Positions 1-64,000 of a DNA stretch of 64,000 nucleotides are shown here, piece after piece. The notes beneath the pieces were generated by a model. That model was given only the letters and a program-made list of their open reading frames with translations, made no database searches and had not been told where the DNA came from. This DNA comes from Agelas oroides (taxonomy: Eukaryota > Porifera > Demospongiae > Agelasida > Agelasidae): positions 1,782,304 through 1,846,303 of the forward strand of contig OX422185.1 of NCBI GenBank assembly GCA_949130485.1, written 5' to 3'. Position 1 is the first letter of the stretch. Each line of letters opens with the position of its first letter. The translations under genes and the position numbers were made by a program.

Positions 1-74
1 ATCGTGATAGGTTAGTGTATCAAGTAGACTAAAGGAGCGCTGCTACTTAGTTGGGTAGTTTTAGACTATCACTA

Positions 75-300
75 CCGTGGAACCCTGCTCAATGGACACC
101 CCTCAGCAGCGGACACCCAGGATATAACGGACAATTCTGAAAGGTCCCGACTGTCCCTCCATTCACTTCAATACTTAAGCAACCCCTGGATAGCAGACAC
201 TCGACTACTCCGTATAACAGACAGTTTTCGCTGCCCCAAATGTACGCAAACAATACTTAAGGTGGCAGGGCACAGTCCATTATGGGAACCTTCATCCGTT
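75..300. mobile_element. pogo/Tigger-like non-autonomous element, degraded copy
   Basis: The segment begins TA-CCGTGGAACCCTGCTC and continues with 'ggataacggacaattctgaaag'-type sequence closely matching the complete element at 13156-13534. The right end is eroded, so the boundary is approximate. The ending of the CAGTGGAAC...AACGGACACC type resembles pogo/Tigger-like termini (family knowledge). No coding capacity is visible. Confidence 0.5.
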
Positions 301-423
301 CACTGTCCGTAAAATTGGGGATTTTCCCCATTTCCTGTCGGCATTGGCATCCAATAATCAGTTTATAATTAAGTTAGTTAAGATGTGGCCTGGCAGAACC
401 CTTCATGTGGTGCTCGGAACTTT

Positions 424-454
424 GAAGATAAGCTTAGATCGACTTAACAACAAT

Positions 455-486
<32 letters not shown>

Positions 487-510
487 CTACAACAAAAAAA
501 CAACAGGAGT
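424..510. repeat. AAC trinucleotide microsatellite
   Basis: Nearly pure (AAC)n/(CAA)n run. Any open frame here is a poly-Asn artefact and not a gene. Confidence 0.9.
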
Positions 511-1351
511 TTTAGTAGAGTGCTGTAGTGTCAGTAGCTGTGAGTAGTGCGTAATGCCTGCTTGTGGAAGCTAGCTTGTGTCTAGAAGCAGCAGAAAGGC
601 CACGGTGGCCAAGACTATACTTACTGGGTAGGCCCAGGTCTTGCGATCGTATGCCAAGCCTAGTAGGTCACCGTAGCCCGGTGCTCCGGGTGCTGGGCTG
701 AGCTTTAACTAGAATGCGCAATATATCATTGCTACTACCCTGCCGTAGACAAGAAAGCTGCAGAGGAGTTGTGTGTGGAACAGAACCCTGAGTTGTTTAG
801 CGACATAAGGGGGAGAGGTGGGGCTAGTAATACTTGCTTCCACTCGTGAATGAGCCCCTCCCGTAGACAGGCTGTGAATTTTCTTCGATCCCTTCCTGCT
901 TCACCCACTCCCTCTGCCTCCCTAACTCTCCTGTTCTCATCCTCTTTCTATCCTCACTTTCCTCTATTTCACACACACTCCCCCTCTCCCTAATTCCTTT
1001 TCCTCTCACTCTCTTGTCATCTCATACCCTGGCATGGCTCTGATTATGAGGCTTCGTGTACCTCCCAACCTCCATACTCATATTTCCTGTGTAGATAGTT
1101 ATAACACGATGAGGGAAGATTGCCAAAGTTCATGCAAAAGAACTGCTGTGTCCTGCTACAAACTGATACTCCCCCACCTTAGCCTCATTCCCAGGCCCCG
1201 CCCCCACCTTTCCTCTCTCTCACCCTCTCTCACCCTAGTAGTAATCAGAAACTATACTACCCCAGGTTAATAGCAATAACATGCATGTTTCATCTTGTGT
1301 TCACTGCAGGAGCTTAACATCAGCCACTATATAATCAGTCAAGACAAGAGT
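511..1351. other. Gene-free stretch
   Basis: No convincing coding region or element boundary seen. A CT-rich tract (about 880-1020) and a second CT-rich stretch near 1190-1240 account for the short open frames. Confidence 0.5.
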
Positions 1352-1735
1352 GTGCTGTCAGTGGTGTCCTCTCCATCCTCATCTGGTCGTGTCAGTGGTG
1401 TCCTCTCCATCCTCATCTGGTCGTGTCAGTGGTGTCCTCTCCATCCTCATCTGGTCGTGTCAGTGGTGTCCTCTCCATCCTCATCTGGTCGTGTCAGTGG
1501 TGTCCTCTCCATCCTCATCTGGTTGGTCAGTGGTGTCCTCTCCATCCTCATCTGGTCGTGTCAGTGGTGTCCTCCCCATCCTCGTCTGGTCGTGTCAGTG
1601 GTGTCCTCCCCATCCATCCTCGTCTGGTCGTGTCAGTGGTGTCCTCCCCATCCTCGTCTGGTCGTGTCAGTGGTGTCCTCTCCATCCTCGTCTGGTCGTG
1701 TCAGTGGTGTCCTCTCCATCCTCATCTGCTTCCAC
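1352..1735. repeat. 34-bp minisatellite, about 11 copies
   Basis: Tandem array of a unit reading GTCAGTGGTGTCCTC...CATCTGGTCGT, about 34 bp, with small indels (one unit lacks bases near 1530, one gains four near 1615). All three forward frames are open across it, which is the behaviour of a repeat without stops rather than of a gene. Confidence 0.9.
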
Positions 1736-2318
1736 ACAAATCCACAGATGCCATCTTCTCACCAGCCTCTTCAGAGAAATTTCCAGCGTTGGACAACTAT
1801 GATATAATTATACAGATGTACATTTTGTTATGGTAATATTGGATTGCATAAAACAAGTTAAAGTGTTCCTGGGATATAGTAGCAACAATATTAGTCCGAT
1901 GAAGAGTATGAGGAGATTGAGGAGATGGAGGTGACCAGAAAGGACAACTAAGTCTGGGTGCATGCATGGGTTCTAATGAACTTGTGCAGTCAGAGATAAA
2001 TGGTGTACTGCTGCACTGCATGACTCCATCATGCCTGGCCACTGCACTGCACCTTCTGAACCACCTCTACCCACTAGTGACAGCTGCTTCATAATGTAAT
2101 AAAGACACTCGAGGGACCAAGGATCTTGCTGTGATGGGTGAAGAGAGGAAGTGATGAAATCAGAAATGCGGATCAGTAGGAAAGAAGAAGAGGAAGAGAA
2201 AAGGGAAATGGAGGGGAGAACATTAGGTGAAGCCTGCATACACAAGGGGTATGGGAAGCAGTGAATGCACAGGATGCATTCTGCTATACCTTGATTTACG
2301 GTCATAGAGTGTCACGGG

Positions 2319-2717
2319 TAGGGGTGAGAATATTATGCTCCAAAATCAGAGAATTATGCTATGCTTTGATGCTCACAATTTATGCTTCTAAGCAAAATAA
2401 TTTTTACAGTATGCTATCCGGCTCAGCACTGGTCCTGCTCAAACTCTCGGAGGCATTTTCCCCCGAGTCTTCAACCTCTTCTCCATCGCTCGAGACTGTG
2501 GTAAATGTTGTGCCAGAAGCTAAGCTATCAGACAGGCTACTAATACTACAACCAGGCTTGTTACGTTCGGCCTTTTTTTCCTATCGAGTCATGTGGAAAC
2601 TGCACATGCGCAATACGCATGGGGCTAAAAAAGAACCGAATTATGCCGGCATTATGCTCGATGCTTTGAAGGGTCAATTATGCTCGAAATTATGCCGGCA
2701 TAATATTTGCACCCCTA
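2319..2717 (-). mobile_element. Non-autonomous hAT-type element with 8-bp target duplication
   Basis: The left end TAGGGGTGAGAATATTATGC mirrors the right end GCATAATATTTGCACCCCTA, and the element is flanked by the perfect 8-bp direct repeat GTCACGGG (2311-2318 and 2718-2725). An 8-bp duplication plus a TAGGG-type terminus is the classic hAT signature. On the minus strand it carries a degraded version of the short ORF that is intact in the copy at 20060-20434; here the start ATG has become AGG. Confidence 0.8.
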
Positions 2718-2725
2718 GTCACGGG

Positions 2726-2943
2726 GGAGCAACACAAGGAGGGAGTGTGATGGTGAGGGTGTGAGGGAGCAACACAGGGAGGGGGTGTCGTGGTGAGGGT
2801 GTGAGGGGGTGTGATGGTGAGGGTATGAGGAAGCAACACAGGGAACAGGGAGGGAGTGTGAGGGAGCAACACAGGAAGGGGGTGTGACGGTGAGGGTGTG
2901 AGGGAGCAACACAAAGAGAGTGCGATGGTGAGGGTGTGAGAGA
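2726..2943. repeat. GTGAGGGAGCAACACAGGGAG minisatellite, first part
   Basis: Irregular array of an about 40-bp unit (GTGAGGGAGCAACAC... GTGATGGTGAGG). It continues after the inserted element at 2944-3408. The long minus-strand open frames (His/Pro/Ser-rich) in several frames are artefacts of the repeat. Confidence 0.85.
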
Positions 2944-3408
2944 TAGGCCTTGATGGATTATTCTTTTTTTTTTACCCTATTATTCTATTCTTGTATTCTC
3001 AAAGTTTTTACCTATTATTCTTATCATACTACCTAATATTCTTTTCATCATGCCTATTATTCCCAGTCTAAATACAATACATCGTGCACCAAATAGAGTC
3101 TTGTTATGTAGATAGCCCCATATACATATGGCATACTCACTTCCTACATTACTACACGTGACCTGAGTGGAAATGTGCATGCGCACTACCCTCATCCCTC
3201 CCCCCCCTCCCCCGGCTTCAATGTTTTCATTGGCGGCAGATGCCTGTGGGACGAGGCTACATGCACGCCTACACTCAATGCCAATTGCTGTTAGGTGTAG
3301 TCTACAAAACATTATTAGATTTTTTTACCTATTATTCTGGAATAATTCTTGATTCTTTTTGCTACCTATTATTCTCAAAATTATGCTAGCATAATTCATC
3401 AAGGCCTA
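2944..3408. mobile_element. TIR element inserted in the minisatellite
   Basis: The ends TAGGCCTTGATGGATTAT and ATAATTCATCAAGGCCTA are inverted copies. The flanks GTGAGAGA and GTGAGGGA fit an 8-bp duplication with one mismatch, though the surrounding repeat itself contains this octamer. The interior has repeated 'acctattattct' runs. The related array at 20435-21070 lacks it. Confidence 0.7.
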
Positions 3409-4215
3409 GTGAGGGAACAACACGGGAGGGGGTGATAGTGAGGGTGTGAGGGAGCAACACAGGGAGGGGGTGTGATGGTGAGGGTGTGAGGGAGCAACAC
3501 AGGGAGGGAGTGTGATGGTGAGAGTGTGAGGGAGCAACACAGGCAGTGACAGTGAGGGTGTGAGGGAGCAATACATGGAGGGAGTGTGATGGTGAGGGTG
3601 TGAGGGAGCAACACAGGGAGTGTGACGGTGAGGGTGTGAGGGAGCGTCACAGGGAGGGTGTGATGGTGAGGGTGTGAGGGAGCAACACAGGGAGTGTGAC
3701 GGTGAGGGTGTGAGGGAGCGTCACAGGGAGGGTGTGATGGTGAGGGTGTGAGGGAGCAACACAGGCAGTGACGGTGAGGGTGTGAGGGAGCAATACATGG
3801 AGGGAGTGTGATGGTGAGGGTGTGAGGGAGCAACACAGGGAGTGTGACGCTGAGGGTGTGAGGAAGCAACACAGGGAGTGTGATGGTGAGGGTGTGAGGG
3901 AGCATCACAGGGAGGAAGTGTAATGGTGAGGGTGTGGGGGAGCAACACAGGGAGGGAGTGACGGTGAGGGTGTGAGGGAGCAATACACGGATGGAGTGTG
4001 GTGGTGAGGGTGAGGAAGCAACACAGGGAGGGGGTGTGATGGTGAAGGTGTGATGGAGCAACACAGGGAGGGAGTGTTACAGTGAGGGTGTGAGGGAGCA
4101 ATACACAGAGAGTGTGACGCTGAGGGTGTGAGGAAGCAACACGGAGTGTGATGGTGAGGGTGTGAGGGAGCGACACAGGGAGGGAGTGTAACAGTGAGGG
4201 TGTGAGGGAGCAACA
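3409..4215. repeat. GTGAGGGAGCAACACAGGGAG minisatellite, second part
   Basis: About 20 units of the same repeat as 2726-2943, with variants 'gagcgtcac' and 'gcaatacat'. The related array at 20435-21070 has the same unit. No coding function supported. Confidence 0.9.
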
Positions 4216-4324
4216 GAGGTAGAAAGGAGAAGAGGTGGGAGACAGAGTGGAGGAAGTGTGCAAAGAGAGGATGTGAAGGGGGACAGTCATGCATGTACAT
4301 GTATGAAGAGCACCGGAGGAGTTG

Positions 4325-4560
4325 TCCTGTGTACCTGGTAGCAGTTGGTTTCAGCATTTCTGAAGTGCCAGGGAAGATTGTTCACCATTTTGGAGCTGTG
4401 TAAACGACATCATGTATGTGTGGGTGAAGGTGAGGGGGTGAGGGTGAAGAGGAATAGTGAAGAGGAATTCTGAGTATATGTGGTTTTTGTTCAAAGATCA
4501 TTACATGGCGCTAGCGTCACTGAACACTTCCGTACATGTATGTGTGTAGGTGTGTCCATG
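4325..4560 (+). repeat. Dispersed repeat R1, copy 1
   Basis: Contains 'gtgtacctggtagcagttgg', 'catttctgaag', 'gaggaattctgagtatatgt' and 'agatcattacatggcgctag' in that order. The same order recurs at about 6543-6770, 7225-8040 (split by an insertion) and 21146-21350. Not coding. Confidence 0.75.
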
Positions 4561-4804
4561 TATGCATGAGTGTGTTCAGGTACATACTCCCTAGCTAGTG
4601 GGAGCTGGCCGTCATACACAAAGGAAAGGGGAGGGAGGAAGCATACCCTGCATTCTACATTGTTACAGCCAGATTATGCAATAGTTCATGTCTGGATCTA
4701 TGTATCCATGGCAAGCCACTGTGACCGTCTGCAGCATGAATACATTCCAATTCCACACTTCGTTTTTGATTGCTTGTGAGTACTGTCTACCTATCTGGAA
4801 GACT

Positions 4805-5180
4805 TAGCCTCGTTCCCAGGCTCCTCCGCTCCGGAACGCGATATTGAAGTTGTACACGCGGAGAGAGCCTGGTATTTATTCTCACGTGAGAACCCTCAAA
4901 GATAGAACGGAGGTAGAACGACCTTAATTGCGCGTGGGCGTACCCGAGACTCAGAACAGGAAAAAGAGTGAAGGTAGCGGCCAACTTACTACATGTATCT
5001 AGTTATCGGGGGTTGAATATCATACACACCGAGCGTTGAACGTACAGTTGGTTGAAAAACGCGCAAAACGTTGCCTTTCTGTTTTAGTCCTATTTCGATT
5101 ACGTCATGCTACGTAGAATAGATACCAGGCTCTCCACGCGTGTACAACTCGCGTTCCGGGAGAGCCTGGGAACGAGGCTA
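4805..5180. mobile_element. TAGYCTYG-family TIR element, 9-bp target duplication
   Basis: Starts TAGCCTCGTTCCCAGGCTC and ends with the inverted copy (GAGCCTGGGAACGAGGCTA). The perfect 9-bp direct repeat TGGAAGACT flanks it (4796-4804 and 5181-5189). Non-coding interior. Confidence 0.85.
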
Positions 5181-5221
5181 TGGAAGACTGGCAACACAGC
5201 TGGTCATGTTGGGATATCACA

Positions 5222-5465
5222 ACAGCTGTCATACTAAGCCAAGGGGCAGTAACTTTCATCGGCAGTGGTGACCTCAGTGGTGACAGCTGTCATACTAAGC
5301 CAAGGGGCAGTAACTTTCATCGGCAGTGGTGACCTCAGTTGTGACAGCTGTCATACTAAGCCAAGTGGCAGTAACTTTCATCGGCAGTGGTGACCTCAGT
5401 GGTGACAGCTGTCATACTAAGCCAAGGGGCAGTAACTTTCATCGGCAGTGGTGACCTCAGTGGTG
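5222..5465. repeat. 61-bp tandem repeat, 4 copies
   Basis: Exact 61-bp periodicity (starts 5222, 5283, 5344, 5405), almost identical units each with the 10-bp palindrome GACAGCTGTC. The homogeneity suggests recent amplification. Confidence 0.95.
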
Positions 5466-5550
5466 ACAGGAGATGGCTCTATTCACTAAGCTACACTAAA
5501 AGCTTCACTAATGTCACATGCATTCTAGAAGACACTGAACCAATTTTTTT

Positions 5551-5611
5551 ACCTAGGTAGTTTCTAATACCCCATGAAGTGTAACCATGGGGCATTAAAA
5601 ACTACCTAGGT
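5551..5611. repeat. Small foldback hairpin
   Basis: Left arm ACCTAGGTAGTTTCTAATAC pairs with the right arm ending AAAACTACCTAGGT, loop about 10 nt. Possibly a minimal element of an unidentified family. Confidence 0.65.
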
Positions 5612-5942
5612 GAGATGTCCCACGTCACCACATACTACAAGCAACAAAACTCCATGGGCAGTGGTCTACAAATGAAGCTAGTGGTTGTCCAATGACCACT
5701 AAACTGAAAGCTTCACTAGTGCCACATGATATATTGAAGATGCTCATAAGAATTTTGGGGCAAGCACTATGCCCACAGTGAGTCACTACATGTGTGAGTA
5801 CCCCGGTGCTTCTTACAACTGTACGTTCTTGCCTAACAATCAGGCAGGTCTTCCAGAAGTGTTGAAAGGATGCAACCACCAATGAGCTCTATAGCTACCT
5901 AATAGCAGCTTGTTTGGCTTCTTGTGAGGCTAATATGGTAGA

Positions 5943-6076
5943 GGTAGCAGATAAAACTACACTATTGGGATGTGTTCTCCTGTATACTATAGGGAGCAAA
6001 ATAGTGTAACTACACTATTTGAACCCCTATAGTATACAGGAGAACACATCCCAATAGTGTAGTTTTGTACCAACCC
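5943..6076. mobile_element. 134-bp palindromic MITE with 9-bp target duplication
   Basis: Near-palindrome with arms AAAACTACACTATTGGGATG and its complement. Flanked by the perfect 9-bp repeat TATGGTAGA (5934-5942 and 6077-6085). Its terminal AAAACTACACTATT and outer GTACCAACCC are shared with the 2.9-kb gene-bearing element at 15320-18199, so the two look like members of one superfamily. A 9-bp duplication is typical of Mutator-like elements (family knowledge; inference here). Confidence 0.8.
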
Positions 6077-6137
6077 TATGGTAGAATATTCATTGACAGT
6101 TTATTCACTGAGTTATGGATGTGGACCCCAGTATACT

Positions 6138-6480
6138 ACATATACCTTATTACACGAGTTAGCGTGCAATATCGCGAGTTATTGCACGAGTGGGCGTGGT
6201 ATTTTCACGAGCCGAAGGCGAGTGAAAATGCAGCCCACGAGTGCAATAACCGCGATATGTACGCTAACGAGTGTAATAAAGTATTTATTATCCATTACCA
6301 CAACAGCGTCGTGTCTCTTCTCACACAAAGTCCAGAGTAACTCGCCGTTCGAACGCACTGGTTCTAATTAAAGCGCACGCTGGTTGCTAGGATATCGCGC
6401 TTATATAGCCTCAGGGCCCGTGCAATAACTACCCGTGCAATAACTACCCGTGCAATATCGTGTGATATTGCACGGCACGG
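6138..6480. repeat. Hairpin-bearing dispersed repeat HP, copy 1
   Basis: 6138-6285 forms a long imperfect hairpin: 'ttattacacgagttagcg' pairs with 'cgctaacgagtgtaataa', tip GTATTTTCACGAGCC/GGCGAGTGAAAAT. The following segment (to 6480) matches, in reverse orientation, the segment 21440-21560 beside a second hairpin with the same tip. Short open frames across it are palindrome artefacts. Confidence 0.65.
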
Positions 6481-6542
6481 GAATAGGAAAATACTGTTGT
6501 AGAAATATCAACTGGATAATAAAGTATTTTATTGTACATGTA

Positions 6543-6770
6543 TGTCCTGTGTACCTGGTAGCACTTGGTTGCAGCATTTCTGAAGAGTCAGGGAAGAGGT
6601 ATCACTGTTCTGGAACTGTGTGAAGAACACCTGGTGTGTGTGTGAGGGGGTGAAGAGGGGAAAGGGAAGATGAATTCTGAGTATGTTGTGTTTTTGTTCT
6701 AAGATCATTATATGGCGCTAGAGTCACTGAATAGTATTACTGCATGTGTGTGTGTATGGTTGCGTATGTG
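6543..6770 (+). repeat. Dispersed repeat R1, copy 2
   Basis: Same ordered blocks as 4325-4560 including 'aagatcattatatggcgcta', the uninterrupted form of the site that is split by an element at 7413-7994. Confidence 0.7.
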
Positions 6771-7224
6771 CATGTATGCATATGTGTGTGTGTGTAGCTA
6801 CATGTATATGTATGTAGCTGTGTGTGTGACATGAATATGTATATGCATGTACATGTATGGTAAGCATGTGTGTGTACATGTACATGTAAGTAGTTGTGTG
6901 TGTGTGTGTGGGTACGTGCGCATATGCATGTAGTGTATGGTATGCATGTGTGTGTTCAGGTACATGTTAATGTATCTACAGGGTAGCTGGTGGGAGGTGG
7001 CCGTCATACACAAAGGGAGGGGAAGGGAGGAAACATACCCTGCAATCTACGTTGACATCATTTTATCGTTTAGAGACAGCTGCACAGTGTCATGTTGACA
7101 ATGGCTGCAGCTCTAGGTCTTCTTGTACGTACCCTCACACACAACACAAGATGTTTACTCCAACAAAAAGGAGAGGGCGGAGGAGGAAAGGAACCTTTAT
7201 GACACGAGTACAACTTGTATACTA
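6771..7224. repeat. TG/CATGTA-rich low-complexity tract and flank
   Basis: Runs of 'catgtatgtg' and 'tgtgtgtg' to about 6965, then unique sequence. No gene seen. Confidence 0.6.
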
Positions 7225-8040
7225 TGGTACATGTATGTCCTATGCACCTGGTAGCAGTTGGTCACAACATTTCTGAAGAGTCAGGAGGAAGGGAAGATGT
7301 ATCACTGTTCTGGAACTGTGTGAAGAATAACACCTGGTGTGTGAAGAAGGGAAAGGGAGGAAAGGGAGGATGAATTCTGAGTATATGTGTGTTTTTGTTC
7401 TAAGATCATTATTAGCTTCGTTCCCAGGCGCGGAGGGGGAGAAAGAGCGCCTGGTACACACTGTTTGCGCATGCGCGTAATTATAGCAAAGACCATGTGG
7501 CAGAATTAGGGGCGTGTACTAATATGACGACCTACGGTTCACGTGAACAGCATAAACCGTCATAAAAATTATCTCAAATTTTGTTCTTAGGACGCTATAA
7601 ACATCGCTGCTACATGCTATGCCTAGTTTTATACTATCGGGTACAAAGAGAAATGTCTGGTAGGGCGTGGTAGGAATGGACTTACCGAAATTGGTGGATA
7701 ACCGCATAAAGACATGTTTCCCTGGTAAACGCACTCATTGGAGGCAACCTGTTCCTTCTTAAGCTTTATCTCAAGGTATCCAGCTACCAGAAGGCATAGA
7801 ACAGCATGATATAAAACTCACTCGTACAGAACACCAACTGGCACATCAACGGAGTGAGTTTATGACATCACCAGTATACGCACATACACGTACGAACACG
7901 GTCGCCACAGAATTCCATGGCGATTAAGCGCATGTGCAAACAGTGTGTACCAGGCGCTCTTTCTCCTCCCCCTCCGCGCCTGGGAACGAGGCTAAGATCA
8001 TTATATGGTGCTAGCGTCACTGAATACGTACATGTGCGCA
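7225..8040 (+). repeat. Dispersed repeat R1, copy 3, split by an insertion
   Basis: The R1 blocks resume after the insertion: '...taagatcattat' ends at 7412 and 'agatcattatatggtgctag' restarts at 7995. Confidence 0.75.
7413..7994. mobile_element. TAGYCTYG-family TIR element inside R1, 10-bp target duplication
   Basis: Begins TAGCTTCGTTCCCAGGCGCG and ends with the inverted form; the TIR also includes GGAGGGGGAGAAAGAGCGCC. The target AGATCATTAT is duplicated (7403-7412 and 7995-8004). The other R1 copies show the single-target empty site. 582 bp, no coding potential recognised. Confidence 0.9.
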
Positions 8041-9000
8041 TGTATGGCTGTGTACGTGCATGTATGTATGTATGTGTGCAGGTACATGTACATGTACATG
8101 TATGTATATAGCTAGTTGGGAACACTGGAACGGCCATCATACATGAAGGGAGGGGAAGGGAGGGAACACCCGCGATGTTACATAATTTTATCGTTTAGAG
8201 ACAGCCATGCAGTGTCATGTTGATCGACAGCTCTGACAATGGCCTTCTTGTAGCACCCTCACACACATCAAAAGTTGATGCTTGTTCAAACAAAAAGAAA
8301 AGATCGCGAAAGAGGAAAGGATGGAGGGAAGGAGGGAGAGTGAGGGAGGAGAGTGAGATGTGTCGGTACTACTCAGATACAAATGTACACCAGAGCCTAC
8401 CAGCTTAACAACATGTGCTATTTGAACCACATCTTTCTGAAAATGGCAGGCCTAGATGTAGATGTAATACAAAGACATTGACTGCACAGGAATGTACATG
8501 TTTTAAAGCCAAACATTAGATACATGTAGCCTCATTCGGAGGCCTTCCCACCGTCCAGTTGTTGATTGCTTGCAGTACACAAAAATGGAGGGAGAAGGTC
8601 ACGCGAACGACGTTACTGTCTACCAACACGTAAGCAGATGGTGGGGTGGGGAGGGGTCCTTGATCGAAAGAATGAGCTTGAGTTGAAGCCTTTTCGTGTA
8701 GTTTCTGTCCCAAGCGGTGGAGTTTCAAATGCTTGTGAAGTGAAAAAGATACTGGTTCTGGTTAAATATGAAGAACGCCTGAGCGAAATGCTAAAAAGAT
8801 AAGCAGGCCAGGCTAGGAAGAACAAGCTACCTACATAAGGAGTACAATCATGAACAAGAACAGTTCAACAAGACAAGCACGAAACTGGGGGGCTAACTGA
8901 TGAAGAAGGCAATCTGAAAGACAGCATGAGCCTCAATAAACCACTATTCTAGCCTTAGAGCATGACTGACCTCAGGACAAAATGTTTTTCTGACACTATA
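8041..9000. other. Gene-free stretch
   Basis: Starts with a CATGTA-rich tract; the rest is unique-looking sequence with only short unsupported open frames. Confidence 0.45.
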
Positions 9001-9098
9001 TGTATATAGCTGACAAGCTCGCTCAGTTTCACCCCCTACACTGTATATAGCTGACCAGCTTGCTCAGTTTCACCCCCTACACTGTATATAGCTGACCA
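9001..9098. repeat. 41-bp tandem repeat, 2.4 copies
   Basis: Units start 9001, 9042 and 9083 with TGTATATAGCTGAC(A/C)AGC...TCACCCCCTACAC. Confidence 0.9.
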
Positions 9099-9914
9099 TT
9101 GGGAGAGATGTACAGTTCAGAGGTCAGCTGATTTAGTTCTAACCTCTACATTATCATGGCTTCAATTATCAACAATTAGCATCCACACAAATGCAATTGG
9201 AATGGGAGGTGGGGGAATCCCCTTGCATGCTGGTACTCCACTTCCTTTGTGTGTGAGGGTACAATGTTAGTACGTGTATGAAGTGATTGCATTTCCTCTC
9301 CTTGTATAGGGAGGTAAGTACTGGTGTGTGAATGTGTTTATGTGAGAGAAAGGGGGAGGGAGAGTGGAAGAAATGGATACATGTACAGTAGGAAGTGATT
9401 CGTCGGAAATTCAGTTATCCAAATCTCCAAATCTTCACTTATCCAACCACCCCAAATAATGGAAATTTGCTGTGCATTAAATGGAAAGTACTTTAAATAA
9501 TTTAGCGCTGGGCGGAAGGCGCTCCGGCCTTATTAGAACGGAAAACATTTCACAAAGGTGAAAGGGCACTTTAATTGGAGCGGCACCTAGCACATGTATT
9601 AGAACGAAAAAGGACAGTTGGGTTCGTTTTTGGAGTCAGAGCTCAGACAGAAAGGAAGATATGGTGCGTTACAGGCATGTGTATGCTAAACGTAGTCTCC
9701 AGTGAAACAAATTTAGCTAAGTGTTAAAGGTTTTAAGTGTGTGCTGCATGTATTGTGGTTTTCTTTCAAGTGTCAAAGATGATCTGAATACAGTTCGTGT
9801 AGAGAATATGATCACATTGACACAATACTTTCTTGACAAGAATTTCCAGCTTGTGATTGGTTACAACCTGTTTGAAAAATTTGCTCACACTACATGACTC
9901 TTTGAATATCACTA
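9099..9914. other. Gene-free stretch
   Basis: No supported gene. The segment 9400-9480 ('cagttatccaaatctcc') has the look of an old pogo/Tigger-type terminus but no partner end was found. Confidence 0.4.
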
Positions 9915-10060
9915 CAGTAAAACCTGTAATAACGGGCCCTCCAAAAAGCAGACTACCGCTGTATAACACAGATCACTTGCCCCTAATTAACATAGAACAA
10001 TTACACTTTTAACCTCTGAAAAGTGGACACGTCTCAACTTCATATAACGGACACTAACCC
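9915..10060. mobile_element. pogo/Tigger-like fragment
   Basis: Preceded by TA and starting CAGTAAAACCTGTAATAACG, later 'catataacggacactaacc'. This resembles the elements at 75 and 13156. Right end not identified. Confidence 0.4.
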
Positions 10061-12240
10061 AGCCACAGACGTACCTTAGGCAATACGAAATTACTCCTGA
10101 AAATGGACAGTGAAACTATACCCACCAATTGTTGAACTAGATAGCGATTAGTGGTACGTGAATGACATAATTATACATACTGCCATAGAGGCCCATAGTG
10201 GATTGTGAACTCGATTTACACAAACAGTTTTCGTTAGTTTAGGATGAAACTCACTCAGTGGATACTGCCAGGTGAGCTCTAGATCAACCGGTACAGCTGT
10301 TCCTTGTACACGCATTTGATTGTTTTCTTGGGAATCCCCACAGAAAATTCTGCGCATCATAAAATGCCATAGCGAGTTTTGTTCCAAACAAGCAAGGGCT
10401 GTTTGTGTAAAGTGATTTCAACTTTTACTCTATGGTAGCCTGTGTGATTACGTCAATATAATTGCTATCCCACGTGTATCTCTACTTACCAGCTTCCAAC
10501 CTTCTCTGCAGCCACTCCACTGTATCGTAAATAAAGCACACTTTTAACACATTAACAGCACAATCACACAATATTGGAGTATAAAAGTATAGAATAATGT
10601 ATGTGTGTAATTTATGAGCCAAGAGCGTGTAATTAGAACGGGTGGCTTAAGTAAGAGCGTGTAACTCTTGAAACCGGTCGGAATTTACCGCCAGTACGAA
10701 ATGTAGTAATATGTATCTACATGTATTCAGCTGTGCGTAGACATAAGCCATTGTTGCTAAGCACATGACTGGGTGTAGTATGGTTCAATAATTTTTACCG
10801 GACTATGGACTTCTATTGGAATTGCATGCTCTTACTCGAGCCACATGTTCTTATGCATTCTAAATGAGCATAATCTCACGCCTAGTGAAGGATGGATACA
10901 CAATGTACCTACAGCTAAATATGATGTGTGTGCGTGTCTCCTGCAGCACCTCAGGACCTACTCAGAGTTGGAATGTCTGTAGACCTGGTAAATCAGGTCT
11001 TCCAAAACTTGTTCTTTTGGACAAATAGAACTGCAACGGGAGTCCCACAAGTTGTCTTTCAACAACACCAAAAGCTGTCTTTATATACATTGGCTTGTTT
11101 GCAACACTTATGGGTTTAGTATGACATCACTTACCAGATTCATTGTACTATGAACTGTTAGCATAGAAGCTCAGAGGCAATGTTCGGTTTCCCACAACTT
11201 GTAATAATTTAGAAGAGGAGGGAAGGGAAAGGGAGGGATACTGCTCGAGACAGACTTGGGAAGGGAGGGGGGGGGGGGGGGGGGGGGCAGGAAAAGCTCA
11301 TGTAGACAAATATCAAATATCAGTTGGACAATGGAAGCTTGAAAATAGACACAGCATGATAAACAGAAATTGGTCCCAGATTGATCCCCAAGAGAAACTT
11401 GACAAGGAAGCGGATAAATGCTGAAACGCACATGGCAACTTATAAATATATATACTTCTTGTGTCTCCAAGCTACCTAAACTATATCACCATGAAGGCAG
11501 GTTGCTCAGTCATACGGCAGACATTATGCATCATGATTTGAGTAGCTTACATGTCTGTGTAGCTGCCCTGGCTGACAAACCCTGTCACTAATGCTACATG
11601 TCTGGTCTGTGTACCATGACAAAGTATGAAACCAGCAGTATGTTGTTCACTCAGGCACTCAAAACACTTCTGAGGTCATTCTGGGCTGAATTTGTTTGTG
11701 GTTCCTTGTGTGGGGTACCTATTTTTGTATGGGTGCACGTTTACAAATACGAGGTTGGTTGTTGCAATCAAAATATTTATTTGTGTGAGTGACTATTATC
11801 AAATTTTATGGCAAAACATAATACTCTCCCTCACGCACACCTCCCTCTAATCAAAATAGGGTGCTTATTTGTGTGAGTGACTATTATCAAATTTTATGGC
11901 AAAACATATACTCTACCTCACACACACCTCCCTCCAACACCCCCACATCCACACTATCCCTCCCTGGGGAGTGGTCTTACTCATTGGTGTCAGGCTACGC
12001 CCAAGCCATGCTCCATTGTATTGCAAATCATTTGTTGGATATTATCCCTAGCAGCCACCTCTACCCACTTGGCTGCTAAGCAACATCCAGCAAGCAGGGT
12101 TGCTGGCTGTCCTTGGTATTTTAATTTCCCCCACACCTCCCCTAGTAGTGGCTACAGGTTATGCATGTACAGTGTATGTATACATAAGCTTTCACTACCT
12201 CAAGATACATGTGTAACAAATTGTATTATGTAATAGTTAG
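10061..12240. other. Gene-free stretch with repeat fragments
   Basis: Contains a repeat (about 10950-11110) related to 23890-24150, a poly-G run (about 11264-11287), and a duplicated 50-bp segment (about 11784-11834 and 11868-11918, 'gtgtgagtgactattatc'). The part 12000-12240 reappears in reverse orientation around 24750-24930. No gene supported. Confidence 0.45.
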
Positions 12241-12306
12241 ATCCCTCCTTGGTGGTCATTTGGTGTTCCTGAAAAGTGTTGAGTTTTGCAATGATGGTTC
12301 TGAATA

Positions 12307-12760
12307 CACTGTAAAAACATTTGGGTTACTTCAACCATATTATGGTCATCTCAGTTGCATGCTTTTGTGTACATGACACTTTACAAACTTCAAGGGATGC
12401 TTCCAATTTGATTGAAAGCTTAAGTGTAGTTGAGACGCTTCTCCTTTTTGTTAACTTAGGATCTTTTTGCAGAAAGCCTAGCTATTTGGCTACATTCCTG
12501 GATAACCATGCAACTAAGGAACTCCTCCAGGGGCGGATGTGTAGGATCTAAGAAACACCAAACCTTACCAGAAATGCTGATTTATAGGCTTTCTGCAAGA
12601 TGATCCTAATCTAACAAAAGGGAGAAGCTTCTCAACTACACTTTGATTCAAATTGTAAGCATCCCTTGATGACGTTCATAGCTAATGTTTCACTTACACA
12701 ACAGGCATGCAACTGAGATGACCAAAATATGGTTGAAGTAACCCAAATGTTTTTACAGTG
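12307..12760. mobile_element. Foldback MITE with TA duplication and an empty paralogous site
   Basis: Both ends read CACTGTAAAAACATTTGGGT inward and the inverted similarity extends over most of the 454 bp. Flanked by TA (12305-12306, 12761-12762). The related repeat at about 24981 reads 'tgaatacgtttcaa' with a single TA and no insert. TA targeting fits Tc1/mariner-type mobilisation. Confidence 0.85.
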
Positions 12761-13155
12761 TATGTTTCAAGGTCAAATTTATGCCCCTGAAATACATGTA
12801 CATTACTTGTAATGTTGCCAAGACTTCTCAAGGGGATATTTCCCAGGGTCCTACCCCCCACACCTCCTCTTTATCATTTTATCATCCCTCTTGCATAGCT
12901 TTCAACTTCCGCTATTATACTTCACTGGATACCAGCTATGGACATGAAATAAGACTGATCTGTAGGTAATGCCCCTCAATAATATATATCTAAGAATCAG
13001 CATAAAAAGGTGGGTGGGGATTCAACAAAGATCAATTGAGTGCTGTTTGTAGCTCAAATTCATGACGAACATGGGACAAGCTACATGTAGGCCTAAAACG
13101 TAATGCAGTTGAGATGTGGGATGGAGCTGCTGTAATAAAATTTTATAGGTCTATA

Positions 13156-13534
13156 CAGTGGAACCCCCGCTTAACGGACACCCCTCAACAGCGGAGACCC
13201 ACGATATAACGGACAATTCTGAAAGTCTCGACTATCTTTCCGTTCACTTCAATACTTAAGCGATCCCTGAACAGCAGTCACCCCGCTACATGTACTTGGT
13301 ACAACGGACAGTTTTCGCAGTCCCAATTGTATGCAAACAATACTTAACGACCATGATTGAGTGGACACTTGTCGACCTTTTCAGCAAAATTGTCCACCAT
13401 CACTGCTGAGTCAACACCTTGAAAACAGCCCAATTACGCCTACTACACCCACTGGAAATACACCGGAGGCCCCTTAGTTAGGGATACCTCGCTACAAGGG
13501 ACCAAATGGTGTCCGTTATAGAGGCATTCCATTG
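13156..13534. mobile_element. pogo/Tigger-like MITE, complete, with empty site in the paralogue
   Basis: Left end CAGTGGAACCCCCGCTTAAC, right end (complement) CAATGGAATGCCTCTATAAC, both followed by GGACACC. Flanked by TA. The duplicated segment at 29260-29275 reads 'aggtctgtacaagaaatag' with one TA and no insert, so this element arrived after the duplication or was precisely lost from copy 2. No transposase. Confidence 0.85.
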
Positions 13535-13933
13535 TACCAGAAATAGCCTACTCAGAGGGTCCATGCGTAGTAGGCATGGACATTCACACTGAACAAATTG
13601 GCACAAGGTCGGTCATGTGACAACTTTACTCGTAAATTGTTCGATGACTGGCCGTTATCATAAGCACTGCATGTGTGTACCCTCCACATACCAGACAATA
13701 TACTACACACACAATTCTATACACGTAGCGTTGTTCACAGGCCTTCCCACGATCCAGTTATTGATAGTTTACAGTATGCAAAAACAGCAGGAGAAGACCT
13801 GGCCGGGAGATTTTATCACACAAGCTACATCACAGTTCAGCGGTATGGCACTTCGAAGGCAGCGATGCAATCGAAATATGCGACGGAATAACTTTAAGAT
13901 TTTTACGTGAGACTACCACATGTGTGAAATGTG

Positions 13934-13985
13934 TAGCCTTGTTCTCAGGCAATGGAAAGACGGGCGGGACCTGAGAACGAGGCTA
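13934..13985. mobile_element. 52-bp TAGYCTYG-family miniature
   Basis: TAGCCTTGTTCTCAGG at the left, CCTGAGAACGAGGCTA at the right, almost nothing between. Flanks TGAAATGTG and TAAAATGTG match at 8 of 9 positions. The homologous site in copy 2 ends at about 29856 with the same right flank but has a longer element. Confidence 0.65.
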
Positions 13986-14007
13986 TAAAATGTGTTCTTT
14001 AATACCT

Positions 14008-14251
14008 CCCCACTCCCCTCCCTCTTCCAAGACAGACATTAACCTCACTCATGTAATAAGATCTCTCAGGAATTCCACCACTCTCTTCTCCCACTCCCCT
14101 CCCTCTACCAAGACAGACATTAACTTCACTCATGTCATAAGATCTCTCAGGAATTCCACCACTCTCTTCTCCCACTCCCCTCCCTCTACCAAGACAGACA
14201 TTAACCTCACTCATGTGATAAGATCTCTCAGGAACTCCACCACTCTACTAT
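14008..14251. repeat. 81-bp tandem repeat, 3 copies
   Basis: Units start about 14008, 14090 and 14171 with CCCACTCCCCTCCCTC...AAGACAGACATTAAC. The homologous place in copy 2 (about 29895-29980) has a single unit. Confidence 0.9.
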
Positions 14252-14608
14252 TGCATACTGCAAGTGATCGAAAAACTGGACACTGGGAAGTTAAGAAGGC
14301 TAATGCACAATCACATACCTTCAGAATACGCTGACATTCCCACTTAGTTGAAACATGTCCGGACACATCCTAGTACCACAAGACCTGCAGGACAAGACAC
14401 ATCATGTGACAGTCATGTGACCATGGCCTCCATGGCCTCCTCTGCAGGAGAGTCCACCTCAAGGATGGTAGGTAGTCTCATTCCCAGGACACTTCCAAGG
14501 ACAGGGTTAGAGTCGCTCACCCAGTAAAATTTCCTTCGTTTTTCACACTGTATGTGATCACAAACAAAAGCCTGAGAATGAGGATAGGTTTGGCTACACA
14601 AGTTTTAA

Positions 14609-14958
14609 TCTAGCCTTGTTCCCAGGCTCCCCTGCTCTAGAACGTGAACATTGAAGTTGTACAGGCAGGAAGAGCCTGGTGTTTTTTCTCACATGAGCAG
14701 TGTCAAGGGTAGAAAGGGGGTAGAAAGACCTTAATTGTGTGTGGGTGTACCTGAAGACTCAGAACAGCAGAAAGAGTGAAGGCAGCGGGTGACTTACTTC
14801 ACATATCTAGCTAGCTAGGAGTGAGTATCCTACACACCGAGTATTGAGTGTATAGTTGGATGAACAGCGTGTAAAACGTTCTGTTCTGAAAATTCTGGCC
14901 CCTTTTGATAACGTCACGCTCATGTCTGCGTTCTGGAATGGGGGAGCCTTGGATCGAG
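14609..14958. mobile_element. TAGYCTYG-family element, eroded
   Basis: Left end 'tagccttgttcccaggctcc'; right end 'ggggagccttggatcgagcc'. The same insertion is present in the paralogous block at about 30342-30716, so it predates the segmental duplication. No clean target duplication. Confidence 0.55.
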
Positions 14959-15328
14959 CCTGGTTCTAATTAAACTGGACAGTAGGAAGGCCTGGGAATG
15001 GGGCTGGGTTTGGTTACATATGTTCCAACTCAGGCACTACCATTGCACTATCAGTGCTGCATGACTGCACAGATACCAAAAATATATGAGGGGAGGAAGG
15101 GGGGGGGGGGGGGGAGGAGGAGGACGAGGAGCAAGAGGGAGGGACACGTGCAGGGTTCTGCCCACACTGGTCGGCAGCGGTAATGCCCAACCAGTTCTTT
15201 GCTACCCCGACCAGTACTTACCTTCACCGACCAGCACTAGCGCTACGTGGCTAGCAGCTTTGCACCACCGTTGAGTACGATGTGCATTATATAGAGTAAG
15301 CCAGCGAGGCATATTTTTCGAATTGGGA

Positions 15329-15583
15329 TAAAACTACACTATTTGTATGCACATTCCAACCACTAGAAGGGGAGATTTAGTGGGCCCCCCTCCACTAAAC
15401 TCCACCTTCTTGTTTAGAAGGGGACGTTTAGTGGGGGAGGCCACTGAAGTTTTCCTTCTTGTCAAGAAGGGAAAGTTTAGTGGGCCCCTCCATTAAACTC
15501 CGCCTTCCTGTTTAGAAGGGGAGGTTTAGTGGGGGGGGCCACTAAACTTTCCCTTCTTGACAAGAAGGCAGGGATTAGTGGAT
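15329..15583 (+). repeat. Left modular terminal inverted repeat
   Basis: Mirror copy of 17937-18199. Composed of alternating modules (AGAAGGGGAGATTTAGTGGG, then inverted CCACTAAACTCC...CTTCTTG, and so on), giving many nested small hairpins. Confidence 0.85.
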
Positions 15584-15756
15584 CTTGCAGGAATTAGTGG
15601 ATCTTGGTGCACGTGGATCTTGGTAGCACCACTATCCAGGCCATGGTTCCCAGGCAGCGAATGGACAGGAAATGCCTTCAACAGGTGGGAACCTTCTTGG
15701 TACAGCTTATTAGCTATATATAACTCTGTGGTGTGAAAATTAGTCATTTCTACACC

Positions 15757-17807
15757 ATGGAAGAAACACAAGAGGAGTGTGATGTTTGTTTGGAACCTGC
15801 TGTCATCTACTGTGAACAGTGTAGAAAGCCCTACTGCCAGGAATGTAATAGCAGGAGGCATGCCAAGCGGCAAGGCCATCATTACCAGCAGCTCTCACAG
15901 CTACCATTGCTGCCAAAACCTTCTGAAGGTATGATGGTGCCATTATAATCTATAAACAGCTCCAGTCTTTGTATTACTAATGCATTCTGTATTGTCCAAG
16001 CAGTTTGTCCTTCAGTCATAGTGTAGACAGCTAGAGGTATCACCTAACTTCAATATCTCATTTGCAGTTACTGACTTCGATTCAAACAGCTTAACAGGAG
16101 CCTTAGCTAAGAACTTTGGTCACCTCCAACTGAAAGACTGGCAGGAGAAGGTGGTACAGGCTGTCCTCCAAGGCAAACATGCCATCGTTATGCAACCAAC
16201 AGGAAGTGGAAAGAGTGTATGCTTCCAGTTACCTCCTTTCATTGGTGGTGGTATTGCTCTAGTGATTACTCCCACTCTTAGTCTGATACATGATCAGGTT
16301 CACCATCTTTGCAGCAAGGGCATTCCAGCGACGTTCCTGTGCTCCACCCAGAGGGACCATACGATTGCTTCAAGCATCTCTGCTGGCAAGTATAAGGTTG
16401 TTTACCTAACGCCTGAAAGGCTGTTTCCTGGAGGGATCCAACCAGACCATCTCTTCCAGTCATCCACCAAAGAAGAGGAAATCGACAAAGAAGGTATGTA
16501 AAGTTGTACAAATTTGTTGTGGTTTACAAGCCCTTCCTTGTGGTTTATAAGTCCTTTCCCTTGGTTGATATAATGAACATGAAAAAACTTATCTCTTGCA
16601 GAGCCAGAAGACAGAACAGTCTACCAAGCCCTCCACGACCCCCTCGCCACCTGCTGAGCACCCCACAACCCACTCACCACCCACAACCTACTCGCCACCC
16701 ACTCGCCACTCACCACCCACGACCTACTCGCCACCCACTCGCCACTCGCCACCCACAACCTACTCACCACCCACTCGCCACTCGCCACCCACAACCTACT
16801 CACCACCCACTCGCCACTCACCGCCGACGCCATACTCGCCACCTACAACCCACTCACCACCCACAACTCACTCACCACTCACGACCTACTCACCACCTGT
16901 CGTATCACGTAAACCTTGTTTGTGTAGAGGTGGATGTGGAGCCAAGAAGAGGTGTTCTTGTCGGCAACTAGGACAGCCATGTTTGCCCTGGTGTCACCCA
17001 GCTGTTGAGAATTGTTGCAATGAAGGGCTGGCAAGTGAAGCAGATCCAGTAGTGGACATCGATAATGTAAGGGACGTAAAGAGTATTACACCCTGGGTGA
17101 TAATTGGCAATGGACTTGACCTTCTACCAGAAGACAAGCAAGTGATCCTAAGTGGGCAGTGGTTGAACTTCAGGATAATATTTAGCTGGCAATTTCTGCT
17201 AAAACAAGAGCATCCCCAAGTTGGAGGACTGCAGCCTACATTTGGCCGATTTCAGCCACAAAAGCGGGAAATGGTCCAAGTATTGAACTCAGGTGGCAAT
17301 CATTGGGTCGCAGTGTCCAACATAGGTTGCAGTCCGGGAAGAGTCCAATGGCTGGATAGCTTGCATGGTTTGCCATCCCTTTCCCAACAGAGAATAGTTG
17401 CTGACTTGCTCCAGGCAACAGTGGATGAAATTGTGATTCAAACTATGTATGTACAGAAACAGCTAGGGGGTTCCGATTGCGGGTTGTTTGCACTAGCATT
17501 TATCACAGCCGTTCTTAACAACCAAGATCCAACCACACTATGCTTCGAGCAAAACAAGATGCGCAGGCATCTCACCGAATGCTTGGAAAAGAAAACACCC
17601 CTTCCATTTCCCATAACAAAGCGCCGGAAAAGATGACGAGATATACTGCACACAACGGTAGTACCTGTTTATTGTGTCTGCCGCCTACCAGATGATGGCA
17701 GCCGAATGGTGCAGTGCAGTCACTGCTTCAAGTGGTACCATGTCAAGTGGGTAGTCACAGACAACAGTATACTTGAACAGAAAGATTGGTTTTGTAACTT
17801 CTGTTAG
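15757..17807 (+). CDS. Element-borne B-box / SF2 helicase fragment / CXC / Ulp1-type protease / PHD protein (frame interrupted)
   Basis: Exon 1 15757-15928 starts at an ATG in CACCATGG and encodes a B-box zinc finger (CDVC...CEQC...CQEC...H...H). Exon 2 16068-16493 joins in phase and encodes the start of an SF2, RecQ-like helicase: Q-like W-Q pair, motif I TGSGKS, motif Ia TPTLSLIHDQ, and LTPERL; the DEAH box and all of domain 2 are missing. Exon 3 begins at the first AG (16602), which hits a stop after about 17 codons, or at the AG before 16615, which keeps frame. It then encodes a repeat of SPPT units, a CXC-type cysteine cluster (CLCRGGCGAKKRCSCR), and a C48/Ulp1-like protease core with NHW histidine, WLDSL aspartate, the Gln before, and DCG cysteine, all present. 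The frame ends TGA at 17634-17636 after a basic tail KRRKR, and the same frame continues to a PHD-type finger (CVC, CSHC, H, WFCNFC) ending at 17807. Likely nuclear. Whether the gene is functional is doubtful. Confidence 0.7.
16625..16900 (+). repeat. Coding minisatellite (SPPT-rich linker)
   Basis: Tandem CCACCCAC(A/G)ACCTACTCG-type units encode repeated TYSPPTRHSPP. It lies exactly where the second half of the helicase domain would be expected, so it has replaced or bridged a deletion. Confidence 0.85.
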
Positions 17808-17936
17808 CACTCACTGTTCTTTGCGTAATCATCATGGTACTTTGCAACCAGACAGCAAAACTATTAGCATGTGTTTGTTGGGCCATTTACCTTTCTCCAA
17901 GATCCATGTACACATACTCTCCAAAATAGTGGGCCC

Positions 17937-18199
17937 CCCACTAATCCCTGCCTTCTTGTCAAGAAGGGAAAGTTTAGTGGCCCCCCCTACTAAACCTCCC
18001 CTTCTAAACAGGAAGGCGGAGTTTAATGGAGGGGCCCACTAAACTTTCCCTTCTTGACAAGAAGGAAAACTTCAGTGGCCTCCCCCACTAAACCTCGCCT
18101 TCTAAACAAGAAGGCGGAGTTTAGTGGAGGGGGGCCCACTAAATCTCCCCTTCTAGTGGTTGGAATGTGCATACAAATAGTGTCATTTTGTACCAACCC
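17937..18199 (-). repeat. Right modular terminal inverted repeat
   Basis: Inverted copy of 15329-15583, including the innermost CACTAATCCCTGCCTTCTTG and outermost AATAGTGTCATTTTGTACC. Confidence 0.85.
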
Positions 18200-18266
18200 A
18201 GCTACGACAACTTGACAACGACCAGCCCTCACAATCCTCTATATGTACTGCACAGGTGGTACTGAA

Positions 18267-18876
18267 TAGCCTCGTTCCCAGGCCTTCCCCGGCTCCAGCT
18301 TTTGATCGCTTGCAGTATGCAAAAACGGAGGGAGAAGGCCTGGTGAATCTTACCACGTGATCCGCGGCACACATGACGTCACAGGTTCTAGACACGAAGA
18401 CATATTCCCATTTATATCTCCAGCTAGAGAGAAGCGAGAGAATCAAGACAAGATCCAGCCGAGAGACAAGTCCTACCTCTAGAACATAACCGAGTCTGAA
18501 GCAGAACCGCTGAAGGATTGTTCCGCTGCAAGTGTTGCAAATCCAAAAGCGGCTCCTTTTTCGCTACGTTAGCTAAATTTTGTCACTGCAGATATTTCAC
18601 ACATGTCGTTCGGCAACCCTTCGGAGCTATTCCTTCTAGCTCGGATATGTTTTGTACGAGTGATGTTGTTCTCCGTCAGCGCTTGTCTCATCTTCGTAGC
18701 TAGTACAGAACGCAAGATCGGTCTTCTCCCTAGCATGGCTATAGTATGTAAGCGTGACGACATGTGACGCCTGTGCCGCGGATCACGTGGTAAGATTCAC
18801 CAGGCCTTCTCCCTCCGTTTTTGCATACTGCAAGCGGTCAAACACTGGAGCCGGGGAAGGCCTGGGAACGAGGCTA
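18267..18876. mobile_element. TAGYCTYG-family TIR element with empty site in the paralogue
   Basis: Ends TAGCCTCGTTCCCAGGCC and GGCCTGGGAACGAGGCTA, long TIR including the CGGCTCC...TTGATCGCTTGCAGTATG region and a further inverted TGATCCGCGGC. Target GTACTGAA is duplicated (18259-18266, 18877-18884); the paralogous site at 31476-31483 has one copy and no insert. 610 bp, no gene. Confidence 0.92.
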
Positions 18877-19038
18877 GTACTGAATGCCTCAGTCACACAC
18901 CCGGCAGCCACTTAGCATGTGCCATCAGAACTCAGTTAGGGGTCGACTGGTAAATTCCCATCAGGAGAGAACCCATGCTGAGTGTCTAAATGTATAGATC
19001 ATCTTGCCTCAAGCTGGAATTAAAGATATCTTTTCACT

Positions 19039-19140
19039 GGTTGTCGTAGCTCAGAGGCAGAGCATCAGCTGACAAGCCAGGTGTCCTGGGTTCGATTCCC
19101 AGCGACTGCCGGACTTTTCACTTCCCTCTATTTTCACCTC
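19039..19140 (+). repeat. tRNA-derived SINE, copy 1
   Basis: Head 19039-19112 has a Pol III A box (TAGCTCAGAGGC) and a consensus B box (GGTTCGATTCC), a good T arm (CTGGG/CCCAG), D arm (GCTC/GAGC) and acceptor-like pairing, but a poor anticodon stem. A tail CTTTTCACTTCCCTCTATTTT follows. Four further copies share head and tail, so this is a SINE rather than a functional tRNA gene. Confidence 0.75.
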
Positions 19141-19640
19141 GAAACATTCTCTTTATTTCCAGTGTGAGGCAGAGCATTTAGAAGAAGTTATCACTGACCT
19201 GCATGGTGGAGTTTATGAAGCTGTTGCTAGGTGGGACAGCTGAGACAACCACGGCCCTCGACAAGAACGTAGAGTGCAGCCAGTTTCGGAACAACAGAAA
19301 AATGCCAAGATTAAGAGCTGTTGTGAATCCTTCACGACGTGTGAACTGATCTGGGGATAGAGAGAAGTAGTGACCAACAAAAACATTCAAAACGATCTTC
19401 AGTAAAATTTAAACATATGCAGCTTGGTAATCAAATGGATCGAAGAGTAGTCTTTAAACCTAGGTTGGACGTCTAGTCTTGCGTAGCCAAACTTGGATGT
19501 CATAATTGTCAATACCTGATATCACTGATATCATGGTAATAGGACTATTACACCTACAACTGTCCTACTACTATACTATCTATGGTAATATCCACACACC
19601 CTTGGGAACTTTAGGGACGCCTGTCATGAAAATACTGGTC

Positions 19641-20059
19641 TGGCAAAATTCCAGAAAATCTGGTCTCCCAGACCACTCATAATTTTGGTCTGCACATGTG
19701 TAGCAGACCGACCACGACATACGATAGATCAGAAACAATGAGTATGTAAGTGAACAATGAGGGGACCCAACACAACAATACAGCTTGTATGTAGTCCCGT
19801 GTAACAAAAATGCGGCTGCATTATCTACCATCCAAAAATCATTGTCTAAGGGTATGCACCTACAGAGTCAGAAGAGTCCAGTTCACCTGACAACATGGAG
19901 TATAGGTTCGAGTGCAGATGCTTTTGTCCAAGTGATTTAATGTCTGCATAGTAATAAAATAAGTTGCAAACAGTTGGTGGTGTGCTCTAATTAGAATGAT
20001 AGCATAGCAGAATCAGCAAGCGCTGATGCAACCTTTGTTTAGAACTTCTACATGTACGC
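19641..20059. other. Gene-free stretch
   Basis: No element boundary or gene recognised, though parts of 19960-20050 still resemble 32330-32430. Confidence 0.45.
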
Positions 20060-20434
20060 TGAGAATTATGAGATGCTTTGATGCTCACAATTTATGCTTC
20101 TAAGCAAAATAATTTTTACAGTATGCTCTCCGGCTCAGCACTGGTCCTGCTCAAACTCTCGGAGGCATCTTCCCCCGAGTCTTCAACCTCTTCTCCATCG
20201 CTCGAGACTGTGGTAAATGTTGTGCCAGAAGCTAAGCTATCAGACAGGCTACTAATACTACAACTGGGCTTGTTACGTTCGGCCATTTTTTCCTATTGAG
20301 TCACGTGGAAACTGCACATGCGCAATACGCATGGGGCTAAAAAAGAACCGAATTATGCCGGCATTATGCTCGATGCTTTGAAGGGTCAATTATGCTCGAA
20401 ATTATGCCGGCATAATATTCGCACCCCTAGTCAC
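20060..20434 (-). mobile_element. hAT-type element, left-truncated copy
   Basis: Nearly identical to 2330-2717 and followed by the same GTCACGGGGGAGCAAC flank and minisatellite, so it arose by segmental duplication of element plus flank, not by a new transposition. The TAGGGGTG left end is missing. Confidence 0.75.
20116..20286 (-). CDS. Small ORF (56 aa) within the hAT-type element
   Basis: Starts at an ATG in AAAAATGGCC and runs to TAA. The product is Ser-rich and acidic in its second half (MAERNKPSC... SSDGEEVEDSGE...). It has no similarity I recognise. Because it sits just inside the element's terminal repeat, it could be the first exon or N-terminus of a lost transposase. The paralogous copy at about 2412-2580 is open in the same frame with conservative changes but has lost the ATG. 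Function unknown. Confidence 0.35.
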   Translation of the reverse strand: MAERNKPSCSISSLSDSLASGTTFTTVSSDGEEVEDSGEDASESLSRTSAEPESIL

Positions 20435-21070
20435 GGGGGAGCAACATAAGGAGGGAGTGTGATGGTGAGCGTGTGAGGGAGCAACACAGGGAGGGAGTGT
20501 GATGGTGAGGGTGTGAGGGTACAACACAGGGAGGGGGTGTGATGGAACAACACGGGGAGGGAGTGTGATGGTGAGGGGGAACAACACGGGGAGGGGGTGT
20601 GATGGTGAGGGTGTGAGGGAACAACACAGGGAGGGAGTGTGATGGTGAGGGTGTGAGGGAACACAGGGAGGGGGTGTGATGGTGAGGGTGTGAGGGAACA
20701 ACATTGGGAGGGGGTGTGATGGTGAGGGTGTGAGGGAACAACACGGGGAGGGGGTGACAGTGAGGGTGTGAGGGAGCAACACAGGGAGATCGAGAGTGTG
20801 ATGGTGAGGGTGTGAGGGAACAACACAGGGAGGGAGTGTGATGGTGAGGGTGTGAGGGAGCAACACACGGAGGGAGTGTGATGGTGAGGGTGTGAGGGAG
20901 CAACACAGGGAGAGGGTGTGATGGTGAGGGTGTGAGGGAACAACACGGGGAGGGGGTGACAGTGAGGGTGTGAGGGAGCAACACAGGGAGAGAGTGTGAT
21001 GGTGAGGGTGTGAGGGAGCAACACAGGGAGAGAGTGCGATGGTGAGGGTGTGAGGGAGCAAAATCGGGAG
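20435..21070. repeat. GTGAGGGAGCAACACAGGGAG minisatellite, second locus
   Basis: Same unit as 2726-4215 but without the inserted 2944-3408 element. The overlapping long minus-strand frames are artefacts. Confidence 0.9.
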
Positions 21071-21145
21071 AAAGACAGTGGAGGAAGGGTACAAAGAGAG
21101 GGTGTGAGGGGTGGGGATGTATGAAGAACAGCAGAGGACATATCC

Positions 21146-21350
21146 TGTGTACCTGGTAGCAGTTGGTCACAACATTTCTGAAGAGTCAGGGAATATGTAT
21201 CACTACTGTTCTGGAACTATGTGAAGAACACCTGGTGTGTGTGTGTGAGGGGGTGGAGGTGAAGGGGAGGAGTGAAGAGGAATTCTGAGTATATGTGTTT
21301 TGGTTATAAGATTATTATCTGGTGCTAGTGTCACTGAATACTACTACGTA
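21146..21350 (+). repeat. Dispersed repeat R1, copy 4
   Basis: 'gtgtacctggtagcagttgg' through 'aagattattatctggtgcta'. It follows the minisatellite as at 4325. Confidence 0.75.
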
Positions 21351-21439
21351 CGTGCGTGCATGTATGGCTGTGTACGTGCATGCATGTATGTATGTTTATT
21401 ATATACCTAGTATACGCGCCAATAGTATTTCCCATAGAG

Positions 21440-21925
21440 CAACATGACAAATATTTTCCCATATTCGATAGTCCGTATTTCATAGCCCTCAGGGCATATG
21501 CTGTGTAGCAACCGCGGCGTGTGCTTTAATTGGAATGCACTCGTAGCCGCTGCTGAAACAACGAATAAGCTTTCATTACGGATGAAAACGGAATTATTTG
21601 CTCACTTACGGTACTTTCTTCCACTGGTAGAGGGATCGGTACGCGTGCTGGTGGCGTCCAAAGCTAGAAACAGGCCAGCAGCCTGAAGCTCATTAAATAT
21701 GCACGCAGCAGCGACCTTTGTACTGCGCATGCGCAGTAGCTGTCTATCTTCTATGTGCTGTTAAATCACAGTAGTATATAATAAATCTATTATTTGATGA
21801 GTGAGAGGGCAATATGGCTGGATATTGCACTCTTGTGCTGTATTTTCACTCGCCTGCGGCTCGTGAAAATACGACCGCACACTCGTGCAATATCCAGCCA
21901 TATTGCCCTCTCACCCATCAAATAA
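21440..21925. repeat. Hairpin-bearing dispersed repeat HP, copy 2
   Basis: 21787-21925 is a long hairpin: 'gagagggcaatatggctgga' pairs with its complement near 21900; tip TATTTTCACTCGCC...GGCTCGTGAAAATA as in 6138-6480. The adjoining 21480-21560 matches the flank of the first copy in reverse. Confidence 0.65.
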
Positions 21926-22061
21926 TATATATGTATTATGCATCATGGTTGAGGTGAGGCATCAAGCATAAACGATGATCACATATGGCAGACATTATGC
22001 ATCATGGTTGAGGTGAGGTGTCAAACATGAACGATGATCATATATGGCAGACATTGAGCTC

Positions 22062-22265
22062 AAACACATACTCTCCCTCACACACACCTCCCTCCTTCAC
22101 ACCTCCCTCCAACACACCCACATCCACGCTAACACCACACTGTCCCATAGTTGTGTCATTATCCTCTCCCACACCCAACACGGGCATACATCCCACATCC
22201 ACACCTACACCCACACATACACACACCACACCCTCTCATACAAACATCATCACTCACCCCTTCCA
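22062..22265. repeat. CA/CCCAC-rich tract
   Basis: Low-complexity ACACACCTCC and CCACACC runs. Open frames across it are not gene-like. Confidence 0.6.
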
Positions 22266-22330
22266 GCATGGTAAGAATGACAGGTCAAAACAAAGATGAT
22301 GCATCATCTCTGTTCCAGAATCTTCGCCTG

Positions 22331-22367
22331 TGAGAGCGTGTGTGTGCATTGTGTGTGTGCGGTGTGC

Positions 22368-22402
<35 letters not shown>

Positions 22403-22441
22403 ATTGTGTGTGTGCATTGTGTGCGGTGTGTGTGTGTGTGT
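22331..22441. repeat. GT microsatellite
   Basis: (GT)n interspersed with GCATT and GCGGT. Confidence 0.9.
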
Positions 22442-22807
22442 GAGGAAGGGGAAATGGGAATAATAGAAGGCACAAGTGAGGAGATTTTGTGACTATGTTG
22501 TCAAAGCTCTCAAACACCTCTATGTGGTTGCATGAAGATGTGCAAATGTGTGGGTGACATGTGCTAGTTGCATGAGGTCAGTGTAGACCATCCTAGCGAC
22601 CAGGCCTCCAGAGAATTTTATTATATTTTATCACAGGAGTCAATGGGGAAGACTTGCAGCTGCACACAGTTTATAACAAGCCGCACTTTTTACTACAAAT
22701 CATGCGAGAATCCGTATCAGTACTACAAGTCACGCGATCAGGTACTAAAAGTCATGTGCGTGCGTCTGAACGTGCAATGAAATTGGAGGTTCGTATGATT
22801 AAATCAT

Positions 22808-22943
22808 TATCACCATAGTACCAAGCTATACTGGAAAAAAATTATCACTCGTTTGGCATTGTTACTCGTGCTGTGCACTTGTAACAATACAGACGGCAAC
22901 AAATTCACAATATTTTCCTGTCTAGCTTTGTACTATGGTGATA
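22808..22943. mobile_element. 136-bp TIR MITE
   Basis: Ends TATCACCATAGTACCAAGCT and AGCTTTGTACTATGGTGATA are inverted. No clear target duplication. Confidence 0.65.
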
Positions 22944-23028
22944 GTTATATATTAAAAGTCAATAGTCAGATGTCTGGATATCATCATTCAGGTTAGATTC
23001 CCTTGTTCTCAATACTTGTGGGTTTTGT

Positions 23029-23333
23029 TAGTCTTGTGACCAGACCCCTCCCTCTCACAAGATAAAATGGTCTGGCAAACCAGGTGAGTCAACTTTCTTG
23101 GAGTAGCGTTATTTCTATCAACGTTCAAAACGTGTTTCAACTCACTAGTTCAACATTGGGATACCTGGTAGAGATGCAAGATTTGATTGTTGTAAGGGAA
23201 GTGCTACGTAATAATCAACAATCTTACAATCTCATTGGTCCTTACCACATTTTGGTAATAGGCCCAAGAAATTTGACTTGGTTCACCAGACTGTTTCATA
23301 CCAGAAGGTGTACATGGGCTGAACACAAGACTT
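23029..23333. mobile_element. TAGYCTYG-family element, diverged
   Basis: TAGTCTTGTGACCAGACCCC at left, 'ttggttcaccagactgttt' and 'cacaagactta' at right, similar to 27325-27647. Flanking duplication not preserved. Confidence 0.55.
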
Positions 23334-23474
23334 AGCTTTACTATAACAGCTGCAGCCATTGAGCTATGGATAAAACCTTAGAACTGGGTGGTTATTGACC
23401 GTACATCCCAGACTACCACATATTACATGTGTATAGTCCATGTATCTGAAGCTGATCTAAACTACTCTGTGGAT

Positions 23475-23610
23475 GTGGGGAGGGGGGAAGGGGGGAGGAG
23501 GGGGAGGGGGGAGGAGGGGGGAGGGGGGAGGAGGGGGGAGGGGGGAGGAGGGGGGAGGGGGGAGGAGGGGGGAGGGGGGAGGAGGGGGGAGGGGGGAGGA
23601 GGGGGAGTGA
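23475..23610. repeat. G-rich minisatellite (GGAGGGGGGAGGAGGGG)n
   Basis: About 17-bp purine-only unit, G-quadruplex-capable by pattern. The Gly/Arg and Pro/Ser open frames on the two strands are artefacts. Confidence 0.9.
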
Positions 23611-23978
23611 GGATATGGGAGGGGGGTGCAGAGTTTCACAATTCATTGACTGGCCACCTTACTAGACCTGGCATCATCAAAATCCTGGGTATGCCATTCA
23701 CAGTCATAGTGTTGGTTGCTAAGCAACAGGACAACCTGGATAAACAACTACTGTAGATCAATGTGTGTGATATATGGTACGTACGTAAGCACATCAACAA
23801 CACATTACAATCACTCCTAGCAATGATTTTGAGCAATTGTATAACTCTAAACCTTCCTGTATTCAGGGAGATGTGAGTTAATGCTTGTTCATTAATAGAC
23901 CCAGAAACTACCAGGTCTTCCAAAAATTGCACTTGAAGTGACCCTCAAGTGTTGCTGGATAAAGTCAGCTAGCTTTAC

Positions 23979-24090
23979 TAGCCTCGTTCCCAGGCTTTCC
24001 CCCGGCTCCAGTTTTTGATCGCTTGCAGTATGCAAAAACATACTGCAAGCGATCAAAAACTGGAGCCGGGAAGGCCTGGGAACGAGGCTA
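23979..24090. mobile_element. 112-bp near-perfect palindrome of the TAGYCTYG family
   Basis: Two arms of about 55 bp (TAGCCTCGTTCCCAGGC... and its complement) with essentially no loop. Flanked by the 8-bp duplication AGCTTTAC (23971-23978, 24091-24098). The internal CTCCAGTTTTTGATCGCTTG matches the TIR of the element at 18267, so it is an internally deleted derivative. Confidence 0.92.
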
Positions 24091-24410
24091 AGCTTTACTG
24101 CAGCTGTCCTTATATACCCCTGGCTTGTTCCCAACACTTGAGGGTTTGTGTGGGAGCAGCATACAGTATTCATTGAGCTATGAATACTGTTAGCCTGGTA
24201 ATTAAGCTCACAGATCTGTGTGTGAACTCTTATAAAAAGTTCACCACACCTGTACTACAGTCCTAAGGGGCACATTGGCTAATTAGAGTTTGTAGCACAG
24301 AAACACTGAATCACTGCAAACATATAAGCTGTTACCTAGGCAACATCTAAGAATGTTGCTCATATCTCTCTTCTACAGTGATGTTGCCTAGGTAACAGGA
24401 TCCCTGATCC

Positions 24411-24752
24411 TTGGTGGTCGTTTTACACATTGGTGTCAGGCGTAGGAGTGAATGAGGGGGAGGAGGCAGTACATGTAGATGAATGAGGGGGAGGAGGGTG
24501 TACCCATGGGTGAATGAGGGTGAGGAGGGTGTACATGTATGGGTGAATGAGGGTGAGGAGGGTGTACCCATGGGTGAATGAGGGGGAGGAGGGTGTACCC
24601 ATGGGTGAATGAGGGTGAGGAGGGTGTACCCATGGGTGAATGAGGGGGAGGAGGGTGTACCCATGGGTGAATGAGGGTGAGGAGGGTGTACCCATGGGTG
24701 AATGAGGGAGAGGAGGCGTAGCCTGACACTAATGTGTAAAACGACCACCAAG
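24411..24752. repeat. Foldback with a minisatellite core
   Basis: Arms 'ccttggtggtcgttttacac' plus 'attggtgtcaggc' and the inverted copy at 24719-24752 enclose 31-bp units (GTGTACCCATGGGTGAATGAG). The same unit forms the large arrays from 25549. Confidence 0.8.
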
Positions 24753-25548
24753 GAGGGATATAACTATTACAAATACAATACCACATTTTCTTAGGGGAGG
24801 TATGGGGGAAATTAAAATATCAAGGACAGCAAACTAGCAGCCAAGACTTTGAATTGAAGAACACAAAATGGAGTGTGTGGAGGTGGCTGCTAGGGGTAAT
24901 ATCCAACAAATGATTTGCAATCCATGAGGGGGGTAGCAAGCCCCCCTGAAAAGTTTTTTTTTTTTTTGCAAGGATGGTTCTGAATACGTTTCAAAGTCAA
25001 ATTTATGGTCCTGAAATACACTGGTACATTGCTTGTAATGTTGCCAAGATTTTAGGGGGAATTTCCCAAGGTCCTACCCCCCCCCCCCCCCCCTCCTCTG
25101 AATGAAAGCCTGCAGACAGCACTTAGTCCTTTGCCCAGGCCTTCCGTCTTATTGCTTGAACTGCACTTGAACTGCACTGTCGACGCAGGACCACCTTCAC
25201 AATACAAATGGAAGCTATGACTTCGTAACACAAATTATAACTTAATTGCCAAAAGCAGCCATCACAAATGCTTCATAGATCCTTTCTTTTCGTGTTTTAG
25301 TGCCATCGCTCGGCCTCGAAGTTGCAGTAAGGTATACAACACGGCAGAATCCAGGCCTTGAACACAAATAGCCATTGTCAGCAGTGTACGACTAAATATA
25401 CGGCAAAATACACATACCTGACGTCACAGCACACATAGGTAACACGGTATTATCCTGAATTCCCAGAACGTTGGAAATTAAGCACATGTGCAAACAGAGA
25501 TACCACGCCCTTTTCTCCGATTTTTCAAACGGGCCTGGCGACGAGGCT
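24753..25548. other. Gene-free stretch with old repeats
   Basis: 24753-24935 resembles 12000-12240 in reverse orientation, and 24940-25095 resembles 12285-12880 without the 12307 insertion. Homopolymers: T run about 24955-24968, C run about 25077-25093. Ends with 'cctggcgacgaggctaag', an eroded TAGYCTYG-family end. Confidence 0.55.
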
Positions 25549-27324
25549 AAGTGTACATGTGGGTGAATGAGGGGGAGGACGGTGTACATGTGGGTGAATG
25601 AGGGGGAGGAGGGTGTACATGTATGGGTGAATGAGGGAGAGGAGGGTGTACACATGGGTGAATGAGGGAGAGGAGGGTGTACATGTGGGTGAATGAGGGG
25701 GAGGAGGGTGTAAATGTGGGTGAATGAGGGGGAGGAGGGTGTACATGTATGGGTGAATGAGGGGGAGGAGGGTGTACATGTGGGTGAATGAGGGGGAGGA
25801 GGGTGTACATGTATGGGTGAATGAGGGAGAGGAGGGTGTACATGTATGGGTGAATGAGGGGGAGGAGGCAGTACATGTATGGGTGAATGAGGGGGAGGAG
25901 GGTGTACATGTATGGGTGAATGAGGGGGAGGAGGGCGTACATGTTGGGGTGAATGAGGGGGAGGAGGGTGTACATGTATGGGTGAATGAGGGGGAGGAGG
26001 GTGTACATGTATGGGTCAATGAGGGGGAGGAGGGTGTACCCATGGGTGAATGAGGGGGAGGAGGGTGTACATGTATGGGTGAATGAGGGAGAGGAGGGTG
26101 TACACATGGGTGAATGAGGGAGAGGAGGGTGTACATGTGGGTCAATGAGGGGGAGGAGGGTGTACATGTGGGTGAATGAGGGAGAGGAGGGTGTACATGT
26201 GGGTCAATGAGGGGGAGGAGGGTGTACATGTGGGTGAATGAGGGAGAGGAGGGTGTACATGTGGGTGAATGAGGGAGAGGAGGGTGTACCCATGGGTGAA
26301 TGAGGGGGAGGAGGGTGTACATGTATGGGTGAATGAGGGAGAGGAGGGTGTACACATGGGTGAATGAGGGAGAGGAGGGTGTACATGTATGGGTGAATGA
26401 GGGAGAGGAGGGTGTACATGTGGGTGAATGAGGGGGAGGAGGGTGTACATGTGGGTGAATGAGGGGGAGGAGGGTGTACATGTGGGTCAATGAGGGGGAG
26501 GGGGGTGTACATGTATGGGTGAATGAGGGGGAGGAGGGTGTACATGTGGGTGAATGAGGGGGAGGAGGGTGTACATGTATGGGTGAATGAGGGGGAGAGG
26601 GTGTACATGTGGGTGAATGAGGGGGAGGAGGGTGTACATGTATGGGTGAATGAGGGAGAGGAGGGTGTACCCATGGGTGAATGAGGGGGAGGAGGGTGTA
26701 CATGTGGGTCAATGAGGGAGAGGAGGGTGTACATGTGGGTCAATGAGGGGGAGGAGGGTGTACCCATGGGTGAATGAGGGGGAGGAGGGTGTACCCATGG
26801 GTGAATGAGGGGGAGGAGGGTGTACCCATGGGTGAATGAGGGGGAGGAGGGTGTACCCATGGGTGAATGAGGGGGAGGAGGGTGTACCCATGGGTGAATG
26901 AGGGGGAGGAGGGTGTACATGTGGGTGAATGAAGGGGAGGGTGTACATGTGGGTCAATGAGGGGGAGGAGGGTGTACATGTATGGGTGAATGAGGGGGAG
27001 GAGGCAGTACATGTTGGGGTGAATGAGGGGGAGGAGGGTGTACATGTATGGGTGAATGAGGGGGAGGAGGGTGTAAATGTTGGGGTGAATGAGGGGGAGG
27101 AGGGTGTACATGTATGGGTCAATGAGGGGGAGGAGGGTGTACATGTATGGGTGAATGAGGGGGAGGAGGCTGTACATGTGGGTGAATGAGGGGGAAGAGG
27201 ATATACACATGGGTGAATGAGGGGGAGGAGGGTGTACCCATGGGTGAATGAGGGGGGGGAGGGTGTACCCATGGGTGAATGAGGGGAAGGAGGGTATACA
27301 CATGGGGGAATGAGGGGGAGGAGG
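25549..27324. repeat. Large minisatellite, 27-32 bp unit, about 57 copies
   Basis: Units read GTGTACATG(TAT)GGGTGAATGAG followed by GGGGAGGAGG, with variants ACCCATGGG, ACACATGGG and TCAATGAGG. The array is open in several frames of both strands (Thr-Cys-Thr-Pro-Ser-Ser-Pro type on minus), so the long frames here, up to about 395 codons, are repeat artefacts. Confidence 0.95.
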
Positions 27325-27647
27325 TAGTCTCGTCCCCAGACCCCACCCTCTAGCGAGGAGAAACGGTCTGGTGAACCAAGTCGAATTTCTTGGGCTAGCG
27401 CACACTTTTGCGACAATGTAACCTAGCAACGATCAAAACATTTTGCGGCCAACCCGCTCAAAAAAGGTACGGATACTCGAATGGAGATGAACAAATTTTA
27501 CTGTTGTAAGGGAAGTGCAACGTAATAATTACCGATCTCGCAATCTCATTGGTCATTACCCGTTCTGGGTAATAAGCCCAAGAAATTCGACTTCGTTCAC
27601 CAGACCGTTTCTCGCCGGGAGGCGCGCGCGGGCGGGGCACGAGACTA
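27325..27647. mobile_element. TAGYCTYG-family element inserted in the minisatellite
   Basis: TAGTCTCGTCCCCAGACC at left, and the inverted GGTCTGG... CACGAGACTA with a second, GC-rich stretch at right. The repeat's own GGGAGGAGG is present on both sides (27316-27324, 27648-27656), consistent with a 9-bp target duplication. A relative with the same interior is at 41625-41931. Confidence 0.88.
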
Positions 27648-27915
27648 GGGAGGAGGGTGCACATGTATGCGTGAATGAGGGGGAGGAGGGTGTACATGTG
27701 GGTGAATGAGGGGGAGGAGGGTGTACATGTATATGTATGGGTAAATGAGGGGGAGGAGGCAGTACATGTGGGTGAATGAGGGAGAGGAGGCAGTACATGT
27801 AGGAGTGAATGAGGGGGAGGAGGATATACACATGGGTGAATGAGGGGGAGGAGGGTGTACCCATGGGTGAATGAGGGAGAGGAGGGTGTACATGTGGGTG
27901 AATGAGGGGGAGGAA
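27648..27915. repeat. Minisatellite continuing after the insertion
   Basis: Same 27-32 bp unit as 25549-27324. Confidence 0.95.
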
Positions 27916-27919
27916 GGTG

Positions 27920-28061
27920 CACATGCTTTGATACATACAATAATTTGAGGGCATGTTTGATGTTATGAGGCAAAATAGAGAAAAGTGAAAAGCTGACTGT
28001 CACGTGATGGGAATTGAACCCAGGACACCTGGCTTGAGCCATCACTGAGCTATGACAACCG
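27920..28061 (-). repeat. tRNA-derived SINE, copy 2
   Basis: Read on minus: GGTTGTCATAGCTCAGTGAT head, B box GGGTTCAATTCC, then CTTTTCACTTTTCTCTATTT and a tail reaching 'ccctcaaattattgtatg'. Embedded between minisatellite blocks. Confidence 0.75.
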
Positions 28062-28079
28062 GGTCAGGGGACAAGGCTA

Positions 28080-28415
28080 GGTGTACATGTGGGTGAATGA
28101 GGGGGAGGAGGGTGTACATGTACATGTATGGGTGAATGAGGGAGAGGAGGCAGTACATGTATGGGTGAATGAGGGGGAGGAGGGTGCACATGTACATGTA
28201 TGGGTGAATGAGGGGGAGGAGGGTGTACATGTGGGTGAATGAGGGAGAGGAGGGTGTACATGTGGGTGGATGAGGGGGAGGAGGGTGTACATGTGGGTGA
28301 ATGAGGGGGAGGAGGGTGTACCCATGGGTGAATGAGGGGGAGGAGGGTGTACCCATGGGTGAATGAGGGGGAGGAGGGTGTACATGTGGGTGAATGAGGG
28401 AGAGGAGGATGTACA
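28080..28415. repeat. Minisatellite, third block
   Basis: About 11 units of the same GTGTACATG... repeat. Confidence 0.95.
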
Positions 28416-28597
28416 TGCAGGAAATTTGGTGGGAGGACTAAATATGGGATTTGGAAAATTCCCACCAATTTTTAATTTCCATGTTCTTCAAGTTCGGAGT
28501 ACTGCATATTTTTGAAACCGCAATTTTCCCACTTGACAATTTTGGCCAAATTTTTCCACTGCACAGTATGTGTGTGAATGAGGGGGAGGGTGTACAT

Positions 28598-28736
28598 GTA
28601 TGTGGCTTTGGTACATACAATAATTTGAGGGCATGTTTGATGTTATGAGGCAAAATAGAGGAAAGTGAAAAGCTGACAGTCGCTGGGAATCAAACCCAGG
28701 ACACCTGGCTTGAGCCATCACTGAGCTATGACAACC
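28598..28736 (-). repeat. tRNA-derived SINE, copy 3
   Basis: Same orientation and tail as 27920-28061; B box GGGTTTGATTCC. The pair SINE plus short minisatellite (28568-28600) looks like a local duplication of the unit at 27900-28100. Confidence 0.75.
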
Positions 28737-28989
28737 GGACAACCACCAGCCCTCCCCACAATCCTGCATATGTACTGCACCATACCCTTCAGTGATACAG
28801 CACTTCAGTGTGATTATGTGATCAAAATATGTGACAACTATGCGAGACTGCCACATGCAGAGTTTATGACAACTTTACTCACTATTCTGACAAACTGTCA
28901 GAAGATAGCAAATTTTGATCTGACAAACTTTACAATTGATCTGACGTGTGCAAGTACAATTGCTGTTTCAGCAATTTCTATTGTTCCTC

Positions 28990-30840
28990 TATCAAACTTC
29001 CGCTATTATACTTCATTGCATACCAGCTATGGACATGAAATAAGACCAATGTGTAGCTAATGCCCCTTGGTAATAGACATCCAAGAATCAGGGAGACATT
29101 AGCTTCATGCGCTATAAGTTGGTGGGTGGGGTTCAACAAAGATCAACCGACTACTGTTTGTAGCTCAAACTCTTGACGAACATGGGACAAGCTGGGCCTA
29201 AAATGTAATGCAGTTTGAGCATCATTAAATGTGGGATGGAACTGCTATAAAAACTTTTATAGGTCTGTACAAGAAATAGCCTACTCATGATCAGAGGGCC
29301 CTTGCGTAGTAGCCAGGGACATTCACACCGAACAAATTGGCACATGGTCGGTCATGCGACAATTTTACCCGGAAATTGTCCGATGATCATGACTGACCGT
29401 TATTGTAAGCACTGCATGTGTGTGTACCCTCCACATACCAGACAGAATACTACACACACAAAATCCTATACATGTATATGTTCCCAGTCTTGCCCAGCTT
29501 TCCATCGCTTGCAGTACGGAAAAGCAGGAGAGGGCCTGTTATCTTTGCTCACGTGAGTGACGTCAGGATAGAAAGGATGGTAGAAAGGGTTTAATTGTGC
29601 GTGGGTGCACTGGGCCCAGAACAGCAAAAAGAAACAAGGTGCCAGGTAACTTACCACATGTATCTAGCTAGCGGGAGGCGACTGTCGTACACACTAAGCG
29701 TTGAGCGTGTAGTCGCTTGAACAGTACACAAAACACAGCTGTTCTGCAGATTTTCGCCATTTTCCAATTACGTCATGCTCACATGAGAAAAGATACCAGG
29801 TTCTCCCCGCATTTCCGTACTGCAAGTGACAGAAAGCTGGTGGGAACGAGGCTATAAAATGTGTTCTTCAATGTTCTTTTGGTTGGGGACACCTTCTCCC
29901 ACCCCCCATCCCTCTACTAAGACAGACATTGACTTCACTCATGTGATAAGATCTCTCAGGAAGTCCACCACTCTATTATTGCATACTGCAAGTGATTGAG
30001 AACTGGACACTGGGAAGGCATGATTGTGAACAAGTGAACGCACAAACACATACCTTCAGAATATGCTGACTTTCCCACTTGGCTGAAACATGTCCGGACA
30101 CATCCTAGTACCACAAGACCTGCAGGACAAGATACAACATGTGACAGTCATGTGACAGTCATGTGACCATGGCCTCCATGGCCTCCTCTGCAGGAGAGTC
30201 AACCTCAAGGATGGTAGGTAGTCTCATTCCCAGGATACTCGCTCACCCTGTAAAATTTTCCTTCCTGTTTCACACTGTATGTGATCACAAACAAAGGCCT
30301 GGGAATGAGGATAGGTTTGGCTACACATGTTTCTATCTAGCCTTGTTCCCAGGCTCCCCTGCTCTGGAATTTAACGTGAACTTTGAACTTGTGCAGGCAG
30401 GAAGAGGCTGGTATTTTTTTCTCACGTGAGCAGTGTTAAGGGTAGAGAGACCTTAATTGTGTGTGGGCATACCTGAAGACTCAGAACAGCAGAAAGAGCG
30501 AAGGCAGTGGGTGACTTACTTCACATATCTGGTTAGCAAGGAGGGAGTATCCTACACACCAAGTGTTGAGTGTATAGTTGGATGAACAGTGTGTAAAATG
30601 TTCTGTTCTGAAAATTTGGGCCCCTTTCGATTATGTCACGCTCACATGAGAAAAGATACCAGGCTCCCTTTGCGAATTTGCATTCTGGAATGGGGGAGCC
30701 ATGGAATGAGCCTAGTTCCAATAAAACTGGACAGTAGGAAGGCCTGGGAATGGGACTGGGTTTGGTTACACATGTTCCAATTCAGACGCTACCATTGCAC
30801 TATCAGTGTTACATGACTCCACAGATACCAAATATACACG
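28990..30840. repeat. Segmental duplication copy 2, left block
   Basis: Collinear with 12900-15085 (see there). Lacks the pogo-like element (single TA at 29268-29269) and has one 81-bp unit. Contains eroded TAGYCTYG-type elements ending at about 29856 and at 30342-30716. Confidence 0.85.
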
Positions 30841-31330
30841 GAGGGGGGAACGTGGAAACATGGGAGGAGGGTCGAGGTGGCGGTTCCAAACTGGATCAAT
30901 AGAAACCGGCTTGGGAACCGGCTTAAGCGCTACGTGTAAACACAGCTTATGGAACTATTCCGTCGTATGAGGCAGTAAGAGGTTCTCCCTCAATGTTGTC
31001 TTGGTTTCTCTCTCCTCGTGCTAAATTCTATTTAAACCACTGACTTTTAATCGGATTACAAACCACTTAGCGTTTACACGCAAGCCAGCTTAACGCCTCT
31101 GATGTGAATGCATCGCATGCGGAATCCAAGCCGGCTTACAAAAACTGTTACATGTAAACACATTATCTTCTTCTTCTGACCGTTCCCTCTTTTCCTTCCC
31201 TCCCTTTCTTCCTTCTGTCTTTCCTCTTGCTCCTCATCCTTCACCCACCCAGGTGTTAGAACAGACCTGATTTGCATTTGCATTGCATTAGTTCAATAGA
31301 GTGCTACGTGTAAACGCAGCTAAAGAGATG
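30841..31330. repeat. Repeat with 'GCTACGTGTAAAC' boxes
   Basis: 'agcgctacgtgtaaacacagc' at about 30925, inverted 'gcgtttacacgcaagccagc' near 31070 and 'gtgctacgtgtaaacgcagc' at about 31300, plus paired AACCGGCTT boxes, suggest one TIR/foldback element occupying the interval. Not present in copy 1. Confidence 0.5.
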
Positions 31331-31332
31331 GT

Positions 31333-31434
31333 ATGAGAATAGAGGAAAGTGAAAAGGCCGGCAGCCACCCGGAATTGAGCCCAGGACACCTGGCTTGTGC
31401 AACTACTGCTCTGACACTGAGCTATGACAACTGG
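31333..31434 (-). repeat. tRNA-derived SINE, copy 4
   Basis: Minus-strand head CCAGTTGTCATAGCTCAGTG, B box GGGCTCAATTCC, tail CTTTTCACTTTCCTCTATTC. The homologous place in copy 1 is interrupted at 18199/18200 by the right end of the 2.9-kb element. Confidence 0.7.
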
Positions 31435-32230
31435 ACAACCACCCTCACAATCCTCTATATGTACTTGCACAGGTGGTACTGAATGCCTCAGTCACACAGC
31501 TGGCAGCCACTCAGTATGTGCCATCAGAACTCAGTTAGGGGTCGACTGGAAAATTCTCTCCATCAGTAGAGAACCCATCTTGAGTGTCTAAATGTACAGA
31601 TCATCTTGCCTCAAGCTGGAAATAAAGATATCTTTTCACTGGTTGTCGTAGCTCAGTGGCAGAGCACCAGCTAACAAGCCAGGTGTCCTGGGTTTGATTC
31701 CCAGCAACTGCCGGCCTTTTCACTTTCCTCTATTTTTGTCTCAAAACATTGTCTTTATTTCCAGTGTGAGGCAGAGCATTTAGAAGAAGTTATCACTGAC
31801 CTGCATGGTGGAGTTTATGAAGCAGTTGCTAGGTGGGACAACTGACACAACCATGGCCCCCGGCAAAAACGTAGAGTGCAGTCAGTTTCGGAACAGGGTT
31901 AAGAGCTGCTGTGTAATCCTTGACAATGTGTAAAATGATTTGGGATAGAGAGAAGTGGAGATGAACACAAGTGATTCAAAATGATCATCAGAGCTTCGTA
32001 AAAATGAAAACATATGTAGCTATGGAAGAGTAGTTTTTAAACCTAGGTTGGACGTCTAGTCTTGCACAGCCAAACTTGGATGTCAGAAGTGTCATTACCT
32101 AACTCTACAAATTGTTGTAAATGTATATCACTGATATTACGATAGTACTACTACTGTCCTACTACTATACTATCTATGGTAATATCCACACACCCATGTG
32201 AATGGACATTGAATATTGGTCAAGAGCAGA
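31415..32230. repeat. Segmental duplication copy 2, right block
   Basis: Collinear with 18205-19640 without the element at 18267. Confidence 0.85.
31641..31740 (+). repeat. tRNA-derived SINE, copy 5
   Basis: Orthologue by duplication of 19039-19140; B box slightly changed (GGTTTGATTCC). Confidence 0.75.
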
Positions 32231-32517
32231 CACTTTGCTCTGAATGTTTTGATGACACAAGTTTGCTTCAGTATCTGTAGAATATCATAAAGCTTGAAGA
32301 AGTCATTTTGTAAGCAAAAATGCCATGCAATAGTGGGTGGTGTCCTTCAATTAGAAAGATAGGATAGCAGAATTGTTATATGCTAGTGCAACAGCCTACT
32401 GTAGTTTTGTTCAGGACTTCTCCAGGTACATGTATGTTAAGAGTTACGTAGGCTTTTACTCCTTGTTGATTGGTGGGCATATTATGTTCTCATGATTGAG
32501 AAACCAGACCCACAAAC

Positions 32518-33110
32518 TAGTCTTGTGAGCCAGCCGTATTTTTCTTTATTTCCGGTGGGAGGAGCGAGAGGGAGAGAAAAATACGTCTGGACACTCGGGC
32601 CAGCTTTCTGTGGACATCTGCACTAATGTGTGAGGCTCAAATCTGATTGGTTCGTTCAAAATTAAACACATGACTTCCTGCATACTAATCCGTATACTGC
32701 TTGTTCACGATGGCATTCTATGATACTAACTTGTCTTTATACTCCACGGGCATGATGGGGACCTTGTGATGAGACTACAAGAACAGATTCAAGACAACTA
32801 GCGCTTGGATTCTTAAGTCGCCGGAAGCCACACCTACGACTGCTCTCCCAGTAAGAGAAATTAGAGTTCTCAAGACAACTCTTCTTATGTGTGCCTAGCG
32901 GGAATGCGCTTTCTATTGCCAGCATGGGCACAAGCTACTCAGAACAGCCGGCTAAAAGAGTTTAATTTGCATGTTGTGCACATGACCTGTAGCTTGTGAA
33001 CACAATTATCACATTCCTTCGTGGCATGGAAAACTGGCCCAAGTGTCCAGACATATTTTTCGCTCCTCCCACCGGAAATAAAGAAAAAACACGGCTGGCT
33101 CGCGAGACTA
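32518..33110. mobile_element. TAGYCTYG-family element, 10-bp target duplication
   Basis: TAGTCTTGTGAGCCAGCCGT at left, inverted GGCTGGCTCGCGAGACTA at right; TIR extends through 'tttctttatttccggtggga'. Flanked by ACCCACAAAC (32508-32517, 33111-33120). Confidence 0.9.
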
Positions 33111-33378
33111 ACCCACAAACCTGCATTTGCAACCTTGACCAATTTTCAAACATACAACAGTAGACGCCTTATCTGGGAAAGACAGCTGTCTAAGGAATAT
33201 AACAGGGCCCAATAAACGCAGCTGACACTGTCATTGCATCAATACAGTGCAAGAGTGCTAAAAGATATTGGGTTGTCACACCCTCTTAGCACTATTGTCC
33301 GCAACTTCACCACATACCTCCTCGATCTTGTGCAGCGAGAAAGATACGGAAAAAATGCCATCATCCCCACCAGGGCAC

Positions 33379-33413
33379 TAGTCTCGAGGAGTCAGGCTGG
33401 CTCCGCGAGACTA
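33379..33413. mobile_element. 35-bp minimal TAGYCTYG element with 9-bp target duplication
   Basis: TAGTCTCG...CGAGACTA with only about 19 bp between, flanked by the perfect 9-bp repeat CCAGGGCAC (33370-33378, 33414-33422). The interior GCTGGCTCCGCG matches the end of the element at 32518, so it appears to be two termini fused. Confidence 0.8.
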
Positions 33414-33435
33414 CCAGGGCACACCACATGCAGCA

Positions 33436-34222
33436 CGGTGTCGGAGTGAATAATGTCCCCCCGTGAATAATGTCCCCCCGGACATTATTCACTAGTGAAT
33501 ATTGTCCCCCCGGACATTATTCACCGGTGAATAATGTCCCCTCTAGTGAATAATGTCCCCCCTCGTGTATGCGCTTTCAAGGTGGTCTGCGGGGAAGGTG
33601 GTCCGGCATTTTTATTTGCTAAGTTGAGAGCATTACAACTGGCAGCGGCGGGAACGTGCATGGACCTGACAACAGCAGCGCGACCCACAATCGGAGGTGA
33701 AATACAGCTCGCAAGGATACGCTTTAAAGTCTCGTGTGGCCGGACCCAACTGTGAGACTAGATACGCTTAGCCTCGTACCCAGGCCTTCTGGACTTGTGT
33801 TTGTCATTCACAGAAGCTTACCTTTCAGGGTTCTTTCCCTGCACGCGACCAATGCTGGGGTAAGAATGTCCAGGGTAAGAGTGTAGGAGACACTGCATAA
33901 ATCATCCCACTCCACATCTATGCATAAATTGAGTGTGTGCCAAGAACGCTGTATACGCATGGCTCCATAGTCTTGCAGGCATGTGTGGATTGTGAGGCCA
34001 CTCCAAATTACTTGCTTGCTTACTCATCTTCCCCTACTAGTGCCTGGATTCCCACAGATGACAGTTTGCAACCTAGTTCTAGGGGGGACAATATTCACTA
34101 AGGGGGGACATTATTCACCGGTGAATAATGTCCTAGGGGGACAATATTCACTAGTGAATAATGTCCGGGGGGACATTATTCACCAGTGAATAATGTCCGG
34201 GGGGACAATTTTGGGGGGGACA
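33436..34222. mobile_element. Foldback element with GTGAATAATGTCC modules
   Basis: Left arm (33436-33562) and right arm (34081-34222) consist of a 13-bp module GTGAATAATGTCC plus a C run, repeated about seven times on each side in alternating orientation, so each arm contains nested hairpins and the arms are mutually complementary. The outer ends CACGGTGTC and GACACTGTAC are weakly inverted. The interior 33563-34080 has no recognised gene. Confidence 0.75.
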
Positions 34223-34705
34223 CTGTACACTATGACAACGGTGCACGAGAGACCGAGAGCATGCACAGTTAGTTCAATTTTCCCGATAGCGCTCATTTAG
34301 AACACGCATGTGGGCAGAGCTAGTTTGTTTTGGCTTGACTCAACTGGCAGCTTTTGCTGGTTGAAAGTGCTTGCAACTGACAAACAAGATATAGTTGCTA
34401 TAGGTTTCATGTATTATCTCCTTATTGTAGCTAGATTTGGCTGAAATGATATATTTACAGTTTGTGGGCCAACTAGAGCAATGCAGGCAACTTCACTGAT
34501 TTAATGGCCAAAAGAGATGAAAATATGCAATCCCCAAAACAACTCTAGATACCAATTGGAGTACTAGTACAAAGTACTTACCAGTATTGTCTATAACTTT
34601 ACTAAATACATGCATTATTGGTATGGCCTTACTGGAAACTACATTTATAGGCACTACTAAATCTCCCAAAACCCTTACTAAAAGATATCTACTAATAGTT
34701 ATGAG
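34223..34705. other. Gene-free stretch
   Basis: Nothing recognised beyond short unsupported frames. Confidence 0.4.
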
Positions 34706-35021
34706 CAGTGGCGTAGCTACACCCGGGCCCATACGGGCCCAGGCCCTGGTGAATTTCGGAGTGCCCTGGTAAATCATGCGAGGTCAACTTACCTGAACCG
34801 CAACAGCATTGCTGTATATAGAATTATGTCATGTAGAATAAAGCTGCCAATGCCACTTATCTACGATTTTTAGCTTCTTTGCCCGTCAACTTCAGCAACA
34901 AATATGAGCCCCAGGTGCGAGCTACGCTGTCTCAAAGCCGGGGTCAAAGTTCACCTTGGGATAGCACGTGGCCACGCCCACCAAGTGCCCCGGTAATCGC
35001 TGAACTCTGGCTACGCCACTG
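34706..35021. mobile_element. hAT-type MITE, 8-bp target duplication
   Basis: CAGTGGCGTAGCTACACCCG at left, TGGCTACGCCACTG at right, flanked by GTTATGAG (34698-34705 and 35022-35029). The terminus and 8-bp duplication are typical of hAT elements. Confidence 0.92.
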
Positions 35022-35302
35022 GTTATGAGTGGAAATGATATATGTTTTAAGGCAAAACCATAACTATACTAAAACAGAAAATATCTTTTTTCCACATAAC
35101 TATTTTGTACTCCCTATATAAATAGGTATTCTGACCTCACCCTTCATGAATTCCCTCCTCCCTGTTTGTGGCACAAGTCAATATATTTATCCCAAGTCAC
35201 AGGCACCCAGCAACTGATCCTGTTTTTGTACAATTGAATGTAGCTACCTGTACAATCATAATAGCCTAATTTCATACAATTGCTTCTCTCCCCACACTCA
35301 GG

Positions 35303-35598
35303 CAAGGGGTAGTCACTTATATGTCGCCTGTAGAAGCGTTTGCGACCGCGATCAAATTTTTTGATCGGCAAAAAGTGTGCTTGATCGCTTGATCGTCCCC
35401 TTCTGAGGCTCTTGATCGCTTGATTTTCAAGGGTCAAAGGTCAGATTGCAGCCGCGCGTTCTTGATTGTTGATTTTCAGCAGTTCGGAGGTCACCTTGAT
35501 CCCTTGATCGGCCCCCCAAAAGGGCTTTGATCGCTTGATTCAGTTTTGATCCCGGTCGCAAACGCTTCTACACGGGACATATAAGTGACTACCCCTTG
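35303..35598. mobile_element. TIR MITE with 54-bp arms
   Basis: CAAGGGGTAGTCACTTATAT... arms with near-perfect inversion, flanked by TCAGG (35298-35302, 35599-35603). The interior has repeated TTGATCGCTTGAT boxes. Confidence 0.88.
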
Positions 35599-35666
35599 TC
35601 AGGCTTCTTCCCATGCACGCATGCAGGCAGTTTGTTCCCAAGTGGCAGATGATCACATGTGGCAGT

Positions 35667-36148
35667 CCCGTGTAGAAATCGAAGGTTATTCCGTCGCGAT
35701 CGCATCGCAGCGTTTAAAGCGCCGTATCGCTGAACTTCCGTCATGGGCGGCGCTCCTGCCTGCTTCGTAGACTCATTATAGCCTCGTTCCCAGGCCCCGC
35801 CCAGCTTTCCATCGCTTGCTTCCCTGTTTGGGAAAAGTGGTATCTGGGTATGCATGAGACCAGTTGAAAGAAGTTCAACATTTAGTCTAGGACAGTATAT
35901 ACCTTTTCTTTCTGGATTCTTACATAGCTTCTGTTCAGTAATCTTAAATTAGTCTCATTGGATGTATAAGTATTGACTTGCCGTCACCAGACTCCAGAGA
36001 TGCAATAGTACTGAAGTTACAGGATCATCAAATTTTACATCTGATTGGAAGATGGTTGGTTGCATGCCAAGAAAATGGTAACCAAGAGGATTATTCTACA
36101 ATCACAAAATATACTATCCTACATAAACAGTCGTGAACAAAACAGTTA
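35667..36148. other. Intergenic DNA downstream of the Roc-COR-Death gene
   Basis: 35667-35760 is half of the palindromic repeat also found at 13840-13910 and inside the ankyrin introns ('tgtagaaatcgaaggttatt'). 35779 starts a lone TAGYCTYG left end. The rest is plain 3' flank. Confidence 0.55.
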
Positions 36149-36456
36149 CTAGTGTTGAAGTTGCTCCTTAATGTCACTAGCAAGAGCAACTAGTCCAACT
36201 TCCTTCAAGACATCGATCAGTGTGTCCCAGCTAAGAGGCTTGCCTTTTCCTTCAATCCACAGCTTCAGAATCGCTAAATTAATCTGTTCGGCATCTCCAT
36301 GGTGTTTTGAGACAATTGTGTTGACTTTTGCTCCAGTTTCATCGTTCAGTAGTAGAATCCCAAACTTTAAGTACTTTGTGCTGATTTGTTCAGGTATATT
36401 GATATTTCCTTTCTTACTCGGAAACCTCAGAAGTTTTAGCAAGTTTGGCCTCTCAC
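36149..36456 (-). CDS. Exon: C-terminal Death domain
   Basis: Enters at TTTTCAG|GTGAGAGG in phase 1 and stops at TAG. The hydrophobic/Trp pattern (ILKLWIEGKGKPLSWDTLIDVL...ALASDI) matches helices 4-6 of a Death fold. 102 codons including the stop. Confidence 0.75.
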
Positions 36457-39400
36457 CTGAAAATATAAAGAGGCAGAAAGATCACAAACTCACAGAACAG
36501 TATATGCTGTGTTACAGCAGTAATTTTGTCTATACGAGCTGTCCAATGTCAATAACCGCCCATAATAACCCCACCCCCACAGGTATTGCATTAGTAAAAT
36601 TAAGGAATTGATTGTCCAATGAGTTTCATCTGCTGTGTGGAGCCCATAGTTACTATCAAATGTTCATGTAGAACTTTACCAAGTGTGTCAACTGTTGTGG
36701 AGGCAGGAGTTGATGAAGGATGGGTGTGGAGTTGTCCTGTTTCAGAAGATGCACCTGCAAAGTGGAAACTCAAATTGTAATTTTTTAGTGCTGGAAATAC
36801 TTACGTAGCTGCCTGCTTTATCAAATATCTACAAAAGCCCAGTATATTGTTTGTAAGGGTTTGCTGTCAGTCGAGACTTTTGCTATTGCTATACTTGTAA
36901 GTGGTTTCATAGTCTGTGATGTTCATCACTACAATGTACCTTTCATCCATCCAGTAAACTAAGAATGCACACATAGGTAACTAAACAGAAACAAAGCACT
37001 GCACTCAAGTTTATCTTGCCTTTATTTCACCTTGCATGTATGTCACAATCGAGTTACTAAACAGCCTAGTAGACCTATATACATTCACTACATGCATGGA
37101 CACATTTTAGCCTGGAAATGATTCAAACACAACATAGTGAAGGAGTAATGACATAATACCTAAGTAGCATTACCTGCTGTTTGTGAAGTATTGCGAACAG
37201 AAATGATGGCATAACCTTCACGTCTGGCGGTTTTCTTGTTCTAAAAATACAAAAATAAAGGCATTAATTTTAGCTGTAGATTTTAAGCAATGTTATATAT
37301 CCTGAGCCATTTCTACTTAAAAGTACAACACACCTTCCAATATTCAAACCAGATGGTACAATTATGAGGAAGACGGCATTGGTCTTGACAGTGTGGAGAC
37401 TTTGAACAGACAAACGTTTTGGGGTTGGTGTGATTCTGGTTGGGAAAACATCCCGAGAAATGGGGCTGTCCATCATCCTTGAAGCTGCCTGGGCAGTAGA
37501 AGCCTAGCTGGAACTTTGTCTTCCTCGTGTGCTCATGGAGGCCAAGAATACATTTCAATGTGCCCACAACTGTCTTGCGAACCTCCATGCAGAACTCATG
37601 GATCTCCTCTGGGTCTTCTTCGTAGTTGGCAATTCTAATGCGAAACTCCAGGTAGGCCGGGTGAACTATGACCTCCACTGGGAACACACCATCCGTATGA
37701 AACAAGATGTGGTTGCGGTAACGTGTATCTCGGTCAGGCTCCCATGAACTCTGTGAAAGCTTCACTACTAGCGCTGAAAACACTCCTATGGGAATACAGT
37801 TGCCATCAAAGCAAACAAGGAGTGGAGGTGGGCAAAGAGCTTCTAATGCCTTACAAGATGACTCAAGAGAGTTGTTGGGATGCAGAAGGCAAGGCATAAA
37901 GTAGTATATTCTATCATCGGAAACAATCTCAGTCAGAATCTTGAAGTGCTTGAGGAGCTCAATAATAAGCTCATTTGTGAGCAGAGAGGTGCTAGGCTGG
38001 GTACTGATGCGCTCTAACTCCTCACTAGGAATCTCACCTGTTTTCCTTACTTCAGCTGCTAATGTGTGGTGAGTTCTACCTCCACCAAAAGAGACAGCTA
38101 CGAGGTGGTAAATACTTTCAAACAACACGTTGGGATCACAAATAACTAGCTCATTCAGTCCTTCAACTTGGCCATAGAACAGGATTGTGCCAAGGCATTG
38201 GTGGATATACCGAAGCACTTCTGGAACATCTTTTTCATCTAGGCCACATCCTCTAGCCAGGGCTCGGCAATCTGCTAATTTACACACTCCTGGTGACTTC
38301 TCATAGCGGTGACGCAGAAGCAGATGGAAAAGAAGCCAAGAAGATGGGAGCTCAACTGGAACAAAGCGATTATCAATAACCTCTCTCAGAAATTTTTGCA
38401 GATGATGTATTTCTTCCTCTTCACCACTGTAGTTGTTAACTGGTATAAAGACAGTGTTCTTCTCGTCCTCATCTTTCGTTGGGTATGTTAAAAAAGCTTG
38501 TCTATGTAAGTGAGTGTTGCTGAGAAGCTGTTTCAAACAATCATTGATTTCTTCCATCCTTCGCTCTGCCTGATCCTTCAGCTGATCAAGGTGGGTGGCA
38601 ATGAGGACTGCACCTGGCTTGCTATGTGGTGATAAACCTTTTTCCTCCCCTGCTCGAGGAAAGATGGTAGAACTAAGGGTAAGATAGTACAGACTGGACA
38701 ACAGCTGGTAGATCATCTGCTTTCCAGTGTAGCTGGACATGTAAGTGATCGTGCCATCAGTACCATCCTGATGACAAAATCGAATGGGAATTGGGTCATC
38801 AAGGTCAAAGGTGAGATTGAAGAATATCAGGTGGAGAGCTGGCCCATTGAGGATAATGGGCATGATCTCATGAAATTCAGGCTGTCCACCTGTGTCCATA
38901 AAGTAGAGGGTTGTAGTTTTCTCGATATCCTTGAGGCTGCGTAACTTCCTGCTGGAAAGAACCTCTCGCATTAATTTCTTGGTATCGTCAAGGGTGTCAG
39001 ATTCACCTTCCATTGGTGTTTGTGGATCTGGAACAGATTTGGATGAAACTGCTGTGGTAGCAACTGGTGTTGCAGGAGCTGGAACTGGTGTGGGGGGGAC
39101 CTGGTTGGGAGAAGGAGGTTTGGGACCAGGTGTTGGTCGACTTTGACCTTTGTCAATGAACTCAAGTACAATCTGTGCTTCATCTAGCAGGTCATGCTGA
39201 GGTTTCCAGTCTATGTCTGATTCCATGACAACTGTGACACATTCTCTGGTCTCACCAATGACAACACTGATGGGTTTCTCGAGCCCCCCACTTGGGCTAA
39301 CTACACCTGAAGCGATGAGGTTTTTGATCATTTTCAGAAGTCGTTTCTTGAGGGTAGTTTTTCCAACTCGTGGTGGCCCAGTAAAAAGGCATTTGAGAGA

Positions 39401-42400
39401 TTTGTGCTTGATTGTGGGTTGATGGCGATACTTTTCAAGCAATCTCTCCAGCTGGGAATCAACCTCTATATGTATGCAGATCAAAATCAGTGAAATGCAC
39501 AGATTTATTAACTCAGTTTTCATAGTAAATGGTTCACCTTCATGATCAGATTCATCTGTTTCCTCTTCTTTTTCAGGAGTTGCTCGTGATTCTTCACTGG
39601 GAGAGTTGTCTGTGAAAATAAATTGTACAATGATCATTTGTAAGTAATGATAATACCTGTCAGTTCATCATGGTGGGACGAGTCTGAGCGAGCAGCACAC
39701 TACTAATTTGCTACTTTGTCGTGGCACACAGCAAGATTTGCCACTGTCTACTGTCACATGAGTATTATAAGCCAAACTTGATACAGTATATTAAGTAGCT
39801 ATATATCCCACCTAGTATAGTTTTGCCTATACAACTGGTGGGGTTTAACCTCCCTCCCTGAGGGCTACAAGGGAAATTATGGTTCACAAGTCTAGGCCCT
39901 CTCCATGTAATTTTAGTTTACAGTCTACTATATTGCCATACTATAGTATAGATTTTACACATAGTAAACAATATTGAAGTTACTGTAAACACTTGCACAT
40001 GTCCAGAAGAGTTTCAATAATAACAACAAAGGACCAATCAGGTGGGATAGTTATAGCAGAGGTGGCCAGGGATTTATGGCTGTAGTAAACAAACCTCGTC
40101 CTTGGGCTAAGTCATCGGACTTGGTCTGTTTACTGCCATTGGCACCTGTGCTATAACAATAACAAAGTCCTCACTAGGTATACCAACTGCAGTCATTTCT
40201 CCAGCCATGCAAGGCAGCTACTGTAGCTACATATGCATGGACTAAGCTTCACGCCGAAATCATGAGCTGAATCTCTGGCATCTATGAGTGGCGTTTATGC
40301 GTGGCCCTTACCTGAACTGACCTCCACCAGCATCAATACTTAACATACCGGTAACTAGTACAGTGTGAGCAGCCTGCCATTGATGGTTTGTAGCTGTACA
40401 AACCACAAGTTGCCATGCACGCTTCAACTTCAATTGTCTTTACTCCTGGTCACTGATGCTGCAGTCTGGCAGGGTTTTTGCACTTCACTACTGAGTACAT
40501 ACAAGGACGTTTAATCTTTATGAACTATTTATCATTTAAAATGTATGGCATGTGGCTGCAAGCAAACAAGCAAACAACCTAACACACACACAAGCACAGC
40601 ACTGTCTTGCTAGTGTGGGGCTTGCATGCTCCAATTAAAGGTACTACATGAAATGTACAAATGCTGGACATTTGCTGTAGCCGGAATCATAGAACATAAC
40701 CTGCAGCCCAGCAGCACACTGTTTACTGCCTATATATAGATACAGTACTGCACATAACAAACTTTCTACCATACTAACAACATTCTAGAAACTGAGTTTT
40801 TACTTATTCGTAGCCATCCAGCCTTTGCTTACACTCTGGCAACGTTTGAAATCAGAGGGGTCAAAGGTGACACACACGTCCAGAATCCAACATATATTGT
40901 AGCTAGCCTATAGCTAACTAATAGTAACAAAGATGGTCTGACCGAGGGTTAATGTGGTAGAGTGCATAACAGTAGTCAGTCACTGTGAATGTTAAACATG
41001 TTCCATAACGTTGACTTCTCATATCACAGTGTGGCTAGACTCAAGTGTCATACTTTAATGTCTTATGCTGGTAGTTTATGCATCTGAGGACCAAGATCTG
41101 TTGATTGGGGAGAGCCTGAGCGAGCCCCGCACTAACGAGACTACATTGCACATGTGTGTGTGTGTATACGTGTATGCTTGTTTGCTTGCGGCCATATACC
41201 GTAAATTAAATGAGTGCATTTAAATTTACATGTAATATTTTACAAAGATCATGCTTGTGCACTCAGTTGGTGAAGGGCTATAATTTGTCAGAGTGCAGCA
41301 TCGGCAACCCAGTGTGGAACAACTGAAGTTGAAGCACGCATGGCAACTTCTGCTTCTGGTTAAATTGTGCTGCTACAGATCATCAATGGCTGCTTGCTTA
41401 CAGGCAGTGCAAAGTTAATATGGACAGTTGTGATGTTGAGATTGCTTCAGGTAAGGGTCATTCATAAACGGCACTTTTATACGCCAGAGACTCAGCTCAT
41501 GATTTGAATGTGAACCTTAGTCCATGCATGCATGTGTAGCTACAGTATATAGCTGCCCTGGCTGGAGAAATGGCTGCAATTTGTTTGCATATGTGATGCC
41601 TAGCTACCTTGAGTGAGGACTTACTAGTGTCGTCCCCAGACCCCACCCTCTCACGAGGAGAAATGGTCTGGTGAACGAAGCCGAATTTCTTGGGCTAGCA
41701 CACGTTTTTGCGACAATGTAACCTAGCAACGATCAAAAGATTTTGCAGCCCACCCGCTCAAAAAAGGTAAAGATACTCGAATGCAGATGAAGAAATTTTA
41801 CAAGTGATACGTAATAATTACCGATTTCACAATCTCATTGGTCATTACCCGTTTTGGGTAATAAGTCCAAGAAAATCGACTTTGTTCACCAGACCGTTTC
41901 TCGCTGGGAGGCACACGCAGGCACAAGACTGAGGACTTACCTGCTAAAGTTTGGGGAAAGAAGCTGGATTTGTAGGGGAAACGCCCCACCACCCAAATTA
42001 CATTGAACCCCGTGTCTGTTGGAACTATATTAAGCAGTTGATGTACATCAACCATGTGTACTCCATTTCATGCACCCTCCACATTGCATCATACACACAT
42101 TGTGAGCTAACTAGACTACTTCAGTAAAGACCCACAAGCTCATTCACCTTAACATTGCCAGGGTGTACAGGTAGTAAGACTTTGTTTACATAAGTGGGCT
42201 ATTGCTAGTGCAGCGTAGTCACCACAACTTTTGTTAATGGGAGGGGCTGAAACAATTGCTATAAGTCTAATCATTAAGCCCACATAGTTGTGATGATGCT
42301 AACTGGTAAATCTTACTGGGGTTGTTTGAAGTTATAAGCAAAGCCAGCTAATATCTACATATGTTTAGCCGCAGCCAACAGTGTGAAACGTTGACCAACA

Positions 42401-45400
42401 ATGTAGACTTTTTCTCAGGCTCCACCCTGGTCACACTTGCAAAGTTTCCTATCTGTACTGAGTCATATTGTCTGTTAGCAAATACTACATTCATCATCGC
42501 ATGAAAACTGGCTCCACTGTCGTGCACTTCTTGAAAAGAACAACAAAAACAGGTCGTATTACACTCGCACTTGAATCTGAGTAAGCCAGCACAAGGAGTT
42601 GGAACTTCAATAAGAGCAGTTAATGTAGACCGTACTCACTCAACATTACGCTCCCTTCGATTATAAGCCCCCCTTACTGTTTGCATAAATTTGCTGTGGT
42701 ACATTTATTTCTAATTTACGCCCACCCTTGGCCAAAATGGAAAATTTTATAAGAAAAGAATAACTCTGCGACTCCGACAAACGAGAGGAAGGTTAGAACT
42801 CACCGTACCACCCTATATACAGTCTAGCTATGGCTACGTGGCGGCAAGTTCATAGCTAGCTGGTGGTGGTGCGAATACTGCATCGCGTTTTCTGACTGCA
42901 AACACTCTCGCGGCACCTTCATTGATAATTTTATGATCCTCTGCTCTGCAGAACTGAGCCACTATGAGCTTCATCGCAAGCCGTGACATTGCTGTTTCCC
43001 TTGCATGCTCCACAGCAAGGAAAGGGGGCGTATAAATGAGACTAATCACCATTATTCAATTATAAGCCCCTCATTCTTGTAGCTAAATCTAATAGGCAAA
43101 AAGGGGGTGTAATGTCGAGTATGGTATGTACATCAATCATGTGTAACTCTAATTGATGCACCCTCCACATTGCATCATACACAGATAATGAACCTACTAG
43201 ACTACTCCAGTAAAGGGCTACAAGGTGACCTAGCTGTGTTCAGTAGAGTGCCTGACCTAAAGTTGATGTGCGTTAACATTCTTATCACCTTCCAAAAATA
43301 TTTCCGACATACCATACCTCCTACACACACACACTACACTGACCCTACTCCCCCTCTCACACATTTACCTACACACATATGCACATCCACCCACACACAC
43401 ATACCCACCTACCACACATGCATGAATCATGCATGCACATCCACACCTACACCCCTACATACCAATTTCTTCAGGAGATTGTTCCTGTTCTTGCTGTGTT
43501 CTGGAGGACTCACTTTCCTGCAGTAATTCATCACATCAGAACACAACAATACCCAGTCATAACACTGATATTGTCTGAATAACTATATATTGGTCTGTCC
43601 CCTAACTACCCTTGAGTCCACTCATCACAGATTCTTTGATCCCAAGGCCTGTTCACTAATATTTCAAGTGTAAAACATTCACATCATAAAAGGTGGGTGC
43701 CTAAACTCACAACCCCACCTAAACTTCTGTGTAGCTCCTAAAGCAGTTCCTCTCCACCCACTTCATGCATTAAGGGGAGACATGTACTCCTCAGTCACCA
43801 AGACAAGTTCAACGATGATTCATGTGTGGAAGTCTAACATGTGAAAGAAATGGCAGCTATGATGTGTCTGTTAGTGTGGGTGCTGCTCCACTCTACACCA
43901 CAACTATCCTCAATGGTACAGTCTCACATACTTACCTCTAACATGTTTGGATCAGCAGCTCTCTTGAGGTATGCCACTACTTCCTCATTACCTCTAAAAG
44001 CTGCCCACTCCAGGGGAGTCCACTGATGGAAGCAAAACAATAACAAAGCAACACAAATACAACAAAGTGACTGATGTCTGGGCAAGGTGGTATACAGCTA
44101 ATTCTAATGCAAAGTCTCAATCTACTTTGCACAATACACATTCGGTATATACAGGACACCTTACTACTTGTGAATGAGGCTAACTCAGACTCAAGGAAGT
44201 GGTACTAATCTCAGTCACGCTTGTCTACACACTAATCTACTCTACTTCATGCAGCACTCATCTCTTATCTACTCCATGACAAACATTGGATACCAGACTG
44301 TATGTCTCCAATTTCCCTGTATGTTATAAAGCTTCCAAACAACAGTATTGTAAAACGTATGTTCTGATTTACAGACTGAGTGTCACACTAGCTGTGCACT
44401 GTACAATTACATGAACAAAATTGAGCTAATGAAGATGACCCAAAATGTTGTCAACAACAGTGTAATGTAAACATCCAATACACACCTTAATTAAGGCTGT
44501 GGAATGTGTTGGGACTTAGAGGCTACGGATTGTATGAGTACATATACTGATTGTGACTTGTGCATAATGCATCATTTTCGCTTGCCTGAAGGCTAATTAG
44601 TGATTTCAACAAGACATCCAAATGATTGTGTTTTGGTAACTAGTTACACAATCATGGATATACCAGTCTCTTTGCAGGTACCTGGGAACAAGGCTAACTC
44701 ATAACCTAATTAGCAGCATTCATCCTCAGCCAGTGCTACACTCCCGTTCACTTACATCCTCATTATCTTTGATGCAATAATCCACAATCAGTACTACAGT
44801 CTTATTCACTTACCCCTCCATTATCTTTGATATGAATGTCCCCTCCTGCACCAGTGATGTATTGCACCACATCAACACGACCTCCTATAGCAGCATAGTG
44901 TAGGGGAGTCCTCTGATGGGGAGAAGGAACCAAATTTGAACATGGTCCACCATGAATGTCCAGTTAGACTAGTTTACATGTACAAGTTCTGAAATGCAGT
45001 ATAACAGTGGTGCGTTGCAGAGTACATGCTTTAATTGGAAGTGCTGCAAAATGAATGATTTCGTTTGCCTGAATTCCATACACTAATTAGTAATATAGTC
45101 ACAATATTACACACAGTATACATGTACATGTTCAGGAACGTGGTCACGTAGCTGTGCATTGTATGACTATATGCACTAATTATAAGTACTGCAAATGAAC
45201 AGTTTTGCCGGACTTCCATATGTTAATTAGGAATGCAACATACTATAAGATTTTGAGAATAGGTTGTACAATGTAGCTGTGCATTGTATGACCACATGCA
45301 CTAATTAGAAGTACTGTAAGTGAATGATTTTACCTGACGTCCATATATTAATTAGTAATGCAACATTCTATAAGATTTTGAGAATAGTTTGCACAATGCC

Positions 45401-48400
45401 GAGTTGCCCTAATACACAGCTGGTTTTGAAATTGACCTATTGAAGGTGACTCAAAATGGTTTGAAGCTCCTCAACAACAGTGTGATGGAAACAACCAACA
45501 CACACCTTAATCAAAGCTGTAAAATGTGCTGGGATTGAGAGGCTATGAATTGTAAACACTTACTGCACATAATGTATGCTCAGTTTAGAATACAGCTGGC
45601 TATGATATAGCCTAATGAAAGTGACATGTTGAAGCTTCCCAAATAACATCAATGTAAACAGTTGCTACACACCTTGATACAGACTCTGGAATGTGGTGGG
45701 GTATAGTCACACTAGTTGGGCATTGTATGAGTACATTCACTAATGATTTCAACAAGGGTACATAAGTAACAATATTATGTTATTATATTATGTGTTGATG
45801 ATTGTATATAAATGTAGAAATTGAAGGTTATTCCATCGTGTATTTCAATCACTTGGCTACGTTCAAAGTGCCATACCGCTGAACTTCCATTAAGAGTGGG
45901 GTTCATATGCACTGTGTAGATGTGTGAATATCAAATGAGTCTACAAATCGTACATGAGCTCCATCCTTAATGGAAGTTCAGCGATACACCACTTCAAACG
46001 ATGCAATCAAGATATTCGACGGAATAATTTTCAATTCCTACATGGGACTGTCACAAATGAGAATTATTATTATGCTGTATTATGTGTTCATGATTGTATA
46101 ACTAACTACATGTAATTAGTAATACAATCATGAACAGTAGATATACCAGAAGGTGAGAAAGTAAACAAACTGTAAACATGGTCCCCCATAAATGTCCAAT
46201 TAGCTTACTATAAAATTGGCTTCAAAATTAGTGTAACGAGAGTGATACTTGAAAGCCTGCCATTGCACAAACTTCATACAGATTCTGGAATGTGGTATGG
46301 TAGTCACAATAGCCTGGCATAGTCGAGTACATGCACCCTTTGTAATTACTTGTATACTGAACAGACTAATTAGTGATACAGTTTCATCCACTTACCCCAG
46401 ACTGACTTTTGCTGTGAATGTTGGCTCCTTTCTGAACCAGGTGTTTCACAATGTGCAGATGGCCTTCCGTAGCTGCCCAGTGTAGGGGAGTCCACTGATG
46501 GAGAGTAAGAATATAACATGGTCTCCTGTGAATGTCCAGTTAGCCTAGTATACAACATGCTCAAGGTGACAAGCTACACAATGTAAGCATTGATACTCAC
46601 CTACAAACTAGCTGTGCAGTACATGTACTAACTGTAAGTAAAGGTTGCTACATTGCAAATTCTAAACTAGTTTCATCCTGTAACTACACCACGGCGATCC
46701 ACCATCTTGCAAATAATAAGAAATTTGCAGTACTAAGCATTTGACAGTAAACAATGTCTCCACTCTATGGTACAAAGGGCATAGTTACTTGTATTCATAG
46801 CATTTGTGGGAAACTATCACAACTTGTAATTGAACAGGAATGTGCCATGCCTTGTATTCTTAGTACAGTAAGCATTAGACAGTATAGTACTGATACGAGG
46901 GTACATCACTTGTAATGTAAGATATGACCTGTCATCTGAAGCTGTGTCACTACAGTTCTTGAGTTCACTTGCTACTAGCCATTACAAGCTTGCACACAAA
47001 CTGTACATAGCTGAAATTGTAGCATATATTTTTATTTGGCTATTTGTGGTGCTTCAATCAACATCAACTCTAAACAGCCGCACAAGTGATGTCAGTTTTA
47101 CTATAAAGTCATGACTTATAACTAGGGCATGTTGTAGTCGTCATGTAGTGGTCACGTAGCTGTGCAGTGTATGACTACATGCACTAATTAGAAGTACTGT
47201 AAGTGAATGATTTTGCCTGACTTCCGTATATTAATTAGTAATGCAACATACTATAAGATTTTGAGAATAGTTTGTACAATGCCGAGTTGCCCTAATACAC
47301 AGCTGGTTTTGAAATTGACCTTTCAAAATGTTGCCGGACTTCCATATGCTAATTAGTAACATAACTCACAATATTACCTTTACAATGCCAAGTTAGCCTA
47401 GTATACAGCCTAATGTGGAATTGAGCTAATCAAGGTGACCCAATATGTTGTCAACAACAGTGTAATGTAAACAGCCAAAACACACCTTAAGGCTGTGGAA
47501 TGTGTGATAATTAGCAATGCAACATACTATAAGATTAATTTGTACAATGCCGAGTTGCCCTAATACACAGCTGGTTTTGAAATTGACTTATTGAAGGTGA
47601 CTCAAAATGGTTTGAAGCTCCTCAACAACAGTGTGATGGAAACAGCCAACACACACCTTAATCAAAGCTGTAAAAAGTGCTGGGATTGAGAGGCTATGAA
47701 TTGTATACACTTATTGCACATAATGTATGCTCAGTTTAGAATACAGCTGGCTATGATATAGCCTAATGAAAGTGACATGTTGAAGCTTCCCAAATAACAT
47801 CAATGTAAACAGCTGCTACACACCTTGATACAGACTCTGGAATGTGGTGGGGTATAGTCACACTAGGCGGGCACTGTATGAGTACATGCACTAATGATTT
47901 CAACAAGGGTACATAAGTAAAAATATTATGTTATTATATTATGTGTTCATGATTGTATATAAATGTAGAAATTGAAGATTATTCCATCGTGTATTTCAAT
48001 CACTTGGCCACGTCCAAAGTGCCATACCGCTGAACTTCCATTAAGAGTGGGGTTCATACGCACTTTGTAGATGCGTGAATATCAAATGAGTCTACAAATC
48101 ATACATGAGCTCCATCCTTAATGGAAGTTCAGCGATACATCACTTCAAACGATGCAATCAAGATATTCGACAGAATAATTTTCAATTCTGACATGGGACT
48201 GTCACAAATGAGAATTATTATTATGCTATATTATGTGTTCATGATTGTATAACTAACTACATGTAATTAGTAATACAATCATGAACAATGGATATACCAG
48301 AAGGTGAGAAAGTAAACAAACCGTAAACATGGTCCCCCATAAACGTCCAGTTAGCCTACTATAAAATTGGCTGCAAAATTTGTGAAACCCTGTCAATGCA

Positions 48401-51400
48401 CAAACTTCATACAGATTCTGGAATGTGGTATGGTAGTCACAATAGCCTGGGATAGTTGAGTACATGCACCCTTTGTAATTACTTGTATACTGAACAGACT
48501 AATTAGTGATACAGTTTCATCCACTTACCCTAGACAGACTTTTGCTGTGAATGTTGGCTCCTTTCTGAACCAGGCATTTCACTGTGTGCAGATGGCCTCT
48601 ATTAGCTGCCCAGTGTAGGGGAGTCCTCTAATGGAGAGTAAGAATATAACATGGTCTCCTGTGAATGTCCAGTTAGCCTAGTATGCATGCTCAAGGTGAC
48701 AAGCTACACAATGTAAGCATTGATACACACCTACAAACTAGCTGTGCAGTACATGTACTAACTGTAAGTAAAGGTTGCTACATTGCAAATTTTAAACTAG
48801 TTTCATCCTGTAACTACACCACAGCAATCCACCATCTTGCAAATAATAAGAAATTTGCAGTACTAAGCATTTGACAGTAAACAATGTCTCCACTCTCTAT
48901 GGTACAAAGGGCATAGATACTTGTATTCATAGTATTTGTGGGAAACTATCACAACTTGTAATTGAACAGGAATGTGCCATGCCTTAGTATAGTAAGCATT
49001 AGACAGTATAGTACTGATAGGAGGTATATTACTTGTTACGCAAGATGTGACCAGTCATCTGAAGCTGTGTCACTACAGTTCTTGAGTTCACTTGCTACTA
49101 GCCATTACAAGCATGCACACAAACTGTACATAGCTGAAATTGTAGCACATACTTTTATTTGGCTATTTGTGGTGCTTCAATCAACATCAACTCTAAACAG
49201 CCGCACAAGCGATGTCAGCTTTACTATAAAGTCATGACTTATAACTACATTCACTACTGCCCTTCATCATTCATTACTACCCTTCATCATTCACTACTAC
49301 CCTTCATTCACTACTATACCCCTTCCGCATTTTTTATATACTACCCTTCATGACTAGGGCTTGTTGTAGTCGTCATGTAGTGGTCACATAGCTGAGCACT
49401 GTATGACTACATGTACTAATTAGAAGTACTGTAAGTGAATGATTTTGCCTGACTTCCGTATATTAATTAGTAATGCAACATTCTATAAGATTTTGAGAAT
49501 AGGTTGTACAATGCGAGTTGCCCTAATACACAGCTGGTTTTGAAATTTACTTATTGAAGGTGACTCAAAATGGTTTGAAGCTCCTCAACAACAGTGTGAT
49601 GGAAACAGCCAACACACACCTTAATCAAAGCAGTAAAATGTGCTGGGATTGAGAGGCTATGAATTGTAAGCACTTACTGCACATAATGTATGCTCAGTTT
49701 AGAATACAGCTGGCTATGATATAGCCTAATGAAAGTGACATGTTGAAGCTTCCCAAATAACATCAATGTAAACAGTTGCTACACACCTCGATACAGACTC
49801 TGGAATGTGGTGGGGTATAGTCACACTAGTTGGGCATTGTATGAGTACATTCACTAATGATTTCAACAAGGGTACATAAGTAACGATATTATGTTATTAT
49901 ATTATGTGCTGATGATTGTATATAAACATAGAAATTGAAGGTTATTCCATCGTGTATTTCAATCACTTGGCCACGTTCAAAGTGCCATACCGCTGAACTT
50001 CCATTAAGAGTGGGGTTCATATGCACTTTGTAGATGCGTGAGTATCAAATGAGTCTACAAATCGTGCATGAGCTCCATCCTTAATGGAAGTTCAGCGATA
50101 CACCACTTCAAACGATGCAATCAAAATATTCGACGGAATAATTTTCAATTCCGACATGGGACTGTCATAAATAAGAGTTATTATTATGTTGTATTATGTG
50201 TTCATGATTGTATAACTAACTACATGCAATTAGTAATACAATCATGAACAGTAGATATACCAGAAGGTGAGAAATTAAACAAACTGTAAACATGGTCCCC
50301 GATAAATGCCCAGTTAGCCTACTATAAAATTGGCTGCAAAATTTGTGTAACGAGAGTGATACTTGAAACTCTGTCAATGCACAAACTTCATACAGATTCT
50401 GGAATGTGGTATGGTAGTCACAATAGCCTGGCATAGTCGAGTACATGAACCCTTTGTAATTACTTGTATACTGAACAGACTAATTAGTGATACAGTTTCA
50501 TCCACTTACCCCTGACCAATCTTCACTGTGAATGTTTGCTCCTTTCTGAACCAGGCATTTCACTGTGTGCAGATGGCCGCTGTTAGCTGCCAGGTGTAGG
50601 GGAGTCCTCTAATGGAGAGTAAGAATATAACATGGTCTCGTGTCAATGTCCAGTTAGCCTAGTATACAGCATGCTTAAGGTGACAAGCTGCTCAATGTAA
50701 GCATTGATACACACCTACAAACTAGCTGTGCAGTACATGTACTAACTGTAAGTAAAGGTTGCTACATTGCAAATTCTAAACTAGTTTCATCCTGTAACTA
50801 CACCACAGCAATCCACCATCTTGCAAATAATAAGAAATTTGCAGTACTAAGCATTTGACAGTAAACAATGTCTCCACTCTATGGTACAAAGTGCATAGAT
50901 ACTTGTATTCATAGCATTTGTGGGAAACTATCACAACTTGTAATTGAACAGGAATGTGCCATGCCTTGTATTCTTAGTACAGTAAGCATTAGACAGTATA
51001 GCACTGATAGGAGGCTACATCACTTGTAATGTAAGATGTGACCTGTCATCTGAAGCTGTGTCACTACAGTTCTTGAGTTCACTTGCACCTAGCCATTACA
51101 AGCATGCACAAACTATACATAGCTGAAATTGTAGCGTATATATTTATTTGGCTATTTGCGGTGCTTCAATCAACATCAACTCTAAACAGCCGCACAAGTG
51201 ATGTCAGTTTTACTATAAAGTCATGACTTATAACTAGGGCATGTTGTAGTCGTCATGTAGTGGTCACGTAGCTGTGCATTGTATGACTACATGTACTAAT
51301 TAGAAGTACTGTAAGTGAATGATTTTGCCTGACTTCCGTATATTAATTAGTAGTGCAACATTCTATAAGATTTTGAGAATAGGTTGTACAATGCCGAGTT

Positions 51401-54400
51401 GACCTAATACACAGCTGGTTTTGAAATTGACCTATTGAAGGTGACTCAAAATGGTTTGAAGCTCCTCAACAACAGTGTGATGGAAACAGCCAACACACAC
51501 CTTAATCAAAGCTGTAAAAAGTGCTGGGATTGAGAGGCTATGAATTGTAAACACTTACTGCACATAATGTATGCTCAGTTTAGAATACAGCTGGCTATGA
51601 TATAGCCTAATGAGAGTGACATGTTGAAGCTTCCCAAATAACATCAATGTAAACAGTTGCTACACACCTTGATACAGACTCTGGAATGTGGTGGGGTATA
51701 GTTGGGCATTGTATGAGTACATGCACTAATGATTTCAACAAGGGTACATAAGTAACAATATTATGTTATTATATTATGTGTTGATGATTATATATAAATG
51801 TAGAAATTGAAGGTTATTCCATCGTGTATTTCAATCACTTGGCCACGTTCAAAGTGCCATACCACTGAACGTCCATTAAGAGTGGGGTTCATATGCACTT
51901 TGTAGATGCGTGAATACCAAATGAGTCTACAAATCGTGTATGAGCTCCATCCTTAATGGAAGTTCAGCGATACACCACTTCAAATGATGCAATCAAGATA
52001 TTGAACGGAATAATTTTCAATTCCGACATGGGACTGTCACAAATGAGAATTATTATTATGCTGTATTATGTGTTGTATAACTAACTACACGTAATTAGTA
52101 ATACAATCATGAACAGTAGATATACCAGAAGGTGAGAAAGTAAACAAACTGTAAACATGGTCCCCGATAAATGCCCAGTTAGCCTACTATAAAATTGGCT
52201 TCAAAATTAGTGTAACGAGAGTGATACTTGAAAGCTTGTCAATGCACAAACTTCATACAGATTCTGGAATGTGGTGGAGTATGTGAATAGTTGGGTACAC
52301 GTACTAACTGTAAAATTAATTTTTGCTTGTGTGACTTCCCAAGTAGTGTAATTATTGATTTCAACAAGACATTCTATACCACTACTAAACAGTTGATGTC
52401 AGTCAGGTACTCAGAAACAAGGTTAACTCACACTCCTACTAATCCACAGTCAGTAGTACAGTCTCATTGACTTACCCCAAAACCATCTTTGCTGTTGACT
52501 TCTGCTCCTTTCTCCACAAGGCACTTAACTGTGTTCACATGGCCTTTGTCAGCTGCCCAGTGTAGAGGAGACATCTGATGGGGAGAAAGAACAAGTATAG
52601 CATGGTCCACTAGTCCAGTTAGTCTAGTATACAGCTCGCTGCCATACTGAAGGTGTCAGCTACTCAATAATGGCAATGTAAGCATTGATACACACCTACG
52701 GATCAGCTGTGCAACATGTACTAACTGTAAGTAAAGGTTGCTACATCCTGAGCTTGACCTGTCATATCTAAGGAACATAGCCATTAAGCTATGTAGACCT
52801 CTCTCTGAATGCTGTGGATGGGAAGATGTTAGTTGCAAGTTCTAAACTAGTTAGATGATTCATCATCATGGGGTGAGCCTGAGCAAGCAGCAAACTGCTG
52901 ATTTACTGCTTTGTCATGGCACACAGCAGGATTTGTCACAATCAACTGTTTAAGCCAAATAAAATAATGCATATAAGTACAGTCCTCACCAGAGATAAAT
53001 ATATGTATCACATATGCCAGGCATTTCTCCAGCCAGGGCAGCTAACGTGGCTACACATGCATAGGCTAAGCTTTACACCGAAATCATGAGCTAAATTTCT
53101 GGCGTTTATGAGTCCCGTTTATGCGTGGCCTGCTACCTGAAGTGACCCAGTCAACCACTGTCCATATTAAATTTGTACCTCCTGTGAGCGGCCTGCCGTC
53201 GTCGGTAGAAGCACATACCAGTGCCACGCGTGCTTCAACTTCAGTCGTCTTTGCTCCGGGTCCCCAATGCTGGACTCTGACTAGACTGACAGTAGCCCTC
53301 CACTGGCCTTCACATGCCTCACACACGATATCTCAATATCGATCTTCGTTAAATATTTGAATGTGCTCATTTAAAATTTACGGTAAGTGGTCGGTCCTAG
53401 CATAGCTGGCCGTATACACACATGCATGCGCAATGCAGTCACGCTAGTGTGGGGCTCGCTCAGGCTTGTCCCAATTAGTTTCATCTTATAACTATACCAC
53501 AGAAATCTGCCATCTTGTCAATAATAATGAATTTGCTAAGCCTTGGACTCTTGCTCAATTAATGGCACATTACCCGTATTCATTGTATTCAGAGGAAACA
53601 ATTACGACTTGTAATTAGACCACAGGAATGTGCCATGTCTTGTATTCTTATTACTGGACAATAACAATGGCTACATTTATAGTACTGATAGGAGGGTACA
53701 TCACTTGTAATGTAAGATGTGACCTGTCATCTGAAGCTGTGTCACTACAGTTCTTGAGTTCACTTGCTCCAAGCCATTACAAGCATGCACAAACACTGTA
53801 CATAGCTGAAATTGTAGCATATAGTTCTGTTTCGTTACCGTAAAATTGGGATAATAGGCACCCACACAAAATAAGCACCCCATGAATATAGGCACCCATT
53901 TTGATTACAGCAACCACATCACATTACTAACCACCCATATAACTAGAAAATGTAGAACATTGTGGGGGCGAGCCTGAGCAAGCAGCTACTATGGCTACAT
54001 GCACATGAATAGACTAAGCTTCATCTGAATCACTAGCGTTTATGAGTGTCGTTATGCACGACCCTTACCTGAGGCGATCTCAACCCGGCGTGTATAATTT
54101 TGTATGGTCTGCGAGCAGTCTGCCGTTGATGGTCGGTCCGTAGCTGCTGCGACAAACAAGAAGTTAGGTGCCGTGCATGCTTAAACTTGAGCCGTCTCCA
54201 CTACGGTTGCCAACGCTGCACTCTGGCAGTAGCCCAGCATTACCCTTCACATGTTGAGGCTACCTACTAAGTGCACGAGGACGTTCAATTTTCGGGAAAT
54301 ATTTAAACGTGCATTTAAAGTTTACGGTATATGGCCGCAAGCAAGCACGTACGTACGTACGTAAACACACTTCCGCAATGCAGTCCCGCTAGTGTGGGGC

Positions 54401-57400
54401 TCACTCAGGCTCGCCCCAAAAATAGGCACCCCACAAAAGAGGCACTCGTTACTGCACAAACAGAAGTGCATTTGCTGAGTCGGCTTACAAACATAACAGC
54501 TAACTTTCACTACTGTCTATCTCCGATTGTAAGCAAGTTATGATAAAAATTAAACTTGAGGCAAGGCAATCATATCCAGGAATTAGCAAAACCCTTTCAC
54601 GGATTCGTTAGTTCCAAGCGCTTTACGTTGGTGGGTAGACTGCCGACTGAATCTGTGGTTTGAGAAAAGCTACGAACTTGGGACAAAAATTAGCAGAAAA
54701 GGAACCTCTATGTCAAAACCTTATCACAGCTAATTTGTTCCCACACACCTGTACGCACTAGAATACGCCAGTACAATATTACATTTGTTTTTAGCACCAC
54801 ATGAATATAAGCACCCCACAAATATAAGCACCCATTCTGGCTGCTAATTTTGAAAATAGGCACGGGTACCATTATATAAAAACGTGTTTATATAATGGTA
54901 TCTTAATCTTAACACGTGCTCGTGCTCCACGTTCACACTTGAAAAGTAGAGAGCAGGGAACTTCAAGTCTGCCTTGTGCCAGGTCAGCTGAATACTTCCT
55001 GCGCCCAGTTACTGTATACATTCATTCTATAGTACCTCCCCATTGCAAAAACAGCGGACACACCCGTGACACCTTTCGAGGCAAATGTCAGTTCCTTTTT
55101 CACAGCCACAGCATATCGGTCGGAGGCGTTTTTGGGCTCTCTTTCGCACACCAACGCCTTTCCAACCGCTGCCTCCCATACTTCTTTATATATGTGGTAG
55201 CCTCGAATACAACAATTCCTTTCAAAAAACTCTTCTGTGGCAGTGAATCTCTCCGTACGTTCTTCCCGGCTTCACACCTGCTCTAACACGTGCACGTGCC
55301 ATGCGAAAGCCGATTACGCAATACTAATAACGTACAAACGCTATGTTGCAAAATTTTCGTGTTAAAATATTTTCGTAGGACGTTGACCCCATGAAAATTT
55401 TTCAACACGAAAATTTTTCCAACGAAAATTTCCCAATTTACGGTATACAAATAGGATATCTTGTTGTCACATACTATAGTGCAGTCCTGCTTGTGTCAGT
55501 GCCTTTGGTTGTGTCATCCTGTACACTCTGGAGGCGACCAACAGTGTGTGTGTGCAACCTCCACAACATGCCCTGCTTGACATGTCCTAGTATAGAGGAT
55601 ATCTTGCTGGCTACTGTGTCACTGCATTTAGTATAGTGTTGTGTCTTACACACAAAACTGAATACAAGTTCAGTCAATAATAATATCATGTACCTCCACA
55701 CCAGAAGTTGGGATAGTAAGAATATCACTTACCTCCCAAAAGTCAGGATATTTAGGATGTTCAGGCACTCTTGACATGGTGTTGATATCTACAGGAGAAT
55801 AAGAGTCATCTGATCACTTCACAACTACTGGTATACATTCACAACTCTTAAGAACAACACTCAGTGAAGCCATAATACCAACATTATTAGAACTAAAGCT
55901 AATACATAATAGTTATTATCTTGCCCTAGGGATGCATGGTACTTTTACTTGTGGGTGTCAGGCTATCAATAAGTTTTAAGTATTGACAAATATAACCAGC
56001 CATAATGCCATATACTAAAGGTTGTACATAATCTTCCTAGGGTTTGTTATTTAGATATCATGGTCATCGTATATATTGGTGTGGGTTGGAGTATGCCCAT
56101 GTCCAACACCAATATGTATATAACCATGTATGTAAGACTAGGTATATAACCATATAACCAGCCATGCTATATATCACTACAATATCTCACTAAAGTCAGA
56201 ATGGTATAATATACATAGGGGGTTACATACTAGTGGGATAAGCCCAATACGTAATACCAGGAAAATATGACCCATTACCTTGGCAACACAACTGCTCAAA
56301 AGGTATTTGGGCAACATTTCATTTGTTGCCATGGTAACAGCTTACAATCAGCTGTAACTACTATCTCAATGTAAACAGTCAACCATGTACAAAGACAATT
56401 GTTGGAATCTGTAGAAGTGCACATGAAAACATGACTGTTGTAGCTAATGACAACTCAGAACATTGTCTCCTCAGATCAAGAGCTCTTGACCTAAGGATAT
56501 AACACAGTTATAACATTCTTAGTAAGTACGCACATAAGCAAGTTATATCAATCCCAAGAGACAGATGGTCATTTTATATATCGGTTATTTTATGCATGGT
56601 CGTTTTACGTATTGTGGTCTAGCTAGGTCCAACACCAGACCTAAAACTATAACCTGTTACCTAGGCAATGCAACTATTCAATAGTACATCAATTTAATAT
56701 GTTGCCATGGTAACAGGTTATAATCAGCTTTACTTGCTATATCAATGTATGTAAACACTCATGTACATACCATCATCATGTACATCTGTATATAGTCAAC
56801 TATTGACAAGATTTGTAGCCTCTAGAAGTGCACAATGGAAACATGATTGTAGCTAATGACAGGACAGAACACTGTCTCCTCAAGAGGCACTTGGTCTGTG
56901 GAAATTGTACATTCTTAGTAACGACATACACAGTCAGGTTTCTTCTACAGGCAGCACATCATGTGGCAACGCACAACAGCTAAGTCAAGAAGGTCATAAA
57001 ATGTCGTGACAGTAACAGTAGCCTGACATTGGAAACTATGAACAATGCATGTACTAACATTTATCTATACTACCAATTACTACTAAATGGTGGTTGGGGG
57101 AGGGAAAGGGGAAGCAGGGGCTTATGTCATTCACAAATACTTTGCCCTAGTCTGTCTTAGTAACTTGAAGTTATATCCCCTACTATACTTGCAGTATATC
57201 TTCTCCTTACCTACACACTTCTGAATAAGAGTCTCCACCACTGGATCAGATCCGATGAATGCAGCATAGCTCAGTGTACCATCTTCTTCCAGTAGTTCCT
57301 TCATCCTCTCACTGTTGTGGACAATCCTCTCCAGCTCATCAAGGTGGTGGTGGAAGGAGTCCATATCATTGCGTCTAATGTTTTCTTGGAGTGTCTTCAG

Positions 57401-57409
57401 TAATTTATT
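36149..57409 (-). CDS. Ankyrin - Roc GTPase - COR - Death domain protein (ROCO family, DAPK1-like minus kinase)
   Basis: Spliced minus-strand gene, about 1180 residues visible. Exons in order: 57409-57211; 55788-55733; ankyrin exons 52574-52476, 50608-50510, 48627-48529, 46494-46396, 44912-44814, 44022-43936; acidic linker 43517-43463 and 39609-39538; Roc-COR 39465-37334; 37240-37174; 36754-36680; Death 36456-36149. All junctions have GT/AG and the phases agree throughout. Motifs: P-loop TGPPRVGKTT, switch DTGGQPEFHE, base-recognition-like THLDQLK, then a COR-like block (LPSSWLLFHLLL... ILFYGQVEGLNELVICDP) and a Cys/His-containing C-terminal part. The last exon has a Death domain pattern. Ankyrin, Roc, COR and Death in this order is the DAPK1 layout without the kinase, so a cytosolic signalling scaffold is inferred. 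The true start may lie upstream; the first Met available is at 57364. Confidence 0.8.
37334..39465 (-). CDS. Exon: Roc GTPase and COR region
   Basis: Single 2132-nt exon, phase 1 in and 0 out. Roc spans roughly the first 290 residues: P-loop about residue 25, a Pro-rich insert (KPPSPNQVPPTPVP) of about 60 residues, DTGGQPEF, THLD. The COR-like part follows with the conserved CDPNVLFESIYHLV. The C-terminal 130 residues hold a Cys/His-rich stretch (FYCPGSF... CSKSPHCQDQC). The insert within Roc differs in length from the paralogue at 61624-63706. Confidence 0.85.
39538..39609 (-). CDS. Exon: acidic linker before Roc
   Basis: 72 nt, phase 1-1, encoding DNSPSEESRATPEKEEETDE-type sequence. The following intron (39466-39537) is also 72 nt and open, so an unspliced transcript stays in frame; the paralogue's intron is 64 nt and does not, which argues it is a real intron. 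Confidence 0.75.
39672..40635. repeat. GAGCCTGAGCGAGC-ended repeat, copy 1
   Basis: Starts 'gtgggacgagtctgagcgag' and ends 'gctagtgtggggcttgcatg', with internal 'ctccagccatgcaaggcagc' and 'aatcatgagctgaatctctgg'. Relatives at about 41105, 52871, 53968, 57571 and 63912. The homologous position in the paralogue's intron (63912) has the same repeat, so the insertion predates the gene duplication. Confidence 0.6.
41105..41600. repeat. GAGCCTGAGCGAGC-ended repeat, inverted copy
   Basis: 'ttggggagagcctgagcgag' followed by 'gtgcatttaaatttacatg', 'catgcgtgcttcaactt' complement and 'gagactcagctcatgatttg', which is the reverse of the copy at 39672. Confidence 0.6.
41625..41931. mobile_element. TAGYCTYG-family element, 9-bp target duplication
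   Basis: TAGTGTCGTCCCCAGACCCC... CAGACCGTTTCTCGCTGGG...CAAGACTG. Flanked by AGGACTTAC (41616-41624, 41932-41940). Close relative of 27325-27647. Confidence 0.88.
42638..43120. mobile_element. TIR element in intron
   Basis: Left ACTCAACATTACGCTCCC, right complement ACTCGACATTACACCCCC, with inner 'attataagcccc' boxes in inverted arrangement. The flanks at 42010-42150 and 43125-43250 are themselves a duplicated segment ('caccctccacattgcatcat'). Confidence 0.7.
43463..43517 (-). CDS. Exon: linker after the ankyrin repeats
   Basis: 55 nt, phase 0 in, 1 out; Ser/Glu/Gln-rich (ESESSRTQQEQEQSPEEI). Confidence 0.65.
43936..44022 (-). CDS. Exon: ankyrin repeat 6 (capping)
   Basis: 87 nt, WTPLEWAAFRGNEEVVAYLK... 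Shorter than the other repeats, as usual for a last repeat. Confidence 0.8.
44814..44912 (-). CDS. Exon: ankyrin repeat 5
   Basis: 99 nt, phase 0-0, RTPLHYAAIGGRVDVVQYI...; diverged from repeats 2-4. Confidence 0.85.
45813..46042. repeat. Palindromic repeat inside unit 1 (also 47964, 49930, 51800)
   Basis: 'tgtagaaattgaaggttatt' and its complement 'ggaataattttcaattccta' about 200 bp apart, with inner AACTTCCATTAAG boxes. Present in all four tandem units, hence older than their amplification. The same family is at 35667 and 13840. Confidence 0.75.
46396..46494 (-). CDS. Exon: ankyrin repeat 4
   Basis: 99 nt, WTPLHWAATEGHLHIVKHLV... closing KSQSG; tandem sibling of repeats 2 and 3. Confidence 0.88.
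48529..48627 (-). CDS. Exon: ankyrin repeat 3
   Basis: 99 nt, RTPLHWAANRGHLHTVKCLV...; donor ends AGG|GTAAGT so the last residue is Arg instead of Gly. Confidence 0.88.
50510..50608 (-). CDS. Exon: ankyrin repeat 2
   Basis: 99 nt, RTPLHLAANSGHLHTVKCLV...; tandem sibling. Confidence 0.88.
52476..52574 (-). CDS. Exon: ankyrin repeat 1
   Basis: 99 nt, MSPLHWAADKGHVNTVKCLV... The internal Met replaces the usual Thr-preceding residue; it is in phase with the exon upstream so it need not be the start. Confidence 0.85.
52871..53474. repeat. GAGCCTGAGCGAGC-ended repeat, copy in intron
   Basis: 'tggggtgagcctgagcaagc' to 'ggctcgctcaggcttgtccca' are inverted ends. The surrounding intron sequence ('ctaaactagtttcatcctgt' in the sister units) is interrupted here, giving an empty-site comparison. 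Confidence 0.7.
53968..54418. repeat. GAGCCTGAGCGAGC-ended repeat, second intron copy
   Basis: 'gggcgagcctgagcaagcag' to 'ggctcactcaggctcgcccc'; shorter than 52871-53474, same internal boxes. It is nested between 'ataggcacccac' repeats (about 53855-53900 and 54780-54870). Confidence 0.65.
55345..55445. mobile_element. Small foldback (AAAATTTTCGTG boxes)
   Basis: 'aaaattttcgtgttaaaata' and 'caacacgaaaatttt' are inverted, closing with AATTTACGGTA. Non-coding. Confidence 0.5.
55733..55788 (-). CDS. Exon: short segment before the ankyrin repeats
   Basis: 56 nt, phase 1 in, 0 out, DINTMSRVPEHPKYPDFWE. Acceptor TCCTGTAG and donor GAG|GTAAGT are good. Confidence 0.65.
55789..57210 (-). other. Intron with an internal direct duplication
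   Basis: About 56250-56480 and 56630-56890 share 'ttgccatggtaacag', 'aatcagct', 'ctatctcaatgtaaac' (variant) and 'aacattgtctcctca' (variant) in the same order, a direct duplication about 380 bp apart. No exon recognised. Confidence 0.55.
57211..57409 (-). CDS. Exon: N-terminal helical region
   Basis: 199 nt, open from the acceptor TTCTTTAG, phase 0 in and 1 out. It encodes 66 residues rich in Leu/Glu (NKLLKTLQENIRRND... LLEEDGTLSYAAFIGSDP), like a divergent cap repeat ahead of the ankyrins. A Met lies at 57364. No upstream exon could be joined: the nearest candidate at 60234 has the wrong phase. Confidence 0.6.
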
Positions 57410-58596
57410 CTAAAGAATACATACATAAGGCACATAAGGTTCATATAAATACACCCCTTTAGATTGAAGCAGAGTAGTACATTGAAGACTCTTGGGCCTG
57501 GTCTAGAGATTGCATCCCAATAGGTCAAAATAGTTAAAATACAAATAGCGACCATTCTTAATAATTATTGGGGCGAGCCTGAATGAGCCCCACACTAGCG
57601 CAACTGCATTGCGCAGCGTGTGTGTATCTATCTATGGACGGACCGACCACTTACGGGAAATTTAAAATCTGTGGATTTACGAAATTTGTACGTGCCGGAA
57701 ATTTTAAATGTGCGGATTTACGAAATTTGTACGTGCATGTTGAGTGTGAGAGAGAGATTGTGTCTTGAGCGAGAGGAAAGGGCTACCGCCAGGCTGCAGC
57801 ATCGGTGCAAAAGAGACCGACAGCGAAGACGATCAAAGTAATTCAGTTTTTCATACAGGATTTTGAGTTGGGGGGGAAAAACAGGATGGTAGCAGGATGG
57901 TAGTAGTGTGCGAAAGCACACTCATGCACATGTAAGCATGCATGCCTACTAGGGGGGTCTGGGGCATGCCCCCCCCCAGGAAAATTTTTGAATTTAGATC
58001 CTCTCAGATTGCTTCTGACGCAATCTGAGACACACTTTCCTAACATTTTGATGACACATACTTATGTCCAGTAACATGTAAAATTAAATAGCTAATATTG
58101 ATGGCACCACAATAATAACCATACTCAATTTCAAGATTTCTGGGGGGGAGGAAATTGTGGCTGGGGGGGGGGGGGGGGAAATTCCAGGCCCCCCCCCCCC
58201 CCCCCTCTGTATGAAACCCTGTAATTCGTTAGCTAGACGCGAGCGCAGAGCAATGGAACAGCCTGAGGCTACACAATCCAGGCTAGAGAGACTACGCGCG
58301 CGCGACCACGAATGTAGAGCAATCAAACAGCCCAAGGCTAGACAATCCAGGCTAGAGACACTACGTGAGCGCGTCCGCCAACTACGAGCAGCCGGCATGA
58401 ATCCAAATCAAACCTTTATCTCAGTCAGCTCCTGGCACTGTTATGTATTACGATTTTGTATATATGCATAGCACGTCTTTTCATTTGGCACACATTTGAC
58501 ATTTAAAGCAAAACAAAAACACTTTTAAATCCCCCTGTGAATGGTAAATGGATGTGCATGTATGTAGGAGGGTGTTTGACTTGATACGTTACATCA
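57410..58596. pseudogene. Repeat-derived fragments with Arg/Glu-rich coding remnants
   Basis: A GAGCCTGAATGAGCCCCACA end at 57571 is followed by two plus-strand patches, about 57736-57840 (REERATARLQ) and about 58225-58405 (LARRERRAMEQPEATQSRLE... RLRARDHECRAIKQPK), that look like the Arg-rich repeats found in some transposon-encoded proteins. They are separated by a G/C homopolymer inverted pair (58143-58206). Family not certain. Confidence 0.35.
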
Positions 58597-59194
58597 TAGC
58601 CTCGTTCCCAGGCTCTCCCCTCGCCCCGACGAAAAATAGAAAAGGAGGGGGAGAGCCTGGTATCGATTCGCACGTGATACCGCGGCACGACGACATCATG
58701 GCAATAATTGCTTAAGCCGTGACGTTTCACTTGGCTTCGTGATCGTGCGCTAGCGGCTTTCAAGTCAACCGACAGTTGTGAATGCGAAGCTGGATGACTG
58801 TTCAACCGTCAACAGTGAGTCTGAAGACCTGTTACGGCCCAAACGGCAACCACGAAGGAGAAAGCCACCTGGTGTGTAGCGTCTGTTCACATTTTGTACT
58901 AGTACAAGTACAGCTGGTAGCCCCGTTCCCAGATTTTCCACTCGCTAGCGATCTTCAGCTTAATGGGCTCGTTACAAGACCTGTAACTTGCAATTTTAGT
59001 CGTTACAACAAGTATATGTAACTCTGAACCCGGCCGGCGGGTACTTCGCGGTCTGCACGTGACTGACGTCAAGCCATTTCCTAGACAATACTAGTGACGT
59101 GCGTGCCGCGGTATCACGTGCGAATCGATACCAGGCTCTCCCCCTCCTTTTCTATTTTTCGTCGGGGCGAGGGGAGAGCCTGGGAACGAGGCTA
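58597..59194. mobile_element. TAGYCTYG-family element with about 85-bp TIRs
   Basis: TAGCCTCGTTCCCAGGCTCT... with near-perfect inverted arms through 'ggtatcgattcgcacgtgat'. The flanks do not show a duplication, so the copy may sit at a rearranged site. The plus-strand frames across it are not convincing genes. Confidence 0.85.
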
Positions 59195-59520
59195 GCTGCC
59201 TTCCTATTGAAAGGTTGCTAACTCGTGCAAAAGAAAGAAACATTCAAAAATGCCAGGCAAAAACATATATTTCATTTTTTAATTCTGCATGCATTGCACA
59301 ACGCTCATACCAGTGTAAACAAGTCAGTCTCGTGCCCAGAGTACTTTTCCGCGGTATTCTGTTTACAATGTGGCAACTGACAAGTTGTTGCCAAGAAAGA
59401 TTATTGTATTGTGCCGCTAAATCGTATACAATCCATGACATGAGACGGCAATTCGATCGTTGCAGCATCCCCGTTTTTGCAAATAATGGTGTGGTCTGAA
59501 AGACTATATATAACTATATA

Positions 59521-59640
59521 CAGTGGAACCCCTCTGTAACGGACACCATTGGGAACCAACATTTTGTCCATGATGGTTAGCTATTTCCGGTAGGCGTGGC
59601 ATGAGTGTAATCACACTGTTGACAGGCTGCGTTTTCAGAG
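59521..59640. mobile_element. pogo/Tigger-like end
   Basis: TA followed by CAGTGGAACCCCTCTGTAAC and GGACACC as in 13156. Partner end not found. Confidence 0.5.
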
Positions 59641-60214
59641 ATTCCTTTTAACCACCTGGTTACCTCTCATCCACCTGATGTCATTCATGTGATAATTATA
59701 AGTGCACACCCCTGGGCCTTTCCATTCTTACCATATATAATTATGCACTTCGATCTGTTTATGTCCTTGCAATCTCTGCCAGCCACTTGCCTCTGTACAG
59801 CTAGCACCCTTATAAACTTAATTGCATACAGATCAAAGACGTTCACAGATTCATTAATATTGTGACGGTTATACATACTGCCCTACTAACCATCATTGTA
59901 TGTTAGGCTAAGGGTGAAGGTCAACCTACAGCTCAGTTTTGTAAACATGCACAATACTTGGTTAAGTCAAATGAGACTCTAATTAACTCAAGAAATGGCC
60001 AACCGTTAAGGTTGGATCACACAAACAAGTTACAAAAACAAACACACACAAAATCATAGTTCCAACATGTTAATCTATACAGTAAAGCTACATGTGAGAC
60101 AAATGTTGAAGTTCTGAAACAGGCAAACTAAAAGGGCACATCACTCTAAACTGCAAGAGTACCAAAGAGTATGTACCTGCACTATTTAAGTTTGTTCTTG
60201 CATCTTCAGTCTTC

Positions 60215-63200
60215 TTAGTTCCCACTCTTGACAGCTATTCAAAAAAAAAATGAGAGTAATGACACAGTATTCACCTTTATTGTGTAATGCATGTTAAAAA
60301 TTTCCTTTATGACATTATCAATGCACGTGGTATAGCAAACTTAGTCCTTACAGAAACCAAGGAGACCATACTCTGCATTTCTAGCTATTACGTCCTATAT
60401 GCACATTTGATGGTATGACTTAAAAAAGGAAGAATTAAGTACCAGTAGTACAATGGATCAAACCCATTTGGCTTGAGCTGTTCATCAGTATACCAGGGAG
60501 AAGATATTTTTACATGACCAGACACGTTCGTTGTGATTTACACTAGCCAACTTCTCTGCTATTGTGTCTACTATGGCCAGCAACTTGTTACATTCACAAG
60601 GGAGTTTATGTCTTTGCTCATTTCACTGTATGAAAAGCTGCTAAGCACACAAACATGTTTGCAATAACCTTGGGATGTTTTCTTTCTTAGTTCCTCTGCT
60701 AGAACTGCATATCCACCCATCGCTTCCACAGCTTCTGCCAATTTCACCCACGAACATTCTGGTGCATTTCGAAGCCAGAAGTCCAGCACATTTGTCTTGC
60801 ATTGCTGGGCATTACGAGGGTTATTCATTTGAATTTGACCCAAATAGGCTGTTTTGATACCCAGTTGCACCCCCAGTTGATACCAGTCTGTCACATCCCC
60901 TAATTCATTCTGAATGTCCCTCAGTTCTAGTCGTGTGGATGTAGCTGTGAAGCAGACAGATGAAAGATAAATGCACTGCATTTTTTATAAAAACCAGTTA
61001 AACCAACAGCTCATTCAGTCAACTAATGCCATGCTTCACCACAACAATATTTAAGCTGTATATATAGGGCATACTAGCTATCCAGGCTGAAGGACCCCAA
61101 CTCCAGCATGCTACCAAAAACATTCTGACTCAACATTCTATGTATATGTTATTATTGTGGACATTTAGTTAACAGCTGTACTTATGTAAAATTAAACTTG
61201 TGGCAGTCCAGTTCAGCTGTGTGAGCTTCTGAGATGCAACACTAAATAGTGTAAGCACTCTCCTGAACACTCGCTTCTATGTATACAACTGCAATGCTCA
61301 AACCAGTGGCACAAATAAAATCATTTTGTCTTCATTTTGAAGATTTCCTGTCACTGAAATAGTAGTTTCAATATACAACAACAAACTGGACTTTAGTTAA
61401 CTTCACTGCCTACACACAGTTTTGCTGTCAAATTCACTGAATACTGTGTCAACCGCATCATAATGAGGAACATTACCTGTTCTGAAAGTATTGTCAACTG
61501 AATCCAATACTTCACAGTGATGACCTTGGTCTCTGGGGTCCTACAAAAACAAAAGACATTCATAGTTGCACACTTAATATACAAATTGTACTTTTAGTTT
61601 ACAAAAAATAATCAATAGCACACCTTCCATTGTTCCAACCAGATGTTGGATTCACATGGAACACGGCATCGGTCTTGACATTGTGTAGGTTCTGAAGACA
61701 CAAATGCTCTAGGGTTGATGTTCTTCTGGTGGCTAAGTCTACAGAAATGGGGATGGCCATCAGCCTGAAAGCTACCTAAGCAGTAGAAGCCTAGCTGGAA
61801 CTTTGCTTTCTTGGTGTGTGCATGGGTGTCAAGAACAGATATCAGGGTATCCACAACTGTTTTGCGGACCTTCACGCAAAATTGATGGATCTCTTCTGGC
61901 TCTTCTTCTGTGGGATTGGCATTTCTAATGCGGAACTCCAGGTAGGCTGGGTGTACTATCAGCTCCAAAGAGAAGTCATATTAAAGACGATGTGGTTGCG
62001 ATAACGTAGATCATGGTCAGGTTCCCATGAGCTTTCTAAGAGCTTCACTACTAGGGCTGAGAATACTCCCATGGGAATGTAGTTGCCTTTAAAGCGAACA
62101 AGGAGGGGAGGTGGGTATAAGGCCTGCAATGCCTTGCAAGATAACACAAGTGAGTAGTTGGGTTGGAGAAGGCAAGGCATAAAGTAAATGATTCCATCAT
62201 CGGAAGGAAGCTCTGTCAAGATTTTGAAGTGCATGAGGAGCTCAATGATGTACTCATTTTTGAGCAGACGGCTGCTAGACTGGGTACTGATGCGTTCCAA
62301 TACTCGAACAGGAATCTCACCTGTTTTCCTTATTTCAGCTGTGATTGTGTGGTAACCTTTATCACCACCAAATGAGACGGCTACAAGGTGGTAAATCCTT
62401 TCAAACAACACATTGGGATCACAAATAACTAGCTCATTCAGTCCTTGAACATCCTCGTAGAATAGGATTGTGCCAAGGTGTTGGTGGATGTACCGAAGCA
62501 CTTGTGGAACATCTTTTTCATCTAGGCCACAGCCTTTAGCTAGGGCTCGGCAATCTGACAATGTACACACTCCTGGTGAATTCTCATAACGGTGACGTAG
62601 GAGAAGATGGAAAAAAAGCCAAGAAGATGGGAGCTCAACTGGACTAAAGCGATCGTCAATAACCTGCTTCAGAAAGGCTTGTAGCTGATGTATTTCTTCC
62701 TCATCACCACTGTAGTTGTTAACAGGTGTAAAGATGGTGCTCTTATCCCTTGTTGGGTAGGTTAAGAAACCTTCATTATGAAACTCAACATTGCGAAGAA
62801 GCTGATTCAGAGAATCATTAATCTTCCTCTCATCTTGCTCTTTCAGCTGATCGAGGTGGGTGCCAATGAGAACAGCAGCTGGCTCACTATCTGGTGTTAA
62901 ACTCTTACTGAAGTAGTAGAGGCTGGACAACAGCTGGAAGATCATCTGTTTCCCAGTGTAGCTTGACACATAAGTGATGGTGCTATCAGTACCATCCTGA
63001 TGACAAAATCGAATGGGAATAGGGTCGTCAAGGTCAAAGGTGAGATTGAAAAATATCAGGTGGAGAGCTGGTCCATTGAGGATAATGGGCATGATCTCAT
63101 GGAATTCAGGCTGTCCACCTGTATCCATGAAGTAGAGGGTTGTAGTCTTTTCGATATCCTTGATGGTGCGTAACTTCCTACTGGAAAGAACCTCTCGCAT

Positions 63201-63842
63201 TAATATCTTGGTATCGTCAAGGGTGTCAGCTTCACCTTCCCTTGGTGTTGGTAGATCTGGATCAGATTTGGATGGAACTGCTGTGGTAGTAACTCGTGTT
63301 GCAGGAGCTGGTGTGACAGGAGCTGGAACTGGTCTGGGGGGGAGCTGGTTGGGAGAAGGAGGTTTGGGTCCAGGTATTGGTGGACTTTGATGATGACTTT
63401 TGTCAATGAACTCAAGCACAATCTGTGCTTCATCCAGCAGGTCGTGTTGAGGTTGCCAGTCTTCCATGACAACTGTGACGCATTTCCTGGTCTCACCAAT
63501 GACAACACTGATTGGTTTCTCGAGGCCCCCACTTGGACTAACTACACTGGAAGTGATGAGGTTTTTGATCATTTTCAGAAGTCGTTTCTTGAGGGTAGTT
63601 TTACCCACACGTGGTGGCCCAGTAAATAGGCATTTGAGGGATCTGTGCTTGATTGTGGGTTGATGGCGATACTTTTCAAGCAAATTTTCCAGCTGGGAAT
63701 CAATTTCTATATGTACGCAAATCAATATCAGTGAAATGCACAGATTTAGTTTTGATAGTAAATGGTTCACCTTCATGATCTGATTCATCTGTTTCCTCTT
63801 CTTTTTCAGCAGTTACTCGTGATTCTTCACTGGGAGTGTTAT
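60215..63842 (-). CDS. Roc GTPase - COR - Death domain protein, tandem paralogue (frameshifted, 5' end off window)
   Basis: Exons: linker 63842-63771 (DNTPSEESRVTAEKEEE...), Roc-COR 63706-61624, 61540-61477, Death 60944-60669, then possibly a short last exon 60234-60215 reading to TAA. The protein is closely similar to the Roc-COR exon at 37334-39465: TGPPRVGKTT, DTGGQPEF, THLDQLK and ICDPNVLFERIYHLV are all kept. Near 61970 a 7-nt deletion relative to the paralogue shifts frame, and the ORF stops within a few codons before the Cys/His-rich part and the Death domain. The exon length gives phase 2 instead of 0 at its donor, and adding back 7 nt would fit. So this copy is a pseudogene, an allele with a defect, or an assembly error. 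The ankyrin exons, if any, lie beyond 64000. Confidence 0.75.
60669..60944 (-). CDS. Exon: Death domain of the paralogue
   Basis: Acceptor GCTTCACAG at 60945; the DWYQLGVQLGIKTAYLGQIQ... WLRNAPECSWVKLAEAV pattern is a clear Death domain and more canonical than that of the other gene. Donor AAG|GTTATT is weak. The two genes' Death domains differ far more than their Roc-COR exons. Confidence 0.8.
61624..63706 (-). CDS. Exon: Roc-COR of the paralogue with 7-nt deletion
   Basis: Open from the acceptor to a stop just past 61960, then resumes in another frame (VHPAYLEFRIRNANPTEEEP...) to the donor at 61624. Pro-rich insert present, slightly longer than in the first gene. Confidence 0.8.
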
Positions 63843-63911
63843 CTGTGATAAATTGATTAATAATCATTTGTAAGTAACGATAATACTAGTCAGACAATTT
63901 ATCATCATGGT

Positions 63912-64000
63912 GCCAGTATGAGCGAGCAGCACACTACTGATTTGCTACTTTGTCGTGGCACACAGCAAGATTTGCCACTGTCTACTGTCACATGAGTATT
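63912..64000. repeat. GAGCCTGAGCGAGC-ended repeat, left end at window edge
   Basis: 'gtgccagtatgagcgagcag' onward, matching 39672 onward almost base for base, in the equivalent intron of the paralogous gene. Confidence 0.7.

What the first reader, a model, noticed from the sequence alone, without database searches (positions are those of the whole stretch)
15320..18199. Gene-bearing TIR element coding for B-box, helicase piece, CXC, Ulp1-type protease and PHD finger
Seen: two inverted arms of about 260 bp with alternating modules enclose a spliced gene whose domains (B-box, SF2 helicase motif I, CXC cluster, complete H/D/Q/C Ulp1 core, PHD) are an unusual set. No known transposase is visible. 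Known: Ulp1-type proteases and CXC clusters occur with KDZ and some Mutator-like transposons. Inference: a member of a little-described sponge transposon superfamily, or a passenger that captured protease and chromatin-reader domains.
Basis: partly seen in the sequence, partly recalled or inferred. Interest (0 to 1): 0.85.

Follow-up and report, generated by a model that had tools for sequence, protein, structure and literature searches.

The report
Deleted RecQ-helicase transposon with SUMO-type protease
The stretch is a broken, shortened copy of a many-copy jumping gene whose longer relatives in the same genome join a zinc-binding B-box, a RecQ DNA helicase, a Mutator-like transposase and, in many of them, a SUMO-type protease in one protein, a combination I did not find described.

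Summary
The inverted arms are real (15323-15581 / 17938-18196, 8 mismatches in 259 nt) and recur elsewhere in the genome. The domains are real too, but not one working gene: the frame breaks at 16460, where the helicase exon is joined to the last coding bases of a transposase exon, and a TGA at 17634 separates protease from PHD. A C14 copy (98% identical in arm and protease) keeps that transposase exon spliced in frame to protease and PHD. So this is an internally deleted, non-autonomous copy.

Fuller relatives: one (C4) reads through 14 exons (1,479 aa, no stop) as B-box, RecQ helicase, DDE transposase, Ulp1-like part; another (C1) has ubiquitin-like, B-box, RecQ and DDE in one intronless frame of 1,511 codons. 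Nine of nine family members checked have 8-9-bp target-site duplications, six exact 9-mers; the window copy has none. The transposase carries Mutator-type D, D, C-x2-H, E motifs, but its Pfam match to the Mutator family stays below threshold.

Best reading: a divergent Mutator-like lineage with a helicase-transposase. RecQ is reported in Kolobok and Academ, Ulp1/PHD in Mutator and Ginger1; this combination was not seen in my paper searches. New variant of a known kind.

The parts
15323..15581 (+). 5' terminal inverted repeat made of 49-bp dyad modules; 4 of its 8 mismatches to the other arm lie in the outermost 13 bases
   Evidence: copies elsewhere in the genome
17938..18196 (-). 3' terminal inverted repeat, same modules
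15757..15928 (+). B-box zinc finger exon; first ATG of the frame at 15757 (start inferred), ends at a GT donor in phase 1
   Evidence: zf-B_box 1.3e-7, ANCHR-like B-box 2.6e-8; the B-box exon of L042 ends at a similar donor
16068..16459 (+). exon with N-terminal part of a RecQ-type helicase (GSGKS loop present); truncated by the deletion
   Evidence: DEAD 2.2e-15; 39% identical to the L042 RecQ over 131 aa
16459..16460 (.). deletion junction: rest of helicase and nearly all of the transposase are missing here
   Evidence: 16460-16640 matches the C14 copy at 180 of 181 bases, upstream does not
16460..16493 (+). last bases of the transposase exon (basic stretch), out of frame with the helicase; donor at 16494
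   Evidence: in L043 the same bases are read in frame
16602..17633 (+). exon with 18-bp repeats, Cys cluster (about 16905-17030) and Ulp1/C48 protease (codons H 17301, D 17355, Q 17460, C 17478)
17634..17636 (+). premature TGA between protease and PHD; open in the C14 copy
17637..17804 (+). PHD finger, cut off from the protease frame by the TGA
   Evidence: PHD 1.1e-7

Best explanation
The window element is an internally deleted, frame-broken, non-autonomous copy of a DNA transposon. The parent type encodes one long protein: B-box, RecQ helicase with RQC-like part, a C-C-H-H stretch (by eye), DDE transposase of Mutator-like type, a basic stretch, then (in this subfamily) Cys cluster, Ulp1/SUMO-type protease and PHD finger. 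Shown: architecture, long modular TIRs, 8-9-bp target duplications in family members, many copies, conserved catalytic motifs. Inferred: the transposase binds the repeated dyad modules in the TIRs, cuts and joins the ends with the DDE site, and leaves staggered 9-bp cuts; the fused RecQ helicase unwinds the ends or the gap/fork intermediates so that the host repairs or copies the element; Ulp1, B-box and ubiquitin-like parts edit SUMO/ubiquitin marks on the complex or on repair proteins; PHD steers it to chromatin. The window copy could at most be moved in trans.
For: Window versus C14 copy: deletion junction and frames. L042: 14 exons, 13 GT-AG introns, 1,479 aa without an internal stop; its first 637 aa match solved WRN at 7e-57 and RecQ near 1e-53. 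L066: one uninterrupted frame of 1,511 codons with ubiquitin-like 1.6e-7, DEAD 3.5e-25, Helicase_C 5.3e-15 and the DDE region, no splicing assumed. B-box, helicase, DDE and Ulp1 parts in the same order by tblastn in L046, L053-L056; L052 and L047 in part (see report). TSDs: exact 9-mers in L041, L042, L046, L047, C5:6861k, C1:14597k; 8 bp in C14:5102k, C22:3900k, C1:34k. 13 of 91 helicase matches lie 0.7-5.2 kb upstream, same strand, of one of 150 listed Ulp1 matches (1 pair in another arrangement); random placement mean 0.26, maximum 3 in 500. Motifs in the 9-row alignment: DWSD, KGC-x-V and TNAVE in 9 of 9; the C-x2-H histidine in 8 of 9 (the L053 row reads into an intron; its own exon has it); the first D in the 7 rows that cover it properly. 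Profile comparison with MULEs of the same genome: score 33.4 and 31.4 versus decoy maxima 20.5 (30) and 21.2 (60) and 18.5 reversed. Transposase_mut is the only transposase family reported for 5 of 7 DDE pieces scanned.
Against: The window copy has no detectable target duplication, so its own insertion event is not shown. No member passes the Pfam cut-off for a Mutator model (Transposase_mut 0.0085-0.2; nothing for L046 and L067, and nothing up to E 1 when the whole L066 frame was scanned). hhalign's own probability is only 11-19% with the larger sets (75% with a two-sequence set), and it printed a merge-format error although it gave a result. The DDE region has no PDB match. The Ulp1 part of L042 is not reported by Pfam and rests on similarity to the window's protein and motifs; L041 and L046 are sub-threshold. 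Of the 13 linked pairs, L044 proved different on reading (no match to the L042 protein; HIRAN-Ulp1 frame), and two pairs at C8 were not read. L041, L043, L046 and L047 are each broken somewhere. dN/dS between L041 and L042 rests on few changes (14 synonymous, 19 not; DDE part 1 versus 5). Splicing is inferred; no RNA data. One genome only.
Confidence: 0.85

Rival explanations
1. The element belongs to a separate, undescribed superfamily of helicase-transposases that shares the D-D-C-x2-H-E plan with Mutator only distantly.
For: No member passes the Pfam Mutator cut-offs, while 119 other matches in the same genome reach the MULE cut-off (the eight Ulp1-linked ones mostly just, 27.5-29.5 bits against 27.6, one at 48.9). 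Helicase and DDE are joined in both an intron-bearing and an intronless lineage.
Against: Repeated sub-threshold Transposase_mut/IS256 matches at the same profile region; alignment to MULEs above all decoys; 9-bp duplications and long TIRs are Mutator traits (PMC6446971 and PMC3627910, passages).
Confidence: 0.3
2. Passenger model: a Mutator-like TIR element captured host RecQ, B-box, protease and chromatin-reader fragments (Pack-MULE style).
For: MULEs tend to acquire host gene fragments (abstract of PMC6446971). The window copy on its own looks like a patchwork.
Against: The same domain order recurs in diverged subfamilies, helicase pieces 37-58% and DDE pieces 34-59% identical to L042; long open frames exist; helicase, DDE and Ulp1 are all multi-copy and helicase and Ulp1 are linked.
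Confidence: 0.04
3. Domesticated host gene: the window locus is a functional gene derived from a transposon.
For: The CXC-Ulp1 frame is open over 355 codons here and 98% identical to the C14 copy.
Against: Frame break, TGA, truncated helicase, flanking TIRs, sister copies with stops (C4:3709983, C14:5179139).
Confidence: 0.04

Closest known systems
Mutator-like elements carrying Ulp1 (plants, Hydra, lancelet), as described in PMC2836005 (passages)
   Same: Ulp1-type protease joined to a Mutator transposase; loci L057-L059 in this genome are of this type
   Different: No RecQ helicase or B-box mentioned in the passages read; the DDE core here stays below the Pfam Mutator cut-offs
KolobokH and one red-algal Kolobok with RecQ helicase (PMC9587614, passages)
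   Same: RecQ helicase encoded with a DDD/E transposase
   Different: Kolobok makes TTAA 4-bp duplications; KolobokH is reported from fungi only, helicase downstream of the transposase; here 8-9 bp, helicase upstream in the same protein
Academ (RecQ helicase in Academ, one sentence in PMC3627910)
   Same: RecQ helicase in a DNA transposon
   Different: Academ duplications are 3-4 bp (recalled); no Ulp1 or B-box recalled
Ginger1 with Ulp1 and PHD (PMC2836005, passages)
   Same: C-terminal Ulp1, in one family with PHD
   Different: Ginger1 has a Gypsy-type integrase core; none was reported here
Rehavkus (PMC6446971, passages)
   Same: MULE-related, PHD finger, long TIRs
   Different: No helicase or protease mentioned in the passages read

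Membership tests
Mutator superfamily (MULE) | 8-11-bp (typically 9-bp) target site duplication | tested here: met
   9 of 9 family members examined have 8-9 bp, 6 of them exact 9-mers (the L042 one read by eye). The window copy itself: none found
Mutator superfamily (MULE) | Long terminal inverted repeats | tested here: met
   259 nt in the window, about 300 in L041, 249-466 in pieces in L046, about 440 in the L066 family (inverted match)
Mutator superfamily (MULE) | Catalytic D, D, E with C-x2-H between second D and E | tested here: met
   Motif alignment of 9 loci; the window copy has lost this region
Mutator superfamily (MULE) | Significant profile match to MULE / Transposase_mut | tested here: inconclusive
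   Transposase_mut E 0.0085-0.2 for 5 of 7 DDE pieces, none over cut-off, not reported for the whole L066 frame; hhalign E 0.0012-0.0026, above all decoys
Mutator superfamily (MULE) | RNase H fold of the core | not tested
RecQ helicase | SF2 core plus RecQ zinc-binding and RQC | tested here: met
   Relatives: WRN 7e-57, RecQ_Zn_bind 3.8e-7 in L042, sub-threshold in L046, L066, L067; RQC 0.0036 (L046) and 0.00029 (L067), both sub-threshold. Window copy: only the N-terminal part
Ulp1 / C48 protease | H-D-Q-C catalytic residues and C48 profile match | tested here: met
   Window: 2.6e-5, over cut-off, residues. L041 and L046 sub-threshold, L042 not reported
Kolobok (KolobokH) | TTAA 4-bp target duplication | tested here: not met
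   Duplications are 8-9 bp and not TTAA; definition from PMC9587614
KDZ transposons | KDZ transposase domain | tested here: not met
   No KDZ family in Pfam scans at E up to 10 of the transposase pieces; that Pfam holds a KDZ model is recalled
Ginger1 | Gypsy-type integrase core | tested here: not met
   No integrase family in the same scans
Academ | 3-4-bp target duplication (recalled) | tested here: not met
   8-9 bp

The most novel reading that the evidence does not exclude
A separate superfamily of eukaryotic DNA transposons whose transposase is a single-chain helicase-transposase: the fused RecQ motor is part of the transposition reaction (for example unwinding ends or copying from a fork), and attached SUMO/ubiquitin editing and reading modules (Ulp1, B-box, ubiquitin-like, PHD) control host repair at the site.
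Probability: 0.28. Interest if true: 0.82.

Novelty: new variant of a known kind. Interest (0 to 1): 0.62.

Why it matters
It puts a RecQ helicase and a Mutator-like DDE transposase in one polypeptide, in at least two lineages of one genome, with duplicated target sites and near-identical copies that suggest recent movement. If the helicase takes part in the reaction, the role of helicases in eukaryotic DNA transposition becomes directly testable. It would also explain part of the 91 RecQ-like and at least 153 Ulp1-like matches in this genome, which annotation could otherwise read as expansions of host genes.

Tried and rejected
KDZ, Ginger1, Kolobok and Academ were considered and set aside (see membership test). 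Gene-capture passenger and domesticated gene were judged unlikely as above. A target duplication for the window copy was searched for, exact and with one mismatch, and not found. A 29-mer I used to locate the deletion junction was absent from the C14 copy because of one base difference; BLAST then placed the junction. A codon comparison of window and L022 was made on the wrong strand and is discarded. A first attempt at the L042 gene model stopped on a donor I had mistyped. dN/dS gave too few changes to weigh. The viral-contig scan with the transposase found no relative. The species was not identified: of 252 papers with the terms, 25 were listed, and none of the abstracts shown gives 259.3 Mb. 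A RecQ plus Mutator/Ulp1 transposon was not seen in searches (0 papers; 4 of 4 listed; 20 of 118; 20 of 118; 15 of 154; 15 of 96; 15 of 25; 12 of 935): open PMC papers only, mostly seen as listings; Repbase cannot be searched here. Papers: passages of PMC9587614, PMC2836005, PMC6446971 and PMC3627910; all others as listings with the start of the abstract.
Full report
Observation. The window element lies between two arms, 15323-15581 and 17938-18196, 259 nt each and 97% complementary. Eight bases differ, four of them in the outermost 13. The arms consist of 49-bp modules that are themselves inverted repeats. Between them Pfam finds a B-box, the N-terminal part of a DEAD-type helicase, a C48/Ulp1 protease and a PHD finger, each over its cut-off. 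In 26 aligned rows of related loci (L023 and L029 are one place) the protease H is kept in 25 (lost in L031), D in 25 (lost in L028), Q and C in 26. A Cys cluster precedes the protease; its seven Cys recur in L022, L024-L027, L030 and L031, not all in L029. No Pfam CXC family was reported for it.

The gene is broken. From 16460 on, the window matches the C14 copy (L043) at 180 of 181 bases, while the bases before 16460 do not. In L043 this segment ends an exon reading STNAVEAYNRL...PPKKRKSTKK, followed in phase by the exon with Cys cluster, Ulp1 and PHD (451 codons open). In the window the helicase exon enters this segment in another frame and meets a stop 18 codons after the same splice. A TGA at 17634 also separates Ulp1 from PHD. 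The window copy has therefore lost the rest of the helicase and nearly all of the transposase. L043 is deleted too, but differently: it keeps a helicase C-terminal part and the transposase C-terminal part. I take both as remnants of a longer parent.

The family. The arm is found elsewhere at C14 (98%), C14 (81%), C4 (86%) and C12 (81%), over all or part of its length. The helicase exon has 91 matches in the genome, the CXC-Ulp1 exon at least 153, of which 150 were listed. Thirteen of 91 helicase matches, the window's among them, lie 0.7-5.2 kb upstream of a listed Ulp1 match on the same strand, and one pair has another arrangement; random placement gives 0.26 on average and at most 3 in 500. 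Of the 13 places I read 11: the window, L041, L042, L044, L046, L047 and L052-L056; the two at C8 were not read whole. With the L042 protein, tblastn finds B-box, helicase, DDE and Ulp1 parts in order in L046 and L053-L056, L056 lacking a middle part. In L052 it finds B-box, helicase and DDE; its Ulp1 part was found only with the window's protein and without the catalytic Cys region. L047 shows helicase, DDE and Ulp1 (B-box not asked). L044 gave no match to the L042 protein: it has a 5' piece like the window's and a HIRAN-Ulp1 frame. L046 also has a PHD finger after Ulp1.

A complete protein. In L042 (C4:8127500-8137499) fourteen exons with thirteen GT-AG introns give 1,479 aa with no internal stop. 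I chose the boundaries by sequence; no RNA was available. The first 637 aa match solved WRN at 7e-57 and bacterial RecQ near 1e-53; RecQ_Zn_bind is 3.8e-7. Pfam does not report its Ulp1 part, which rests on similarity to the window's and on the motifs. Splicing need not be assumed for the fusion of helicase and transposase: in L066 (C1:33500-41500) one uninterrupted frame of 1,511 codons (first ATG at codon 33) holds a ubiquitin-like domain (1.6e-7), a B-box (1.1e-4, slightly under cut-off), helicase (3.5e-25 and 5.3e-15), RecQ zinc-binding (0.0018, under cut-off) and the DDE region. No Ulp1 match was seen in L066. Stretches beside its frame recur in many copies; a 1,571-base stretch just upstream is 100% (rounded) identical between C1 and C5 and 99% in C14, which points to recent movement.

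Transposition marks. Target duplications: L046 ATTTGATCA, L047 CAGTAAGAC, L041 TTTCTTTCT (within an 11-bp repeat), L042 TTACCTGGG (by eye, right end in L045); L066 family: GTATCATGA at C5 and GCCCAAAAG at C1:14597k, and 8 bp at C14, C22 and C1:34k. That is 9 of 9 examined. The C22 and C1:14597k copies are short and were not shown to carry the gene. The window copy shows none; by eye its outer ends resemble the opposite ends of L043 and L044, which hints at exchange between TIRs (inference).

What kind of transposase. In a nine-row alignment DWSD, KGC-x-V and TNAVE are in 9 of 9 rows, the C-x2-H histidine in 8, and the first D in the 7 rows that cover it properly; the L055 and L053 rows contain stretches read into introns (their own exons are). 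Among the 24,736 Pfam models the only transposase family to appear is Transposase_mut, below threshold, for L042 (0.2), L053 (0.0085), L054 (0.016), L056 (0.16) and a piece of L066 (0.098); L046 and L067 give none, and the whole L066 frame gives none up to E 1. NCBIfam gives IS256 at 0.014 for L042 and 0.074 for L053, nothing for L054 and L056. The profile aligns with MULEs of the same genome at D, D and C-x2-H with score 33.4 and 31.4, above 30 and 60 shuffled decoys (maxima 20.5 and 21.2) and a reversed control (18.5), though hhalign's own probability is low (19% and 11%) and it printed a merge-format error. Pfam MULE matches lie just upstream of relatives of the window's Ulp1 in 8 of 119 cases (random mean 0.30, maximum 3). 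The three read (L057-L059) carry Ulp1 and PHD-like ends (PHD under cut-off in L057, by eye in the others) and gave no match to the helicase part of the L042 protein. Together this favours a divergent Mutator-like lineage; a separate superfamily is not excluded.

Mechanism. Shown: the parts, their order, duplications, multi-copy spread, conserved active-site residues. Inferred: DDE strand transfer at the repeated TIR modules; RecQ unwinding at ends or intermediates; protease, B-box, ubiquitin-like and PHD parts acting on SUMO/ubiquitin and chromatin. PMC2836005 (passages) suggests that Ulp1 and OTU domains of transposons may activate repair factors during or after transposition, which fits but was not tested here. 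The window copy can move, if at all, only with proteins made elsewhere.

What is known. Ulp1 in Mutator elements of Hydra, lancelet and plants, and Ulp1 with PHD in Ginger1 (PMC2836005); RecQ in KolobokH of fungi and in one red-algal Kolobok (PMC9587614); RecQ in Academ (PMC3627910). The main text of the MULE survey PMC6446971 holds no word beginning with ULP, helicase, sponge or Porifera. I saw no description of a RecQ-DDE-Ulp1 protein in my searches, which cover only open PMC papers and mostly their top listings.

Verdict. The window copy is debris of a transposon; the transposon type behind it is new to my searches and worth following.

Noticed in passing
window 18267-18876: A 610-bp MITE-like repeat with 105-nt inverted arms next to the element; the other 39 of the 40 places scored (of 1291 candidates) match nearly full length at 94-99%.
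   Followed up: partly
L066 (C1:33500-41500); further copies at C5:6861019-6865548 and C14:5102404-5111809: Intronless lineage: ubiquitin-like, B-box, RecQ, DDE in one 1,511-codon frame in L066, with a Tudor-like C-terminus by eye (no Pfam match); long TIRs, 8-9-bp duplications, and short copies.
   Followed up: partly
L057, L058, L059 (C4:4683200, C10:4874300, C1:5453500): MULE transposase loci followed by Ulp1 and a PHD-like end, no RecQ match; L057 and L058 hold long open frames.
   Followed up: partly
L044 2715-3722 (+) (C12:1010000-1016500): Open frame joining a HIRAN-like domain (3.4e-5) to a Ulp1-type protease (7.4e-4), both just under cut-off, near a 5' piece of the window's element.
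   Followed up: no
L044 3944-4711 (-): DDE_1 transposase frame, 2.5e-10; likely pogo/Tigger-like (recalled).
   Followed up: no
window 19039-19111: ARAGORN calls a tRNA-Cys with anticodon ACA, an odd pairing; perhaps a tRNA-derived repeat.
   Followed up: no
window 14009-14251: Three tandem copies of an 81-bp unit, the second and third 96% and 93% identical to the first.
   Followed up: no
L024-L027 (C2, C10, C1, C17): Four loci with Cys cluster and Ulp1 49-50% identical to the window's protein; in L026 the 348-codon frame also ends in a PHD finger; their full elements were not read.
   Followed up: no
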